From Acidobacteriota bacterium (GTDB lineage Bacteria > Aquificota > Aquificia > Aquificales > Aquificaceae), in NCBI GenBank assembly GCA_003696155.1, contig RFFP01000018.1, forward strand, positions 1 through 53,439: a stretch of 53,439 nucleotides of DNA, written 5' to 3'. A program made the translations under genes and the position numbers. Below the pieces are notes generated by a model that worked only from the letters and a program-made list of their open reading frames with translations, was not told the origin of the DNA and ran no database searches. Shown here in pieces: positions 1 through 53,439 of the stretch; within the stretch, counting starts at the first letter, position 1, and each line of letters opens with the position of its first letter.

Positions 1-54
1 AACCCCCGACCTCCTACACGCCAAGCAGGCGCTCTCCCACTGAGCTACCGCCCC
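1..54 (-). tRNA. tRNA-Ala (GGC), 3' part outside the window
   Basis: The minus strand begins with acceptor strand GGGGCGG at 54-48, followed by a D-arm (GCTC...GAGC) and an anticodon stem CCTGC/GTAGG closing the loop TTGGCGT. The anticodon is therefore GGC, alanine. The sequence stops within the T-arm at the window edge, so the 3' acceptor strand and any encoded CCA cannot be seen. It lies 18 bases beyond the stop of the 47-residue gene on the same strand and may share its transcript. Confidence 0.93.
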
Positions 55-72
55 TTTAGCGAAGTAAATATT

Positions 73-216
73 TTAATTCAAAGAGCCCCTTTTGTCTACG
101 AGTTTCTTCTGAATTACGAGCCTCAATTTAAGGGCATCTTTCCTTTTTTTAAGCTCCTCAGAGAAGGTTTTAAATGCCTCACGTTTGAGCTCCCTTACAA
201 GGTCCACCATAGCCAT
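73..216 (-). CDS. small basic protein of 47 residues, unknown function
   Basis: A 47-codon frame begins MAMVDLVRELKREAF and ends VDKRGSLN. The ATG at 216 is preceded by a strong Shine-Dalgarno sequence, GAGGAGGTTAAGGC, which is the main evidence that it is a gene. The protein is rich in Lys, Arg and Glu, has no Cys or membrane segment, and should be mostly helical. It follows the zinc-ribbon membrane protein gene and precedes tRNA-Ala on the same strand. No family is recognised. A second Met at codon 3 is possible, but the spacing favours the first. Confidence 0.6.
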   Translation of the reverse strand: MAMVDLVRELKREAFKTFSEELKKRKDALKLRLVIQKKLVDKRGSLN

Positions 217-249
217 GCCTTAACCTCCTCAATGGGTATTTATTAAATT

Positions 250-627
250 TTACTTCTCCTCCCCAAGCCCTTCCACCTTTTTGAACCTGTGATGGCAAAA
301 GGGACATGCTTTAGCTTTCCAGTGAACTTCACTGTAGCATATGGGGCATCGCTTTCTGCCTCTTAAAAAGAGAAAGAGGTTGAAGTGAAAGAAGACTTTT
401 GGAAACATATAAACAGAAAAGATAAGCAAGATTAAAAACCAAGCCTTTAAGGGAGTTATTGGATCATAGTTCTTCAGCCATAGCAGGGTCGTAGCTATGG
501 ATGAGAGCCAGAAGGCTATACGTCTATCAAGGAAGACCTGGGAGAGAAGCTGGATAAGAGCCATAAGGACAAAAAACTGGAAGAGGGGCATCCTAAATAA
601 GGGCTCAAGAACCTTCAGGTCTTCCAT
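250..627 (-). CDS. membrane protein with C-terminal zinc ribbon, unknown function
   Basis: This is a 125-residue protein. Residues about 12-85 hold three hydrophobic segments, presumably membrane helices. The C-terminus (about 93-116) carries CPIC...CPFC, a treble-clef or rubredoxin-like zinc ribbon of the kind found on many bacterial small membrane proteins. Its first codons overlap the end of the upstream 96-residue membrane protein by 23 bases, so the two are probably translated as a pair. Function is unknown. The CxxC pairs indicate metal binding rather than catalysis. Confidence 0.7.
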   Translation of the reverse strand: MEDLKVLEPLFRMPLFQFFVLMALIQLLSQVFLDRRIAFWLSSIATTLLWLKNYDPITPLKAWFLILLIFSVYMFPKVFFHFNLFLFLRGRKRCPICYSEVHWKAKACPFCHHRFKKVEGLGEEK

Positions 628-895
628 AAAACCAAAACCCCCTAAGAAGGACAGCTATGAAAAATCCTATCACAAAACCCAAGAGGCAATAGACAACAGA
701 GTGACCCATACCCTCTACATAGCAGTAATAGAAGGCTAGGCTAAATAGAAAAAGCTTTGGTGGCATAGCGATAAGATAAAGCCCAAGGTTCCTATGAAGC
801 CTATAGGTTACCTCTACGAAAAGCATCCCAAGAAGAAGAAAAAGGGTTGCGTAAATCCACATTATGAACAACATTATAAGTCCTGTGGATACCAT
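605..895 (-). CDS. small integral membrane protein, unknown function
   Basis: The 96-residue product is nearly all hydrophobic, with three likely membrane helices separated by short charged loops (YRLHRN near residue 31). No family is recognised. It is the first gene of a minus-strand group with the zinc-ribbon membrane protein and the 47-residue gene. The start is uncertain. The ATG at 895 would overlap the 5' end of the divergent tRNA nucleotidyltransferase by 32 bases. ATG 874 (with an AGGA upstream) or ATG 862 would reduce or remove the overlap, so the true protein may be 85-89 residues. Confidence 0.6.
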   Translation of the reverse strand: MVSTGLIMLFIMWIYATLFLLLGMLFVEVTYRLHRNLGLYLIAMPPKLFLFSLAFYYCYVEGMGHSVVYCLLGFVIGFFIAVLLRGFWFYGRPEGS

Positions 896-3356
896 AAAGC
901 TTGTGGTGCTGGAAGAAGGTTCAGATTTGGATGCCCTTTCTTCCGCTTTCGGTGTCTTACTGCTATACGAGGATGCATACCTGCTAAGACCGTCCTACCT
1001 CTCCAGGAGGGCAAGCGAAGTTTTTAAAAGGTTTACAGACCTTTTTAGGGTTTTAGAAAAGCCTCCTGAAAGTTTTGATCTTGTTTTGGTGGACAGTCAT
1101 AACTACGAGGATTACTTAGAAAGGTATGGGAGCTCTATAAAAGACATTTACATCTACGACCACCATCCAAAAGCTCCGATAGGCTTTAAGGGCAAGGTGG
1201 ATAGGGTTGGGAGCTGTACTACCTTGCTCGTGGAGGAGCTTATTGAAAGGGGTATAAGGATGGACGAGAGGTCCGCCACCCTCCTTGCCCTTGGCATATA
1301 CGAGGATACGGGGATGCTTACTTATGAGGGTACAACCCCCAGAGACGCAAGGGCTGTGGAATGGCTTTTAAGCATGGGTGTGAATCTCAAGCTCCTGAGG
1401 GAATTTCTCGGAGAGAGTCTTACTAAGGAACAGATAGACATGCTCTCTAAACATCTCATAAGTTTAAGCACCCTGTTCCTAAATGGGAAAAGGATAAGCC
1501 TGCTTGTATTGAAGATGGAAGAATACAGCCCGGAGCTTCTCAGCTTCATATACGACCTTAAAGAGGTAAGGGATTCCTCTGCCTTCTTTGTAATAGTGGA
1601 GGCAGGGGGGAAGACCTACCTATTTGGAAGGGCCTTAAGGGGAAAGTTTGATGTTTCCGAGGTTCTTGAGAAGCTAGGGGGAGGTGGTCATGAGTTTGCC
1701 AGCGCGGCAAAGTTTGAGGATGTGCATGGGGAAAGGTTAAAGACGGTATTGGAGGCTATTTTGAAGGGAGAGAATCCACCCATCAAGGTGGGTCAGGTGA
1801 TGAGCACTCCAGCTTTCCTTTTACACCAGGAGATGGATGCGGAGCTTGCCCTATTGGAGCTCACTCAGAGAAACTTTGCGGGTGCACCCGTTGTGGATGA
1901 CGCCGGCAGATTGGTAGGTGTGGTCTACAAGAAGAACCTTCTTAAGGCTCAAAAACACGGCCTAAGGGGGAAGGTAAGGGATTTTATGGTTGAGGATTTT
2001 CACAGTTTAAAGGTGGAAGACTTCATCTGGAGGGCGGAGGAGATACTTTCCAAATATGGAGAGAAGCTTATCCCCGTCCTAACAGACAGTACAGTGTGCG
2101 GAGTTGTAACTAGGCTTGACCTCCTCCACGCTTACAGAAAGCATGCACTAACCCTAAAGGCCCATGAAAAACCTCTAAGCCTACCAGAAAACCTTAGGCC
2201 CCTGCTGCAAGACGTGGGAAGGATAGCAAATAGCCTTGGCTACCGGGCTTACCTCGTGGGAGGGGTCGTAAGAGACCTACTTATGAAGAAGAGGCTCTGG
2301 GATTTGGACTTCGTTATAGAGGGAGATGCCATAAGGGTTGCACAGGATCTTGCAAAGGAGTACGGGGTTTCCTTGCACCCCTTCCCCGAGTTTGGGACTG
2401 CTCACCTTAAGATAGGCAACTTTAAAATAGAGTTTGCAACCACAAGAAGGGAGACCTACCCCCATCCTGGCTCCTATCCACGCGTTGAGTGGGCAACGCT
2501 CAAAGAAGACCTCCTTCGTAGGGATTTTACCATAAATGCCATGGCCGTTTCTGTGAACCCCGAAGACTTTGGAACCCTCATAGACTACTTCGGTGGCTTG
2601 AGGGACCTAAAGGACAAAATAATTAGAGTGCTTCATCCCATGAGTTTTGCGGAAGACCCAGTTAGAATACTTAGGGCTCTGAGGTTTGCAGGAAGGTTTA
2701 ACTTTAAACTCTCCAAGAGCACGGAGAAGTTACTGCGCTCTGCTGTTTCGGCAAGGATGCTGGAGAAGGCACCAAAGGGCAGATTACTGAACGAACTTAG
2801 GCTAGCCCTAAGGGAGGAAAAGCTACTGGATATATTACAGCTGTACAGAAAGTACGGAGTTTTACAGCAGATAGTGCCCCGCTTTGAGTGGAAGCCTCAG
2901 ACGGAAGAGCTCCTAGAGAGGCTAAAGGAGGTTATAAACTGGCATAAGATAGAGTTTCCAGAGGAACAATTGGATTACGGTTGGGTCTTTTTTCTGCTAC
3001 TTTTGAGCCAGGTGCCCCTTGATGACGGACTTGGGCTTCTCAGAGACATGAGCGCGCCTGCCTGGGCAAGGGAGAGCTATAAGCTTATAAAACAGGAACT
3101 ACACAAAGTAAGACATGTACTCTCCCAAGCGGATAAGAGTTCAGAGGTTTACAAGGCATTGAAGGGTAAACCCCTTCCCTTCCTGCTCCTATTGATGACC
3201 CAAGAGAGGGAAAAGACTAGGCTATATCTGGAAAAACTGAGGTTTATAAAGGTAGACGTGAGTATGTTTAAGGGTCTTACGGGAAGAGAGCTTGGAGAAG
3301 CTGTGGAGAGAGAAAAACTCAGGCTGATTGACGAGCTTTACTCTTCCGCCAAATAA
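864..3356 (+). CDS. DHH-CBS-tRNA nucleotidyltransferase, probably the A-adding enzyme
   Basis: This 830-residue enzyme repairs the CCA end of tRNA. The N-terminus is a DHH phosphoesterase domain, with DLDA at 21-24, DHH at 99-101 and the DHHA1 motif GGGGHEFAS at 272-280. Residues about 309-425 form a CBS pair. The class II nucleotidyltransferase head begins near 460 (LVGGVVRD, then DLDF with the metal carboxylates at 480 and 482) and continues through RRDFTINAMA and the RILRALRFAGRF helix. Aquifex splits CCA synthesis between a CC-adding and an A-adding enzyme; the long DHH-CBS form resembles the A-adding one, but specificity cannot be read safely from sequence. ATG 864 lacks a Shine-Dalgarno; GTG 885 or GTG 903 are alternatives. 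Confidence 0.88.
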   Translation: MNNIISPVDTIKLVVLEEGSDLDALSSAFGVLLLYEDAYLLRPSYLSRRASEVFKRFTDLFRVLEKPPESFDLVLVDSHNYEDYLERYGSSIKDIYIYDHHPKAPIGFKGKVDRVGSCTTLLVEELIERGIRMDERSATLLALGIYEDTGMLTYEGTTPRDARAVEWLLSMGVNLKLLREFLGESLTKEQIDMLSKHLISLSTLFLNGKRISLLVLKMEEYSPELLSFIYDLKEVRDSSAFFVIVEAGGKTYLFGRALRGKFDVSEVLEKLGGGGHEFASAAKFEDVHGERLKTVLEAILKGENPPIKVGQVMSTPAFLLHQEMDAELALLELTQRNFAGAPVVDDAGRLVGVVYKKNLLKAQKHGLRGKVRDFMVEDFHSLKVEDFIWRAEEILSKYGEKLIPVLTDSTVCGVVTRLDLLHAYRKHALTLKAHEKPLSLPENLRPLLQDVGRIANSLGYRAYLVGGVVRDLLMKKRLWDLDFVIEGDAIRVAQDLAKEYGVSLHPFPEFGTAHLKIGNFKIEFATTRRETYPHPGSYPRVEWATLKEDLLRRDFTINAMAVSVNPEDFGTLIDYFGGLRDLKDKIIRVLHPMSFAEDPVRILRALRFAGRFNFKLSKSTEKLLRSAVSARMLEKAPKGRLLNELRLALREEKLLDILQLYRKYGVLQQIVPRFEWKPQTEELLERLKEVINWHKIEFPEEQLDYGWVFFLLLLSQVPLDDGLGLLRDMSAPAWARESYKLIKQELHKVRHVLSQADKSSEVYKALKGKPLPFLLLLMTQEREKTRLYLEKLRFIKVDVSMFKGLTGRELGEAVEREKLRLIDELYSSAK

Positions 3357-3676
3357 CTAAACACCGCCTCTATGATGGAAAGGAGTATGGATATGATGTT
3401 GGCAGCAAGGGCACCTATGGCAAGGCTAACGGCCTCACTGGTATCCCCCAAAAAGTATAGAAAGGCCGCAGGGACAAGATGAAGGTCTGCCACAAGGCTT
3501 GCTGCGGTCATCTCGGTAGCCAATATCTTACCCTCTCCAAGCTTAAGTATGGTAGCTGTTAGGTTGGTTATGACCGTTATGACAAGCTCGTAAGGGTTTG
3601 GTCCAAATATAAAGCTAATGTTTGTGGTAAGAGCCATGAGCAGGAAAAAGTCGGTCATTATCTTTTTGAGCCTCAT
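3338..3676 (-). CDS. small membrane protein linked to the K+ channel gene
   Basis: The 112-residue protein has about three hydrophobic segments and no charged catalytic motif. It resembles, from memory only, a family of short membrane proteins (DUF6394 type) encoded beside potassium channel genes in Aquificales and Campylobacterota. Its start overlaps the end of the channel gene by four bases, so the two are translationally coupled, and it may be an accessory subunit or share regulation. Its 3' end runs 19 bases into the convergent nucleotidyltransferase gene. Confidence 0.6.
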   Translation of the reverse strand: MRLKKIMTDFFLLMALTTNISFIFGPNPYELVITVITNLTATILKLGEGKILATEMTAASLVADLHLVPAAFLYFLGDTSEAVSLAIGALAANIISILLSIIEAVFSYLAEE

Positions 3677-4797
3677 ATGAGCACCTCCCTATAAAAGCCC
3701 ATAGCCTTTTTTATGCTAGAAGGTTTCCCAAGTAGTAAAAGCACATCACCAGCCTCAATCTGAGTTTCCCCAGAGACGGTAAGGTCCAAGGAGCCATCGG
3801 GCTTTCTTATGCCTATTACCGTAACGTTATAAAGCCTCCTTAGGTCTATCTCCTTTAGCCTTTTCCCTACAAGTTGGCTCTTATCGCTTACATAGAGTTC
3901 CACTATCTCAAGGTCAGCCTCCTCCCCATATGCAATACGGTCGAAAAGGTCAGAGACGTAGCCACTTGTCTCATGGATCATGTATGAAAATATCCTATTG
4001 GCTATAAGCTTGTCGGAAACTATAACCTTGTTGGCACCTAACTCTTCAAATTTCTGGGCTGTCCCCTCCGTGGGTGCGTTGGAGTATATGAAGAGCCCCT
4101 CTTTATCAGGTCTTAGAAGTCTTGCGGTAACTATAACCGCTATATTCTTTGCCTCATCCTCCATGTTAGCCACTAAATACCGTGCCTTCATTATGCCAGC
4201 GGATAGAAGGGTAGTCTTTTTGTAAGGTTCTTCGGCAATGAAATACTTTATGTTATGAAGTTGAACGTACTTTAGGGATTCCTCCTTTGAATCTATGATT
4301 ACAAAGTCTATCTTTCTCTTCCTTAGAGCATCTACAAGCCAAGCGGAGATGCGATTATAGCCACAGATGATAACATGGTCCTTTAACTTCTCTATATCCG
4401 ATAGCATTCTAATAACCCTTAGCATCTTTATTATATCCCCTACAAGAAAAATACGGACTACGACAGTAATAGCTGTAGTAAACATACCTATCCCCGCAAC
4501 TGCTAGAAAGGTGGTGAATATTCTACCTATGGGTGTATCCGTTCCCTTTGCTATCTCGCCAAAACCTATGGTGCCTATGGTTATCACCGTCATGTAGAGG
4601 GAATCTATGAAGTTGCCACCAGATAGAAACATATAGCCAAGGGTGCCAAAGCTCATGGAAGCGTGTATAAGTAGGAGGGGTATTCGGAGCTCCTTTAAGG
4701 ACTCTATGAACCTTTCCTGATAGACCTCCTTTAGGGTTTTTTGCCTTTTCTTGCGAAGAAGCTTTCTTCTTATGGTTTCTAAACGTCTTAACCTCAT
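3673..4797 (-). CDS. two-helix potassium channel with RCK (TrkA-N/TrkA-C) domains
   Basis: The product has 374 residues. A basic cytoplasmic leader (about 1-38) precedes the first membrane helix. The pore loop holds the selectivity filter TIGFG at 76-80, and the second helix ends near 120. From about 140 a Rossmann-type TrkA-N domain begins (VIICGYNRIS, then an acidic strand end near VIIDSKEES), and the last 80 residues form a TrkA-C domain. This is the MthK/Kch plan for a ligand-gated K+ channel in the inner membrane. The ATG overlaps the lptB stop by four bases, so the operon order is lptB, channel, small membrane protein. Confidence 0.92.
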   Translation of the reverse strand: MRLRRLETIRRKLLRKKRQKTLKEVYQERFIESLKELRIPLLLIHASMSFGTLGYMFLSGGNFIDSLYMTVITIGTIGFGEIAKGTDTPIGRIFTTFLAVAGIGMFTTAITVVVRIFLVGDIIKMLRVIRMLSDIEKLKDHVIICGYNRISAWLVDALRKRKIDFVIIDSKEESLKYVQLHNIKYFIAEEPYKKTTLLSAGIMKARYLVANMEDEAKNIAVIVTARLLRPDKEGLFIYSNAPTEGTAQKFEELGANKVIVSDKLIANRIFSYMIHETSGYVSDLFDRIAYGEEADLEIVELYVSDKSQLVGKRLKEIDLRRLYNVTVIGIRKPDGSLDLTVSGETQIEAGDVLLLLGKPSSIKKAMGFYREVLI

Positions 4798-5510
4798 AGG
4801 CTAAAGTCCCTGCCCAAGTATACTTCCCTTACGTCTTCCCTTAAACTTACCTCTTTTGGGCTTCCCTCTGCAAGAACCCTCCCATCGCTTATTATATATA
4901 CCCTGTCTACCATGGTTATGGTTTCCCGGACGTTATGGTCTGTTATCAATATGCCCATGTTCTGAAGCTTAAGCCCGGCAATCATGGACTTTAAATCTGC
5001 CAGCATTATAGGGTCAATGCCCGAAAAGGGCTCGTCAAAGAAAAGGTACTTAGGCTTTGGTATGAGAGCTCTTGCAACCTCTAGCCTTCTTTTCTGACCC
5101 CCGGAAAGCCTTCCCGCCCTCTGGTTTTTAAAATCAAGCAGGCCAAAGTCCGAAAGGAGTTCTTCAGCCCTAGCAAGCTGGCTCTCCCTTCCCTCTTCGT
5201 AAAACTCGAGGAACATGAGGAGGTTTTCAAGGACTGTCATATCCTCAAAAAGGGTATGCTCTTGAGGCAGGAAGGATATACCTTTTCTTGCCCTGATGTG
5301 TGCCGGCATGTGGGTTATGTCCTCACCATCAAGCTCTATCCTTCCTCCGTCAACGGATAAAAACCCTACAAGACAGTTGAAAAGGGTGGTCTTCCCAGCG
5401 CCGTTGGGACCAAGAATACCAACCACCTCACCCCTCCTTACCTGTATGTCCACACCCCTTAGCACTTCCCTTCCTTTAAAGGACTTTTTTATCCCCCTTG
5501 CTACCAGCAT
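4794..5510 (-). CDS. lptB: lipopolysaccharide export ABC transporter ATPase LptB
   Basis: The 238-residue ATPase is full length for LptB. Walker A is GPNGAGKT near residue 34, the Q-loop is FLPQEH, the ABC signature is LSGGQ followed by RRLEVARAL, and Walker B is FFDEPFSGIDP. The FSGIDP wording and absence of further domains fit LptB, which drives extraction of lipopolysaccharide from the inner membrane with LptFG. This agrees with a diderm organism. LivF/LivG-type amino acid transporter ATPases are the main alternative. No Shine-Dalgarno precedes ATG 5510; a TAAAAT hexamer ends 7 bases upstream. Confidence 0.88.
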   Translation of the reverse strand: MLVARGIKKSFKGREVLRGVDIQVRRGEVVGILGPNGAGKTTLFNCLVGFLSVDGGRIELDGEDITHMPAHIRARKGISFLPQEHTLFEDMTVLENLLMFLEFYEEGRESQLARAEELLSDFGLLDFKNQRAGRLSGGQKRRLEVARALIPKPKYLFFDEPFSGIDPIMLADLKSMIAGLKLQNMGILITDHNVRETITMVDRVYIISDGRVLAEGSPKEVSLREDVREVYLGRDFSL

Positions 5511-5533
5511 AAGATAAATTTTAAACTATTGCC
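5511..5533. promoter_or_regulatory. compact divergent promoter, lptB / rhomboid gene
   Basis: Only 23 AT-rich bases separate the two start codons. On the minus strand TAAAAT lies 7 bases before the lptB ATG. On the plus strand TAAACT (5522-5527) lies 6 bases before the rhomboid ATG. Transcription starting about 7 bases after each hexamer would give mRNAs with almost no leader. No Shine-Dalgarno is seen on either side. This is inference from spacing. Confidence 0.5.
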
Positions 5534-6190
5534 ATGATACCCATAAGAGACCTAAATCCACATAGAAGCTTTCCCATTGTAAACCTATCCATAATAGTTC
5601 TCTGCAGTGCTGTATGGCTTTATGAGGCAAGCCTTTCAGAATACGAGCTTAATCTCTTCGTATACGACTATGGGCTTGTGCCCTCTGGTGTTTTTGAAAG
5701 ACCCATCTCTATACTTAGCCACATGTTTTTACATGGTAGCTGGCTTCACATAATAGGTAACATGTGGTTTCTGTGGGTCTTCGGTGATAATGTGGAGGAT
5801 AGGATGGGGAGGCTTAAATACCTTCTCTTTTACATACTCTCAGGATTTGGTGCAGCACTGCTTCAGATGTTTGTCAGCTTTCTCTTCGGTGGCGAGGATG
5901 TGCCTATGGTTGGTGCCAGCGGTGCCATAAGTGGAATCTTGGGTGCATACCTTTACATGTTTCCCCATGCGAGGATACTTGCCCTTGTGCCTGTCTTCTT
6001 CTTCCTTACCTTTATGGAATTGCCGGCGCTTCTTTTCATAGGTTTATGGATAATTATGCAGGTGATAAACGGGCTTTTAACCCTTCCCCTCGCCCATATG
6101 GGGGGTGTAGCCTGGTTCGCCCATATAGGTGGTTTTGTAGTTGGTTATTGGCTTGCGAGGTTTTTCTACAAAAGAGGCAGATTTATGTAA
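5534..6190 (+). CDS. rhomboid-family intramembrane serine protease
   Basis: The 218-residue protein has six predicted membrane helices. Rhomboid hallmarks are present: HMFLHGSWLHIIGNMWFLW around 63-81, the catalytic serine in GASGAISG (Ser129), and the catalytic histidine in AHIGGFVVGY (His197). These form the Ser-His dyad that cleaves membrane helices. The length is typical of a bacterial rhomboid without a cytoplasmic domain. The substrate is unknown. The gene is divergent from lptB; the cytochrome P460-type gene follows after 64 bases and may share its transcript. Confidence 0.92.
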   Translation: MIPIRDLNPHRSFPIVNLSIIVLCSAVWLYEASLSEYELNLFVYDYGLVPSGVFERPISILSHMFLHGSWLHIIGNMWFLWVFGDNVEDRMGRLKYLLFYILSGFGAALLQMFVSFLFGGEDVPMVGASGAISGILGAYLYMFPHARILALVPVFFFLTFMELPALLFIGLWIIMQVINGLLTLPLAHMGGVAWFAHIGGFVVGYWLARFFYKRGRFM

Positions 6191-6254
6191 CATAGTTGCA
6201 GACATGGGTGCACCTTCTGAGGAAAATAAAAGTAAAAGCTCAGGAGGTGCTGAC

Positions 6255-6728
6255 ATGAAAAGACTACTCAGCCTCGGAATTTTAGCAGGTTTTACCCTCG
6301 CCCTTGCCGAGGGGTTCAAGGTTGCCCCTGAAAAGTACAGAAGCTGGAACCATGTGAAGAGCATGGTTATATTTGACCAGAAACACCCTCTCTTCAATCC
6401 CTTCAGCGGTGTTCACCATGTCTATGTTAACCAAAAGGGAGTTGAAACTATAAAGAAGGATGGCAAAAGAGCCTTTCCCGATGGTACGGTTATAGCCATA
6501 GTTTTCTACGAACATATTTTGGACAACGGTGCTTACGTGGAGGGTACAAAGAGGATAGAGGCTTTCATGGTAAAGGATAGCAAGAGGTTCAAAACAACGG
6601 ACGGATGGGGTTACTACGGATACGATGGTAAGGGCAACAACCTCGTTAAGGACATGGCAAAGGACTGCCACTCATGTCATGCAGAGGTAAAGGACAAGGA
6701 CTTTGTCTTTTCTGTATGGACCAAATAG
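6255..6728 (+). CDS. periplasmic cytochrome P460-type c-haem protein
   Basis: ATG 6255 is chosen because GGAGG lies 7 bases upstream and the product then starts with a signal peptide (MKRLLSLGILAGFTLALAEG). A frame start further upstream would overlap the rhomboid gene and lacks a leader. The 157-residue precursor carries the P460 fold signatures: a GVHHVYVN segment, FPDGT, a GWGYYGYDGKG segment, and one C-type haem site, CHSCH, near the C-terminus. Family members oxidise hydroxylamine or bind NO, or have no known substrate. Whether the lysine-haem cross-link exists here cannot be decided. The regulator gene downstream is convergent. Confidence 0.85.
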   Translation: MKRLLSLGILAGFTLALAEGFKVAPEKYRSWNHVKSMVIFDQKHPLFNPFSGVHHVYVNQKGVETIKKDGKRAFPDGTVIAIVFYEHILDNGAYVEGTKRIEAFMVKDSKRFKTTDGWGYYGYDGKGNNLVKDMAKDCHSCHAEVKDKDFVFSVWTK

Positions 6729-6731
6729 GGC

Positions 6732-7355
6732 TTAGGGGGGGTTTCCCCCTATCCTTTTCTTCAGCCTTTCATGGTCCTTTATAAACACCTTTCCCCTGAG
6801 TACCTCCACCACACCCTCCCTTTCAAGGGATTTTAAAACCCTGTTTACCACAACCCTCACGCTACCTATATCCTTTGCAAGCTCCTCCTGTGTTATCTCA
6901 AGATATCTTCTATCCCTCGAGCTCTCAAGGAGGTATTGGAGAATCCTCCTCTCCACACTCTCGGAAACCATGCTGTTAAGCAGAGTGAATAGGTAAAGCA
7001 CGTTCTCTGACAGGTCTTTCATAAAGAGGGAACGCCACCAACTGTTTTCATGCAGCCACCTTACAGCAGTGGCAGATGGGACAAGCACCAAGCTTGAATC
7101 CTCTTCTGCGTAAGTGTAAGCTGGATATTGGACACCTGAATATACGGTTATCATGGCAAGTATGCACATCTGTCCCGGTTCTATCCAGTAGAGGGTTATC
7201 TCCCTGCCATTGTCGGATATAAGGTACACCTTTAATCTACCCTCCTTGAGGTAAGGTACACCGGAACAGAATCCTCCCTCAGAGAAAAGCATAGAACCCT
7301 TTTTGACCTTTTGAACTCCAAACTGTCTTTCTACATAATCCTCCTCTAGCTTCAT
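6732..7355 (-). CDS. Crp/Fnr-family transcription regulator
   Basis: The 207-residue protein has the Crp plan. A cNMP-type beta-barrel sensor spans about 10-115 (EGGFCSGVPYLKEGRLKVY, then SDNGREITLYWIEPG), followed by the dimer helix and a winged helix from about 160 (ITQEELAKDIGSVRVVVNRVLKSL, then REGVVEV). The recognition helix contains RVVVNRVL, close to the SRETVSR type. No cysteine cluster for an Fnr-type iron-sulfur cluster is visible, and the effector is unknown. It may regulate the neighbouring cytochrome P460-type gene, which is convergent. The start at 7355 has no Shine-Dalgarno but a TATATT hexamer 7 bases upstream. Confidence 0.85.
   Translation of the reverse strand: MKLEEDYVERQFGVQKVKKGSMLFSEGGFCSGVPYLKEGRLKVYLISDNGREITLYWIEPGQMCILAMITVYSGVQYPAYTYAEEDSSLVLVPSATAVRWLHENSWWRSLFMKDLSENVLYLFTLLNSMVSESVERRILQYLLESSRDRRYLEITQEELAKDIGSVRVVVNRVLKSLEREGVVEVLRGKVFIKDHERLKKRIGGNPP
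6734..6760 (+). terminator. hairpin terminator between convergent genes
   Basis: The six-base stem AGGGGG/CCCCCT (6734-6739 with 6745-6750) closes the loop GGTTT and is followed on the plus strand by ATCCTTTTCTTC. It sits 6 bases after the cytochrome stop. On the other strand the same bases encode the last residues (GGNPP) of the Crp-type regulator, so the hairpin may also end that transcript, although no T-run follows on that strand. Confidence 0.5.
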
Positions 7356-7372
7356 GCCTTAAAATATAAGAC
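7356..7372. promoter_or_regulatory. 17-base divergent promoter, crp-type gene / ridA
   Basis: Two start codons face away from each other across 17 bases. Minus strand: TATATT ends 7 bases before the regulator ATG. Plus strand: TAAAAT (7360-7365) ends 7 bases before the ridA ATG. There is no room for a ribosome binding site on either side, so both mRNAs are probably leaderless. Inference from sequence spacing only. Confidence 0.55.
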
Positions 7373-7753
7373 ATGAACCCCTTCCATACGGAAAAAGCTC
7401 CAAGACCAGTAGGTCCATATTCCCAGGCGGTAAGGATAGATAAATTCCTTTTCCTCTCAGGTCAGATAGGCATAGACCCGTCAACGGGTAAGCTCAAAGA
7501 GAGCTTTGAAGAGCAGGTAAGACAGTCCTTTAAAAATGTAGAGGCGGTCCTTAGGTCTGCAGGCTTAGAAAAGGACAGCATATTTAGGGTGGTAGTCTAC
7601 CTTACAGACCTTTCCCTCTTTAAGGAGTTTAACAGGCTTTATGAAGAGTTTTTCAGAGATGTGCCTGTAAAACCTGTAAGGACAACGGTAGGTGTGAAGG
7701 AGCTTCCCCTTGGAGCCCTTCTTGAGCTTGAGGTGACCGCAGTTTTCGAATAA
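7373..7753 (+). CDS. ridA: RidA family enamine/imine deaminase
   Basis: The 126-residue protein matches RidA (YjgF/YER057c/UK114) end to end. The motifs GPYSQAVRI, FLSGQIGIDP, the KNVEAVLRSAG helix and the signature near 98-117, which contains PVRTTVGVKELPLGALLE, are present. The arginine in PVRTTV is the conserved residue that positions the carboxylate of the reactive enamine. RidA hydrolyses 2-aminoacrylate and similar imines released by PLP enzymes such as threonine dehydratase, and acts as a cytosolic trimer. dnaB follows after 10 bases. Confidence 0.93.
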   Translation: MNPFHTEKAPRPVGPYSQAVRIDKFLFLSGQIGIDPSTGKLKESFEEQVRQSFKNVEAVLRSAGLEKDSIFRVVVYLTDLSLFKEFNRLYEEFFRDVPVKPVRTTVGVKELPLGALLELEVTAVFE

Positions 7754-7763
7754 CTTTTAAATT

Positions 7764-9158
7764 ATGCTAACGGACCTTACACCACCCAACGATGAGCTTG
7801 CGGAAAGGGCTGTATTGGGCGCCATAATAGCAGACCCAGACACCATGCCCCTTGTTCTGGAACATCTAAAAGAGGAGGACTTCTACTTTGAAAGGCATAG
7901 ACTTCTCTTCTCTCTTCTTTACAGGCTTTGGGAGGACAAGGGAAAAGATTGGGATGACATCGTTTTGAGGGAATACATAGAAAAGAAGGGGCTAAGGGAT
8001 AGGATAGATATGTCTTTTATCTATACCCTTGTGGAAGAGGCAGCGGGTGGTGCCCTGCTGGAGGAAGCTATAAGGAACGTGAAGGAGAAGGCAGGGCTGA
8101 GGAAGCTTATGGACCTATCCCTGGAAACACTTAAGGGGATAAAGCAGGAACCGGACCTTAATGGGCTCCTTGATTTTCTAAATGCGAGGCTCATTGAAAT
8201 ATCAGAGAAGCAGATGGTCACCCACTACTGGCACATAAGGGAGGTTGCCAGCGAGGTCATAGAAATCATAGAAAAGCATAGAAAGCAAGAAAAGCTCATA
8301 ACAGGAAAGGCTACAGGCTTTTTGGACCTTGATACACTCACCACTGGCTTTCATCCGTCAGACCTTATCATAATTGCCGCAAGGCCGGGTATGGGTAAAT
8401 CTAGTTTTATGCTGTCCACGGCTATTAACATGTCCATGGTTGAGAGGGTACCAGTTGTCATATACTCCCTTGAGATGAGCAAGGAACAGCTGGTGATGAG
8501 AGCTCTTTCTATGCTTTCAGGTGTGCCTTTGCAGAACATAAGGAGGGGTTTTATAAACGAGGATGACAGAAACAGACTCATGTCTGCAGCCCTGGACCTT
8601 TCAAGATGTGAAATATACATAGATGACACACCAACCCTTTCCACCACAGACCTTAGGGTAAAAACCAGAAAGCTCAAAAAGGAAAGGGGTGTTCAGGTGG
8701 TGTTCATAGATTATCTTCAATTGGTAAGGCCATCCACAAGAAGGGCGTCAAGACAGGAGGAAGTGGCAGAGATTTCAAGAAACCTAAAGGCTTTGGCAAA
8801 GGAGCTCTCCCTGCCTGTGGTAGCCCTTGCTCAGCTCTCCCGTCAGGTGGAGCACAGATCAGACAAAAGGCCCCAGCTTGCGGACCTGAGGGAATCTGGG
8901 CAGATAGAGCAGGATGCAGACCTTATCATCTTCATACACAGGCCTGAATACTATAAGAAGAACCCACCACCCGAGGAACAAGGTATAGCGGAGATAGTAG
9001 TAGCAAAGCAGAGACAGGGTCCAACGGGTATAGTAAAGGTTGCCTTTATAAAGGAAACAGCAAGCTTTAAACCACTAAGGCTCACTACAGGTTCCATAGT
9101 AGAGAGCTACGAGCCTGAGGAGGAGTTTTCAGAGGAGGAGCTGGACCTGGACTTTTAA
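7764..9158 (+). CDS. dnaB: replicative DNA helicase DnaB
   Basis: The 464-residue protein has the DnaB N-terminal domain (PPNDELAERAVLGAII at the start) and the RecA-like C-terminal domain with Walker A ARPGMGKSS, Walker B VVFIDYLQLV, and the ESGQIEQDADLIIFIHR region near 380-395. It is the hexameric 5'-3' helicase that opens the replication fork. No intein is present. ATG 7764 begins MLTDLTPPNDE and lacks a Shine-Dalgarno; the bases before it are TTTTAAATT, 10 bases after the ridA stop, so it is either co-translated or leaderless. Confidence 0.96.
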   Translation: MLTDLTPPNDELAERAVLGAIIADPDTMPLVLEHLKEEDFYFERHRLLFSLLYRLWEDKGKDWDDIVLREYIEKKGLRDRIDMSFIYTLVEEAAGGALLEEAIRNVKEKAGLRKLMDLSLETLKGIKQEPDLNGLLDFLNARLIEISEKQMVTHYWHIREVASEVIEIIEKHRKQEKLITGKATGFLDLDTLTTGFHPSDLIIIAARPGMGKSSFMLSTAINMSMVERVPVVIYSLEMSKEQLVMRALSMLSGVPLQNIRRGFINEDDRNRLMSAALDLSRCEIYIDDTPTLSTTDLRVKTRKLKKERGVQVVFIDYLQLVRPSTRRASRQEEVAEISRNLKALAKELSLPVVALAQLSRQVEHRSDKRPQLADLRESGQIEQDADLIIFIHRPEYYKKNPPPEEQGIAEIVVAKQRQGPTGIVKVAFIKETASFKPLRLTTGSIVESYEPEEEFSEEELDLDF

Positions 9159-9160
9159 TC

Positions 9161-9166
9161 TATAAT
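9161..9166 (+). promoter_or_regulatory. TATAAT box 6 bases before yicC
   Basis: A perfect TATAAT follows the dnaB stop by 2 bases and ends 6 bases before ATG 9173. Transcription would begin at or next to the start codon. No Shine-Dalgarno is present. No good -35 sequence is recognised, since that region lies inside the dnaB 3' end. Confidence 0.5.
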
Positions 9167-9172
9167 CTTTTC

Positions 9173-10021
9173 ATGCTAAGCATGACCGGCTTTGGCAGCG
9201 GTTCCTGTGAAAGGGACAGGTGGAGGGCATCCGTTTTTATAAAAAGCTGGAACGGTAAGGGGCTGGACATCTTTATAAAATCCAACCAAAACCTTATGGC
9301 CATTGAACTGACCATAAGGAAAATGGTAAAAGACCTTGTAAAGCGTGGCACAGTGAGCGTACATGTTGAGGTAGAAAAAAGGGAGCTTGCAGAACCAGTA
9401 AGCTATGAAAAGCTTATTGCGAATTTAAACTTCTTCAAACTCATAAAGGAGGAGCTCTCCCTTAATGTAAGCGACGACACGCTCTTTAGCCTTGCGGTAA
9501 GGTTTGCAGAGTCTAGGGAGGAAGAGGTTGACAATTCCTTAGAGGAGGCTATAGTCTGCGCATTGAACGATGCGCTAAGGGAACTCCTCAGAAGAAGGAC
9601 TGAGGAGGGACAGGAGCTAAGGAGGGATATGGAGGAAAGGATAAGCAGAATAGAAAAGCTCCTGGAGGTTATAGTTAGGGAGAAGGATGTGGTTTACGAA
9701 AATGCCAAGCGCAGGGTCTTGGAGAGGGCTAAGGAGGTAGGGCTCTCAGAGGTCAATGCCACCGTCCTAAACGAGATATCCCTCATCCTTTCCAAAATGG
9801 ACGTGGAAGAGGAGATAACGCGCTTTAGAGCCCACCTAGTAAGAAGTAGGGAGCTTTTAGCATCTGGAGACGAGGTTGGCAGAAAGCTTGAGTTCATACT
9901 CCAGGAGATGCATAGGGAAATAACCACCCTCTCAAACAAACTGCCAGACCTTTCTCCCGTAGCTGTGGAGATAAGGACGGAGATTGACAGGCTCAGGCAG
10001 CAGGTGGCAAACGTAGAATAA
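9173..10021 (+). CDS. yicC: YicC-family endoribonuclease
   Basis: The 282-residue protein opens with the family's invariant SMTGFG segment and ends with the conserved C-terminal helices (DVEEEITRFRAHL, then GRKLEFILQEMHRE). It has an N-terminal YicC domain and a C-terminal DUF1732 domain. YicC proteins cut RNA and affect small-RNA turnover in Escherichia coli. The start giving MLSMTGFG matches the family; a second ATG three codons later would remove only MLS. Two tRNA genes follow at once. Confidence 0.9.
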   Translation: MLSMTGFGSGSCERDRWRASVFIKSWNGKGLDIFIKSNQNLMAIELTIRKMVKDLVKRGTVSVHVEVEKRELAEPVSYEKLIANLNFFKLIKEELSLNVSDDTLFSLAVRFAESREEEVDNSLEEAIVCALNDALRELLRRRTEEGQELRRDMEERISRIEKLLEVIVREKDVVYENAKRRVLERAKEVGLSEVNATVLNEISLILSKMDVEEEITRFRAHLVRSRELLASGDEVGRKLEFILQEMHREITTLSNKLPDLSPVAVEIRTEIDRLRQQVANVE

Positions 10022-10024
10022 TGG

Positions 10025-10030
10025 TATAAT
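10025..10030 (+). promoter_or_regulatory. -10 box for the tRNA-Gly/tRNA-Cys/rpsT unit
   Basis: TATAAT begins 4 bases after the yicC stop and ends 13 bases before the tRNA-Gly acceptor stem, correct spacing for a short 5' tRNA leader. No clear -35 hexamer is seen upstream, where yicC coding sequence constrains the bases. Confidence 0.6.
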
Positions 10031-10043
10031 ATTACATTAAACA

Positions 10044-10115
10044 GCGGGCGTAGCTCAGTGGTGGAGCGGCTGCTTGCCATGCAGCAGGTCGCGGGTTCGA
10101 GTCCCGTCGCCCGCT
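10044..10115 (+). tRNA. tRNA-Gly (GCC)
   Basis: A 72-base cloverleaf has acceptor strands GCGGGCG/CGCCCGC. The anticodon stem GCTGC/GCAGC closes loop TTGCCAT, and the T-arm contains GGGTTCGAGTCCC. The discriminator is T, as expected for bacterial tRNA-Gly. CCA is not encoded and must be added by nucleotidyltransferase. tRNA-Cys starts 5 bases later. Confidence 0.97.
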
Positions 10116-10119
10116 TTTT

Positions 10120-10191
10120 GGCAACGTGGCCGAGCGGCTAGGCGAGGGACTGCAAATCCCTTTTACGGCGGTTCGAATCCGCCCGTTGCCT
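10120..10191 (+). tRNA. tRNA-Cys (GCA)
   Basis: Acceptor strands are GGCAACG/CGTTGCC. The anticodon stem AGGGA/TCCCT closes loop CTGCAAA, giving anticodon GCA. The discriminator is T, an identity element of tRNA-Cys. CCA is not encoded. The rpsT start lies 25 bases downstream, so rpsT mRNA is probably released by processing of this tRNA. Confidence 0.97.
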
Positions 10192-10216
10192 TGAAAAGAA
10201 TCCTAGGAGGTTAAAT

Positions 10217-10495
10217 ATGCCCAATACAAAGCAGGCTGAGAAGCGTATGAGAAGGGACGCCAAGAGAAGATTGAGAAACAGGCATCATCTTTCAAGGATG
10301 AGGACCTACATTAAAAAGTTCAGGTCAATGGTAGAAAAGGGCCAGCTTGAAGAGGCAAAGGAGCTGTTGCCCAAGGTTATAAGTGTGATTTACCATACTG
10401 CATCAAAAGGCGTAATACACAAAAGGGAAGCCTCAAGAAGGGCTTCAAGGGTTGCTACGCTTCTTAACAAAGCCCTTCAAAAGGTTCAAGGGTAA
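10217..10495 (+). CDS. rpsT: 30S ribosomal protein S20
   Basis: The 92-residue basic protein is typical S20: MPNTKQAEKRMRRDAKRRLRN at the start, three helices, the conserved KGVIHKREASRRASRVATLLNKA region at the end. It binds 16S rRNA helices at the bottom of the 30S body. The Shine-Dalgarno AGGAGG lies 6 bases before the ATG. Its last 51 bases overlap the convergent murJ gene, and both reading frames there look real. Confidence 0.96.
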   Translation: MPNTKQAEKRMRRDAKRRLRNRHHLSRMRTYIKKFRSMVEKGQLEEAKELLPKVISVIYHTASKGVIHKREASRRASRVATLLNKALQKVQG

Positions 10496-11935
10496 GTAAG
10501 CCAAAGGTTCTCTGAGTATCAAAAGTCCGAAAAAGTAAACCAAAGCGGCCAAAGGTATGGTGTAGAGTAGTCCATGGGGGTTTGGGCTCACGAGGTGTAT
10601 AAAGACCACCATGAAGGTTGTGGATAGAACGCACCTAAAAAGGGTAAGCATGTAGGCCCTCAGCTCCAAGCTCCTTTCCTTCCAACGCCACAGAAGAAAG
10701 CCAAAGCCCGCCAGAGATGAGCTTGCGGTCCCCATGGCAAGACCCACAACACTTAGCTTTAAAACGAAGGCGAATAAGAAGGCCGAAAGGCCCTCAAATA
10801 CCACCGCAAAAAATGAAGACAATATGGGGCTCTTTGTATCGCCCTTTGCAAAGAATACGCTGGACAGAGCCTTCTGAAGGGAGAAGAAGGTCAGACCAAG
10901 AGAGTAAACCGCAAGAACCTTGCCTGTCAAAACTATATCCTCTTGGGTGAACTTTCCCCTACCGTAGAGAAGGGCAATTATGGGCTGGGATAGGGTAAAG
11001 AGCCCTGCGGTTGCGGGCACTGAAAGTAGGGTCAAGAACCTAAAGGCTAGGGTTATGTTCTCCTTTGGACTGTAGCCCCTTGAAAGGACGGAAAGCAGGG
11101 AGGTTGCCATGCCCGTGGACACAGCACCCAGGGGAAGCTGAAATATCCTGTTGGCATAGTAAAGGTAAGATATGGCACCAAGAGCCAAAAAGGAAGCTAA
11201 GAAAGTGTCTATAAAAAAGGAAAGCTGAGCCACACCAAAACCGAGCACCGCAGGGACAAGTCTTTTCATAAGAAGGTAGAGGTCCGGGTCCTTACTCAGG
11301 CTCAGAGTTGGCATAGCCCCTCTGGAAAGCACAGGGGGAAGATGAAAAAGGAGCTGAAGCACGCCACCAACCACCACACCCACTATTAGAGCATAGAAAC
11401 CAAGGGTTTTAGAAAAGAAGGCTACAGAAAGGGACAGGGCAAGGTTGAACATAGCCTGTGCAAAGGCAGGCACAAAGAAAACACCTTTTGTGTTGAGAAG
11501 GGCCATAAAAAAGGAGCTGAGCCCCACAAAGAAGAGATAGCTAAAGAGAAACCTTGCCATAAAGACTGCAAGGTCAAAGTAGCTTTTCTCTACCATACCC
11601 GGAGCTAATAGCCTTATGACCCACTCGGCCAAAAACATACCAAGAAGGGTGACAAGGAGGTTAAAGAGGGTGTAGTAGGTAAAGGCGGAGTTTAAAAAGG
11701 GCCTTTCTGAGCCTTCCCTTATCCTCTTTGCAAATATGGGTACAAAGGCAGCGTTAAAGCCACCCTCTCCCAGAAGTCTTCTGAAGGTGTTGGGGAGCCT
11801 AAAGGCAACAAAGAAGGCATCGCTCACATCGGAGACACCAAAATGGTAAGCTATGAGGGCATCCCTGACGTACCCCAAGACCCTACTTAGAAGGGTTGCT
11901 ACGGAGAAGGACAGGGAGTGTTTTAAAAGTCCCAT
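10445..11935 (-). CDS. murJ: lipid II flippase MurJ
   Basis: The 496-residue protein has about 14 membrane helices of the MVF/MOP family. MurJ features are visible: the N-terminal segment LLSRVLGYVRDALIAYHFG, SDAFFVAFRLPNTFRRLLGEGGF near 38-60, and the pair of helices with FIDTFLASFL. It flips lipid II for peptidoglycan synthesis. The C-terminal tail (LKGFVKKRSNP) is encoded opposite the last 17 codons of rpsT. A tRNA-Leu lies 8 bases upstream on the same strand, so the two may be one transcript. Confidence 0.94.
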   Translation of the reverse strand: MGLLKHSLSFSVATLLSRVLGYVRDALIAYHFGVSDVSDAFFVAFRLPNTFRRLLGEGGFNAAFVPIFAKRIREGSERPFLNSAFTYYTLFNLLVTLLGMFLAEWVIRLLAPGMVEKSYFDLAVFMARFLFSYLFFVGLSSFFMALLNTKGVFFVPAFAQAMFNLALSLSVAFFSKTLGFYALIVGVVVGGVLQLLFHLPPVLSRGAMPTLSLSKDPDLYLLMKRLVPAVLGFGVAQLSFFIDTFLASFLALGAISYLYYANRIFQLPLGAVSTGMATSLLSVLSRGYSPKENITLAFRFLTLLSVPATAGLFTLSQPIIALLYGRGKFTQEDIVLTGKVLAVYSLGLTFFSLQKALSSVFFAKGDTKSPILSSFFAVVFEGLSAFLFAFVLKLSVVGLAMGTASSSLAGFGFLLWRWKERSLELRAYMLTLFRCVLSTTFMVVFIHLVSPNPHGLLYTIPLAALVYFFGLLILREPLAYLPLNLLKGFVKKRSNP

Positions 11936-11943
11936 GGGCTTTT

Positions 11944-12030
11944 TGGTGCCGGAGGCGGGAGTCGAACCCGCACGCCCTCACGGGCACTGCCCCCTCAAGA
12001 CAGCGCGTCTGCCAGTTCCGCCACTCCGGC
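11944..12030 (-). tRNA. tRNA-Leu (GAG), CCA encoded
   Basis: Acceptor strands GCCGGAG/CTCCGGC are followed by discriminator A and an encoded CCA (11944-11946). The anticodon stem CTGTC/GGCAG closes loop TTGAGGG, giving GAG. The long variable arm TGCCCGTGAGGGCG marks a class II tRNA. It is the only complete tRNA in the window whose CCA is in the gene. murJ follows 8 bases downstream. Confidence 0.96.
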
Positions 12031-12041
12031 TGACTCAGGTT

Positions 12042-12051
12042 TATTATTATA
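12042..12051. promoter_or_regulatory. divergent -10 region, tRNA-Leu / thiE
   Basis: The 25 bases between the tRNA 5' end and the thiE ATG contain TATTATTATA. On the minus strand TATAAT (12046-12051) ends 15 bases before the tRNA. On the plus strand overlapping TATTAT boxes end 8 or 5 bases before the thiE ATG, which has no Shine-Dalgarno. No TPP riboswitch can fit here. Confidence 0.5.
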
Positions 12052-12055
12052 CATC

Positions 12056-12652
12056 ATGGACAGGAGCCTGCCAAGACTTTACGCCATAACGGACAGGCAG
12101 AGGTATGGCGAGGACTTTATAAAGACCCTTAGGAAGGTGCTGAGCAAGGGTATTAAAATGGTACAGCTCAGGGAGAAAAGTCTCTCCGCCTACGATTACT
12201 ACAAGCTTGCCTTGGAGGTAAGGAATATAACCAAGGAGTTTGGAGCTCTGCTTTTGATAAACGACAGGGTGGATATAGCCCTCGCCGTGGGTGCGGACGG
12301 TGTTCACCTGCCAAAGGATGGACTTCCACCGAGGGTTGTAAAAGAGCTCTCTCCAGACCTTATAGTGGGCTTTTCTGCCCACAGCCTTGAGGAAGCACTG
12401 AGAGCCCAAGAGGAAGGTGTGGACTTTATAACCCTCAGCCCCATATTTAAGACCTCTTCCCATCCGGAGGTGGAGCCCTTGGGTCTTACGCCACTTAAAG
12501 AGGTCTCGGAAAGGCTTAGCATACCGGTTTACGCCTTGGGCGGTATAAGGTGGGAGAGGATAAAGCTCTGTTACAAAAACGGAGCCTATGGGGTTGCGGG
12601 CATAGGACTTTTCCTTGAAGATGCTCATAGTGGTAGGCGGTCCGACAGCTAG
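12056..12652 (+). CDS. thiamine phosphate synthase / TenI-family TIM barrel
   Basis: This 198-residue ThiE-superfamily barrel shows KMVQLREKS near 40, INDRVDIALAVGADGVHLP near 83-101, GFSAHSLEEA near 122 and ALGGI near 160. ThiE couples HMP-PP and thiazole phosphate. The HLPKDGL and S-A-H-S-LEEA segments are closer to what I recall for TenI, the thiazole tautomerase, whose histidine in this loop is catalytic. Which activity it has cannot be settled here. The gene ends 32 bases inside miaA, suggesting coupled translation. Confidence 0.75.
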   Translation: MDRSLPRLYAITDRQRYGEDFIKTLRKVLSKGIKMVQLREKSLSAYDYYKLALEVRNITKEFGALLLINDRVDIALAVGADGVHLPKDGLPPRVVKELSPDLIVGFSAHSLEEALRAQEEGVDFITLSPIFKTSSHPEVEPLGLTPLKEVSERLSIPVYALGGIRWERIKLCYKNGAYGVAGIGLFLEDAHSGRRSDS

Positions 12653-13523
12653 TGGAAAGTCGGAGCTTTGCTGTCTTCTTGCAAAAAGGGTAGGGGGTGA
12701 AATATTGAGTGCGGACTCCATGTGCGTATACAGGCACATGGACATAGGAACTGCAAAGCCCTTGGAGTGTATGAAAGAGGTTAAACATCATCTTGTTGAT
12801 GTAGTGGAGCCTGGAGAGCCCTTTGATGCCAAACTCTTTGAGGAGCTATCCATAAGGGCTATTGAGGAGATAAGAGGAAGGGGCAAGGTTCCCATAGTGT
12901 GCGGTGGTACCTATCTTTACCTTCAAGCACTGCTCTACGGCATAGAAGAGACACCACCACCAGACTGGAACCTAAGAAGGAGGCTCTACTCTATAGCAGA
13001 GAAAAGGGGAAAGGAGTATCTCTACAACAAGCTCAGGGCTGTGGACCCACTATATGCGGGCAAGATCTCACTAAAGGATGTGCGTAGGGTGGTGAGAGCC
13101 CTTGAGGTTTTTATAAACTCTGGAAAGCCCTTCTCATCCTTTCACCGTTGGGAAAGGCCAAGGTTTAATTTTCTGGGATTTTATCTCAGCTGGAGCTGGG
13201 AAAAGCTCTCAGAAAATATAGAGGAGAGAAGCAAAAGGATGTTGAGGCTCGGTCTTATGGAGGAGCTAAAAAAGCTTATGGATATGGGTTTTGAAGACTT
13301 TATCACCTCCTCCCAGTCTATAGGCTACAAGGAGTTTATACCATGCCTTAAGGGAGAAAAAAGAGAGGAGGGGTGTCTTGAGGAGACCATAAAAAAAACC
13401 AAGGAGTATGCCAAGAGGCAGATAAGGTGGTTTAGAAGGCAGGGCTGGATAGAGCTTCCCATGGAGGAGCTGGGACTAGAAGGAGCTCTTGAAAGGGTCC
13501 TCTTACACCTCCGTACCGCCTAG
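12621..13523 (+). CDS. miaA: tRNA dimethylallyltransferase MiaA
   Basis: MiaA adds the isopentenyl group to A37 of tRNAs reading UNN codons. The 300-residue product (from ATG 12621) has P-loop GGPTASGKS at the start, DSMCVYRHMDIGTAKP (the DSxQVY region with C in place of Q), GGTYLYLQALLYG and the C-terminal QSIGYKEF and KRQIRWFR segments. TTG 12615 would add two residues. The start lies inside thiE and the 3' end overlaps tldD by 21 bases. Confidence 0.94.
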   Translation: MLIVVGGPTASGKSELCCLLAKRVGGEILSADSMCVYRHMDIGTAKPLECMKEVKHHLVDVVEPGEPFDAKLFEELSIRAIEEIRGRGKVPIVCGGTYLYLQALLYGIEETPPPDWNLRRRLYSIAEKRGKEYLYNKLRAVDPLYAGKISLKDVRRVVRALEVFINSGKPFSSFHRWERPRFNFLGFYLSWSWEKLSENIEERSKRMLRLGLMEELKKLMDMGFEDFITSSQSIGYKEFIPCLKGEKREEGCLEETIKKTKEYAKRQIRWFRRQGWIELPMEELGLEGALERVLLHLRTA

Positions 13524-14885
13524 AACCATGGACCTTATCCTAAGAGTTGGCTGAGCATCGGTCACGGGCACCCCCTGACCGTCCTTTCCACAGGTGCCAA
13601 TACTCCAGCCAAGGTCATAGCCAACGGCGTCCACATCCTGAAGGGCTTTTGGACCGTTTCCTATAAGGGTTGCAGACCTTATAGGGTGTGTCACCCTTCC
13701 CCCCTCTATCATGTATCCCTCCATTATCTCGAATACAAAGTCACCGGTGACCGTGTTTACCTCCCCGCCACCCATCTTTAGCACAAGTACACCCCTTTTT
13801 GTATCCCCTATTATATCCTCTGGGTTGTCCCTGCCTGGAGCTATGTAGGTGTTGGTCATACGGACCATGGGCACGTGGGCATAGCTTTGCCTCCTTCCGT
13901 TACCCGTGGATTGCCTGCCTTCCCTCATGGCGGTTAGTCTGTCGTACATGTAGCCCATTAGGTAACCCTTATCTATGAGCACTGTCCTCTGTGCTGGCAC
14001 ACCCTCATCGTCCACTGCGAAGGAACCGTTCTTGCCTTCTAAGGTAGCATCGTCTATCACGGTTATGAGCTCGCTGGCTACCTTCTGCCCTAGCTTACCC
14101 CTGTATACGGATAGACCCTTCTGAACCAGGTCTGCTTCAAACCCATGTCCCACAGCCTCATGTATCATAGTCCCACCAGCTTCTGAGGCAAGAACTACGG
14201 TAAATGCACCCGCAGGTGCAGGCTTGGCAGAAAGCATGAGGAGAGCTCTTTCCGCAGCCTTCCTTGCCACCTCTTCCGGCATCACCCTTTCAAATATCTC
14301 AAAGCCCTCCCTACCACCCGCCGACTCGTAGCCTCTTTGAAGAGTATGTCCGTCGCTTGCCACAACCTCTGTGAAGAAGACAACCCTCTTTTGCTCATCT
14401 TCCGCCACATCTCCAAGGCTGTTTATCACAAGAATATCTCTTGTTCTGTCCATAAGAACCGCCATAACCTGCTTTACCTTGTCCCCATAGCTTCTTGCCT
14501 TATCGTTTGCCCTGTGTAAAATCTGAGCTCTGTAGCTTAGATCCTTCTCTTCGGGGTCTATGATGGCCCTTGTCCACCCCCTCAGATGTCTGAGACCTAT
14601 GCATACATGACCGTGTCCTACTCCCCTGGCTAGGGTTTTTACCAACTGCATCAGGTTTTCAAAGCTCGGCTCTGTGGTGTAGCCGTAGTAGGTTTTGCTT
14701 TCCTTTATAAGCCTTACGCCCACACCTTCATCTATGCCCCATTGAACCTTGTCTATCTTGTTATCCTCAAGATGCATCCTACAGAGGCGTGTACGCTCAT
14801 AGAATATCTCCCCATACTCTCCACCCTGAGAGAGTAAGTTAGAAAGCAGGGTTCCTGCCTTCTCTTTTAGCATGTCCTTAAGCAT
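13503..14885 (-). CDS. tldD: TldD/PmbA-family metalloprotease, TldD-like
   Basis: The likely start is ATG 14885 (460 residues, beginning MLKDMLKEKAG); a longer frame to 14966 would run into the divergent efp gene. The metal-binding sequence HEAVGHGFEADL (HExxxH) and the later glycine-rich GTCGKDGQGVPVTD segment identify TldD. TldD works with PmbA/TldE as a heterodimer that degrades unfolded peptides and processes peptide precursors such as microcin B17. No partner gene is in the window. A TAACAT hexamer ends 7 bases before the ATG. Confidence 0.9.
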   Translation of the reverse strand: MLKDMLKEKAGTLLSNLLSQGGEYGEIFYERTRLCRMHLEDNKIDKVQWGIDEGVGVRLIKESKTYYGYTTEPSFENLMQLVKTLARGVGHGHVCIGLRHLRGWTRAIIDPEEKDLSYRAQILHRANDKARSYGDKVKQVMAVLMDRTRDILVINSLGDVAEDEQKRVVFFTEVVASDGHTLQRGYESAGGREGFEIFERVMPEEVARKAAERALLMLSAKPAPAGAFTVVLASEAGGTMIHEAVGHGFEADLVQKGLSVYRGKLGQKVASELITVIDDATLEGKNGSFAVDDEGVPAQRTVLIDKGYLMGYMYDRLTAMREGRQSTGNGRRQSYAHVPMVRMTNTYIAPGRDNPEDIIGDTKRGVLVLKMGGGEVNTVTGDFVFEIMEGYMIEGGRVTHPIRSATLIGNGPKALQDVDAVGYDLGWSIGTCGKDGQGVPVTDAQPTLRIRSMVLGGTEV

Positions 14886-14910
14886 GAAGACTATGTTAAA
14901 ATCTTTCACC
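14886..14910. promoter_or_regulatory. 25-base divergent promoter, tldD / efp
   Basis: The start codons chosen for the two genes leave 25 bases. Plus strand: TAAAAT (14897-14902) ends 8 bases before the efp ATG. Minus strand: TAACAT ends 7 bases before the tldD ATG. There is no Shine-Dalgarno on either side. The spacing again points to leaderless transcripts. Confidence 0.5.
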
Positions 14911-15486
14911 ATGGGTGTCAAGATAGACATAAACAGCGTCCAGAGGGATATGTTTATTGAGTACAACGGACAGCCCCATAGGGTCTTGGACTACGAACAT
15001 GTAAAGCCGGGAAAGGGACAGGCCTTTGTGAGGGTAAAAGCAAAGAATATGCAGACGGGTAATGTTATAGAGATAACCTATAAGTCCTCTGACAGCATCG
15101 AGCTTGCGGACTTTGAGCAGGTCTTTGCAGAATACTCATACAGCGACGGGTACTACTATTACTTTGTAAGCCAAACTACTTATGAGATGGTCCCAGTACC
15201 CTCGGAAAACATAAAAGAAGAGGTCAAGTTTCTGAAGGAGGGTATGACCGTTGTGGTGTTCATCTACAAAGGACAGCCCATAGGCATAGAGCTCCCCAAG
15301 CAGGTGGAGCTGGCAGTGGTGGAGACCGAGCCCGCCTTTAAGGGAGATACAGCCGCTGGAGGTTCAAAGCCTGCCAAGCTTGAAACGAATGCAGTGGTGC
15401 AGGTTCCCTTTTTTGTCAAAGAGGGCGATGTGATAAAGGTGGATACACGCACGGGCGCTTACATTGAGGTGGTAAAGAGGTCCTGA
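14911..15486 (+). CDS. efp: translation elongation factor P
   Basis: The 191-residue protein has the three EF-P beta domains. ATG 14911 is chosen because MGVKIDINSVQRDMFIEYNG matches the family's N-terminus. The loop VKPGKGQAFVR carries the tip lysine (Lys35), the residue beta-lysylated or otherwise modified in EF-P of many bacteria; no modification gene (epmA, epmB) is in the window. It relieves stalling at proline runs. Its TGA overlaps the accB ATG, and efp-accB pairing is common in bacteria. Confidence 0.96.
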   Translation: MGVKIDINSVQRDMFIEYNGQPHRVLDYEHVKPGKGQAFVRVKAKNMQTGNVIEITYKSSDSIELADFEQVFAEYSYSDGYYYYFVSQTTYEMVPVPSENIKEEVKFLKEGMTVVVFIYKGQPIGIELPKQVELAVVETEPAFKGDTAAGGSKPAKLETNAVVQVPFFVKEGDVIKVDTRTGAYIEVVKRS

Positions 15487-15923
15487 TGGACAAGGATTTT
15501 GTAAAGGAGATAATAAGCCTTATAAAGGGTAGCGATATTAAACACCTCAGCCTAGAGTTTGATGGACTAAGACTAACCATAGAGACCCATCAGAAGGAGT
15601 TTGTGCAAAGGCTTGAGGCATCCCAGAGAGAAAGACCTGCTGAGCTTCCTACGCTAACAGAAGAGCTCCCAAAGGAGAACTTACATGTTATAAAGAGCCC
15701 ACTAGTTGGTACCTTTTACAGGTCCCCCTCACCAGGGGCTCCGCCCTTTGTAGAGGTAGGAGATATGGTATCCCCAGGGCAGGTCCTCTGCATAATAGAG
15801 GCTCTGAAGGTGATGAACGAGATAGAAAGCGATGTAAAAGGAAGGGTGGTAAAGATTCTTGTAGAAAACGGCGAAACAGTAGAATATGGGCAACCCCTAT
15901 TCCTTATAGATACTGCATTATAA
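15486..15923 (+). CDS. accB: biotin carboxyl carrier protein of acetyl-CoA carboxylase
   Basis: The 145-residue protein has an N-terminal helix pair, a Pro/Glu linker (residues about 50-68) and a biotinyl domain with IKSPLVGTFYRSPSPGAPPF and the site EALKVMNEIES, whose lysine is biotinylated. The usual EAMK methionine is Leu here. It carries CO2 for malonyl-CoA formation in fatty acid synthesis. Start and the efp stop overlap in ATGA fashion. Confidence 0.94.
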   Translation: MDKDFVKEIISLIKGSDIKHLSLEFDGLRLTIETHQKEFVQRLEASQRERPAELPTLTEELPKENLHVIKSPLVGTFYRSPSPGAPPFVEVGDMVSPGQVLCIIEALKVMNEIESDVKGRVVKILVENGETVEYGQPLFLIDTAL

Positions 15924-15927
15924 GGTT

Positions 15928-16332
15928 ATGGAAGAAAAAAGGGTCTTTCTGAAGCTTTCGGAACCTGAAAATACATACACGGCTACAACTTCTTATGGTG
16001 AGCTACCAGTGGGCGAAGGTGGGCAAAAGCCTATGGAGCTCCTCCTCGTGGCCTTGGCAGGGTGTAATGGTGTAGACATAGCCCACATATTGAGAAAAAA
16101 GAGGCAAAAGGTAAAGGATATACAGATAGAAGTGGTGGGGCTGAGAGGAGAGGAGCACCCAAGGGTTTACCAGAGAATAGAAATCCTTTACAGGGTATAC
16201 GGCAGGGGTATAAAGGAAAGGGCAGTAGAAGATGCGGTAAGGTTGTCGTTGGATAAGTACTGTAGTGTTTATGCCATGATAAAAAACTCTACGGAAATAA
16301 ACGTTTCTTTTGAGGTTTACAATGAGGCTTGA
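15928..16332 (+). CDS. OsmC/Ohr-family thiol protein
   Basis: The 134-residue protein has the OsmC fold with the two redox cysteines in LLVALAGCNGVD (near 49) and DKYCSVYAM (near 111), spaced as in peroxiredoxin-like OsmC/YhfA proteins. Such proteins reduce organic hydroperoxides, but several YhfA-type members have no proven activity. It lies 4 bases after accB and its 3' end overlaps trpA by 11 bases, so it belongs to an efp-accB-osmC-trpA transcript. Confidence 0.87.
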   Translation: MEEKRVFLKLSEPENTYTATTSYGELPVGEGGQKPMELLLVALAGCNGVDIAHILRKKRQKVKDIQIEVVGLRGEEHPRVYQRIEILYRVYGRGIKERAVEDAVRLSLDKYCSVYAMIKNSTEINVSFEVYNEA

Positions 16333-17101
16333 AAGCTTTTGGTCCAAGGGTAAAAAAGCCCTCATACCCTACCTTATGGTTGGATACCCAGATTACGAAA
16401 CGTCTTACGAAGCCTTTAGGAGGGTGCTACAAAGCGGTGCAGATGTACTGGAGATAGGCTTTCCCTTCTCCGACCCAGTGGCCGATGGCCCCACCATACA
16501 GATGGCTCACGAGATAGCCCTTAAGAAGGGCATAAGGTCAAAAGAGGTCTTTGAGATGAGCCTAAGGCTCAGGGAGGAGTTTCCACAAGTTCCCTTCTTG
16601 CTAATGACTTACTACAACCCCATCTTTAGGATGGGTCTTAAAAACTTCTGCGAAAGGGCAAAGGATGCAGGTATAGACGGGTTCATAGTACCAGACTTAC
16701 CACCAGAGGAGGGAAGAGAATTAAAAGGGGCATGTTCTAAGTTTGGGCTTTCTTTGGTGTTTCTTGCCTCGCCAACAAGCGGTGAGAGAAGACTAAAGCT
16801 CATATGTGAAAGCTCGGACAGCATGGTCTACTTCGTCTCTCTGACGGGTACAACAGGTACTAGGGATGCTCTACCCATTGGGCAACTGAAAAAGAACCTT
16901 GAGCTTTACAGGTCCATCTGTAAAAAGCCTGTGGTAGTTGGATTTGGTATATCAAAACCAGAGCAAGCAAGGGATGTAGCAAGCCTTTCGGATGGTGTGG
17001 TCGTGGGTAGCCTTTTGGTAAGGCTAGTGGGCGAGAGAAACTTAGAAGGTTTGGAAAGGGAGTTTAGTGATATAAAAAGGGCTGTCGGGGCTATATTATA
17101 A
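16322..17101 (+). CDS. trpA: tryptophan synthase alpha chain
   Basis: The 259-residue TIM barrel cleaves indole-3-glycerol phosphate. LEIGFPFSDPVADGPTIQ contains the catalytic Glu and Asp, and FIVPDLPPEEGREL and GFGISKPEQ form the phosphate-binding region. ATG 16322 gives MRLESFWSKGKKALIPYLMVGYPD, correct for the family; a TTG at 16310 is a less likely start. The gene is apart from other trp genes, as is common in Aquificales. Confidence 0.95.
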   Translation: MRLESFWSKGKKALIPYLMVGYPDYETSYEAFRRVLQSGADVLEIGFPFSDPVADGPTIQMAHEIALKKGIRSKEVFEMSLRLREEFPQVPFLLMTYYNPIFRMGLKNFCERAKDAGIDGFIVPDLPPEEGRELKGACSKFGLSLVFLASPTSGERRLKLICESSDSMVYFVSLTGTTGTRDALPIGQLKKNLELYRSICKKPVVVGFGISKPEQARDVASLSDGVVVGSLLVRLVGERNLEGLEREFSDIKRAVGAIL

Positions 17102-17102
17102 G

Positions 17103-17993
17103 ATGATGTTAGAGATAAAAGGAAGAGACCCAATAAGCAACCTGGCCCTTGAGGTCCTAGATGATCCTCTAAAGAAGGAGATGGTTCTGTATCTGATGTG
17201 CTACCTTCAGATGGTAAAGAGGGAGGGAGGTCTTTACGTGGAGCTTGAAAAGTTCCTAAACTGTGCCTATAAGAACTTCAGAAATGCAAGAAACCACTGG
17301 AAAGATGTGCTGGTTGAGCTTAACCTGTTAAACGTCATAGACCTGTACGGAAATGTTTATTCGGGGAAGGACATGTATAGATTAGAAAGTGGGGAGTTAT
17401 ATCTTATAGGGCTTAGGTCAGAGTATCAGAACCTTTTTGAACCTATGGCTAAGAGAATAGTAAAGCTATGGAACGTACTTAATAAAACCTACCACTACAG
17501 AAAGCCAAACACTCTTCAGGATGCAGTTACCCTATCAACCCTTCTGTTTAACGAAGGACTATTCGAAGAAACCAAGGCCTATGCGGAGATATGTGCAGAG
17601 AGGTATACCCTTAACAGGAGCTATTTTGACATGCTCAATCATCTTTCCCAGATTTACTGTGTGGAAAACTACAAGGGTCAGGTGCAGGATCTTAAGGAAG
17701 ACCTGCAAGCTTTGCAGAAGTTGGGGAAGGTATACTGTGGTGTAAACCTTATTAAGCTGAGGGCAGATTTGGAAGAGCAAATAAGAAGGTTGGAAAGGGG
17801 AAAACCTCCAACCCCCCTGAGGATAGAGTTTGTGAACAACAAAATTAAAAGGGAGAGCCTCGTTAGGAGGCTTTTCAAGGGTTTTAAAAGCCTTATTCGT
17901 ATATTCAGGGGCAAAGAGGAAAAGGGCGAAAGCTACTTTGAAGAGGGGGGATTATGTTTAAGGAGTTCTCAGACCCCATACATCAGTTCATAA
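17103..17993 (+). CDS. conserved-looking protein of unknown function, 296 residues
   Basis: No family is recognised. The first 110 residues look like a winged-helix or similar helical domain (VLDDPLKKEMVLYLMCYLQM). Residues 115-235 are helix-rich and repeat-like with TPR-like spacing (LLFNEGLFEETKAYAEICAERY, then YFDMLNHLSQIYC). The tail is strongly basic (LVRRLFKGFKSLIRIFRGK). It begins 1 base after trpA and ends 40 bases inside the HD hydrolase gene, so it is part of that transcript. A role as partner of the hydrolase is possible but unsupported beyond linkage. Confidence 0.6.
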   Translation: MMLEIKGRDPISNLALEVLDDPLKKEMVLYLMCYLQMVKREGGLYVELEKFLNCAYKNFRNARNHWKDVLVELNLLNVIDLYGNVYSGKDMYRLESGELYLIGLRSEYQNLFEPMAKRIVKLWNVLNKTYHYRKPNTLQDAVTLSTLLFNEGLFEETKAYAEICAERYTLNRSYFDMLNHLSQIYCVENYKGQVQDLKEDLQALQKLGKVYCGVNLIKLRADLEEQIRRLERGKPPTPLRIEFVNNKIKRESLVRRLFKGFKSLIRIFRGKEEKGESYFEEGGLCLRSSQTPYISS

Positions 17994-19063
17994 AGGCCAA
18001 TAGCTGTGAGATAAGGCTTATAGATTCCCCCTACCTTCAGAGGTTGAGGTTCATCAAGCAGTTGGGCATAACCTATCTTGTTTTTCCCTCTGCACAGCAC
18101 AGCAGGTTTGAGCATTCCCTTGGAACCATGGAACTTGCAAGCAGGATCTATAATAGCCTTGGGCTCAAGGATGAGAAGCTTCATAGCATATACAGGCTTG
18201 CAGGACTTCTGCACGATGTAGGACACACTCCCTTCTCCCATACTACAGAGGTCTTTCTTGGAGATAGAAGCCACGAGAACATTGGGGAGAAACTACTCCT
18301 TGAGGGGGAACTTGGAAACATGCTAAGAGGTTGTGGATACTCTTATGAAGACTTGGAGCTCCTCTGCAGTCTATCCTTTAGAAAGGATAGCGGGCCCTTA
18401 CCTAAGATAATAACCGGGGAGTTTGGTGCGGATAGGATGGACTATCTACAAAGGGATGCTTACTTCTGCGGCACATCTTACGGCTTTTTTGATTACCCAA
18501 GGCTTCTAAGCCACCTACAGCTAGTGAAGGGCTTGAAGTGTGTCCACATGAGCGCCCTCAGAGCCCTCGAAAGCTTTGTTTTGGGTAGATACTTTATGTA
18601 CTCTCAGGTTTACTTTCATAAGGTGGTAAGGATACTTAACATCCATCTTCGGGAGCTCATGCTAAACCTTACAGAAAAGGGGTTGCTCCAACCCCACGAG
18701 GTTCATCGGAAGACGGACGCGGACATATTGTCGCTTATAATGAACAACCTCAGTGAAGAGGATGTAAGGAGGCTTCTTGGCAGAGAGCACTACAGGCAGG
18801 TCTTCTCAACCCATAAGCGGGATGACTTTGAATACGTGAGGGGAAGGATTTTAGAAAAGTATGAGGAAGAGTTGCTCAGGTTTGACGTAGCGGAGAAGAG
18901 GGTTCTGGACGAGGACATATACCTATGGGATGGGCATGAGCTCAAAAGCTTAAAGGAGGTCTCATCCATAGTTGGATCCTTAAAGGACATAGAGATCTAT
19001 AGGGTCTACGCTCATCCTAACCACGTTAGCGAGGTAAGGGAATTTGTCGGGCACCTCTCTTAG
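17954..19063 (+). CDS. HD-domain phosphohydrolase, dNTPase-like
   Basis: The 369-residue protein opens with DPIHQFIKANSCEIRLIDSP, as in SAMHD1/dGTPase relatives. RFEHSLGTMELA (His54) and LLHDVGHTPFSHTTE (His87-Asp88) supply the HD metal ligands, and a further conserved Asp lies in GEFGADRMDYLQRD near 154-167. Such enzymes hydrolyse dNTPs or nucleotides; the true substrate is not known. The start ATG 17954 lies in the 3' end of the preceding gene. Confidence 0.88.
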   Translation: MFKEFSDPIHQFIKANSCEIRLIDSPYLQRLRFIKQLGITYLVFPSAQHSRFEHSLGTMELASRIYNSLGLKDEKLHSIYRLAGLLHDVGHTPFSHTTEVFLGDRSHENIGEKLLLEGELGNMLRGCGYSYEDLELLCSLSFRKDSGPLPKIITGEFGADRMDYLQRDAYFCGTSYGFFDYPRLLSHLQLVKGLKCVHMSALRALESFVLGRYFMYSQVYFHKVVRILNIHLRELMLNLTEKGLLQPHEVHRKTDADILSLIMNNLSEEDVRRLLGREHYRQVFSTHKRDDFEYVRGRILEKYEEELLRFDVAEKRVLDEDIYLWDGHELKSLKEVSSIVGSLKDIEIYRVYAHPNHVSEVREFVGHLS

Positions 19064-19076
19064 GAACACAAAACAC

Positions 19077-20966
19077 GTGCTCTTTTTGTGGCTTCATGCA
19101 AGTTCCTTAATCGGCATGACGTCCCTATCAAGCGTCATATCCATCCCTCTAATGTTAGTCTTCTTTAGCCTGTACTCCATAGGTATATACATGGATTTCA
19201 AGAACCACCATCCTATAAGGAGGCTCTTTCTAAACCTACTGGCCCTATCTCTGACCCTTTACTTTCTATCCCAGCTCAGCCTAGACGAACCCCTTAAACC
19301 CTTCGGTTATGTGGTGGCCCTTCTCCTTGGAGTAAAAAGTTTAGAGGAAAAGAGGGTAAGGGATATATATCAGATGCTTCTTCTTAGCCTCTTTGCAGTT
19401 TCCCTGTCCACCGTTTACAACCTGAGCTTAGGCTTTCTTTTCCTTTTCCTTTTGAGTGCCTTCTTAAGCGTAAACACCCTCATCTTCTTGAATCTCTATA
19501 AAAATACGGGTGAGAGGCTATTGAACCCTCAGATTTACAGATATTACCTTTACGTAAGTACGGCTTTCTTCTCACTTATCATTATTCTTACTCCCCTCTT
19601 TTTTTACCTGCTTCCAAGGACACAGGTCCCCCTCTTTGACCTATGGGGGCGTGGTGGTCTGAAGACGGGGATCTCGGACAGCGTAAGCCTTGGAAAGGTG
19701 GGGGAGATTCAGGAGGACAACACGGTTGCTTTTAGGGTTTACGGACTTCCTCGAAACTTAGAGGAGGTTTACTGGAGGGTTGTAGTCTTTGACACCTACG
19801 TAAAGGGTACATGGCTAAAGGTAAGGGAAGAGCATTATCCTATACCTCGAGGAAAGGGGGAATTTGTTTACACCATAGTTTTAGAGCCAAGCTATGACAA
19901 GATGGTTCCAGCGGTTGATTACCCGTACAGCGTGTTGAGGCTGGAGGGTATGAGGGCAGAAGCCTATATGTCAACGGGCAACACCCTGAGGCTCGATAAG
20001 GAAATAAACAGGGCTATAAGACTGACCTTGAGTTCCTCTAGCCAGCTGTACCTTCAGGAGAACCCAGAAAGGTACACTCAGACACCCAAGGATTTGGGGC
20101 CGGGCATGGTAAACCTGGCAAGGAAGCTATCAATGGGAGCCAAGGATGAGAGGGAGAAGCTTAGGAGAGTTTTAGAGCACTTCTCCAAGGGGTACAGCTA
20201 TACCCTGAAGCTGGAGGAATACGAGGGTGACCCTCTTGAGCATTTTCTTTTCGTGTCCAAAAAGGGCAACTGTGAGTACTATGCGAGTGCAACCGCCCTT
20301 ATACTCAGGCTTATGGGTATACCTGCAAGAGTGGTCGGTGGGTATAGGGGGGCTCTGTGGAACCCTTACGGAGGTTATCACATAGTTACCAACTCAATGG
20401 CCCACGTGTGGGTTGAGGCCTATATAAATGGTCAATGGATAAGGGTGGATACAACCCCATCTTACACACCCCCAGCTGTTAGAAAAATCTCCAGCCTTGC
20501 CCTCATCAGGGACTGGATAGTAAGCTTTTGGTACTCTAACGTGGTAGGCTACTCTTCAGAAAAGCAGATAAGACTCTTTCAGGCTCTACATAGGGGTTTG
20601 AGCTCAGAGCTCAGCCTGAAAAGACTCAAAGAGCATGCAGGCACACTTAGCTTTATACTAGCATTGGCTACCCTCCTCTACTTTTGTATAAACTTTCTTC
20701 TCGGACTTAGGAAGACCCCAGAAAACCTCTACCTTAAGACTAAAAGACTGCTCGTAAGCAGAGGAATAGCATCGGGTGAGGAGCTTCCCGAGGAACTATT
20801 AAAACTGTGCAAAGGTAAGGACTTTTATAATTCCCTGAGTTTTATAGTCCACCTTTACCAAAGGTACAGGTACTCTCCCTACAGGCTCTACAGGGACGAA
20901 CTGGAGGAGGGTTATAGAGCTCTCAAGAGCCTTAAGAGGCTCACAGATAATTACCGTCGCTCCTAA
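19077..20966 (+). CDS. TgpA-type membrane protein with transglutaminase-like domain
   Basis: Six or so N-terminal membrane helices (DUF3488-like) lead to an extracytoplasmic transglutaminase-like core with the triad region: [22 protein letters not shown] (Cys), [13 protein letters not shown] (His) and VDTTPS (Asp). A last membrane helix near residue 540 is followed by a cytoplasmic tail. Relatives act on cell-envelope proteins or peptidoglycan-linked peptides; the substrate is unknown. Start: GTG 19077 has AGGA 11 bases upstream; TTG 19044 overlaps the HD gene and ATG 19116 would cut into the first helix. The 3' end overlaps queF by 26 bases. Confidence 0.85.
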
Positions 20967-21321
20967 CCCTTATTATGGTATGAACGTTACCTCTTGGATT
21001 GAAGTCACCCACAACCTCAAGAAACTTGGGCTTTAGAATTTCATAGAGGGCACCGTATATCTCGTTGGTTGCAGCCTCGTGGGAGATGTAGCGATTCCTG
21101 AACTTGTTAAGCCAAAGCTTTAGAGAGCGGAGCTCCACTATGTACCTGTCTGGTATGTACCTTATCTTTATGGTTGCATAATCTGGGTAGCCAGACCTAG
21201 GGCACAAGCAGGAAAACTCTGGGAATGTTATCTCTATCATATAGTCCCTTTCGGGACTTGGGTTTTCCCACGGCTCTAACTCCGCCTGCTCTATTGCCAG
21301 CTCTCCGTATTTCTTCTCCAT
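20941..21321 (-). CDS. queF: NADPH-dependent 7-cyano-7-deazaguanine reductase QueF
   Basis: QueF reduces preQ0 to preQ1 in queuosine synthesis. The 126-residue protein is the short, type I form. [20 protein letters not shown] contains the active-site cysteine (in CLCP) and nearby Asp, and [22 protein letters not shown] contains the substrate-binding Glu and His. ATG 21321 is preferred over a TTG nine codons upstream that would overlap the glycosyltransferase gene. TATATT or TATTTT ends 6-8 bases before the ATG and no Shine-Dalgarno is present. Confidence 0.93.
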
Positions 21322-21338
21322 ATTGTTAAAATATAAGC

Positions 21339-22577
21339 CTATCCACAATCAAGAAGGCTATAAACTCCGTCAAACTCCTTGCCCTTTAGTATGACTTTGC
21401 AGTGGTTTAACTCGTTAAGGAACTTCTCCCTTGTTATAACAAGTCCTATAGCCTTTGAAGGCTCTTCAACCTTACCTATGCAACGCCTTGAGTAAAACAC
21501 AAGGGCAGAGTCTTCTGCCTTGTAAAAGCTCACCTGTCCTTTGTAAGAAGCTACTATAGGATAAACCTTTGGCACAAACCTCTCCTTTTCGTAAAGGTAA
21601 AGACCCACACCAAAAAGGCTAAGTAGCCCAAAGGAAAGAGCCAAAACTACCCGAAGGTATTTCCAGCTTACTACGCTTGCAAGCATAATGGCAAGGGGAG
21701 GATAGGCAAAGAGTATGTAGTGGTGAAGCTTGTTTTTGGCAAGGCTAAAGAACAAAACCACAAAAACAAACCAAAGGACAAAGGGCAAAAGGGATCTGCT
21801 GAACCTTTTTACAAGGCTTGGATAGACAGGTAGGTAAAATAAAGTGGATAAAAGAAGGACAACGATGTAGTAGTAAAAGGGGGAAGGATGGGTCAGGCGC
21901 TCTCCTGTGTATCGCATCACATTCTCGTATATGAAAAACCTGTAAAAGTATTCGTATCCAAAATGGTAGAGCATATAGTAATACCAGCTTCCACCTACCG
22001 CTAAAAATGCAAAAAGACCTTTCGGCTCAAAGACCCTAAGGCTTCTTTTCCAAAGAAGGTATGTAGCCAAAGCTAAGAAAGGACCCACAGGACCCTTTGT
22101 AAGGAAGGCAAAGCCCGAAAAGAGCCACCCTAAGACAAACCTTTCGCTAAGAAAGAAGTATAGGCTAAGCATTGAAAAAAAGGTGTTTAACATTTCAGGC
22201 ACCACAGCCCTTGCCTCAACCCACATATGGGGTATGGTCAAAAGCACAAGGAAGCTCTTTTTTGCCGTCTCTTGGTCAAGGTATCTCTTTGCAAGAAGGT
22301 AGGTCGTAAAGGAAACACCCACTGCGGAAAGTCCAGACATAAGCCTTGCGGAAAATTCACCAAGTCCAAAAAACAAAGACAAAAGGCTAACCACCCAGTA
22401 TAGCATAGGCGGTTTTTCAAACCTGAAGTCGCAGTTGTAGTAGGGAACGAAAAAGTCCCCACTTTTTAGCATAGTGTAAATTGCGGACATGTTTCTCCCT
22501 TCATCAAGGGAGGTAAAGCTAAGAACCCAGTTAAAGGCCACAAAGAAGTAGAAGGAGAGTAAAAGTAGCCAAGTCAT
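21339..22577 (-). CDS. GT39/ArnT-like membrane glycosyltransferase
   Basis: The 412-residue protein has about ten membrane helices and the signature of the GT-C family near the N-terminus: [14 protein letters not shown], with the conserved acidic pair in the first periplasmic loop, and [13 protein letters not shown]. It resembles ArnT and PMT_2 enzymes, which move a sugar from an undecaprenyl phosphate donor to lipid A or proteins. The acceptor is unknown. Its start overlaps the PAP2 phosphatase stop by four bases; a lipid phosphatase that releases or recycles polyprenyl carrier fits. Confidence 0.86.
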
Positions 22578-23080
22578 TCCCTTACCTTCAAAAGCCTAAG
22601 GGCTACAAAGTAGGAAAAAACACCTATGAGCGCACCCACAACCACATCAAAGGGGAAGTGAACACCCAAGTATACCCTTCCGTAGCCTATCAAAAAGGCA
22701 TAGACCCAAAGCGGGAGCTTTAGCCATAGGGGAGTACCCTTGCTAAAAAAGGTGGCAAAGGCAAAAGCCATTGCAGTATCTCCCGAAGGAAAGGACTTGT
22801 GGTATAAAGGCTCAAGAAGATGCACATCCTGTAAAACCTTTGCAGGTCTTGGGGTGTTAAAAACTATTTTTAGAAGGTTTACCGTGAGGCTTTCAATAAA
22901 AAACACCGCAAGAAAGAGCTTTAACCTTTTTCTCTGAAAGAAAAGGACAACCAAAAAGGCAGGCAACAAAACCCAGCCTTTACCCAAAAGCCTGAAGTAT
23001 TGGAAAAACAGGTCAAGATAAGGATGGTTACTATGGTTTATAAGGTAAAAAAAGGTAAACGTTAAACTCCTCAAGCTCAA
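22574..23080 (-). CDS. PAP2-family membrane phosphatase
   Basis: The 168-residue protein has six hydrophobic helices and the three phosphatase motifs: KIVFNTPRP (KxxxxxxRP-like), PSGDTAMAF (PSGH with Asp in place of His) and GYGRVYLGVHFPFDVVVGALIG (SRxxxxxHxxxD-like). These enzymes dephosphorylate undecaprenyl pyrophosphate or lipid A. The replacement in motif 2 is noted as an oddity. It is coupled to the ArnT-like gene and starts 3 bases after the preceding gene stops. Confidence 0.87.
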   Translation of the reverse strand: MSLRSLTFTFFYLINHSNHPYLDLFFQYFRLLGKGWVLLPAFLVVLFFQRKRLKLFLAVFFIESLTVNLLKIVFNTPRPAKVLQDVHLLEPLYHKSFPSGDTAMAFAFATFFSKGTPLWLKLPLWVYAFLIGYGRVYLGVHFPFDVVVGALIGVFSYFVALRLLKVRE

Positions 23081-23083
23081 AGC

Positions 23084-23509
23084 TTACTGCCATCTGTATA
23101 CTATTTTACCCCTTTGCACCTCCTCAGGCAAGAGAACAACCTTCTGGTCGCTCATAAAAGAGACAAAGCCCTCTATAAGCCCCGCAAAGAAGTAAATAAC
23201 GGGTGAGTTTATGATGTCTTCTCCCACGATAGCGTCGGTAAAAACATCCTCTTCTGCGACCACCTTATCACCCTCTACACGAATAGATTTGCCAAAACCG
23301 AGGTCTTCAAGTATGACGCAGGAGCGCCTTAGGGCCTCTTCCCTATTTAGGACTTCCGGAAAATGTCCTATTAGGCTTTCAAGAAGCTTAGGACCTGCCT
23401 GCTTTCCTGCATCTCTCATTACCGCCTTGGCGCCCTTATCACCTATAAGGTTTTTAACTCCCTCAGCCATGTTAACTATTGCCAAAAGGAGTATGTCCGC
23501 ATCTATCAT
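23084..23509 (-). CDS. unknown protein, possibly V4R-like fold
   Basis: The 141-residue protein has no signal or membrane segment. The C-terminal half (INSPVIYFFAGLIEGFVSFM, then VVLLPEEVQRGKIVYRW) has the spacing of V4R/hydrocarbon-binding domains but lacks their cysteines, so that match is weak. It is the first of three minus-strand genes with PAP2 and the glycosyltransferase, separated by 3 and then overlapping bases. Upstream are 80 AT-rich bases before the TatD/radical SAM gene. Confidence 0.55.
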   Translation of the reverse strand: MIDADILLLAIVNMAEGVKNLIGDKGAKAVMRDAGKQAGPKLLESLIGHFPEVLNREEALRRSCVILEDLGFGKSIRVEGDKVVAEEDVFTDAIVGEDIINSPVIYFFAGLIEGFVSFMSDQKVVLLPEEVQRGKIVYRWQ

Positions 23510-23589
23510 AACATTCCCCCTCCATGAATTATAACCCTTAACTCTTTTGTCACATAATCACTTTTTCTTATAGGCTCGATAAATATATC

Positions 23590-24954
23590 TTATCCTACCA
23601 CTTCATACATCCTTCCTCTATACTTAGCACCCAAGGACTTGGCCAGCTCCTCCGTTTTTTTCATATCTACCCCGGGGTAATCCACTGCAGTAGCTATCAC
23701 TTCAAAGCCCTCTTTGATAGCTGTTTTTATAAAGTCCAACACCCTTTCAAAGGCATCCTCCTGGGTAGGTCTGCATACCCTGTTGTAAGTGTCCTTATCC
23801 TGGGCGTTTAAACTAACGGACCAAACATCCACCAGACCTTTGAGCTCCTTTAGCCTTTCCTTAGGTAAAAAAGTGAACATGAGCCCGTTTGTATCGACCC
23901 TCACCTTACCCCCTTGGTCCTTTACCCACTTGGCTATATCCTTTAGGACTGAGAACCTGATTGTGGGCTCTCCGTACCCACAGAAGACTATCTCATCGTA
24001 TCTCTTAGGGTCCCCCATTTCTCTTATGACCTCCTCTACCGTGGGGTCTCTTGATACCCAAACCCAATAACCTTTTACCATAAAGTTTCTTTCCCTTTCC
24101 CTTTGACAGAAGGTGCAATGAAGGTTACACTTATTGGTAAGGTTTATGTAAAGCTTGTTGTTAATTACGTAAGTTATAGTCTCCTTCTTTTCGTCAGTTG
24201 TCAGGTTAAAGAGGAGCTTTGCGTTCTGAGAGGTGGTCCTATCTACGTCCTCTGGTGAACAGTTGGGGATTAGCTGAGCCATAACCTCTGCAGTGTAGCG
24301 TATGTATGGTGGTTTGTTGGGCTTCCCTCTTACGGGCTGGGGTGCAAGAAAGGGAGCGTCCGTTTCTATGAGTACCCTTGCGGTTGGTGTTCTCCTTACC
24401 ACTTCCCTTAGGGCTCCCGCGTTGGGGTATGTTATTATGCCCGAGTAGGATATGTAAAAGCCAAGGTCCACACAGGCCCTCATAAACTCGTAGCTTCCAG
24501 TAAAGCAGTGCATAACACCGCCAACCTCGTAAGCCTTCTCTTCTTTAAGAACCCTTAGGGTATCCTCTTCCGCATCTCTTGAGTGAACAACTATGGGAAG
24601 ACCCAGCGCCCTCGCTATGGCTATCTGCTTTCTAAAGACCTCTTCCTGTTTCTTTCTGTCTGAGTAGTTCTTATAGAAGTCAAGCCCCATCTCTCCTATA
24701 GCCCTTACCTTGGGATGGGCTGTCGCTATATCTTTGAGCCAAATTAGGTCTTCATCCTTTACCTTGTCCGCCTCATGGGGATGGAAACCCACAGCACAAA
24801 AGACCTGTGGATACTCCTCAGAAAGCCTAAGGGCATTTTTTATAGTCTTTCTGTCATAGCCTATGGTTATGAGGTACTCAAAGGAGTGGTCCCTAAGAGT
24901 TTCCTCAAGGTCCTCTTTCCTCAGAAGGTCAAGGTGGCAATGGGTATCTATCAT
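23590..24954 (-). CDS. fusion of TatD-family nuclease and radical SAM domain
   Basis: Residues 1 to about 250 are a complete TatD metal-dependent hydrolase (MIDTHCHLDLL; IGEMGLDFYKNYSDRKKQEEVF; PIVVHSRDAEEDTL; VLIETDAPFLAP). Residues about 260-454 are a radical SAM domain beginning NLTNKCNLHCTFCQRERER, whose CxxxCxxC binds the 4Fe-4S cluster, followed by FCGYGEPTIRF. A radical SAM family associated with TatD is known as a neighbouring or fused gene; its reaction is unknown. The fusion implies a joint step, perhaps on a nucleic acid or on a product of TatD. Confidence 0.9.
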   Translation of the reverse strand: MIDTHCHLDLLRKEDLEETLRDHSFEYLITIGYDRKTIKNALRLSEEYPQVFCAVGFHPHEADKVKDEDLIWLKDIATAHPKVRAIGEMGLDFYKNYSDRKKQEEVFRKQIAIARALGLPIVVHSRDAEEDTLRVLKEEKAYEVGGVMHCFTGSYEFMRACVDLGFYISYSGIITYPNAGALREVVRRTPTARVLIETDAPFLAPQPVRGKPNKPPYIRYTAEVMAQLIPNCSPEDVDRTTSQNAKLLFNLTTDEKKETITYVINNKLYINLTNKCNLHCTFCQRERERNFMVKGYWVWVSRDPTVEEVIREMGDPKRYDEIVFCGYGEPTIRFSVLKDIAKWVKDQGGKVRVDTNGLMFTFLPKERLKELKGLVDVWSVSLNAQDKDTYNRVCRPTQEDAFERVLDFIKTAIKEGFEVIATAVDYPGVDMKKTEELAKSLGAKYRGRMYEVVG

Positions 24955-24998
24955 AAAGAAGTAATAATAATCTTATGCATTATAATTACAAGATCTGG

Positions 24999-25944
24999 AT
25001 GGTCAGCTTGAGGGTCTTAATTTACGTGCCAAACGGAGTTGTCCAACTGTCTTTACATAGGGGGCAACGAGGTGCTTATAGTGGGCAACTCGGACGCGGT
25101 TGAGGAAACTGTAAAAGCAATCTACGTAAGTATAGGCCAGAGGCCAACGGGAGACCTCTTCTACTCTTACAGACTTGCGGAGATACAGACAATTATACGA
25201 AATACAGAAAACCATACCATTTACCCTACAGGCTTTTTATGAGATCTATCTTTCAAAGGCTTGACTACCTGAGTGGTCCTTCTATAGCAGTCTTAAAGAA
25301 TCTAAGGAAAACATTTTTCATAGATGATGCAAAGCTTCTGTACCTTCCTAACTTTTCTTGATTTTGATGCTTTGGAAAAGCGGAGTAACGAAGATATAGA
25401 GGACTATCTACCACAGGGTTATATAATTAACGTAGGCAGGTTAGAATATAAAAAGAACCAAAAAGGACTAATAAGGGCTTTCAAAAGGGTAGCATAGGCA
25501 AGACCCAAAGAAAGCTTGGTCATCGTGGATGGGGGATGCCAAAAGGATGAGCTCCAAAGGCTTATTCAGGACCTAGACCGTGAGGGCAAGGTCTTTCTCT
25601 TCGGCTACAGATAAAATCCTTGGAAGTATTATAAGAGGACAAAGCTCTTTGTGCTGAGCTCCTTCTTTGAAGGCTTTGGCATGGTCCTCCTTGAAGCCAT
25701 GTACTTTGGGGTGCCAGTAATATCCTTTGACATACCCACATTAGTAGAGGTCTTAGAAGGGGGTAAATGTGGGATATTGGTAAGGTCCTTTGATGAAGAG
25801 GAGCTTGCTGAGGCCATGCTTAAAGTGCTATCGGGAGAGGTAGACACATCTTATATAGTGGAAAAAGCAAAGAGTAGAGCCCTGGAGTTCACTCCAGAAA
25901 CCCCTTGTAAGAAGCTTTTTGAGCTGTACAACAAAAGAGTATAA
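24999..25944 (+). pseudogene. decayed GT4-family glycosyltransferase
   Basis: Pieces of one GT4 (GT-B) glycosyltransferase lie in order but in changing frames: an N-terminal start MVSLRVLIYVPNG at 24999; NEVLIVGNSDAVEETVKAIY from about 25060 in another frame; RSIFQRLDYLSGPSIAVLKN from 25242; then LDFDALEKRSNEDIED from about 25357, continuing INVGRLEYKKNQKGLIRAFK. In this last frame TAG at 25495 and TAA at 25612 fall where Gln would fit, before the conserved SSFFEGFGMVLLEAMYFG segment. One extra T in a run of four near 25353 explains one frame change. The 3' part (25651-25944) stays open but lacks the N-terminal domain. Confidence 0.85.
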
Positions 25945-25945
25945 T
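25940..25945 (+). promoter_or_regulatory. TATAAT box 9 bases before secA
   Basis: A perfect TATAAT overlaps the end of the pseudogene and ends 9 bases before ATG 25955. Transcription would leave a leader of only 2-3 bases and there is no Shine-Dalgarno. Confidence 0.5.
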
Positions 25946-25954
25946 TTAATTGTT

Positions 25955-28753
25955 ATGGTAGAATGGCTTCTTAAAAAACTTCTGGGAACCAAAAGCGACC
26001 GCGAGGTAAAGAGGCTCAGACGGATAGTCCAGAGGGTTGGCAAGTGGGAAAGGGAGCTTGATCAGCTCTCCAACTTGGAGCTCCGAGAAAGGGCAAAAGA
26101 GCTTCACACAAAGATAGGTGAAGATGAGGAATTAAGGGAGAAAATAAGGAGGGGAGAGATAACACAGGAGGCGGAGCTTGCCTTTGCGCTTGTCAGAGAG
26201 GTGGGCAAAAGGACGCTTGGGCTTAGGTTCTTTGATGTACAGCTCATAGGTGGGTTTGTATTACATGAGGGCAAAATTGCGGAGATGAAAACGGGTGAGG
26301 GCAAAACTCTGGTGGCAACCTCCGCTGTGGTTGTTAATGCTATGACTGGTGAGGGTGTGCATGTGGTTACCGTCAACGACTACCTTGCCCGTAGAGACGC
26401 TCAGTGGATGGGTCCCATATACAGGTTTTTGGGTCTTGAGGTTGGAGTTATAAATTCTGACTACAGCTCTTACAGGGTTGAGTGGGCAGACGAGGAAGCC
26501 TTTAGAAGAGCCGTAGAGGAGGATTGGAGGGTTTGGCCAAAGGGATATTTTGAGGAAACCCTTCCCTCAGAGCTCATAAACCCTCAGGCTAAGAAAGCCT
26601 TCTACACCAAACTTGTACCGTGTACAAGGAAAGAGGCATATCAGGCCCATGTGACCTATGGCACAAACAACGAGTTTGGTTTTGACTACCTTAGGGACAA
26701 CATGGCTTTCTATCTAGAGGAGATTGTACAGGTGAAGGGACACAACTACGCCATAGTGGACGAGGTGGACTCTATACTCATAGACGAGGCGAGGACGCCA
26801 CTTATCATATCGGGTCCTGCGGAGCTTGACACGTCCCTTTACTATAGGGCAGACGGGGCGGTAAGAGAGCTCCAAAAGGACCAAGATTACACCGTGGATG
26901 AGAAAAACAGGACTGTACAGCTCACTGAGGCAGGGATAAAAAGGCTAGAGAGCCTGCTTAATATAGAAAACCTTTACGACATAAGGAACATAGAGCTTTT
27001 GCATGCGGTAAACCAGGCTCTTAGGGCTCACAACCTCTTTAAAAGGGATGTACATTACATAGTGAGGGATAAGGAAGTTCTCATAGTGGACGAGTTTACA
27101 GGAAGGGTCCTTCCAGGCAGGCGCTGGAGTGACGGACTCCATCAGGCTATAGAGGTAAAGGAAGGTGTTCCAGTTCAGCAGGAAAACCAGACGCTGGCTA
27201 GCATAACCTTTCAAAACTACTTCAAGCTTTACAAAAAACTTGCAGGAATGACGGGTACTGCGGAAACGGAGGCACTAGAGTTTAAGGAGATATACGGTCT
27301 TGAGGTTGTAGTGGTTCCCACTCATAAACCCATAAGAAGAAAGGACCACCCAGACATGGTTTACAAGACAAAGTCAGAAAAGTGGCAGGCGATTTTAGAG
27401 CTCATAAGGGAAGAGCACGCCAAGGGAAGACCAGTCTTAGTTGGAACAGTCTCTATAGAAGATTCAGAGCACCTCTCTAGGCTCCTTCAAAAGGAAGGTA
27501 TTCCCCATAACGTGCTAAACGCCAAGCATCATGAAAAGGAAGCGGAGATAATAGCTCAGGCTGGCAGAGTAGGAGCTGTAACCATATCCACAAACATGGC
27601 AGGAAGAGGCACAGACATACTCCTAGGTGGCAACCCCGAATATCTTGCGGTGCAGATGCTAAGACAAAAAGGCAAGAATGTGGAAGATGCAAGCGAGGAG
27701 GAGTGGAAAGAAGCCCTAGAAAATGCCTATCGTATAACAGAGGAAGAAAAGAAAAAGGTAGTAGAGCTGGGTGGTCTTCTGGTCATAGGCAGTGAAAGAC
27801 ACGAGTCCAGAAGGATAGACAACCAGCTGAGGGGTAGGGCGGGTAGGCAAGGTGATCCGGGCGAGTCGCGCTTTGTCCTGTCCTTAGAGGATGATCTTAT
27901 GCGCATATTTGGGGGTGATAGGGTAAAGAGGCTCATGGAGATGCTCAGGATACCGGAAGGAGAGCCTATAGAAAGTGGAATGGTAACAAAGGCCATACAG
28001 AACGCCCAGAAAAGGGTAGAGGCCCAGAATTTCCAGATAAGGAAGAGGCTCTTGGAGTATGACACAGTTATGAATACCCAAAGGCTTAACATCTATGCCA
28101 TGAGGCGAGACATACTGGAAGCCAATGGGCTTGAGGATTACCTGAAGGAGTTTGTCCATGACCTTGTGTCTTCAAAGGTAGAAGAACTCATAAGGGAAGA
28201 AGAACCAGAGCTGTGGGATCTTGATGGTTTAAGAAATTACCTAAAAGAGTTAACGGATAGGGATGTGGAAATACCGAGGGCAAGAGATAAAGGGGAGCTT
28301 ATACAGCTCCTTTCGGAAAAGATTTCCGAACTTGCTCTTAGTAGGAAGGAGGAGCTTTCAGAGGATGTGTTCTCTCAGCTTCTGAAGGTTATAATGCTTT
28401 CAAACCTTGACCACCTTTGGAGGGAGCATCTGCATACCTTAGATAGGCTAAGGGAAGCTATATATCTAAGGGGTTATGCATCAAAAGACCCGCTGGTAGA
28501 GTATAAAAAGGAATCCTTCTACATCTTTGAAGACATGCTTTATAGATTTAGGGAAAGGGTCATTTCAGACCTTATGCACATGCAGGTCAGAACCCAAGAA
28601 GAGGTGGAAGAGGAGCTTAAGAAGGAAGAAGAAGAGAAGGAAAAACTCCTTAAGGTAGCTACCTTCAGTGGGGCTGAGGGTAAGGCTGACCAAAAGGCTC
28701 CAAAGAGGAAAACTCTAAAAGAGAGGCTTCAGTCTAGGAGGAGGCGCTCCTAA
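25955..28753 (+). CDS. secA: preprotein translocase ATPase SecA
   Basis: ATG 25955 gives MVEWLLKKLLGTKSDREVKRL, the usual SecA start; the 932-residue length is normal. Walker A is MKTGEGKTL near 120, the DEAD-type box is VDEVDSILIDEAR, and the second ATPase half has TNMAGRGTDI and GRAGRQGDPG. It drives protein export through SecYEG. The tail ends in a basic stretch (KERLQSRRRRS) without the cysteine zinc motif that binds SecB in proteobacteria. Its last 20 bases overlap tsaC. Confidence 0.97.
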   Translation: MVEWLLKKLLGTKSDREVKRLRRIVQRVGKWERELDQLSNLELRERAKELHTKIGEDEELREKIRRGEITQEAELAFALVREVGKRTLGLRFFDVQLIGGFVLHEGKIAEMKTGEGKTLVATSAVVVNAMTGEGVHVVTVNDYLARRDAQWMGPIYRFLGLEVGVINSDYSSYRVEWADEEAFRRAVEEDWRVWPKGYFEETLPSELINPQAKKAFYTKLVPCTRKEAYQAHVTYGTNNEFGFDYLRDNMAFYLEEIVQVKGHNYAIVDEVDSILIDEARTPLIISGPAELDTSLYYRADGAVRELQKDQDYTVDEKNRTVQLTEAGIKRLESLLNIENLYDIRNIELLHAVNQALRAHNLFKRDVHYIVRDKEVLIVDEFTGRVLPGRRWSDGLHQAIEVKEGVPVQQENQTLASITFQNYFKLYKKLAGMTGTAETEALEFKEIYGLEVVVVPTHKPIRRKDHPDMVYKTKSEKWQAILELIREEHAKGRPVLVGTVSIEDSEHLSRLLQKEGIPHNVLNAKHHEKEAEIIAQAGRVGAVTISTNMAGRGTDILLGGNPEYLAVQMLRQKGKNVEDASEEEWKEALENAYRITEEEKKKVVELGGLLVIGSERHESRRIDNQLRGRAGRQGDPGESRFVLSLEDDLMRIFGGDRVKRLMEMLRIPEGEPIESGMVTKAIQNAQKRVEAQNFQIRKRLLEYDTVMNTQRLNIYAMRRDILEANGLEDYLKEFVHDLVSSKVEELIREEEPELWDLDGLRNYLKELTDRDVEIPRARDKGELIQLLSEKISELALSRKEELSEDVFSQLLKVIMLSNLDHLWREHLHTLDRLREAIYLRGYASKDPLVEYKKESFYIFEDMLYRFRERVISDLMHMQVRTQEEVEEELKKEEEEKEKLLKVATFSGAEGKADQKAPKRKTLKERLQSRRRRS

Positions 28754-29360
28754 GCTCCAAGTAGCGACCAAGTATGTCTTTAAAGGGTATATTACCCTCT
28801 CTTATGAGCCTGAGCCCATGAGGGTAGATAGCCCTCAAAAGGGTGGAGGGTTTACCAGTACGTTTGCCACCATCTACGTAAAGGTCAACCAGTTCACCAA
28901 AGTATGCCATGGCTTCCCCTATGTTTGTAGCCGGTTTTTCCCCCTCAGGGTTGACACTTGGTGCAACTAGGGGTTCGCCGAGCTTTTGCAAAAGCTCAAA
29001 TATGCTACTATCCTTCGGTGGAATTCTAACTGCCAAACTCCTCCTACCCCTTGTTATGTAGAGAGGTATGGAGTTCCTCTTGTAAAAGATAAAGGTAGCA
29101 TTAAACTCCGAAAGTAGCAGTCTTTGTTCCCTACCAACCAAAAGCTCCAGGGGCTCCAGCCAGTCCACACTAGGAAGTAGTAGCAAAAAGGGTCTGTTGG
29201 ATGGGCGCCTGAAAGTGTATAGTCTCTCCACAGCCTCTCTGTTGAGGGCTGAAGCCAGAAGTCCATATATGGTATCCGTAGGGAAGCATACAATACCGCC
29301 CTTTGCAAGTATCTTTGATGCCTCCTCTACCCCATTACTGCTTAGTTCTATAACCTTCAT
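28734..29360 (-). CDS. tsaC: threonylcarbamoyl-AMP synthase (Sua5/YciO/YrdC)
   Basis: The 208-residue protein has the YrdC signature: GGIVCFPTDTIYGLLASALN and KRPSNRPFLLLL-like sequence near 50-62, with SLAVRIPP, PLVAPSVNPEGEKPATN and STLLR downstream. It makes threonylcarbamoyl-AMP for the t6A37 modification of ANN-decoding tRNAs. There is no Sua5 C-terminal domain, so it is the short TsaC form. The start overlaps thrC by four bases. Confidence 0.92.
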   Translation of the reverse strand: MKVIELSSNGVEEASKILAKGGIVCFPTDTIYGLLASALNREAVERLYTFRRPSNRPFLLLLPSVDWLEPLELLVGREQRLLLSEFNATFIFYKRNSIPLYITRGRRSLAVRIPPKDSSIFELLQKLGEPLVAPSVNPEGEKPATNIGEAMAYFGELVDLYVDGGKRTGKPSTLLRAIYPHGLRLIREGNIPFKDILGRYLELRSASS

Positions 29361-30415
29361 TGCTCTATTAGCTCTAAAACCTTGTCCAGGTCAGGTGGTA
29401 GGGTTATAGGTTGTTCACATACCTTCATTGCCGTATCTGGGTCCTTTAAGCCGTTGCCCGTTAGTGTGCATACGACCACCTCCCCACCTTTAAAGAAGTT
29501 TTCCCTTGTGAGCTTTATAAGACCTGCTACCGAAGCAGCGGAGGCAGGCTCACAGAATATGCCTTCCTTGGAGGCTATGAGTTTATAGGCTTGCAGTATC
29601 TCTTCATCGCTGACCGCATCTATAAGACCACCCGATTGGTGCACCGCCTGAAGTGCTGGCTGCCAGCTGTAGGGGTTACCTATCTTTATAGCTGTTGCGA
29701 TGGTCTGTGGGTTCTTTATAGGATAGCCCTTCACTATGGGCGCAGAGCCCTCCGCCTGCCAGCCCATCATCTTAGGTAGCCTCCTTATCTTACCTACCTG
29801 ATAGTATTCCCTATACCCCTTCCAGTAGGCTGTTATGTTGCCCGCATTGCCCACAGGTATAAAGTGGTAATCTGGTGCATCACCAAGGGCATCGCACACC
29901 TCAAAGGCTCCCGTCTTCTGACCCTCTATCCTGTAAGGGTTCACCGAGTTGACTATTTCCACTGGTAGTATCTCCCCTATCTTTCTGACCATGTAAAGGG
30001 CATCGTCAAAGTTTCCCTGCACTGCTATAACCCTTGCCCCGTATATTACCGCCTGGGAAAGCTTACCCAAGGCTACCGCACCCTTGGGAAGTAAAACAAA
30101 AGCCTTCAGCCCAGCCTTTGCGGCATAAGCTGCGGCTGATGCGGATGTGTTGCCCGTAGAGGCGCATATAACAGCCTTTTTTCCATCTTCAACAGCTTTT
30201 GATATGGCTACGGTCATTCCCCTATCCTTGAAAGAGCCTGTGGGGTTCAGGCCTTCGTACTTGAGGAATATCTCACCCCTAAAACCTATCTCCCTTGCCA
30301 GGTTTTGTGCATGCACAAGGGGTGTGTTACCTTCGTAGAGGGTTATAATCGGGGTCTTCTCGTCCACAGGGAGGAACTCCCTGTAGCATTCTATTATACC
30401 TCGCCAATAGCCCAT
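29357..30415 (-). CDS. thrC: threonine synthase
   Basis: The 352-residue PLP enzyme converts O-phosphohomoserine to threonine. The PLP lysine lies in NPTGSFKDRGM near residue 60, the cofactor phosphate loop is the glycine-rich PVGNAGNITAYWKGY near 187-201, and ASTGNTSASAAAYAAKAG is the substrate loop. It is the short thermophile type. ATG 30415 has no Shine-Dalgarno; its -10 box is half of the palindrome shared with tRNA-Leu. Confidence 0.94.
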   Translation of the reverse strand: MGYWRGIIECYREFLPVDEKTPIITLYEGNTPLVHAQNLAREIGFRGEIFLKYEGLNPTGSFKDRGMTVAISKAVEDGKKAVICASTGNTSASAAAYAAKAGLKAFVLLPKGAVALGKLSQAVIYGARVIAVQGNFDDALYMVRKIGEILPVEIVNSVNPYRIEGQKTGAFEVCDALGDAPDYHFIPVGNAGNITAYWKGYREYYQVGKIRRLPKMMGWQAEGSAPIVKGYPIKNPQTIATAIKIGNPYSWQPALQAVHQSGGLIDAVSDEEILQAYKLIASKEGIFCEPASAASVAGLIKLTRENFFKGGEVVVCTLTGNGLKDPDTAMKVCEQPITLPPDLDKVLELIEQ

Positions 30416-30423
30416 AACTGACT

Positions 30424-30437
30424 AATATTATAATATT
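30424..30437. promoter_or_regulatory. palindromic shared -10 region, thrC / tRNA-Leu
   Basis: AATATTATAATATT is a perfect 14-base palindrome. It holds TATAAT on the plus strand (30429-30434) and TATAAT on the minus strand (30427-30432). The plus box ends 11 bases before tRNA-Leu; the minus box ends 11 bases before the thrC ATG. The two promoters therefore overlap and should compete for polymerase. Confidence 0.65.
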
Positions 30438-30445
30438 TAGCCTAC

Positions 30446-30528
<83 letters not shown>

Positions 30529-30537
30529 GAGGGAAAT

Positions 30538-31071
30538 ATGATACTGAGCGACGCAACCATAAGGGAGCTTATAAAGGAAGGAAAGCTAAGGGTGGAACCC
30601 TTTAGGGAAGAAAGCTTACAGTCCTCCTCCCTTGACCTTACCCTTGGGAGTGAGCTAGTCCTTTATGCTACAGAGTGCATAGACATAAAAGACCCTCGAG
30701 TACCCATCCAAAAGGTCCTAATTCCCGATGAGGGCTTTTTGATACCACCGAAGGACTTTCTCCTTGCGACCACAGAGGAGTATATCAAACTTCCCGAGGA
30801 TATAACCGCCTTTGTAGAAGGGCGCTCCTCCCTTGGTAGGCTTGGGCTCTTTATAGAAAACGCCGGATGGGTAGATGCGGGCTTTGAGGGACAGATAACC
30901 CTGGAGCTATACAACGCCAACAGCTGTCCCATAAGAATATACAGGGGCATAAGAATATGCCAGATAGTTCTTGCCAAGCTGGACAGAAAAGCGGAGAGGC
31001 CTTACAGGGGCAAGTACTGGGGGCAAAAAGGTGCTACACCCTCAAAGATATACATGGATTTTCAAAAGTAG
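30538..31071 (+). CDS. dcd: dCTP deaminase
   Basis: The 177-residue trimeric dUTPase-fold enzyme converts dCTP to dUTP (or, in bifunctional forms, to dUMP). EGRSSLGRLGLFIENAGWVDAGFEGQITLEL is the diagnostic stretch, with the catalytic Glu in ITLEL, and SSSLDLTLGSE lies near the N-terminus. ATG 30538 gives MILSDATIRELI, correct for the family; an upstream GTG would lie inside tRNA-Leu. No promoter fits between tRNA and gene, so it is probably cut from the tRNA transcript. The 3' end overlaps a DUF2203 gene by 10 bases. Confidence 0.94.
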   Translation: MILSDATIRELIKEGKLRVEPFREESLQSSSLDLTLGSELVLYATECIDIKDPRVPIQKVLIPDEGFLIPPKDFLLATTEEYIKLPEDITAFVEGRSSLGRLGLFIENAGWVDAGFEGQITLELYNANSCPIRIYRGIRICQIVLAKLDRKAERPYRGKYWGQKGATPSKIYMDFQK

Positions 31072-31439
31072 AGCTCCTCTATGGGCTTTCTTCCCGCAAA
31101 ACCCTCATCCATCTCATGCCAGTACATTATGGTATCCTCATCCTCCTTCCAGCAGAGCCATATATAGCGGTTTTTGTAAACAGAGAGAAAATCCACCAGT
31201 ATGGGGTCCACTCCCTTGATAACACCACCAAGGGCCTCTATCTTCTGAAAGAGCCTCCTTATATCTGTATCCAGGTCCTTTATATGGCTCTCAAGGTATA
31301 TCTTTTCAAGAGGGTCCGTCTCCTCCTCCAGCCTACTCATGCAGTAGTGAAGCTCCTCACGTTTGGCGTTTATGTCCTCCACTATGGGCTTTATAAGAGT
31401 TATGAGCTCCCTAGCAGTTTCAAGGTCAAAAAGCTTCAT
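31062..31439 (-). CDS. DUF2203-family protein
   Basis: The 125-residue protein matches DUF2203: a helical N-terminus (FDLETARELITLIKPIVEDI), GVIKGVDPILVDFLSVYKNR, and the family's hallmark YIWLCWKEDEDTIMYWHEMDEGFAGRKPI at the end. The biochemical role is unknown. It begins 3 bases after the 214-residue membrane protein gene and is probably co-transcribed with it. Confidence 0.85.
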   Translation of the reverse strand: MKLFDLETARELITLIKPIVEDINAKREELHYCMSRLEEETDPLEKIYLESHIKDLDTDIRRLFQKIEALGGVIKGVDPILVDFLSVYKNRYIWLCWKEDEDTIMYWHEMDEGFAGRKPIEELYF

Positions 31440-31442
31440 GGT

Positions 31443-32087
31443 TTAGACCCTACTCTCCGCCATCCTTCTAGTGTTTCTTTCAATAGAAAAGAGTGCCAAA
31501 GCCATGGCAAGCATCACAGTAGAAAAGAACGCAGATACAGAAACGCCAACAAACATTAAGATTTCCTCCCTTTTTGAGGAGGCTTCGTTTTTATTGCCTT
31601 CGTATTTGGAGATAAATAGGGTTGTGTAAGTTTGAATAGCGTTGTCCAGTTCTGAAGCATTGGTAGAGTTTATGACCTCTTTCAAACCATCCAAAAAGCT
31701 TTCTCTAACGTTAGGCTCTTCTATTTTGACCATTAACTGGGATAAGTAGGCATTTAATTGGGACTCGCTTATTAAAACTCCCTTACTTCTCAGTATTTTA
31801 GCTATTTCCTGGATAATCTTTTCTTCTGTGCTTACATTGGGCTTAGCGTATGATCCCTTTTCCTGTATTGCTTGAGTTGAGCCTTTAAAATCCTCATCCT
31901 CGTTCATTACTTCCTTGACCTGTTTGTAGTCAATCTTCATATTTTTAACATCAGAAAGCTCTCTGTACTCCATATACACACCCAAAGCCGCCAAGGCCAT
32001 TAGAATAGAAACTACAAGGGAAATAAGGCTCAGAAACAAGAAAGATACGTAAGATAAGCTAAACAAAACACGCGCAACCTTCTCCAT
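31443..32087 (-). CDS. membrane protein with extracytoplasmic coiled region, unknown function
   Basis: The 214-residue protein has one hydrophobic helix pair at about 10-38, a charged helical stretch at about 40-175 (rich in Glu, Lys, Ser and Asn, with no Cys), and a last helix at about 180-203. No family is recognised. It has its own promoter (TATAAT at 32106-32111) and a GGGAGG Shine-Dalgarno. Base composition is more AT-rich than its neighbours, which may mean relaxed constraint or transfer; this was judged by eye. Confidence 0.6.
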   Translation of the reverse strand: MEKVARVLFSLSYVSFLFLSLISLVVSILMALAALGVYMEYRELSDVKNMKIDYKQVKEVMNEDEDFKGSTQAIQEKGSYAKPNVSTEEKIIQEIAKILRSKGVLISESQLNAYLSQLMVKIEEPNVRESFLDGLKEVINSTNASELDNAIQTYTTLFISKYEGNKNEASSKREEILMFVGVSVSAFFSTVMLAMALALFSIERNTRRMAESRV

Positions 32088-32105
32088 TTACGCCCTCCCT
32101 ACTGC

Positions 32106-32111
32106 ATTATA
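32106..32111 (-). promoter_or_regulatory. -10 box for the 214-residue membrane protein
   Basis: TATAAT on the minus strand overlaps the end of the lipS-like gene and ends 18 bases before ATG 32087. The leader of about 11 bases holds GGGAGG. This would make the gene independent of the sulfur operon. Confidence 0.5.
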
Positions 32112-33129
32112 TCTCTATAAAAACAGTAGAACAGCAATTTGGGGAAACAACGGGCTTTAAGCCTAAGCTCTTTGCGTAGGTGTATATACCTTCCGCTGGG
32201 AAAGTTATACCGTTTACGCCTGCATGGAGAGCATAAAGGTCAAACTTTACCCTATCTGGACCTGCGGGCCTTGCACAGCCTATGACCACGGGCCTTTTTG
32301 GAAGGGCTTTCCTTGCGTAGAGAACTACCCTAGCACTCTCCTCTGGCTTTGGTGGTGGAAGGAGCTGAAATCTGGCCTTTCCGTAGTAGGGCATAACAAC
32401 CACAAGCACAAGGGCTGAGGGGTCATACTTGGCAATCATATCAAGAGCCCTGTACTCTCCCCTTATCTCGCCGTAGTGAAGACCTATTATCACGTGAGGA
32501 ACTATGTTGTGTCCGTACTTTTTAAGAAGATAGAGGGACTCTTCATAGTCCTCTACACTTTTGTGAGGAAGCTTGTAAACCTGCGCTATGGTCTGGTCGT
32601 CCCCTATTATGTCCAGAAGGACCGCATCCACTCTGGCATCCTTAAGACCCTCTGAGAGCTCCTCATCCACAAGCCCTACATGACAGCTCACGAACATGGA
32701 GAGCTCTTCCTTGAGCCTCTTCATGATGTTTAGAAAGGGCTTAAGCTCTACCACCCCGTCCTTGTTAGAACCTCCGGATATGAGAAGACCGTCCACACCT
32801 TTTGCTTTAAGCTGCACACCCACACACCAAAGTTCCTCCGGTGTGGTAGCGGGTATCATGTGCCAGAGTATCTTCGAAGCACAATGGTCGCACATAAGAT
32901 CACAGTTTTTTCCTGTTATGGACACGTCCACAAACTTGGGACCCGTTTTTATGGAAAAGTCTTCTACTTCGTAGTGCTTAAAGCCTGGGCTATGAAAGTG
33001 TACGGTGTTTTCAAAGTTATCCCTTCTTATCCTAAAACCCTCTTGGAGCTCCTCAAGGAGCTCAGGGTCCAGCTCAAGGTCTTCCAAGGGGGGAGCTGAA
33101 GCTCCCCCTAGGTTTGATATTATCCGCAC
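32107..33129 (-). CDS. radical SAM protein of the sHdr cluster, LipS-type lipoyl synthase candidate
   Basis: The 340-residue protein has the radical SAM motif CDLMCDHC (Cys76, Cys80, Cys83; CX3CX2C), then GGSNKDG and a TIM-barrel remainder ending SPNCCSTVFIEI. sHdr gene clusters carry a dedicated lipoate assembly pathway with two radical SAM synthases, LipS1 and LipS2, that put sulfur into octanoyl-LbpA. This is the only such gene here, it closes the sHdr operon, and its start overlaps an lbpA by 10 bases. Which LipS type it is, and whether a partner lies elsewhere, cannot be told. Confidence 0.75.
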   Translation of the reverse strand: MRIISNLGGASAPPLEDLELDPELLEELQEGFRIRRDNFENTVHFHSPGFKHYEVEDFSIKTGPKFVDVSITGKNCDLMCDHCASKILWHMIPATTPEELWCVGVQLKAKGVDGLLISGGSNKDGVVELKPFLNIMKRLKEELSMFVSCHVGLVDEELSEGLKDARVDAVLLDIIGDDQTIAQVYKLPHKSVEDYEESLYLLKKYGHNIVPHVIIGLHYGEIRGEYRALDMIAKYDPSALVLVVVMPYYGKARFQLLPPPKPEESARVVLYARKALPKRPVVIGCARPAGPDRVKFDLYALHAGVNGITFPAEGIYTYAKSLGLKPVVSPNCCSTVFIEI

Positions 33130-33566
33130 TTTATACCCTTTTCGTTGGCAACTTTTGTCAGAGCATCAACTGCTGCCTGACCGGTGAGAAGGCTTTTTAT
33201 TTCATCGGGGTTGGTAGGCTTTATCTTGGCTATCCATCCCGCACCGTAAGGGTCATCGTTGGCAAGGGCAGGGTTGCCCTTGAGGGCGTCGTTAACCTCC
33301 ACTATCTCACCCGTCAATGGTGTGGGCACAGGTCCGACCCACTTTCCACTCTCTATTGTTGCCACACTTTTACGCCTCTCTATGACCTTGCCGGCCTTTT
33401 TTGGTGTATAGGCTACTAGCCTTCCAGCCATTGCGGCAGCTATAGAGGTCAGCCCCACCGTATAGGTGCCGTCCCCGTTATCCTTTGCCCAGGTGAAGGC
33501 GTTTGCCTCCGGGTCCACATCATAGAGAAGGTCCTCGGGTATGTTGCATCCGTTAACTACTGCCAT
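33120..33566 (-). CDS. lbpA: lipoate-binding protein LbpA (GcvH-like), copy 2
   Basis: The 148-residue protein has the GcvH/lipoyl fold, with the site ATIESGKWVGP (Lys75) for lipoylation. It differs from glycine-cleavage GcvH in its N-terminal NGCNIPEDLLYDVD segment and in its C-terminal Cys (KGIKCG). LbpA proteins are cofactors of the sHdr sulfur-oxidation pathway; the lipoyl arm binds and carries sulfur. A second LbpA is encoded three genes upstream. ATG at 33566; the spacer to the dsrE gene is 23 bases. Confidence 0.88.
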   Translation of the reverse strand: MAVVNGCNIPEDLLYDVDPEANAFTWAKDNGDGTYTVGLTSIAAAMAGRLVAYTPKKAGKVIERRKSVATIESGKWVGPVPTPLTGEIVEVNDALKGNPALANDDPYGAGWIAKIKPTNPDEIKSLLTGQAAVDALTKVANEKGIKCG

Positions 33567-33589
33567 GCTTCTACCTCCCTTTATGAGAT

Positions 33590-33979
33590 TTAAAAAGTTA
33601 GCACCTTATCAGCTTCCATAGCCCTGAGGGCAAACTCACTGGCTGGGAAGACCCCATCAAGCTCTGGTATGAGGTCCTCTGGCTTGTAACCCAGTGAGTC
33701 TATTGCTTGCTTGCAGGAGTAAAACTTCACTCCAGCCTGCTTGGCATCCTTCATAAAGTCATAGACACTCTTAAGCCTCTTACCGTTTGGAGATAGACAG
33801 TTAGGCTCGGCGGGCACTATGCGTTCTGCAACTCCCCTTCTTAAAAGCTTTGTCCCGTCCATGTTGAAGAATACCTCTACATCCGCCTCGTTTGCAGCCA
33901 TAAGGGCTGCTATGTAAAAGGGAGAGGCACACCTCCAAGGGGTTTTTGGACCGCTTGTCATAAGAATAATCACCCTCAT
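33590..33979 (-). CDS. DsrE-family sulfur carrier within the sHdr cluster
   Basis: The 129-residue protein has the DsrE/TusD fold and one conserved cysteine in KFYSCKQAIDSLG (Cys89), the position that carries persulfide in sulfur-relay proteins. Further Cys at 17 and 61 are not conserved in the family as far as I recall. It lies between a thioredoxin-like gene (four-base overlap) and lbpA copy 2. Role: transfer of sulfur between carrier and the sHdr/LbpA machinery, by inference from family and context. Confidence 0.82.
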   Translation of the reverse strand: MRVIILMTSGPKTPWRCASPFYIAALMAANEADVEVFFNMDGTKLLRRGVAERIVPAEPNCLSPNGKRLKSVYDFMKDAKQAGVKFYSCKQAIDSLGYKPEDLIPELDGVFPASEFALRAMEADKVLTF

Positions 33980-34233
33980 GACTCTATTGCCTTTCTTGCC
34001 TCTCCTTCATCGGGTACACCCACAAAGGTAAGCTTGCCATCTATTATGGTTGAAGGCACCGCTCTTACTATGAGCTTCTTTGCCCACATCCTACCTTCGG
34101 GCTGTGCCACATCTAAGACCTCGTACTTAAAGCCGTATTCAGCCTGAAGCTTTCTCCAGAGGTTGTCCGCATCGGGACAGGTAGCACACCACTGAGAGAC
34201 CAAAAGTATCACATGTTTGTCCTTTGCGGCCAT
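33976..34233 (-). CDS. small thioredoxin/glutaredoxin-like protein, CATC
   Basis: The 85-residue protein has the thioredoxin fold with CATC at 16-19, cis-proline in AVPSTIID near 58-61, and a short helix at the end. It is smaller than thioredoxin and resembles glutaredoxin-like disulfide reductases. It lies 1 base after lbpA copy 1 and overlaps dsrE by four bases, so the three are co-translated. It could reduce the lipoyl disulfide or a persulfide carrier; inference only. Confidence 0.8.
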   Translation of the reverse strand: MAAKDKHVILLVSQWCATCPDADNLWRKLQAEYGFKYEVLDVAQPEGRMWAKKLIVRAVPSTIIDGKLTFVGVPDEGEARKAIES

Positions 34234-34234
34234 G

Positions 34235-34714
34235 CTATGTACACCTCATGCATATTATATCCCACTCTTCTATGTACTCCCTCATCTTCTCTATGGACTC
34301 TTTCCCATAGAGAAGGTCCTTTAGGTCCCTCTGGAGGTCTACAGGCTTCATCTTGACTATCCATCCTTCACCGTACGGGTCGTAGTTTATTATGTCAGGC
34401 TGTTCAAGAACCTTCTCGTTACGCTCTAGAACCTCACCTTCCACCAGTGCATTTATGGGTCCTGCCCATTTGCCGCTTTCCAAGGAAGCCACTGGCTTGC
34501 CCTTCTGTATGTGCTTGCCAGGATTTTTAATCCTTGCGTGCAGAAGCCTTCCTGCCCTTACTTGACCCACGTCGGTGAGACCCATGGTCACCGAACCATC
34601 TTCGTTGACCCTAAGCCAAGTCTGGGTCTCTATATCGTAGTAGAGGTCCAGGGGAACGACGCAGCCGTTATACTCCCATTCGTTCCCCGACTGCAGAATT
34701 TCTACTACCCCCAT
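34235..34714 (-). CDS. lbpA: lipoate-binding protein LbpA (GcvH-like), copy 1
   Basis: The 159-residue protein carries the lipoylation site ASLESGKWAGP (Lys82). As in copy 2 there is an N-terminal NGCVVPLDLYYDIE segment, so the NGCxxP motif is shared by both, unlike ordinary GcvH. The C-terminus ends CMRCT, with two cysteines. The two copies share the lipoyl core and the DDPYG/YDPYG-G-W segment but differ widely elsewhere, so they are old paralogues. It is 8 bases after hdrB2. Confidence 0.88.
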   Translation of the reverse strand: MGVVEILQSGNEWEYNGCVVPLDLYYDIETQTWLRVNEDGSVTMGLTDVGQVRAGRLLHARIKNPGKHIQKGKPVASLESGKWAGPINALVEGEVLERNEKVLEQPDIINYDPYGEGWIVKMKPVDLQRDLKDLLYGKESIEKMREYIEEWDIICMRCT

Positions 34715-34722
34715 ATAAACCC

Positions 34723-35682
34723 TCAGGCAAGCCCAAGTCTTTTCAGCACCGGCAATGGGTCTGAGAGGTTATCCTTGAGCTTCACATCGCCGGCACTGTA
34801 ACCAAAGGCAAGACCCAAAAGCTGTGTAAAGTAGGCTGCTGGCACATCCACATCGGGAACACCCTTTAGCATAAGCCTGTGCCTGTACATCTCAAGGGAG
34901 GCATGGCACAGAGGACACTCGGTGGCTATTATGTCCGCACCGTTGCGCTTTGCAGTCTGCAGTATCATCATCACAAACTTCTCGGAGACCATTTCGTCCG
35001 ACAAAGAATGAGGTCCACCGCAGCACTGGGTGTGCATGGGCTCAAACTCCACGTTGGTAGCCCCAGCAGCCTCTAAGAGGGCGTTCATGTAGTATGGGTG
35101 CTCGTCGTCATCTGCCGTATCCCTTTTCCTTGGTCTTGCCTCTTCATCTTGACCACCCGCATGGGCATAAGTTCTTGCGTAGAAGTGGGGTCTTGTGTAG
35201 AGACAACCATAGTAATTAGCTACCTTGAGACCTCTGAGAGGCTTTCTTGTCTTTTCCCTTACCTTCTGAGGACCAGCCTCGTGGTAGAACCACTCCAGTA
35301 TGTGGTAAGTATGGGGTATCTGGTCAAGGGCATCCACACCACCTTCCCTAAGGAGGGAGTTAACCTTGTCAAAAACTGCCCTGTCCGTCTCTAGGAAATA
35401 CTCGGCTCTCTGCAGAGAAAAGGAACATCCATTGCATGGAGCCACTATAACGCTATGCCCCTGCTTCCTTGCTAGGGACATGTTGCGGGCGTTTAGCAGC
35501 ATGGTGCCCATAAAGGTCACATTTTTTGATTCCATGGCACCACAGCAGTTGTAGTCCTCAAGATAGTCCAGCTCAAGGCCTAGCTCCTTTGCCACTATCT
35601 TTGTAGAAACATCGTAAGATCTGGCCGCACCCTCCAAGGAACAGCCAGGATAATATGCAACCCTTTTACCTATCACACCCAT
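34723..35682 (-). CDS. hdrB2: sHdrB2, CCG-domain subunit
   Basis: The 319-residue protein has two CCG (cysteine-rich) domains: YYPGCSLEGAARSYD...YNCCGAMESK and the second with HTQCCGGPH near 222-230 and ATECPLCHASL. These motifs bind the unusual noncubane 4Fe-4S clusters that act on disulfides in methanogen HdrB. In sHdr complexes, HdrB2 pairs with HdrC2. The Shine-Dalgarno TAAGGAGGT precedes ATG 35682. Confidence 0.9.
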   Translation of the reverse strand: MGVIGKRVAYYPGCSLEGAARSYDVSTKIVAKELGLELDYLEDYNCCGAMESKNVTFMGTMLLNARNMSLARKQGHSVIVAPCNGCSFSLQRAEYFLETDRAVFDKVNSLLREGGVDALDQIPHTYHILEWFYHEAGPQKVREKTRKPLRGLKVANYYGCLYTRPHFYARTYAHAGGQDEEARPRKRDTADDDEHPYYMNALLEAAGATNVEFEPMHTQCCGGPHSLSDEMVSEKFVMMILQTAKRNGADIIATECPLCHASLEMYRHRLMLKGVPDVDVPAAYFTQLLGLAFGYSAGDVKLKDNLSDPLPVLKRLGLA

Positions 35683-35693
35683 GTTAGACCTCC

Positions 35694-36452
35694 TTAATGT
35701 AATGCACCCTCTTCCTGCATCACCTTCCTAAGAACCTGTTTGAACTTACTCCAGTTTTTGGTCTTAGGATGGAAGAGCATATGCTTAGCGTTGAGTACAA
35801 GAAAGCCTATGTTCATACTCTTTATAGGCTTCATCACAAGGTCCTTTAGCCATTCTGGAGTTTCACCTACAAAAGGTATGGGCTTTTTGAGTATGGGGTC
35901 TTTGACTACGTTGTAGCCCTGCTTCTCTATCCATCCAAAGAGGAGCTCTCCGTCCTCTATCCTTCCGTACTCAAGGACAGACTCGGTGAAGAACTTATCA
36001 AACTTCTTGGAAGGGTATTCCTCTATGATTCCCCTTTTTGCCATCACCTTGAGAATAGCTTTTAGCACTTCCTCCACTAGCACACCCTTTGGGCACCTGT
36101 GGGTGCACTTGTGGCAGGAGACACACCTCCACATAACGTCCGCACGCTTTTGGAGTTCGTCTATCATTCCAAGCCTTGCAAGGTATATGAAGTGCCTTGG
36201 GTTGTATCTTTCGTCCCAGTAGTTGTGAACTGGGCAGGAGGCGGTGCAATAAGAGCACTGGTAGCATTGGTTTATGGTCTTGCCCTCGGGCTGACTCAGG
36301 ACATCCTTTCCAAAGTCCACATCGTAGTCGTTAATAACCCTGGGCATTATGATAAGGTTCCAGTCTCCGGAGACGTCAACCCCGTCGACAACCAACCTCT
36401 CTTTTCTTAATATTCTCTCCGGCTCTACAAGGCTTCTTTCGTGTATAGCCAT
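35694..36452 (-). CDS. hdrC2: sHdrC2, iron-sulfur subunit
   Basis: The 252-residue protein has two 4Fe-4S binding motifs: CYQCSYCTASCPVHNYW near 62-78 and CVSCHKCTHRCPKG near 109-122, typical of HdrC. It passes electrons between the HdrA flavoprotein and HdrB2. Spacing to the genes on each side is 11 and 3 bases, as expected for one transcript. Confidence 0.9.
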   Translation of the reverse strand: MAIHERSLVEPERILRKERLVVDGVDVSGDWNLIIMPRVINDYDVDFGKDVLSQPEGKTINQCYQCSYCTASCPVHNYWDERYNPRHFIYLARLGMIDELQKRADVMWRCVSCHKCTHRCPKGVLVEEVLKAILKVMAKRGIIEEYPSKKFDKFFTESVLEYGRIEDGELLFGWIEKQGYNVVKDPILKKPIPFVGETPEWLKDLVMKPIKSMNIGFLVLNAKHMLFHPKTKNWSKFKQVLRKVMQEEGALH

Positions 36453-36455
36453 CTC

Positions 36456-37190
36456 TTATACCTCCAAAAGATCTTCTTTTCTTAGCACACCCAAAAGCCT
36501 CCTGGCGGTAGAACCCGCAGGAGGGAAAAAGCCCTTAGCACTGTGCATGGTAGAGAGGGTCATATAATCTACGTAGGTGGCATATATCATAGCCAAGAAG
36601 ATGTCCACGAAGAGATAGCCCTTTACCTTTATACCAAAATCTAAGAGCTTCTCCTGGATCTGCTTATATATGGCTTCAAACTCTTCGTAAGTCTCTCCGT
36701 ACATGCTCCTCTTTGGTGGCTCTTCCTTTAGGAAGACCACAGCTCCGCTCTCGCTTTCCGGGTCCCATATCCAGCTTGTCCAGAGTACGTACTCTTCAGG
36801 GAAGGTAAAGTGGAGTATCTCCGAGGCCATATCTCTCGCAGCCTTTTTGTCTACACCTCTTATTTCCCTTACAAACCTTTCTACCCTCTCCTCCCAGCTT
36901 CTGGCCTTACCGTAGAGCAGGTCGCTTATTGCCCTCTTAAGTCTGTCCACGCCAGTTTCTTCTATAACCCTTTTCCTCTGCCTTCTTGTTGAAAATATCT
37001 TTTCTAGCAGAAGGTCTAGGTCCTCCTCTGTGAGGGAAGGTAGCCTCTCCTTGCTGAAAGCCTGCTGAAAGAGGAGGGACTTGGCGAGGAGGTCCTTGTA
37101 AAAATCTTGGACAAAGTCCTCGCCTTCACCCAGTATCTTTATAAGGTAATCCCTCACCAAAAAGTCATCCAAAATCACAGGCTTTTTCAT
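36456..37190 (-). CDS. conserved 'hyp' protein of the sHdr cluster
   Basis: ATG 37190 (MKKPVILDDFLVRDYLIKIL) overlaps the hdrA stop by four bases; a longer frame up to 37283 would lie in hdrA. The 244-residue product is soluble, mostly helical, with TRRQRKRV and WDPESESGAVVFL segments and no Cys or cofactor motif. A gene of this kind lies between hdrA and hdrC2 in sHdr clusters of bacteria and archaea, so position identifies it; the function is unknown. It may be a structural or assembly subunit. Confidence 0.8.
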   Translation of the reverse strand: MKKPVILDDFLVRDYLIKILGEGEDFVQDFYKDLLAKSLLFQQAFSKERLPSLTEEDLDLLLEKIFSTRRQRKRVIEETGVDRLKRAISDLLYGKARSWEERVERFVREIRGVDKKAARDMASEILHFTFPEEYVLWTSWIWDPESESGAVVFLKEEPPKRSMYGETYEEFEAIYKQIQEKLLDFGIKVKGYLFVDIFLAMIYATYVDYMTLSTMHSAKGFFPPAGSTARRLLGVLRKEDLLEV

Positions 37191-38242
37191 ACGGTCACCT
37201 TTGCACCTAAGAAGGCTGCAGCTTCTGCTGCGGCAGCTTCCCCTTCGGAGAAGGAAGACTCTATGTCTATAGGACCCTTGCATGCACCAGCTATGAATAT
37301 GCCTGGCTTGTTGGATACTATGTTAGAACCTGACTCATCAGAAGGCACCAAAAACTGGCTGTCTGGGTCTTGAGCAAGGCCAAGTATCTTAGCTACCTTC
37401 TTGGTACCTGGGGATGGCTCCATGCCAAGCACAAGAACCACAAGGTCCATGGGAACCTCCGCAGGCCTTTGAACTATGGTGTCTTCGTGTTTGACCCTGA
37501 GCCTACCATCTGCGGGGCTGTAGGTAATTTCTGCTATTCTACCACGTACGTACCTAACGCCGTACTGCTCTTGTGGTGCCCAGTAGAATGGGTACTCCCA
37601 TGTTCCGTAGGTTCTCACATCCATGTAGTAGCAGAAAACATCCACATCGGGATAATGCTCCCTTATTTCAGAGCCCTGAAGACCAGAAAGAGCGCATCCG
37701 TACCTGCAGCAGTGCACGTTGGTCACTCCGAGCTGTCTATCTCTTGATCCCACGCAGAAGACAAAGGCTACCCTTTTGGGAAGCTGCCCGTTGGAAGGCC
37801 TATAGAGCTTGCCCTCAACGGAGAACATCCTCTCCAGTTCAAGGTTTGTTATAACGTCTGGGTAGAGCCCATAGCCCAGCTCACCCTTTCTCCTTGGGTC
37901 AAAGTGCTCAAAGCCGGTGGCAACAACTATGGCGCCTACGTTGTACTTTTCACCGTTGGAAAGGGTTACCTTAAAGTCTCCAGGTTCACCCTCACAAGCT
38001 GTCAGTTCGGTGTTTAGTAGCACCTTTACATTGGGGTTTTGTTCTACGTCCTTTATGTAAGGACCAATCACCTGGGAGGGTTTTAGCTTTCTGGGGATGA
38101 GGGTGTGGTAGTTGTTCTTAATAGGGTTCCCACCCAGCTGACCATCCTTCTCCACAAGCACTGTGGAGACACCAAGCCTTCCCAAAGCTCTGGCTGCCGC
38201 AATCCCTGCGGGACCACCTCCTACTACAAGCACACTCTTCAT
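37187..38242 (-). CDS. hdrA: sHdrA, FAD-dependent disulfide-type reductase subunit
   Basis: The 351-residue protein begins with VLVVGGGPAGIAAARALG, an FAD-binding Rossmann loop, and has ATGFEHFD near 110 and FIAGACKGPIDIE near 317, the second nucleotide-binding part. It is the short sHdrA form without the thioredoxin-reductase insert and ferredoxin domains of methanogen HdrA; it has FVCVGSRD and the CCRYGC cysteine motif. In the complex it is the flavin centre of sulfur oxidation. Confidence 0.9.
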   Translation of the reverse strand: MKSVLVVGGGPAGIAAARALGRLGVSTVLVEKDGQLGGNPIKNNYHTLIPRKLKPSQVIGPYIKDVEQNPNVKVLLNTELTACEGEPGDFKVTLSNGEKYNVGAIVVATGFEHFDPRRKGELGYGLYPDVITNLELERMFSVEGKLYRPSNGQLPKRVAFVFCVGSRDRQLGVTNVHCCRYGCALSGLQGSEIREHYPDVDVFCYYMDVRTYGTWEYPFYWAPQEQYGVRYVRGRIAEITYSPADGRLRVKHEDTIVQRPAEVPMDLVVLVLGMEPSPGTKKVAKILGLAQDPDSQFLVPSDESGSNIVSNKPGIFIAGACKGPIDIESSFSEGEAAAAEAAAFLGAKVTV

Positions 38243-38293
38243 ATCATACCTCCTAGGTTTTTTCTAAAGGGGGCAAAAGCCCCCATGTTTAGC

Positions 38294-39649
38294 TTAGGAT
38301 TTGAACAGCGGCATGTTGGCAGTTGCAGAAGCCTTAGGCTTTCCTGTGGATGTCCTGCTGTAGGGCTCATAAAGGTCATACTCCTTGAAGAACTCCATGA
38401 GCTCATCGTACTTGCCGGCTTTCTCAAGGTCCGCTATGTACTTGACTGTGTCTTCCCACTCTTTACGGAGCTCTCTCCAGTTGGTTATACCCATCTTCTC
38501 AAGGAGAGGCTCATAGGCAGAGCAGTTCCAATAAAGCTGGATAACCTTAAAGGGATGAGCACCGCACGCAAGGGCTGAGAACATAACATCGGACATAACT
38601 GCCACAGGGTAGTACATGCCGTGAGCCTTACCTATCCACTGGTTCTTTTCAAAGGTTGTAGTGCAACCCGTATCATGGGTAACTATGAGGTCTGCCTTTA
38701 CCTCTTCGTATATGACCTTTAGCTTCCTCTGTATAGCAAAGGAGCGTGTAAACTCCCTCTCGGTGAGTATGTGCCTAAAGCCAAAACCACAGCAATCAAA
38801 CCAAGTGGAGTAGTCAACCACCTGAGCGCCAAGAGCCTTGACTACAGCGGTGGAAGCTGCGGGCCTTTGGCCGTTGAATACCTCAGGGTCGTAAGGATAG
38901 TCGTCCGCTATCATCTTGTAGGTGTGGCAGGCGTTATGTATTGCAACCCTGACGTTGGACACGTCTATACCCTTGGGTTTGCCCTCCTTCTGGTAGAGGT
39001 CAGCTATCCTGTACCTCATGGCGTGGACCCACTCGGAATAGTGGACAACCTCTTGGGGCACTACTATTCTTCCGTCTTCTGTAAGCCTTCCGAGCTTTTT
39101 GAGTATGGGCTTTACAGCATCGCGGAGCTCCTTGTTCATTATGAGCTGTTCCCTGGTCTCTTTGTAGGAGCCAAAGGAGGTTCCACAGTGTATGAGGGGG
39201 TAGTAGCCAGTTTTCCATGCTTGGTGCATGTTTCTGAGCCAGACAGCTGCCAAAGCGACAGGGTTAGATGTGCCAGAGCCGTGGTAATTCCATGCGGTGC
39301 AGGAGGTTTGGTGGGGCTCATTAAGATAGTCAAGACCAAACTTGTTCATAAACCAGAAAACCGCAGCTGGATATCCTGGTATATTTCCACACTGACCACA
39401 GGACTTGTGATGCCAGAGCTTGTTAGTAGGTATGGTCTTTATCCTTCCGGTCCTCGTGAAGACCTCAACGGGCTGATGTTCCTCCGTAATCCTGTGTATA
39501 AGAATCTCACCTTTTGCTTCGAGCTCCTCCATCATCTCGAAGATATGGTCATAATGGGCGCTGTACTCTTTAAGGGCAAAAGGTGGCTCTTCTGGATATC
39601 TCAGAAGACCTCCTGGGCTGTTATGTCCAAAGCCGTGCTTGTGTGCCAT
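38294..39649 (-). CDS. hdrB1: sHdrB1, CCG-domain subunit
   Basis: The 451-residue protein is longer than HdrB2. Cysteine sets are at SCGQCGNIPG near 83-92, HNACHTYK near 237, FDCCGFGFRH near 285 and HDTGCTTTFEK near 325, the latter forming a CCG-type cluster site. In sHdr complexes, HdrB1 pairs with HdrC1 on the opposite half of the complex. The Shine-Dalgarno AAGGAGGTGTAATC lies before the ATG. The gap to hdrC1 is 48 bases. Confidence 0.9.
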   Translation of the reverse strand: MAHKHGFGHNSPGGLLRYPEEPPFALKEYSAHYDHIFEMMEELEAKGEILIHRITEEHQPVEVFTRTGRIKTIPTNKLWHHKSCGQCGNIPGYPAAVFWFMNKFGLDYLNEPHQTSCTAWNYHGSGTSNPVALAAVWLRNMHQAWKTGYYPLIHCGTSFGSYKETREQLIMNKELRDAVKPILKKLGRLTEDGRIVVPQEVVHYSEWVHAMRYRIADLYQKEGKPKGIDVSNVRVAIHNACHTYKMIADDYPYDPEVFNGQRPAASTAVVKALGAQVVDYSTWFDCCGFGFRHILTEREFTRSFAIQRKLKVIYEEVKADLIVTHDTGCTTTFEKNQWIGKAHGMYYPVAVMSDVMFSALACGAHPFKVIQLYWNCSAYEPLLEKMGITNWRELRKEWEDTVKYIADLEKAGKYDELMEFFKEYDLYEPYSRTSTGKPKASATANMPLFKS

Positions 39650-39697
39650 GATTACACCTCCTTAGTTTTCTTCTGGGGTACAATCCCCCTTGTTAGC

Positions 39698-40425
39698 TCA
39701 CTCTTCCTCTTCATAGAGTTCCTCGTAGCGCTCCTCGTTCTCCTCCACTATATCCATTATGACGTTGTATAGGTTGGGGTCGAGCTTTTCAAGCATCTCG
39801 AAGATACCCGTCTCTCTCCATATGGTGTACATCTCTATGGCAGTCTCCAGAGAAACTTCCCAAGCGGTCTTTACCGATTTGCCTACATCAAAGGGTATGG
39901 CAAGCCTCTTAGCCCTTAGGTTTTCCATATTGTCAGCCATCTTGGGTCCCCAGTCAGGGAAGAAGTCAGGCTGGAGCATGTCCGCAGATAGCTGGTTTCC
40001 TGTGGTCATAACCTTGAGCAGAACCCTTCCGTAAGGCTTGAGTAGGTCCTTGGTTGCCTCAAAGGCGTTACGAACTGCCACCTCTCTCATTATGGCCACA
40101 AGACCACCCGGGTTGTTTACAAAGGGACACCTTATCCAACAGGTGAAGCACTGGGAGCATGCCCATATGTACTCGTGCATCATATCGTAGAGGACCTCAA
40201 CGTCCTCTTCTAAGAACCTTTGAACTATCTCCCTTGGGGAATAGTCAAAGAACCTGTTGGAGGGGCAGGAGGCAGTGCATACCCCACAGTTTAAACAGCC
40301 AAAGATGTATTCCTTAAAACGAAAGTCAGACTTACCTCCTCCACTATCCTGACCTTTTCTTCCCAAGGCACGACCTTGGTCTTTTCGGATATGGGAAGGT
40401 TGTATCCGTATATGTGTCCTTCCAT
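39698..40425 (-). CDS. hdrC1: sHdrC1, iron-sulfur subunit, apparent frameshift near the 5' end
   Basis: The body (from about 40320) has two 4Fe-4S motifs, CLNCGVCTASCP near the start and CSQCFTCWIRCP further on, in the order seen for HdrC1. That frame is open only to 40366, where it starts with TTG and no Shine-Dalgarno. Just upstream, ATG 40425 with GGAGGTATAGCT reads MEGHIYGYNLPISEKTKVV and PWEEKVRIVEE in another frame, which looks like the natural N-terminus. One added G in GGAGGAGGTAAG near 40335 would join them. Hence either a true one-base deletion or a sequence error. The gene is first in the sHdr operon. Confidence 0.85.
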
Positions 40426-40458
40426 AGCTATACCTCCGAAAGCTTTCTAGTGAAAAAT

Positions 40459-40464
40459 ATTATA
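40459..40464 (-). promoter_or_regulatory. -10 box for the sHdr operon
   Basis: TATAAT on the minus strand, in TGTGTATAATATT, ends 33 bases before ATG 40425. Together with the GGAGG at the start of hdrC1 this gives a normal leader. No good -35 hexamer lies at 17 bases; a TTGACT 11 bases upstream of the box is too close and may be a regulator site. Confidence 0.5.
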
Positions 40465-40552
40465 CACATGACCAAAGTCAACTAATTTTTGCTTATGGAT
40501 ATATAAAGATAGGCTTATAAACTGGTAGACAAAAAAAGGGAGGTGGACTTCC

Positions 40553-40969
40553 TTAGAGAGTAAGGACCGCATACTCACCACTCATAAGCTTGTCAAGGAA
40601 GGCAGCACCACCTATTATCCCATCGCAGAGTTCAGGGTTTACATCTTCCTTCTTGTATATCTCCGTAAGGTCTAAGGATGGCACGCATAGGTATATCTTA
40701 ACCCCTGCATCTTTTGCCATTTTGATAAAGTCGTATATAGTTTGCTCCACACCGGGTCTCACCTTCACTTTTTTAGCGTTGTCCCTCATAAGAAGAAAGC
40801 CAGCCTCTGAGGTTATGACCATCTCTACCTCGTAGTCCATGGTGGTTGCAGCGGTGGCAAGAAAGAAGGGAGCTCCAGCCTGTGGGTTTATGAGCTCTCC
40901 AGTGGTTGGTTCTGCCCTTTCAAAGAAGGGTACGGTTAGGATGTAAAAGAGCACCTTTTCATAGGCCAT
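40553..40969 (-). CDS. DsrE-family sulfur carrier (DsrE3B-like)
   Basis: ATG 40969 (MAYEKVLFYIL) is chosen for the GAGG ribosome site 6 bases before it; an earlier start at 40984 overlaps the preceding gene. The 138-residue protein has the DsrE fold with Cys95 in KIYLCVPSLD and a second Cys near 116. Relatives pair with DsrE3A and TusA in sulfur oxidisers. After its stop, a run of seven T follows on the transcript, with only a weak stem, so the end of the tusA unit may lie here. Confidence 0.8.
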   Translation of the reverse strand: MAYEKVLFYILTVPFFERAEPTTGELINPQAGAPFFLATAATTMDYEVEMVITSEAGFLLMRDNAKKVKVRPGVEQTIYDFIKMAKDAGVKIYLCVPSLDLTEIYKKEDVNPELCDGIIGGAAFLDKLMSGEYAVLTL

Positions 40970-40980
40970 ATCTATCCTCC

Positions 40981-41514
40981 TCAAACGAATATTATCATGG
41001 GTTTATCAGCTTCTGTTACGTAATTGATAAAGGTTGCTGCACCTGCCGGTGGCTCAAGCCCATCTATCAGGTCTTCATACTTGTAACCAAAGAGTTCCAT
41101 GGTCATCTGGCAGGGGATGAGCTTTACATCAGCCTCCTTGCATGCCTCTAAGAGCTCGGGTATACTTGCCACACCATGCTCCTTTATAGTCTTCTTCATC
41201 ATAAAGCTCATAAGGTCCGTCATGCCGGGAATTATACCCATTATCTGCGGCGGGCCTGGCAGCACAGAGGATATAGTGTTGGTTATAGGATTCTGCATGG
41301 ATGGCGGGAAAGCCATTGGCATGGCAGGGTTTCCAACAGGTGCTATCTTAAGTTCGTTTACCTTCTTCTTGTGTACTATGTTAAGGCCGTAGAAGGTAAA
41401 GAATACAGCCGCCTCTATGCCCAAAGATGCAGCGGTGGAAGCCAGTATAAGCGGCGGATAAGCCATATCTAAGGTACCCTTTGTGGCTATTATGGCAAGC
41501 CTTTCTGTAGCCAT
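40981..41514 (-). CDS. DsrE/DsrF-like sulfur carrier, DsrE3A type
   Basis: The 177-residue protein has the longer DsrE plan: RLAIIATKGTLDMAYPPLILAS at the start, a hydrophobic Pro/Met-rich insert (about 60-100), and KLIPCQMTMELFG with Cys135; a further Cys at 125. DsrE3A with TusA and rhodanese delivers sulfane sulfur to sHdr in sulfur oxidisers. No rhodanese gene is in the window. Start ATG 41514 is 12 bases after tusA. Confidence 0.83.
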   Translation of the reverse strand: MATERLAIIATKGTLDMAYPPLILASTAASLGIEAAVFFTFYGLNIVHKKKVNELKIAPVGNPAMPMAFPPSMQNPITNTISSVLPGPPQIMGIIPGMTDLMSFMMKKTIKEHGVASIPELLEACKEADVKLIPCQMTMELFGYKYEDLIDGLEPPAGAATFINYVTEADKPMIIFV

Positions 41515-41526
41515 CTTTATCCCTCC

Positions 41527-41763
41527 TTATTTTTTTCTCAGATAGAAGATTATTTTGCCTCCCTCTTCTACAGTTTCAAGAAGTTGATGTCCAGTCCTGT
41601 TGCAAAAGGCAGGTATATCTGCCTTGGCTCCTGGGTCTGTGGTTATAACCTCAAGCACCTGACCAGATTGGAGCTCTTCAAGAGCCTTCTTAGTTTTGAG
41701 AACTGGTAGAGGACAATTTAAACCTGATGCGTCAAGGGTTTTGTCTGGTGTTATAGTTGCCAT
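41527..41763 (-). CDS. tusA: sulfur carrier protein TusA
   Basis: The 78-residue protein has LDASGLNCPLPVLKTKKAL with the CPxP motif (Cys17, the persulfide carrier) and the TDPGAKADIPAFCNRTGHQLL C-terminal half. TusA is a hub that passes sulfur to tRNA thiolation or, in sulfur oxidisers, to DsrE and sHdr. It is first in a three-gene unit with its own promoter, directly before the sHdr operon. The AGGAGGT Shine-Dalgarno precedes the ATG. Confidence 0.94.
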   Translation of the reverse strand: MATITPDKTLDASGLNCPLPVLKTKKALEELQSGQVLEVITTDPGAKADIPAFCNRTGHQLLETVEEGGKIIFYLRKK

Positions 41764-41795
41764 TTTGCCACCTCCTAAAATAAGATTACCAACAC

Positions 41796-41824
41796 ATTAT
41801 AAACCCCCACCATTGGGTTCACAA
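41796..41824 (-). promoter_or_regulatory. promoter of tusA-dsrE3A-dsrE3B
   Basis: On the minus strand TTGTGA (41819-41824) and TATAAT (41796-41801) are separated by 17 bases, a standard sigma-70 layout. The box ends 32 bases before the tusA ATG and the leader holds AGGAGG. This is the clearest two-element promoter in the window. Confidence 0.6.
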
Positions 41825-41869
41825 TTAGTATTTATGATAAATATTATAAGGATTTCTTATAGAGTGTCC

Positions 41870-42163
41870 TCAGTGCTTAACCCACATAACATCTGACATC
41901 AGACAAACGCCACCCAGCTTTTTAAGTATGGGTTTTATACTCTCTGCTATCTTATCTGCCATGTCCTCAGAGCATACGGCAAATACGTAGCTGTTTTTGA
42001 AAACGTCCGTAAGCTCATCGCCGGCCATAATGCCCCTCTCACCCTTGCCCAGCACATCTCTTATCACAGTGTACCCAGACACACCTACCCTTTCCAAAAT
42101 CTCAAGAACCTTGTTTAGATGGATGCTCTCCACTACTATCTCCACCTTTTTCATTCTCTCCAT
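41870..42163 (-). CDS. PII-like protein, SbtB type
   Basis: The 97-residue protein has the PII ferredoxin-like fold: MKKVEIVVESIHLNKVLEILERVGVSGYTV, with the T-loop (LGKGERGIMAG) and a last strand. It lies 3 bases after SbtA. In cyanobacteria SbtB binds AMP/cAMP and closes SbtA; the C-terminal CGPEGC redox motif is missing here and the tail ends MWVKH. It probably regulates the transporter by adenine nucleotide binding; inference from linkage. Confidence 0.85.
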   Translation of the reverse strand: MERMKKVEIVVESIHLNKVLEILERVGVSGYTVIRDVLGKGERGIMAGDELTDVFKNSYVFAVCSEDMADKIAESIKPILKKLGGVCLMSDVMWVKH

Positions 42164-42166
42164 TTT

Positions 42167-43138
42167 CTACCCCCAAAGGTGATTTATGAAAAAGTAGTAC
42201 AGTGGTATGCCCAGGGATATGTTGAAGGGGAAGGTTATGGCCAGGGACATGGTCACGTAGAGGCTTGGATTTGCCTCTGGCACGGACATCCTCATGGCAG
42301 CGGGAACGGCTATGTACGAGGCACTGGCACAGAGTATAGCATACATGAAGGCATCCCCCTTCTGAAGTCCAAAAAACTTAGCAAGAAGTATGGAAAAGAG
42401 CGCATTGAAGATGGGAAGTAAAATACCAAAGGCTACCAAAAATATGCCAACTTTCCTTATGTCTCCGAGCCTTCTACCTGCCACTATGCCCATGTCCAAG
42501 AGGAAAAAGGCAAGCATGCCCCTAAAGAGATCTCCAAAGACCGGCTGCACCGCAACCCAACCCTTCTCGCCAACCACAAAGCCTACAAGTAAGGTACCAA
42601 GAAGCAGATAGACAGATGGGTTTAGAAAAGCTTCCTTAAGGAGCTCCTTCCAATCCAAAGGTGTATTGTTCTCCCTTTTTGCAAAGAGAGAGAGCATTAT
42701 AAGACCTATTATTATGGCTGGAGACTCCATTAGGGTCATGGCGGCTACCATATAACCCCCATAGCTTTCTCCGAGCTTGTGCAAAAAGTCCCCTGCAGTT
42801 ATAAAGGTGACCGCACTTATAGAGCCGTAGGTGGCCGATATGGCTACTGCGTTGTAAACATCGAGCTTTAGCCTGAGTATGAAAAAGGCGTATATAGGTA
42901 CAAGGGTTGCCATAAACATAGCAAGGACGAGGATCTTCAGCACCTCGGGTGTTATGCCACTCTTTGCTAGCTTATGTCCTCCCTGAAGCCCTATGGCTAT
43001 CAAAAGGTACAGTGAGAAGAGTTTAGGTAAAGGTTGGGGAATATCTAATTCCGTCCTCATAAGTGCAGCAAAGAGCCCAAGTAAGAACATTAGTATGGGG
43101 GGGTTTAGTATGTTCTGAAGCACAAGGTCAAAAGCCAT
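42167..43138 (-). CDS. sbtA: sodium-dependent bicarbonate transporter SbtA
   Basis: The 323-residue protein has about ten membrane helices in the SbtA/DUF897 plan, with IGLQGGHKLAKSG near 52-64, ATYGSISAVTFI near 103-114 and LMESPAIIIGL near 137. It imports HCO3- with Na+. The family is well known from cyanobacteria; here it feeds CO2 fixation in a chemolithoautotroph. The pair SbtA-SbtB lies between the POR genes and the sulfur genes, on the same strand. Confidence 0.92.
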   Translation of the reverse strand: MAFDLVLQNILNPPILMFLLGLFAALMRTELDIPQPLPKLFSLYLLIAIGLQGGHKLAKSGITPEVLKILVLAMFMATLVPIYAFFILRLKLDVYNAVAISATYGSISAVTFITAGDFLHKLGESYGGYMVAAMTLMESPAIIIGLIMLSLFAKRENNTPLDWKELLKEAFLNPSVYLLLGTLLVGFVVGEKGWVAVQPVFGDLFRGMLAFFLLDMGIVAGRRLGDIRKVGIFLVAFGILLPIFNALFSILLAKFFGLQKGDAFMYAILCASASYIAVPAAMRMSVPEANPSLYVTMSLAITFPFNISLGIPLYYFFINHLWG

Positions 43139-43139
43139 A

Positions 43140-44027
43140 TTAAACCTCCTTTTTTATAAACACTAAAAAGGAGGGACCATCGTAATTGTAAACCTCCGAG
43201 GATATGTCCACATATCCAAAGGTGTAGTTTACAAGGAGCGGAAAGGGTATGTCTTTAAACCTGACTATGCCCTTCACCCTTATAACTTCCTGCGGGAGAC
43301 CCTTCAGTTTTTTAACAAGAGCGTCGTAATCCACCGGTTCAATGAGGTTTATCACCTCTTGCCTATGGTTATGACCGTGTGGTGGTTCACCCAAAAACTT
43401 CAGTTCATCAACGGTGTAAATACCGGAAAAAACTTCCTGCGGTAGCCTGCCGTAAGATGTCTTGTAGATGCTGACCTTCTTATAGTAAGGCTCTCCTGTA
43501 AAAGAGTTGATAGGCCTGTAAAGCTCCCATATGCTCAACACCTCCCTCTCAAGAAGATCAAGCTTAGAACTATCTACAAGGTCGGTCTTGTTAAGCACGA
43601 AGACGTTGGACCCACCTATCTGGTACTTGGCAGTACTGTCCTCTTTGTATCTTTCAAAGTTTACGCTGTCTATGAGGCATATAACTGCTTCTACGGAGCA
43701 TCCTAAGGACTGAAGGCTAACAAGGATGGGAAAGGGAACTGCACCCCCAGAGGTCTCAACAAGAAGCACCTCAGGGTTATACTTTTCCCTTATCTCTCTA
43801 AGGGCTTTTTCAAACTCTCCGTGTAAGGAACAACATATACAACCTTCGGGAAGCTCTAAGACCTCCGAATAGGCGTTCTTTAGAACCTTCCCGTCTACGC
43901 CAACCTCCCCAAGCTCGTTAACTATAAGGGCTACCCTTTTGTTGAAGAAGTGTTCCCTTGCTGCGTTTATAAGAAGGGTGGTCTTTCCGCTCCCTAAGAA
44001 CCCTGTTATTACGAAGGCGGGGGTCAT
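43140..44027 (-). CDS. G3E-family (CobW/YciC-like) GTPase
   Basis: The 295-residue protein has Walker A GFLGSGKTT at 9-17, the metal motif CICC at 63-66 (CxCC), switch region LLVETSG, and NKTD. A His-rich segment, PHGHNHRQEV near 218-227, could bind zinc or cobalt. The C-terminal domain is short. G3E GTPases deliver metals to apoenzymes. It stands 1 base before sbtA; a metal-chaperone role for carbonic anhydrase or another carbon enzyme is possible but unproven. Confidence 0.85.
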   Translation of the reverse strand: MTPAFVITGFLGSGKTTLLINAAREHFFNKRVALIVNELGEVGVDGKVLKNAYSEVLELPEGCICCSLHGEFEKALREIREKYNPEVLLVETSGGAVPFPILVSLQSLGCSVEAVICLIDSVNFERYKEDSTAKYQIGGSNVFVLNKTDLVDSSKLDLLEREVLSIWELYRPINSFTGEPYYKKVSIYKTSYGRLPQEVFSGIYTVDELKFLGEPPHGHNHRQEVINLIEPVDYDALVKKLKGLPQEVIRVKGIVRFKDIPFPLLVNYTFGYVDISSEVYNYDGPSFLVFIKKEV

Positions 44028-44030
44028 GCA

Positions 44031-44324
44031 CTACTCACCCCCGTATTCTACTGAATCAATCTCCTCCATAAACTGCTGTATTTGAAAGGCTACAAAGTTT
44101 GCAAGGTCTTTGACGTCCTTCTCCCAATACTCTGGGTTTATGTCAATCTCCTTCTCATAAATGTCGTGCCCTTCAATTACATACTTAACCTTTAGATAGG
44201 GGAACTTTTTGACCTCACAGCCCTCGTCCACCTCGCTGGGAAAACACAGCTCAATGTCTAAATCCGGGTTGACCATGTTCTTCTTTACTTCCTCTGCCAG
44301 CTGTTTAAACTTTTCTTCCATCAT
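44031..44324 (-). CDS. small acidic protein of unknown function
   Basis: The 97-residue protein is strongly acidic, with two Cys (residues 27 and 36, ELCFPSEVDEGCEVKKF) and no membrane segment. It sits 3 bases after the ferredoxin-like porD gene and 3 bases before the G3E GTPase gene in a tightly packed transcript. No family is recognised; a role in POR assembly or in metal transfer is conceivable from position only. Confidence 0.55.
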   Translation of the reverse strand: MMEEKFKQLAEEVKKNMVNPDLDIELCFPSEVDEGCEVKKFPYLKVKYVIEGHDIYEKEIDINPEYWEKDVKDLANFVAFQIQQFMEEIDSVEYGGE

Positions 44325-44327
44325 GGC

Positions 44328-44552
44328 TCAATCCCCCGTAGTTACCATAACCATCTCAATGCAGTTTCTTTTCAGCAGATCTGAGCACACATAAACACAT
44401 ATGGCACAGCCTTTACATCTTGAGTAGTTCACCCAAGCAACATGCTTTGAATCGTGGTACATTAGGGTGTTGGGCTCTGGGCAGAAGAGCACACACTGCT
44501 TGCAGTTGTACTTGGCACAATCTGACTCCTTAACGTCCGCCACGTAGTACAT
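44328..44552 (-). CDS. porD: 2-oxoacid:ferredoxin oxidoreductase delta subunit, 4Fe-4S ferredoxin-type
   Basis: The 74-residue protein has two cysteine clusters, CAKYNCKQCVLFCPEP near 12-27 and CKGCAICVYVCSDLLKRNC near 46-64, matching the delta subunit of pyruvate/2-oxoglutarate:ferredoxin oxidoreductases. It relays electrons between the TPP centre and ferredoxin. It follows porG by 27 bases. The Shine-Dalgarno AGGAGGCAAGGCGG precedes the ATG. Confidence 0.85.
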   Translation of the reverse strand: MYYVADVKESDCAKYNCKQCVLFCPEPNTLMYHDSKHVAWVNYSRCKGCAICVYVCSDLLKRNCIEMVMVTTGD

Positions 44553-44579
44553 ATCCGCCTTGCCTCCTAAAGAATTATT

Positions 44580-45263
44580 TTATGTGGTGAGCGCCTCTTC
44601 TTCAACCCAACCCCTTTCCTCTGCTACCTTGAAGGCCTCTCTTATCACCTGCATGTTCTTCTCTAAAAGCTCCATCTTCTTTTTGAACTTCTTTTCTATG
44701 GCGCTGTCTAGGGCTGTGGTTCCACCGGAGGCCACAAAGGTATTACCCAGGAAACGCTCCTTAACTGCCTGCTCTATGTGTTCAAAACCCACTATTCTAG
44801 TTATACCGAAGAATAGACCTATCATAGCCATGTTTGTTGCCAGCTCTGTGCCCGCTATATCAAGGGCAAGTTTGGTAGCAGGGAACATATAGACCCTTGT
44901 GTTCAGTTCTTTTAGCACAACCCAGTCCTCTTCGGGCACTATGTCCACATCCGTGTTTATTATGGCAAGACCGTTTTCCTTAAGGCCCGAGTAAAAGGGC
45001 ATGGTGTAGGACTTGCCGTGGGTTATAACCTGCGGGTGGTAAATCATTATAACATTGGGATAGACCACCTCTCCCACTTCGTATATGGGCTGGTCAGAAA
45101 CCCTAACGTAGGCTTCCACCGGTGCCATCCTCTTTTCAGAGCCAAAGAAGGGCACAAGGGTTGCATACTTACCCGCTGCAGACATGGCATTACCGAGGAT
45201 GTGGGCGGAGGTGACTACCCCCTGCCCACCGACGCCCGCTATCCTTATGTTGTATCTCTTCAT
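44580..45263 (-). CDS. porG: 2-oxoacid:ferredoxin oxidoreductase gamma subunit
   Basis: The 227-residue protein has the gamma-subunit signature RIAGVGGQGVVTSAHILG near the start, and MIYHPQVITHGKS. It binds CoA with the other subunits. The start overlaps porB by four bases. The length (about 25 kDa) agrees with the gamma subunit of Hydrogenobacter POR as I recall it. Confidence 0.88.
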   Translation of the reverse strand: MKRYNIRIAGVGGQGVVTSAHILGNAMSAAGKYATLVPFFGSEKRMAPVEAYVRVSDQPIYEVGEVVYPNVIMIYHPQVITHGKSYTMPFYSGLKENGLAIINTDVDIVPEEDWVVLKELNTRVYMFPATKLALDIAGTELATNMAMIGLFFGITRIVGFEHIEQAVKERFLGNTFVASGGTTALDSAIEKKFKKKMELLEKNMQVIREAFKVAEERGWVEEEALTT

Positions 45264-46126
45264 GCCTTTACCTCCTCGGGCTTTCTCTCAAGCTCCTCAA
45301 AGAACTCCTTTACCTCATCGGTCATCCACTCATAAAAGCCAAAGTCCTGCTTTTCACGCTTGCGAGCATCTTCCAGAACCTTTTCAGTAGGTATGGAGTA
45401 TTCTATGTTGCAGGACGTATAGGCATGGATGAAGGTGGGCCCAAAGTGTCTTGCAGCTAGAATGGCCCTTCTCACCGTCTTTGCTATCCTTTTGGGGTTT
45501 GTAGGTGCGAGCTTTGCCACGTAAACACAGCCAGCAACCTTGGCAAGCTCTACTGCGTTTATCTTGTCAAACTGCTTGCCTTTTGGTGCCATCTTAAGCT
45601 GAACACCCCTTGGAGACATACCGCTTTCCTGACCGCCCGTGTTTCCATAAACCTCGTTGTCCACCATGATGGTGGTGAACTTTTCACGCCTGAACCAGGA
45701 GTGCATGGTCATACCAAAGCCTATGTCTATTAGACCACCATCTCCAGCTATAACCACAACATCCTTTTCCTTGTCCGGAAACCTTATACTTAGAGCCCTC
45801 TTTAGGCCGGAAGCCACCGCGTTGGTGTCACCGTAGTTGCCGTATATGAAGGGTACTGCAGCCTGAGAAAGGGCCAACCTTGCACACCCTGCTGTGCCTA
45901 TGACTATGGTGTCCTCAGGCTTGGGAAGGGATGCGTAAAAGACCCTTACAAAGTATGCCATAAAGCATCCGGCGCACATGGGGTGCTCTTCCACAAGCTC
46001 CTTAAACTGACCTAACTGCTGTACATCTATCTCCTTTCCAAACTGCCCGTATTGGACCAGGTCCACGTAGTCCTTGGGCATATATTTTTCAAAGCCTGGC
46101 GATATTCTCACATATTCCAAACCCAT
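45260..46126 (-). CDS. porB: pyruvate:ferredoxin oxidoreductase beta subunit
   Basis: The 288-residue TPP-binding subunit has a CXXC pair in HPMCAGCFM near 49-57, GTAGCARLA, and the TPP motif IAGDGGLIDIGFG...NEVYGNTGGQ. The GNTGGQESGMSPRG stretch favours pyruvate over 2-oxoglutarate as substrate; this is not proof. In the reductive TCA cycle of Aquificales POR carboxylates acetyl-CoA to pyruvate. Confidence 0.87.
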   Translation of the reverse strand: MGLEYVRISPGFEKYMPKDYVDLVQYGQFGKEIDVQQLGQFKELVEEHPMCAGCFMAYFVRVFYASLPKPEDTIVIGTAGCARLALSQAAVPFIYGNYGDTNAVASGLKRALSIRFPDKEKDVVVIAGDGGLIDIGFGMTMHSWFRREKFTTIMVDNEVYGNTGGQESGMSPRGVQLKMAPKGKQFDKINAVELAKVAGCVYVAKLAPTNPKRIAKTVRRAILAARHFGPTFIHAYTSCNIEYSIPTEKVLEDARKREKQDFGFYEWMTDEVKEFFEELERKPEEVKA

Positions 46127-46147
46127 TGCACTACCTCCTTTAAGTTT

Positions 46148-47317
46148 TTATACCACAACCTTCTTTTCCTTCTTTATGCCAAAGGCATCATAAACCTTCT
46201 CCATGATAAGCTCCACAGGAAGGGTCATACCACCGTAGACCCTTGGACCACCTATTACAGCATCGCTGTTGGGTATGGCTGCCTTTACCTCCTTGGCTAG
46301 CCAACCCACTATGTTATGCTCGGGCACTATGATGGCCTTTGCCTTTGAAAGGACCTGCCGGACCTCGTTTACCGGGAATGGGCATATGGATTTGACCTTT
46401 ACGAGGCCCACGTTAAGACCTTCAAGCTGAGCGTAGCGCACCGCCTCTCTTCCTTGCGCTGCTGCACACCCAGAGGCTACCACAAAGACCTCCGCATCAG
46501 GGTTTACCACCTCTATGGGACCACCTAAGTACTTGTATATGTACTTCATAGCTCTTCTGTTGGAAGCCCATATCTCCTGCTGCCATACTGCGTGTATTAG
46601 GTAGCTCATAAAGTTAGACTTTTGCACAGGTGCGTCCCTTTGGATTCTGGCTGGTGGTATCTCACAGTCTGTGGGTGGCACAGGTGCCTTGTAGGGGTCT
46701 CTTGGTGGAAGCTTCATATCTTCAGGCGTCATGTTCACATAGCCCTTGGCGTGGGTGACGAAAAAGCCCTCTGTGCACACCGCTATAGGTATGTAGACAT
46801 CCACCTTTTCGGATATTATAAAGCTTGCAAGGGTGAAGTCGAAAACATCCTGCTGGTTTTCCGCATGAAGTACCACCATACCACAGTTGAGAAGATAAGA
46901 AATCTCCACATTATCTGGCTGTATAGAAAGGGGAGCGTTCACTACCCTTGTAAGAACTCCAAGCACGGCAGGTATCCTGTGGCCGGGCCAGGAGGCTATG
47001 GCTTCAAGACCTCTCAAAAGCCCAGGTCCAGAAGTAGCAGAGAAAGCCCTTGCACCACCCCTTACCGCTCCAGCTATGGCAGACATGGCACCGTACTCTT
47101 CCTCGGCTCTGTAGTAGTCCTTTAAATATCCTTGAGCCCATATGTCTCCCACAAGGTGCATAACCTCAGACTGGGGTGTTATGGGGTAAGCTATAGCTAT
47201 GTCCACGTTCGCGCGCTTAACCGCTTCGGCCATAGCTTGAGCACCTGTTATAAACTTACGCTCCCTTGGAGCCTCTAAGAGAAGATAGTCTGCATCTACA
47301 ACCCTCTGTTCTGGCAT
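46148..47317 (-). CDS. porA: pyruvate:ferredoxin oxidoreductase alpha subunit
   Basis: The 389-residue alpha subunit has FITGAQAMAEAVKRA, AYPITPQSEVMH, EEYGAMSAIAGAVRGGARAFSATSGPGLL and the C-terminal SICPFPVNEVRQVL. It supplies the pyrimidine-side of the TPP site and binds substrate. The start ATG 47317 is 17 bases after porE; order E-A-B-G-D. Confidence 0.9.
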   Translation of the reverse strand: MPEQRVVDADYLLLEAPRERKFITGAQAMAEAVKRANVDIAIAYPITPQSEVMHLVGDIWAQGYLKDYYRAEEEYGAMSAIAGAVRGGARAFSATSGPGLLRGLEAIASWPGHRIPAVLGVLTRVVNAPLSIQPDNVEISYLLNCGMVVLHAENQQDVFDFTLASFIISEKVDVYIPIAVCTEGFFVTHAKGYVNMTPEDMKLPPRDPYKAPVPPTDCEIPPARIQRDAPVQKSNFMSYLIHAVWQQEIWASNRRAMKYIYKYLGGPIEVVNPDAEVFVVASGCAAAQGREAVRYAQLEGLNVGLVKVKSICPFPVNEVRQVLSKAKAIIVPEHNIVGWLAKEVKAAIPNSDAVIGGPRVYGGMTLPVELIMEKVYDAFGIKKEKKVVV

Positions 47318-47334
47318 GTTGTTACCTCCATTTT

Positions 47335-48048
47335 TTATTCCGTTTCTGTTACGTGCTCGCCCCTTCTGGGGATTAGAAGATAAGAATACTCCCCGTAGTC
47401 AAGAACGGAAAGGGTTTGATACTCCTCTTTGGGAAGGGATGGGTTTTCTGGTGGCATCTTTGGCTCCCACTTTATACCAAGCTCATTTCTGACCTGAACC
47501 AAAACATCCCTGAATTTTCTGATCTCCTCTGCGTGCACGTCCCTTAAGGAGACCATGGCATCCTCGTGTCCCATCTCCGCACATAGGGCTATGGTGAAGC
47601 AGTTGGTTCCTGCTCTTATCATCCTCAAGGAAAGGTTGGCATAGTGGCAGTGAACACCCACAAATATACAGGCCTCTATTTTGTTATGAAGTATGGTAAG
47701 GTTTGGATGGTTTGGGTTTATCTCAGCCTCTGGGTCTATCTTGGGATACTTGGGCCTGTAGTCTGGCATGGGTATTATCCTACAGTTGGGAATCTCCATA
47801 GAGAGCTCTAAAACTGCCTTCGCCTTCTCCATAGCACCAGCATTCCATCCCCAGAGAACCAGCGGACCTGGAAATATGGTAGGGTTTCTCCTAGTTAGCA
47901 TGGCCTTTGCGGCTTCTCTCATTGCCAACTCTTCATCTACTATCTTTCCGTGTAAGAGGGCTTTACCTGGAGCTGGTAACTCTACACCCTCAAAGGCTGC
48001 GGGTGTGGGTATATAACCAGCTGGTCCTGGCAGAACTTCCATAGGCAT
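47335..48048 (-). CDS. porE: POR epsilon-type subunit (CO dehydrogenase beta-like family)
   Basis: The 237-residue protein has an N-terminal GPAGYIPTPAAFEGV and the segments LVLWGWNAGAMEKA and ACIFVGVHCHYANLSLRMIRAG. Members are often annotated as 'carbon monoxide dehydrogenase beta subunit family', but in Hydrogenobacter an extra POR subunit of about 29 kDa (PorE) is known and this fits by size and linkage. There is no cofactor motif. It is first in the por operon, with a strong AGGAGGTTAAGGC ribosome site. Confidence 0.78.
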   Translation of the reverse strand: MPMEVLPGPAGYIPTPAAFEGVELPAPGKALLHGKIVDEELAMREAAKAMLTRRNPTIFPGPLVLWGWNAGAMEKAKAVLELSMEIPNCRIIPMPDYRPKYPKIDPEAEINPNHPNLTILHNKIEACIFVGVHCHYANLSLRMIRAGTNCFTIALCAEMGHEDAMVSLRDVHAEEIRKFRDVLVQVRNELGIKWEPKMPPENPSLPKEEYQTLSVLDYGEYSYLLIPRRGEHVTETE

Positions 48049-48076
48049 GCCTTAACCTCCTGATATAGGTTATCAA

Positions 48077-48105
48077 AAAATTAGCATGAGCTTAAATGCT
48101 GTCAA
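48077..48105 (-). promoter_or_regulatory. possible promoter of the por operon
   Basis: A perfect TTGACA (48100-48105, minus strand) overlaps the end of the 77-residue gene. At 16-17 bases downstream lie only TAATTT/AATTTT, weak -10 matches, about 28 bases before the porE ATG. The strong -35 with a poor -10 could mean an activator-dependent promoter. Confidence 0.4.
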
Positions 48106-48335
48106 GGGGAATTACTATGATTTTTATCATACTTTTTCTTGTCCTTCCTTTTATCTTCTGCCTTCTCTTGGAGTTCCCTTATTCTCTTCTCCTTTAACTC
48201 CTCATATCTAGGTCCAACCCTCTTGTAGACCTTATCAGCCACAAAGGCTATAACAACAAAAAGGGGTACACCGATAAGCGCCATAAGTAAAAGGAGCTTT
48301 CCAAAGAAGAGTAAAAGGCTTATGAGATTCTCCAT
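48102..48335 (-). CDS. small single-helix membrane protein, unknown function
   Basis: The 77-residue protein has a hydrophobic segment at about 5-33 and then a highly charged helical tail (KEKRIRELQEKAEDKRKDKKKY), a likely cytoplasmic coiled-coil. It starts 1 base after the leuS beta gene. No family is recognised. Confidence 0.55.
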   Translation of the reverse strand: MENLISLLLFFGKLLLLMALIGVPLFVVIAFVADKVYKRVGPRYEELKEKRIRELQEKAEDKRKDKKKYDKNHSNSP

Positions 48336-48336
48336 T

Positions 48337-49200
48337 TTAGACCACCAGATTAAGAAGCTTGTTCTTTATGTAGATAACCCTCTTGAGCTCCTTGCCATTG
48401 AGCCACTGGCTTATTCTGTAGTCCCTCAGGGCTATTTCTTTAACCTTCTCTTCGTCGGCATCCACCGGCACGTTTATAACTGCTCTTAATTTCCCGTTTA
48501 CCTGCACTGGAAGTTGAATTTCTTCAAGGGTCAGGGCCCCGCCGTCCACCTTAGGGAAGGGGTAGAAGGGCATAAGCTCCTCATATCCTAGTTTTTGCCA
48601 GAGTTCCTCACATAGGTGAGGCGTCATAGGGTAGAGCATAAAAAGAATGAGCTCTAGAGCCTCCCTTAAGACCTTATAGTCATCTTCCTTCTGGGGTCTG
48701 TAGTCCTGAAGGGTGTTAAGAAGCTCCATTATGCCAGCTATGGCTGTGTTGAAGGAAAGATCCTCTATGTCCGAGAGGTACTTTTTGAGAGTTTGGTGGG
48801 CTTTTCTTCTTACCCTTCTTGCCTCTCCTTCCACGCTTGCAAGCTCTTCGGAGCTGTAGAAGGTATTCCTAATGGAATCAAGGTTCTCATGAAAGTAGTT
48901 CCAAAGCCTTTTTAAAAAACGGTAAGCACCCAAAAGTCCCTCATCTGTCCACTCAAAGTCCTTTTCTACAGGACCGGCAAAAAGGATATAAAGCCTAACC
49001 GTATCCGCGCCGTACTTGTTTATTACCTCTTCCGGATCTACCGTATTGCCCTTGGACTTGGACATTTTGGCAGGCTCGCCTATCCTGGCTTCAACGCTTT
49101 TCACATACTCTTCGTCATAGAGCCCTAACCTTTCCAGAAGGAGCCTAAAGTTGTCACCTATGGAAAGCTTGTGTTCTTTGAGAAAATCTCCTAGCTTCAT
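48337..49200 (-). CDS. leuS: leucyl-tRNA synthetase beta subunit (split LeuRS)
   Basis: The 287-residue protein contains only the C-terminal third of LeuRS: the KMSKS loop (PAKMSKSKGNTVDPEEVI near 48-66), the anticodon-binding helices and the C-terminal tail with VQVNGKLRAVINVP. The HIGH motif and editing domain are absent and there is no upstream fragment here, as in Aquifex aeolicus, where LeuRS is an alpha-beta enzyme encoded by separate genes. The alpha gene is not in this window. Confidence 0.93.
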   Translation of the reverse strand: MKLGDFLKEHKLSIGDNFRLLLERLGLYDEEYVKSVEARIGEPAKMSKSKGNTVDPEEVINKYGADTVRLYILFAGPVEKDFEWTDEGLLGAYRFLKRLWNYFHENLDSIRNTFYSSEELASVEGEARRVRRKAHQTLKKYLSDIEDLSFNTAIAGIMELLNTLQDYRPQKEDDYKVLREALELILFMLYPMTPHLCEELWQKLGYEELMPFYPFPKVDGGALTLEEIQLPVQVNGKLRAVINVPVDADEEKVKEIALRDYRISQWLNGKELKRVIYIKNKLLNLVV

Positions 49201-49240
49201 AATCTAAATAAAGTATAAATCAACCTCTTTCAACTACGCA

Positions 49241-49269
49241 CTTTCAACTCCACATGGTAGATTAGCGAC
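49241..49269 (+). repeat. solitary CRISPR-like repeat
   Basis: Twenty-nine bases beginning CTTTCAACTCCACATGG and ending ATTAGCGAC resemble the Aquifex aeolicus CRISPR repeat as I remember it (about 24 of 29 matches in the GTTTCAACTCC orientation). There is no second full copy; CTTTCAACT alone recurs at 49227, 14 bases upstream. No cas gene is present. It may be a relic of an array or a degenerate end repeat. Confidence 0.45.
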
Positions 49270-49276
49270 TACATTG

Positions 49277-49308
49277 CATCAAGTCATCAAAACATCAAAA
49301 AATCAAAG
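49277..49308 (+). repeat. short tandem repeat, four 8-base units
   Basis: CATCAAGT, CATCAAAA, CATCAAAA and AATCAAAG follow one another in the gap between tkt and leuS. The gap (49201-49333) holds no gene; both its elements are these repeats. Confidence 0.6.
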
Positions 49309-49333
49309 CCCTATTCAGTTGGCAAGATGGCCT

Positions 49334-51313
49334 TCAAACCTCAAGATACTCTCTTACCCTCTTGTATATGCTCTCTACACTAAAGCCAAAGTAATCCATG
49401 AGCTTCTCTCCGGGTGCGGATTTTCCAAAGGTCTCAAGGCTTATCACAAGTCCATCAAGTCCTACGTACTTGTACCAACACATGCCCCTTCCTGCTTCTA
49501 CTGCAACCCTTTTTCTTACAGAAGCTGGAATAAGGGAACTTTTGTAGATCTCATCTTGAGCTTCAAAGACCTCAAAGCTTGCCATGTTTATAACCCTGAC
49601 CTTTATACCTTCCTCTTTCAGCATCTCACCCACCTTGAGCGTAGGATGGACCTCTGAACCGCTTGCCATCAGCAAAACTTCAGGCTCATCACTGTCTAAG
49701 AGCATGTATGCACCCTTCTTTATACCCTCTGCAGGTGGGTATTTGCTTCTGTCTATTAATGGGAGTTTCTGTCTTGTGAGTATAAGGGCTGTGGGTCCGC
49801 TCTTTCTTTCTATGGCCATCTGCCAGGCTATAGCCGTCTCGTTGGCATCTGCAGGTCTTATGACCCAAAGGTTTGGTATAAGCCTCAGAGAGCTAAGTTG
49901 TTCTATGGGCTGGTGTGTTGGTCCATCTTCACCAAGACCTATGGAATCGTGGGTGAGGACGTATATGACCTGAAGGCCAGACATGCTGGCAAGCCTTATG
50001 GGGGGTCTCATGTAGTCGGAAAAGACCAGGAAGGTACCCCCATAGGGTAGTATGCCACCGTGATAGGCCATACCGTTTAGTATGGTTCCCATGGCGTGTT
50101 CTCTTACACCAAAGTGGATGTTTCTTGCTAAGGGGCTTTCCGCTGAGAAGTCCCCCATGCCATGGAGATAGGTGTTGTTAGACTCAGAGAGGTCAGAAGA
50201 GCCACCGAAAAAGGTAGGCATATGCTTGGCTATGGCGTTTATCACCTTACCACTTGCCTGACGTGTAGCCATAGGCTCAGTAAAGACTGGAATGTGTTTC
50301 ACATACTCCTCTCCCCAGTCCTTACTGAAGACCTTGAGAAAGAGGTCCGCAAGCTCCGGGTAAGCTTCTTTGTAAGAGTTGAATAGCTCCTGCCAGCTTC
50401 TTTCAAACTCCTCTCCCTTTCTTATTCTCTCTTCTTTGTATTCATAAACCTCTTCAGGCACATAAAAGTCCTCTTCTGGCCAGCCAAAGCGCCTTTTTGT
50501 CTCCAGTACGTTCTCCTTTCCTAAGGGTGCACCGTGCACGCTTGCATCGTCTTGCTTGGGGGAGCCGTAGCCCAAGTGTGTCCTGACCGATATAAAGGAC
50601 GGTCTTTCTTTTTGCCCTATGGCTTTTTTAATTGCCTCCTCTATAGCCTGAAGGTTGTAGCCCTCCTCCACCTTCTGCACATACCAGCCGAAGGCTTCAA
50701 AGCGTTTCAGCACATCCTCAGACCAAGACAGAGAAGTGGGTCCATCTATGGAAACACGGTTATTATCCCATATAACTATAAGTTTGTTTAGTTTCCAGTG
50801 GCCAGCAAGCTGTGCCACCTCGCAGGAGACACCCTCCATAAGGTCCCCATCGCTTACAAGGGCAAAGGTGTAGTGGTCTACTATGGGATAGTCATCTCTG
50901 TTGAAGTAGGAAGAAAGATACTTCTCCGCTAAAGCCATACCCACTGCATTACCTATGCCCTGACCCAAGGGTCCTGTAGTGGCCTCAACGCCGGGGGTTA
51001 AAAAGTTTTCGGGATGTCCTGGAGTTTTGCTGTTGAGCTGGCGGAAGTTCTTTAGGTCCTCAAGGGTTATGTCATAGCCCATGACAAAGAGAAGGGAGTA
51101 AAGCATGGCGCTTGCGTGTCCTGCGGAAAGCACAAACCTATCCCTGTTTACCCACTTGGGGTTCTTGGGGTTAAACCTCAGAAAGCGGTCAAATATGAGA
51201 TAGGCTATATGGGAAGCACCCAAGGGCATACCCGGATGACCCGACTTTGCTTTCTCTACCTGGTCTACGCTTAAAAACCTTATTGTATTTATAAGTAGCT
51301 CGTCCCTACTCAT
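49334..51313 (-). CDS. tkt: transketolase
   Basis: The 659-residue TPP enzyme has the transketolase landmarks: [18 protein letters not shown] near 24-41, [17 protein letters not shown], the TPP motif [11 protein letters not shown]...[10 protein letters not shown], and in the second half [20 protein letters not shown]. It moves two-carbon units in the pentose phosphate network. Its start overlaps metE by four bases. The last 28 or so codons end REYLEV. Confidence 0.96.
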
Positions 51314-53439
51314 GCCCTTACGAGCTCCTCTCTAAGTTCTTTCGCACTATCCACCATGTTTTTTAGGGCAGGCACCACCTCTTCCCACCTTCTTGTCTTT
51401 AGTCCACAGTCTGGATTGACCCAGAGAAGCTCCAAGGGCAACACCTTCATGGACCTTTGGAGCACCGCTTTCATCTGCTCCTTGGTTGGTATGGCTGGAG
51501 AGTGTATATCGTAAACACCTATACCTATCTGCCTGTCCCAATCTTTGAAGGTCTCAAAGGCGGAGATTATCTCTCCCTTGCTCCTTGAAGCCTCTATGGA
51601 TATCACGTCAAAATCCATCTGATAGATGTACTCTATGACTTCGTTAAACTCGCTGTAGCACATGTGGCTATGTATCTGCGTCTGAGGTTTGGCTCTGGAA
51701 CATAGCCTAAAGGCCTTAACTGCCCAGTCAAAGTAGGATGGCCAATCCCTTCTCTTGAGGGGTGCACCCTCCCTGAAGGCTGGTTCGTCAATCTGTATAA
51801 TCTTTATGCCGGCATTCTCCAAGTCCCTTACCTCATCTAACAAGGCTAAAGCTATCTGATAGGCTATCTCTTTCTTGGGAATATCCTCTCTGTAGTAGCT
51901 CCAGTTTAGTATGGTCACGGGTCCTGTGAGCATACCCTTTACCGGCTTGTTGGTAAGAGACTGGGCGTAGGTTATCTCCTCAAGGGTCATGGGCCTGGGC
52001 CTGTGTACATCTCCGTATATGATGGGTGGTCTGTAGACCCTTGAACCGTAGGAAAGGACCCACCCGTGTTTGGTGGTGGCTACCCCCTCAAGCCTCTGGG
52101 CAAAGAACTCTACCATGTCCGTCCTTTCAAACTCGCCGTGCACCAGCACATCCAGCCCTATCTCCTCCTGAACCCTTATCACATGCTCTATCTGACTTCT
52201 TATAAATGCCTTGTATTCCTCTTCCGAAAGCTTGCCCGAGTTGTAAGCTGTCCTTGCCTTCCTTACCTCCTCCGTCTGTGGGAAGGAACCTATGGTTGTA
52301 GTGGGAAGAAGGGGAAGGTTTAAAACCTCCTGCTGGAGCCTTATCCTATCCTTGTAGGGCATATCCCTCTGGAAGTCCCTGTCCGATAATATGGCCATCT
52401 TTCTTTTTACCTCCTCTTTTGCACCGAAAGCGGTCTTGGAAAGGCTTTCTGAGAGCTCCACCTCTCTAAGGGCTTCTTCATCACCTTCAAAAGCCACCTT
52501 TAGGGTCTTTAGCTCCTTTAGCTTCTCCTTTGCAAAGGAGAGCCTATCCCTTAGACCTTCTGGTAGCTCTATCTCGGGCTCCACACTTACTGGAAGGTGA
52601 AAGAGTGGGCAGGAGTTGGATATTATAAGCTCTTCCGTGTGTTTGGAAAGCTCCTCGACCAGAAGGAGCTTCTCTTTTAGGTTTGCCCTCCAGACGTTCC
52701 TGCCGTTTATTATGCCTGCTATTAGGGTCTTTTCCTTAGGAAAGCCTAACTCCCTTATGTTTTTGAGGTTTTCCTCGTTGGAAACAAGGTCAAGCCCAAG
52801 AGCTCTAACTGGAAGCTCCACAAACCTCCTGTAATCCGAAACACTGTCGTAATAGGTAATAAGGTATACGTCCGTATACTTGCTCAGACAGTTATAGGTT
52901 TCGTGCACCAGCTCCCACTCCCAATCTTGGAGCTCCAAGCAAAGGGCTGGGTCTTCCATAAGCACGCCTCTGATGCCTTCGTCTGCCAAAACCTTCAACA
53001 CAGTCTCATAAACCGGAAACAGGGCGTTTAAATATTCCTCAAACTCCCTTTCTTCCTCTAACTTAGACAGCTCATAGACCGGCAATTGCCCCTCTGACCT
53101 TTTAAGGACCTTCGAGAGCCTCAGAAAGGTAAAGGGTGATATGAGTCTTGGGAGTGTCTCTATGCCAACGTTTTTAAAGTAAAGATACTCTTCCAAGGGA
53201 GAATTTACCAAGAGGTTAAACTCTCTTTTTTCTAGCTCGGGCACGAGGTAATGATAGTTTGTGTTAAAGTATTTGGTCATTTCCAAAGCTTGCGAACCCC
53301 TTGCCATATCAAAGTAGGTTTTCAGTCCCTCGTAGGAGCCAAACCTAGATGGAATGGCACCTAACATAACCATCGTATCCAACATAAAGTCGTAGTAAGA
53401 GAGCTCTCCCGACGGGAAGAGGTCCACGTGCTCCCTGTA
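51310..53439 (-). CDS. metE: cobalamin-independent methionine synthase MetE, 5' end outside window
   Basis: At least 705 residues are visible and the frame continues off the window edge, so the first few dozen residues are missing. Both barrels are present. The C-terminal half has the zinc ligands in [11 protein letters not shown] and the Cys in NPDCGLKTR, with [12 protein letters not shown] starting the second barrel. It transfers the methyl of methyltetrahydrofolate-polyglutamate to homocysteine. The 3' end overlaps tkt by four bases. Confidence 0.94.

Follow-up and report, generated by a model that had tools for sequence, protein, structure and literature searches.

The genes hdrC1B1A-hyp-hdrC2B2, accompanied by lbpA, make up the sHdr (heterodisulfide-reductase-like sulfur oxidation) operon of sulfur-oxidizing prokaryotes, and the Aquificae carry its Group I arrangement (PMC6067878). 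For the genetics of the system, that article refers to Koch & Dahl 2018. The window analyzed here is a stretch of 53,439 nucleotides from the assembled genome of a hot-spring member of the Aquificaceae (GCA_003696155.1, contig RFFP01000018.1). On its minus strand, the same subunits are encoded in the same gene order (hdrC1-hdrB1-hdrA-hyp-hdrC2-hdrB2) with lbpA nearby, which identifies an ordinary sHdr operon, hdrC1-B1-A-hyp-C2-B2-lbpA. The operon itself is well known, and its sole departure from the described system is that hdrC1, and only this gene, is one base short in the assembly. All other operon genes were open, in line with the original prediction: hdrB1 (38294..39649, 451 amino acids), the gene for an HdrA-like subunit (37187..38242), the hyp gene (36456..37283), whose start probably lies inside the ORF and which has an orthologue at the locus of Thermocrinis sp. 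Bin P10 described below, hdrC2 (35694..36452), hdrB2 (34723..35682) and the gene for a GcvH-like lipoate-binding protein, the LbpA candidate (34235..34714). Upstream of hdrC1, a DsrE-family sulfur carrier gene (40981..41514, minus strand) was also intact; its match to NF047629 had an E-value of 7e-55 and fell under the curated cut-off. A 333-amino acid open frame on the plus strand (38771-39772), which runs opposite hdrB1 and the last part of hdrC1, is probably a shadow of codon bias.

The broken reading frame of hdrC1

The 5' end of hdrC1 reads TTCGGAGGTATAGCTATGG on the minus strand, where a Shine-Dalgarno-like GGAGG is followed by ATG 40425. The frame opened by this ATG encodes MEGHIYGYNLPISEKTKVVPWEEKVRIVEEV, then SLTFVLRNTSLAV, and stops after 44 codons at a TAA (40293-40291). 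This piece (40291..40425) consists of 31 conserved codons, whose residues align with all intact relatives, followed by 13 out-of-frame codons and the stop. The two 4Fe-4S cysteine motifs by which HdrC1 is recognized, CLNCGVCTASCP and CSQCFTCWIRCP, lie in a frame shifted by one base. That frame forms a 222-amino acid ORF from TTG 40366 to 39698, is open only from this TTG, and exceeds the Pfam cut-offs of both Fer4_8 and Fer4_17. The gene resumes in it from 40333, and the remainder (39698..40333, minus strand) comprises 211 codons and the stop. Hence, the single open frame from start to stop that was present in 46 relatives is missing from the window. Reading the ORFs of the minus strand confirmed that the frame break is genuinely present in the assembled sequence and that, as first proposed, the ATG 40425 frame does not continue into the cysteine frame. 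The break is beyond chance because the N-terminal piece and the 211 later residues match relatives in two different frames, and because hdrC1 was the sole ordinary gene with such a break among about 795 tested.

We searched 64 Aquificaceae genomes with an intact HdrC1 protein. Counted from the individual matches, 46 of them carried an uninterrupted, full-length hdrC1 beginning at an ATG equivalent to 40425, out of 49 genomes in which the gene is not at a contig edge. The internal interruptions were those of the window's genome and of two others (G041 and G074), and the remaining partial matches were located close to contig ends or directly at them. A one-frame hdrC1 from the equivalent ATG was likewise present in most further genomes of the collection. 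In relatives, the N-terminus follows the pattern MxGHxYGYNxPISEKT...EEVKSDFR and runs on in one frame into the cysteine motifs. Many residues of YGYN...S..T..VP..EK.R..EE...DFR were invariant among the 26 distinct peptides from 56 fetched loci, which came from overlapping sets. In the first search set, homologues of the 222-amino acid ORF matched it only from residue 12 (window position 40333), over about 211 amino acids and with 91-100% identity.

This alignment with the HdrC1 of relatives supported the break and refined its position, which had been well placed at about 40330-40340, to 40335-40331. The window reads GTAAG there (40331..40335, minus strand), that is, GTA then AG, where intact genes have a GTN or ATA codon followed by AAA or AAG, with a single GTT-CGC (thus one Arg instead of Lys). 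Since relatives show a whole lysine codon after the valine or isoleucine, the shortfall lies, by codon comparison, in the A run of the conserved lysine codon 40333-40331, without involvement of the G run; in relatives this A run measures just three bases. The additional G originally suggested at GGAGGAGG would indeed join the two frames; however, it would yield glycine where all relatives have valine or isoleucine.

Possible translation across the break

A gene broken in this way could still be functional through a ribosomal -1 frameshift or through initiation at TTG 40366, although we regard such a rescue as quite improbable. The cysteine frame is open throughout the overlap of the two frames, which contains two A-AAG tetramers (40384 and 40357). 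The overlap nonetheless held no X-XXY-YYZ slippery heptamer, and no stable structure was seen in the downstream RNA, which folded less stably than shuffled sequences (z = +1.73), with 196 of 200 shuffles at least as stable. The break was also not conserved in relatives. With neither heptamer nor structure nor conservation, we rejected a programmed frameshift. As for the TTG (40364..40366, minus strand), it is the sole ATG, GTG or TTG in the cysteine frame before the first cysteine motif. The only signal upstream of it is an AAGG located 7 nt before, and the N-terminus that it would provide is unconserved and would replace the entire YGYN...EEVKSDFR region, many residues of which are invariant in the 26 distinct sequences. 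Relatives showed neither a frameshift nor a start there: a start near 40366 was looked for and seen in none of them in the 64-genome search. Of the three explanations initially offered, the internal start was therefore dropped, because in all 46 complete relatives the gene begins at the counterpart of 40425 and its N-terminus is conserved, whereas an assembly error and a recent mutation were both retained. Nor was a second copy of hdrC1 found in the whole genome, in which hdrC2 is a distant paralogue (34% identity over 83 amino acids). Rescue of hdrC1 is thus unlikely.

Frame breaks in the genome and in related sHdr operons

The background rate of such breaks was estimated by comparing, in both directions, 1.08 Mb of the 1.47-Mb genome that contains the window with 1.60 Mb of the one-contig genome of a same-genus relative (G006). 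Among 795 reading frames of the relative that matched the window's genome well, a frame-break signal appeared in nine. Eight were inspected and hdrC1 alone remained, the others being open frames that extend over tRNA genes, or over upstream sequence that is non-coding or antisense, so an error-rich assembly was rejected. The ninth, a multiply broken locus in L202, is probably a decayed mobile element. With the comparison reversed, G006 showed one clear break and perhaps a second. Because even this finished relative shows one or two, an isolated break per genome is ordinary. The clear break of G006 is a frame shift in the orthologue (G006:C1:1559840) of window 3673-4797, potassium-channel-like by eye, and the window gene was intact. 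We also considered whether two related strains had been joined into a chimera at the hdrC1 break and found no sign of this, both pieces being comparably distant from every relative examined.

Other Aquificaceae assemblies also had sporadic breaks in their sHdr genes. In hdrB1, one two-contig genome (G016) had two frame shifts that compensate each other across a stretch of about 75 residues (L020, G016:C1:267033-268370), which look like sequencing errors, and another (G070) had one TAG. The hdrB2 gene was split in G068 and carried one TGA in G074, and hdrC1 had an internal break in G041. In the metagenome-assembled genome Aquifex aeolicus SZUA-1413 (L064, DQTK01000141.1), the third codon of hdrC1 was TAA, and the frame shifted after about 120 residues. 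Finally, in Thermocrinis sp. Bin P10 (L065:7590-7990, JAJHRQ010000008.1), which, given the matching pattern, is probably G074, roughly 400 bp replaced hdrC1 residues about 36-131, including both cysteine motifs. The replacement had weak antisense similarity to an IS6 transposase (E-value of 0.0035), and hdrB2 at this locus was also cut by a stop; the Bin P10 hdrC1 may represent a natural inactivation or a misassembly. Like the break in the window, those of G016, G070, G068, G074 and G041 are isolated in otherwise intact, conserved genes, but they affect other genes and positions. With no common site, there is no shared programmed mechanism. By number of genomes, breaks affected hdrC1 in three, hdrB1 in two and hdrB2 in two; hdrC1 therefore shows no clear excess of breaks over its neighbours, and the sporadic breaks fit an ordinary background. 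Repeated, recent loss of hdrC1 in hydrogen-living Aquificaceae (the window's genome and Bin P10), with sHdr switched off through its first gene, appears most improbable.

Three same-genus drafts (G004, G008 and G009) gave only partial hdrB1 matches, with apparent breaks inside hdrC1 or hdrB1; co-occurring strains perhaps confuse assembly at hdrC1-hdrB1 in these genomes. We rejected a recurrent loss of hdrC1 in G004 and G008, as their partial hdrB1 matches are consistent with contig breaks. In G004, codons 1-19 of hdrC1 lie at the start of one contig (C9), and hdrB1 continues from the start of another (C13).

Assembly error or recent mutation

The 211 residues past the break were 100% identical to those of two same-genus relatives (G006 and G012). 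Over 210 codons of this part, the window differed from either one by 0 amino acids and 78-88 synonymous codon changes; hdrC1 therefore cannot have been unconstrained for long. Three other same-genus relatives had 1-2 amino acid differences from the window downstream of the break. We obtained a dN of about 0.006, a dS of 1.1-1.8 (1.2-1.8 against G006 and G012) and a dN/dS of about 0.005 for this part. Without constraint on hdrC1, the window's own half-branch should have gathered about 275-460 non-synonymous changes. Any unconstrained period would accordingly cover at most about 1% of that half-branch, a zero-count bound that is rough given a dS near saturation; we consider the conclusion robust to this. 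Disabling or non-synonymous changes as in a decaying pseudogene had not accumulated past the break, with 0-2 differences from five relatives.

We consider it rather likely that the one-base deletion arose as an error of the consensus or assembly. The living cell would then have the base and make an ordinary HdrC1 of 242 amino acids, which, judging by its family, would serve the sHdr complex as an iron-sulfur subunit for electron transfer. An error is favoured because the same ATG opens a single unbroken frame in 46 Aquificaceae genomes, because the complete amino acid identity with G006 and G012 limits any relaxed period, and because the sole clear break hits a highly constrained gene in an otherwise undecayed operon. 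Indeed, an error can strike any gene, important or not, whereas weakly constrained genes should be the preferred site of real losses. Within the family, other sHdr genes also carry isolated breaks, in metagenome-assembled genomes too. On the other hand, the assembly is otherwise nearly without frame breaks, a run of three A is hardly a difficult homopolymer, and a genuine one-off mutation would look identical.

A genuine deletion of one base, very recent and either fixed or segregating in the sampled population, is a possible but less likely reading. It would inactivate hdrC1 and probably the sHdr pathway, leaving the cell to live on H2. Genes resembling the large subunit of NiFe hydrogenases were present at several places in the genome, with two strong full-length matches; another electron donor is therefore plausible and sulfur oxidation may be dispensable. 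In the absence of a second hdrC1 copy, the loss would be real, and Bin P10 would provide a second natural inactivation unless its locus is an assembly fault. However, a dN/dS near 0.005 without further decay demands an extremely young event. In addition, hdrC1 is intact in nearly all genomes where it lies away from contig edges, and the only clear break found affects a gene that is among the most conserved. Overall, the most likely cause of the break is a consensus error or, failing that, a single mutation that arose very recently, rather than a new kind of gene or of translation.

These results chiefly call for caution. Automatic annotation would either mark hdrC1 as a pseudogene or place its start at TTG 40366, and in pathway surveys this organism could count as lacking complete sulfur oxidation, although the pathway is probably complete. 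If the mutation is real, the window would capture the earliest stage in the loss of a central energy pathway.
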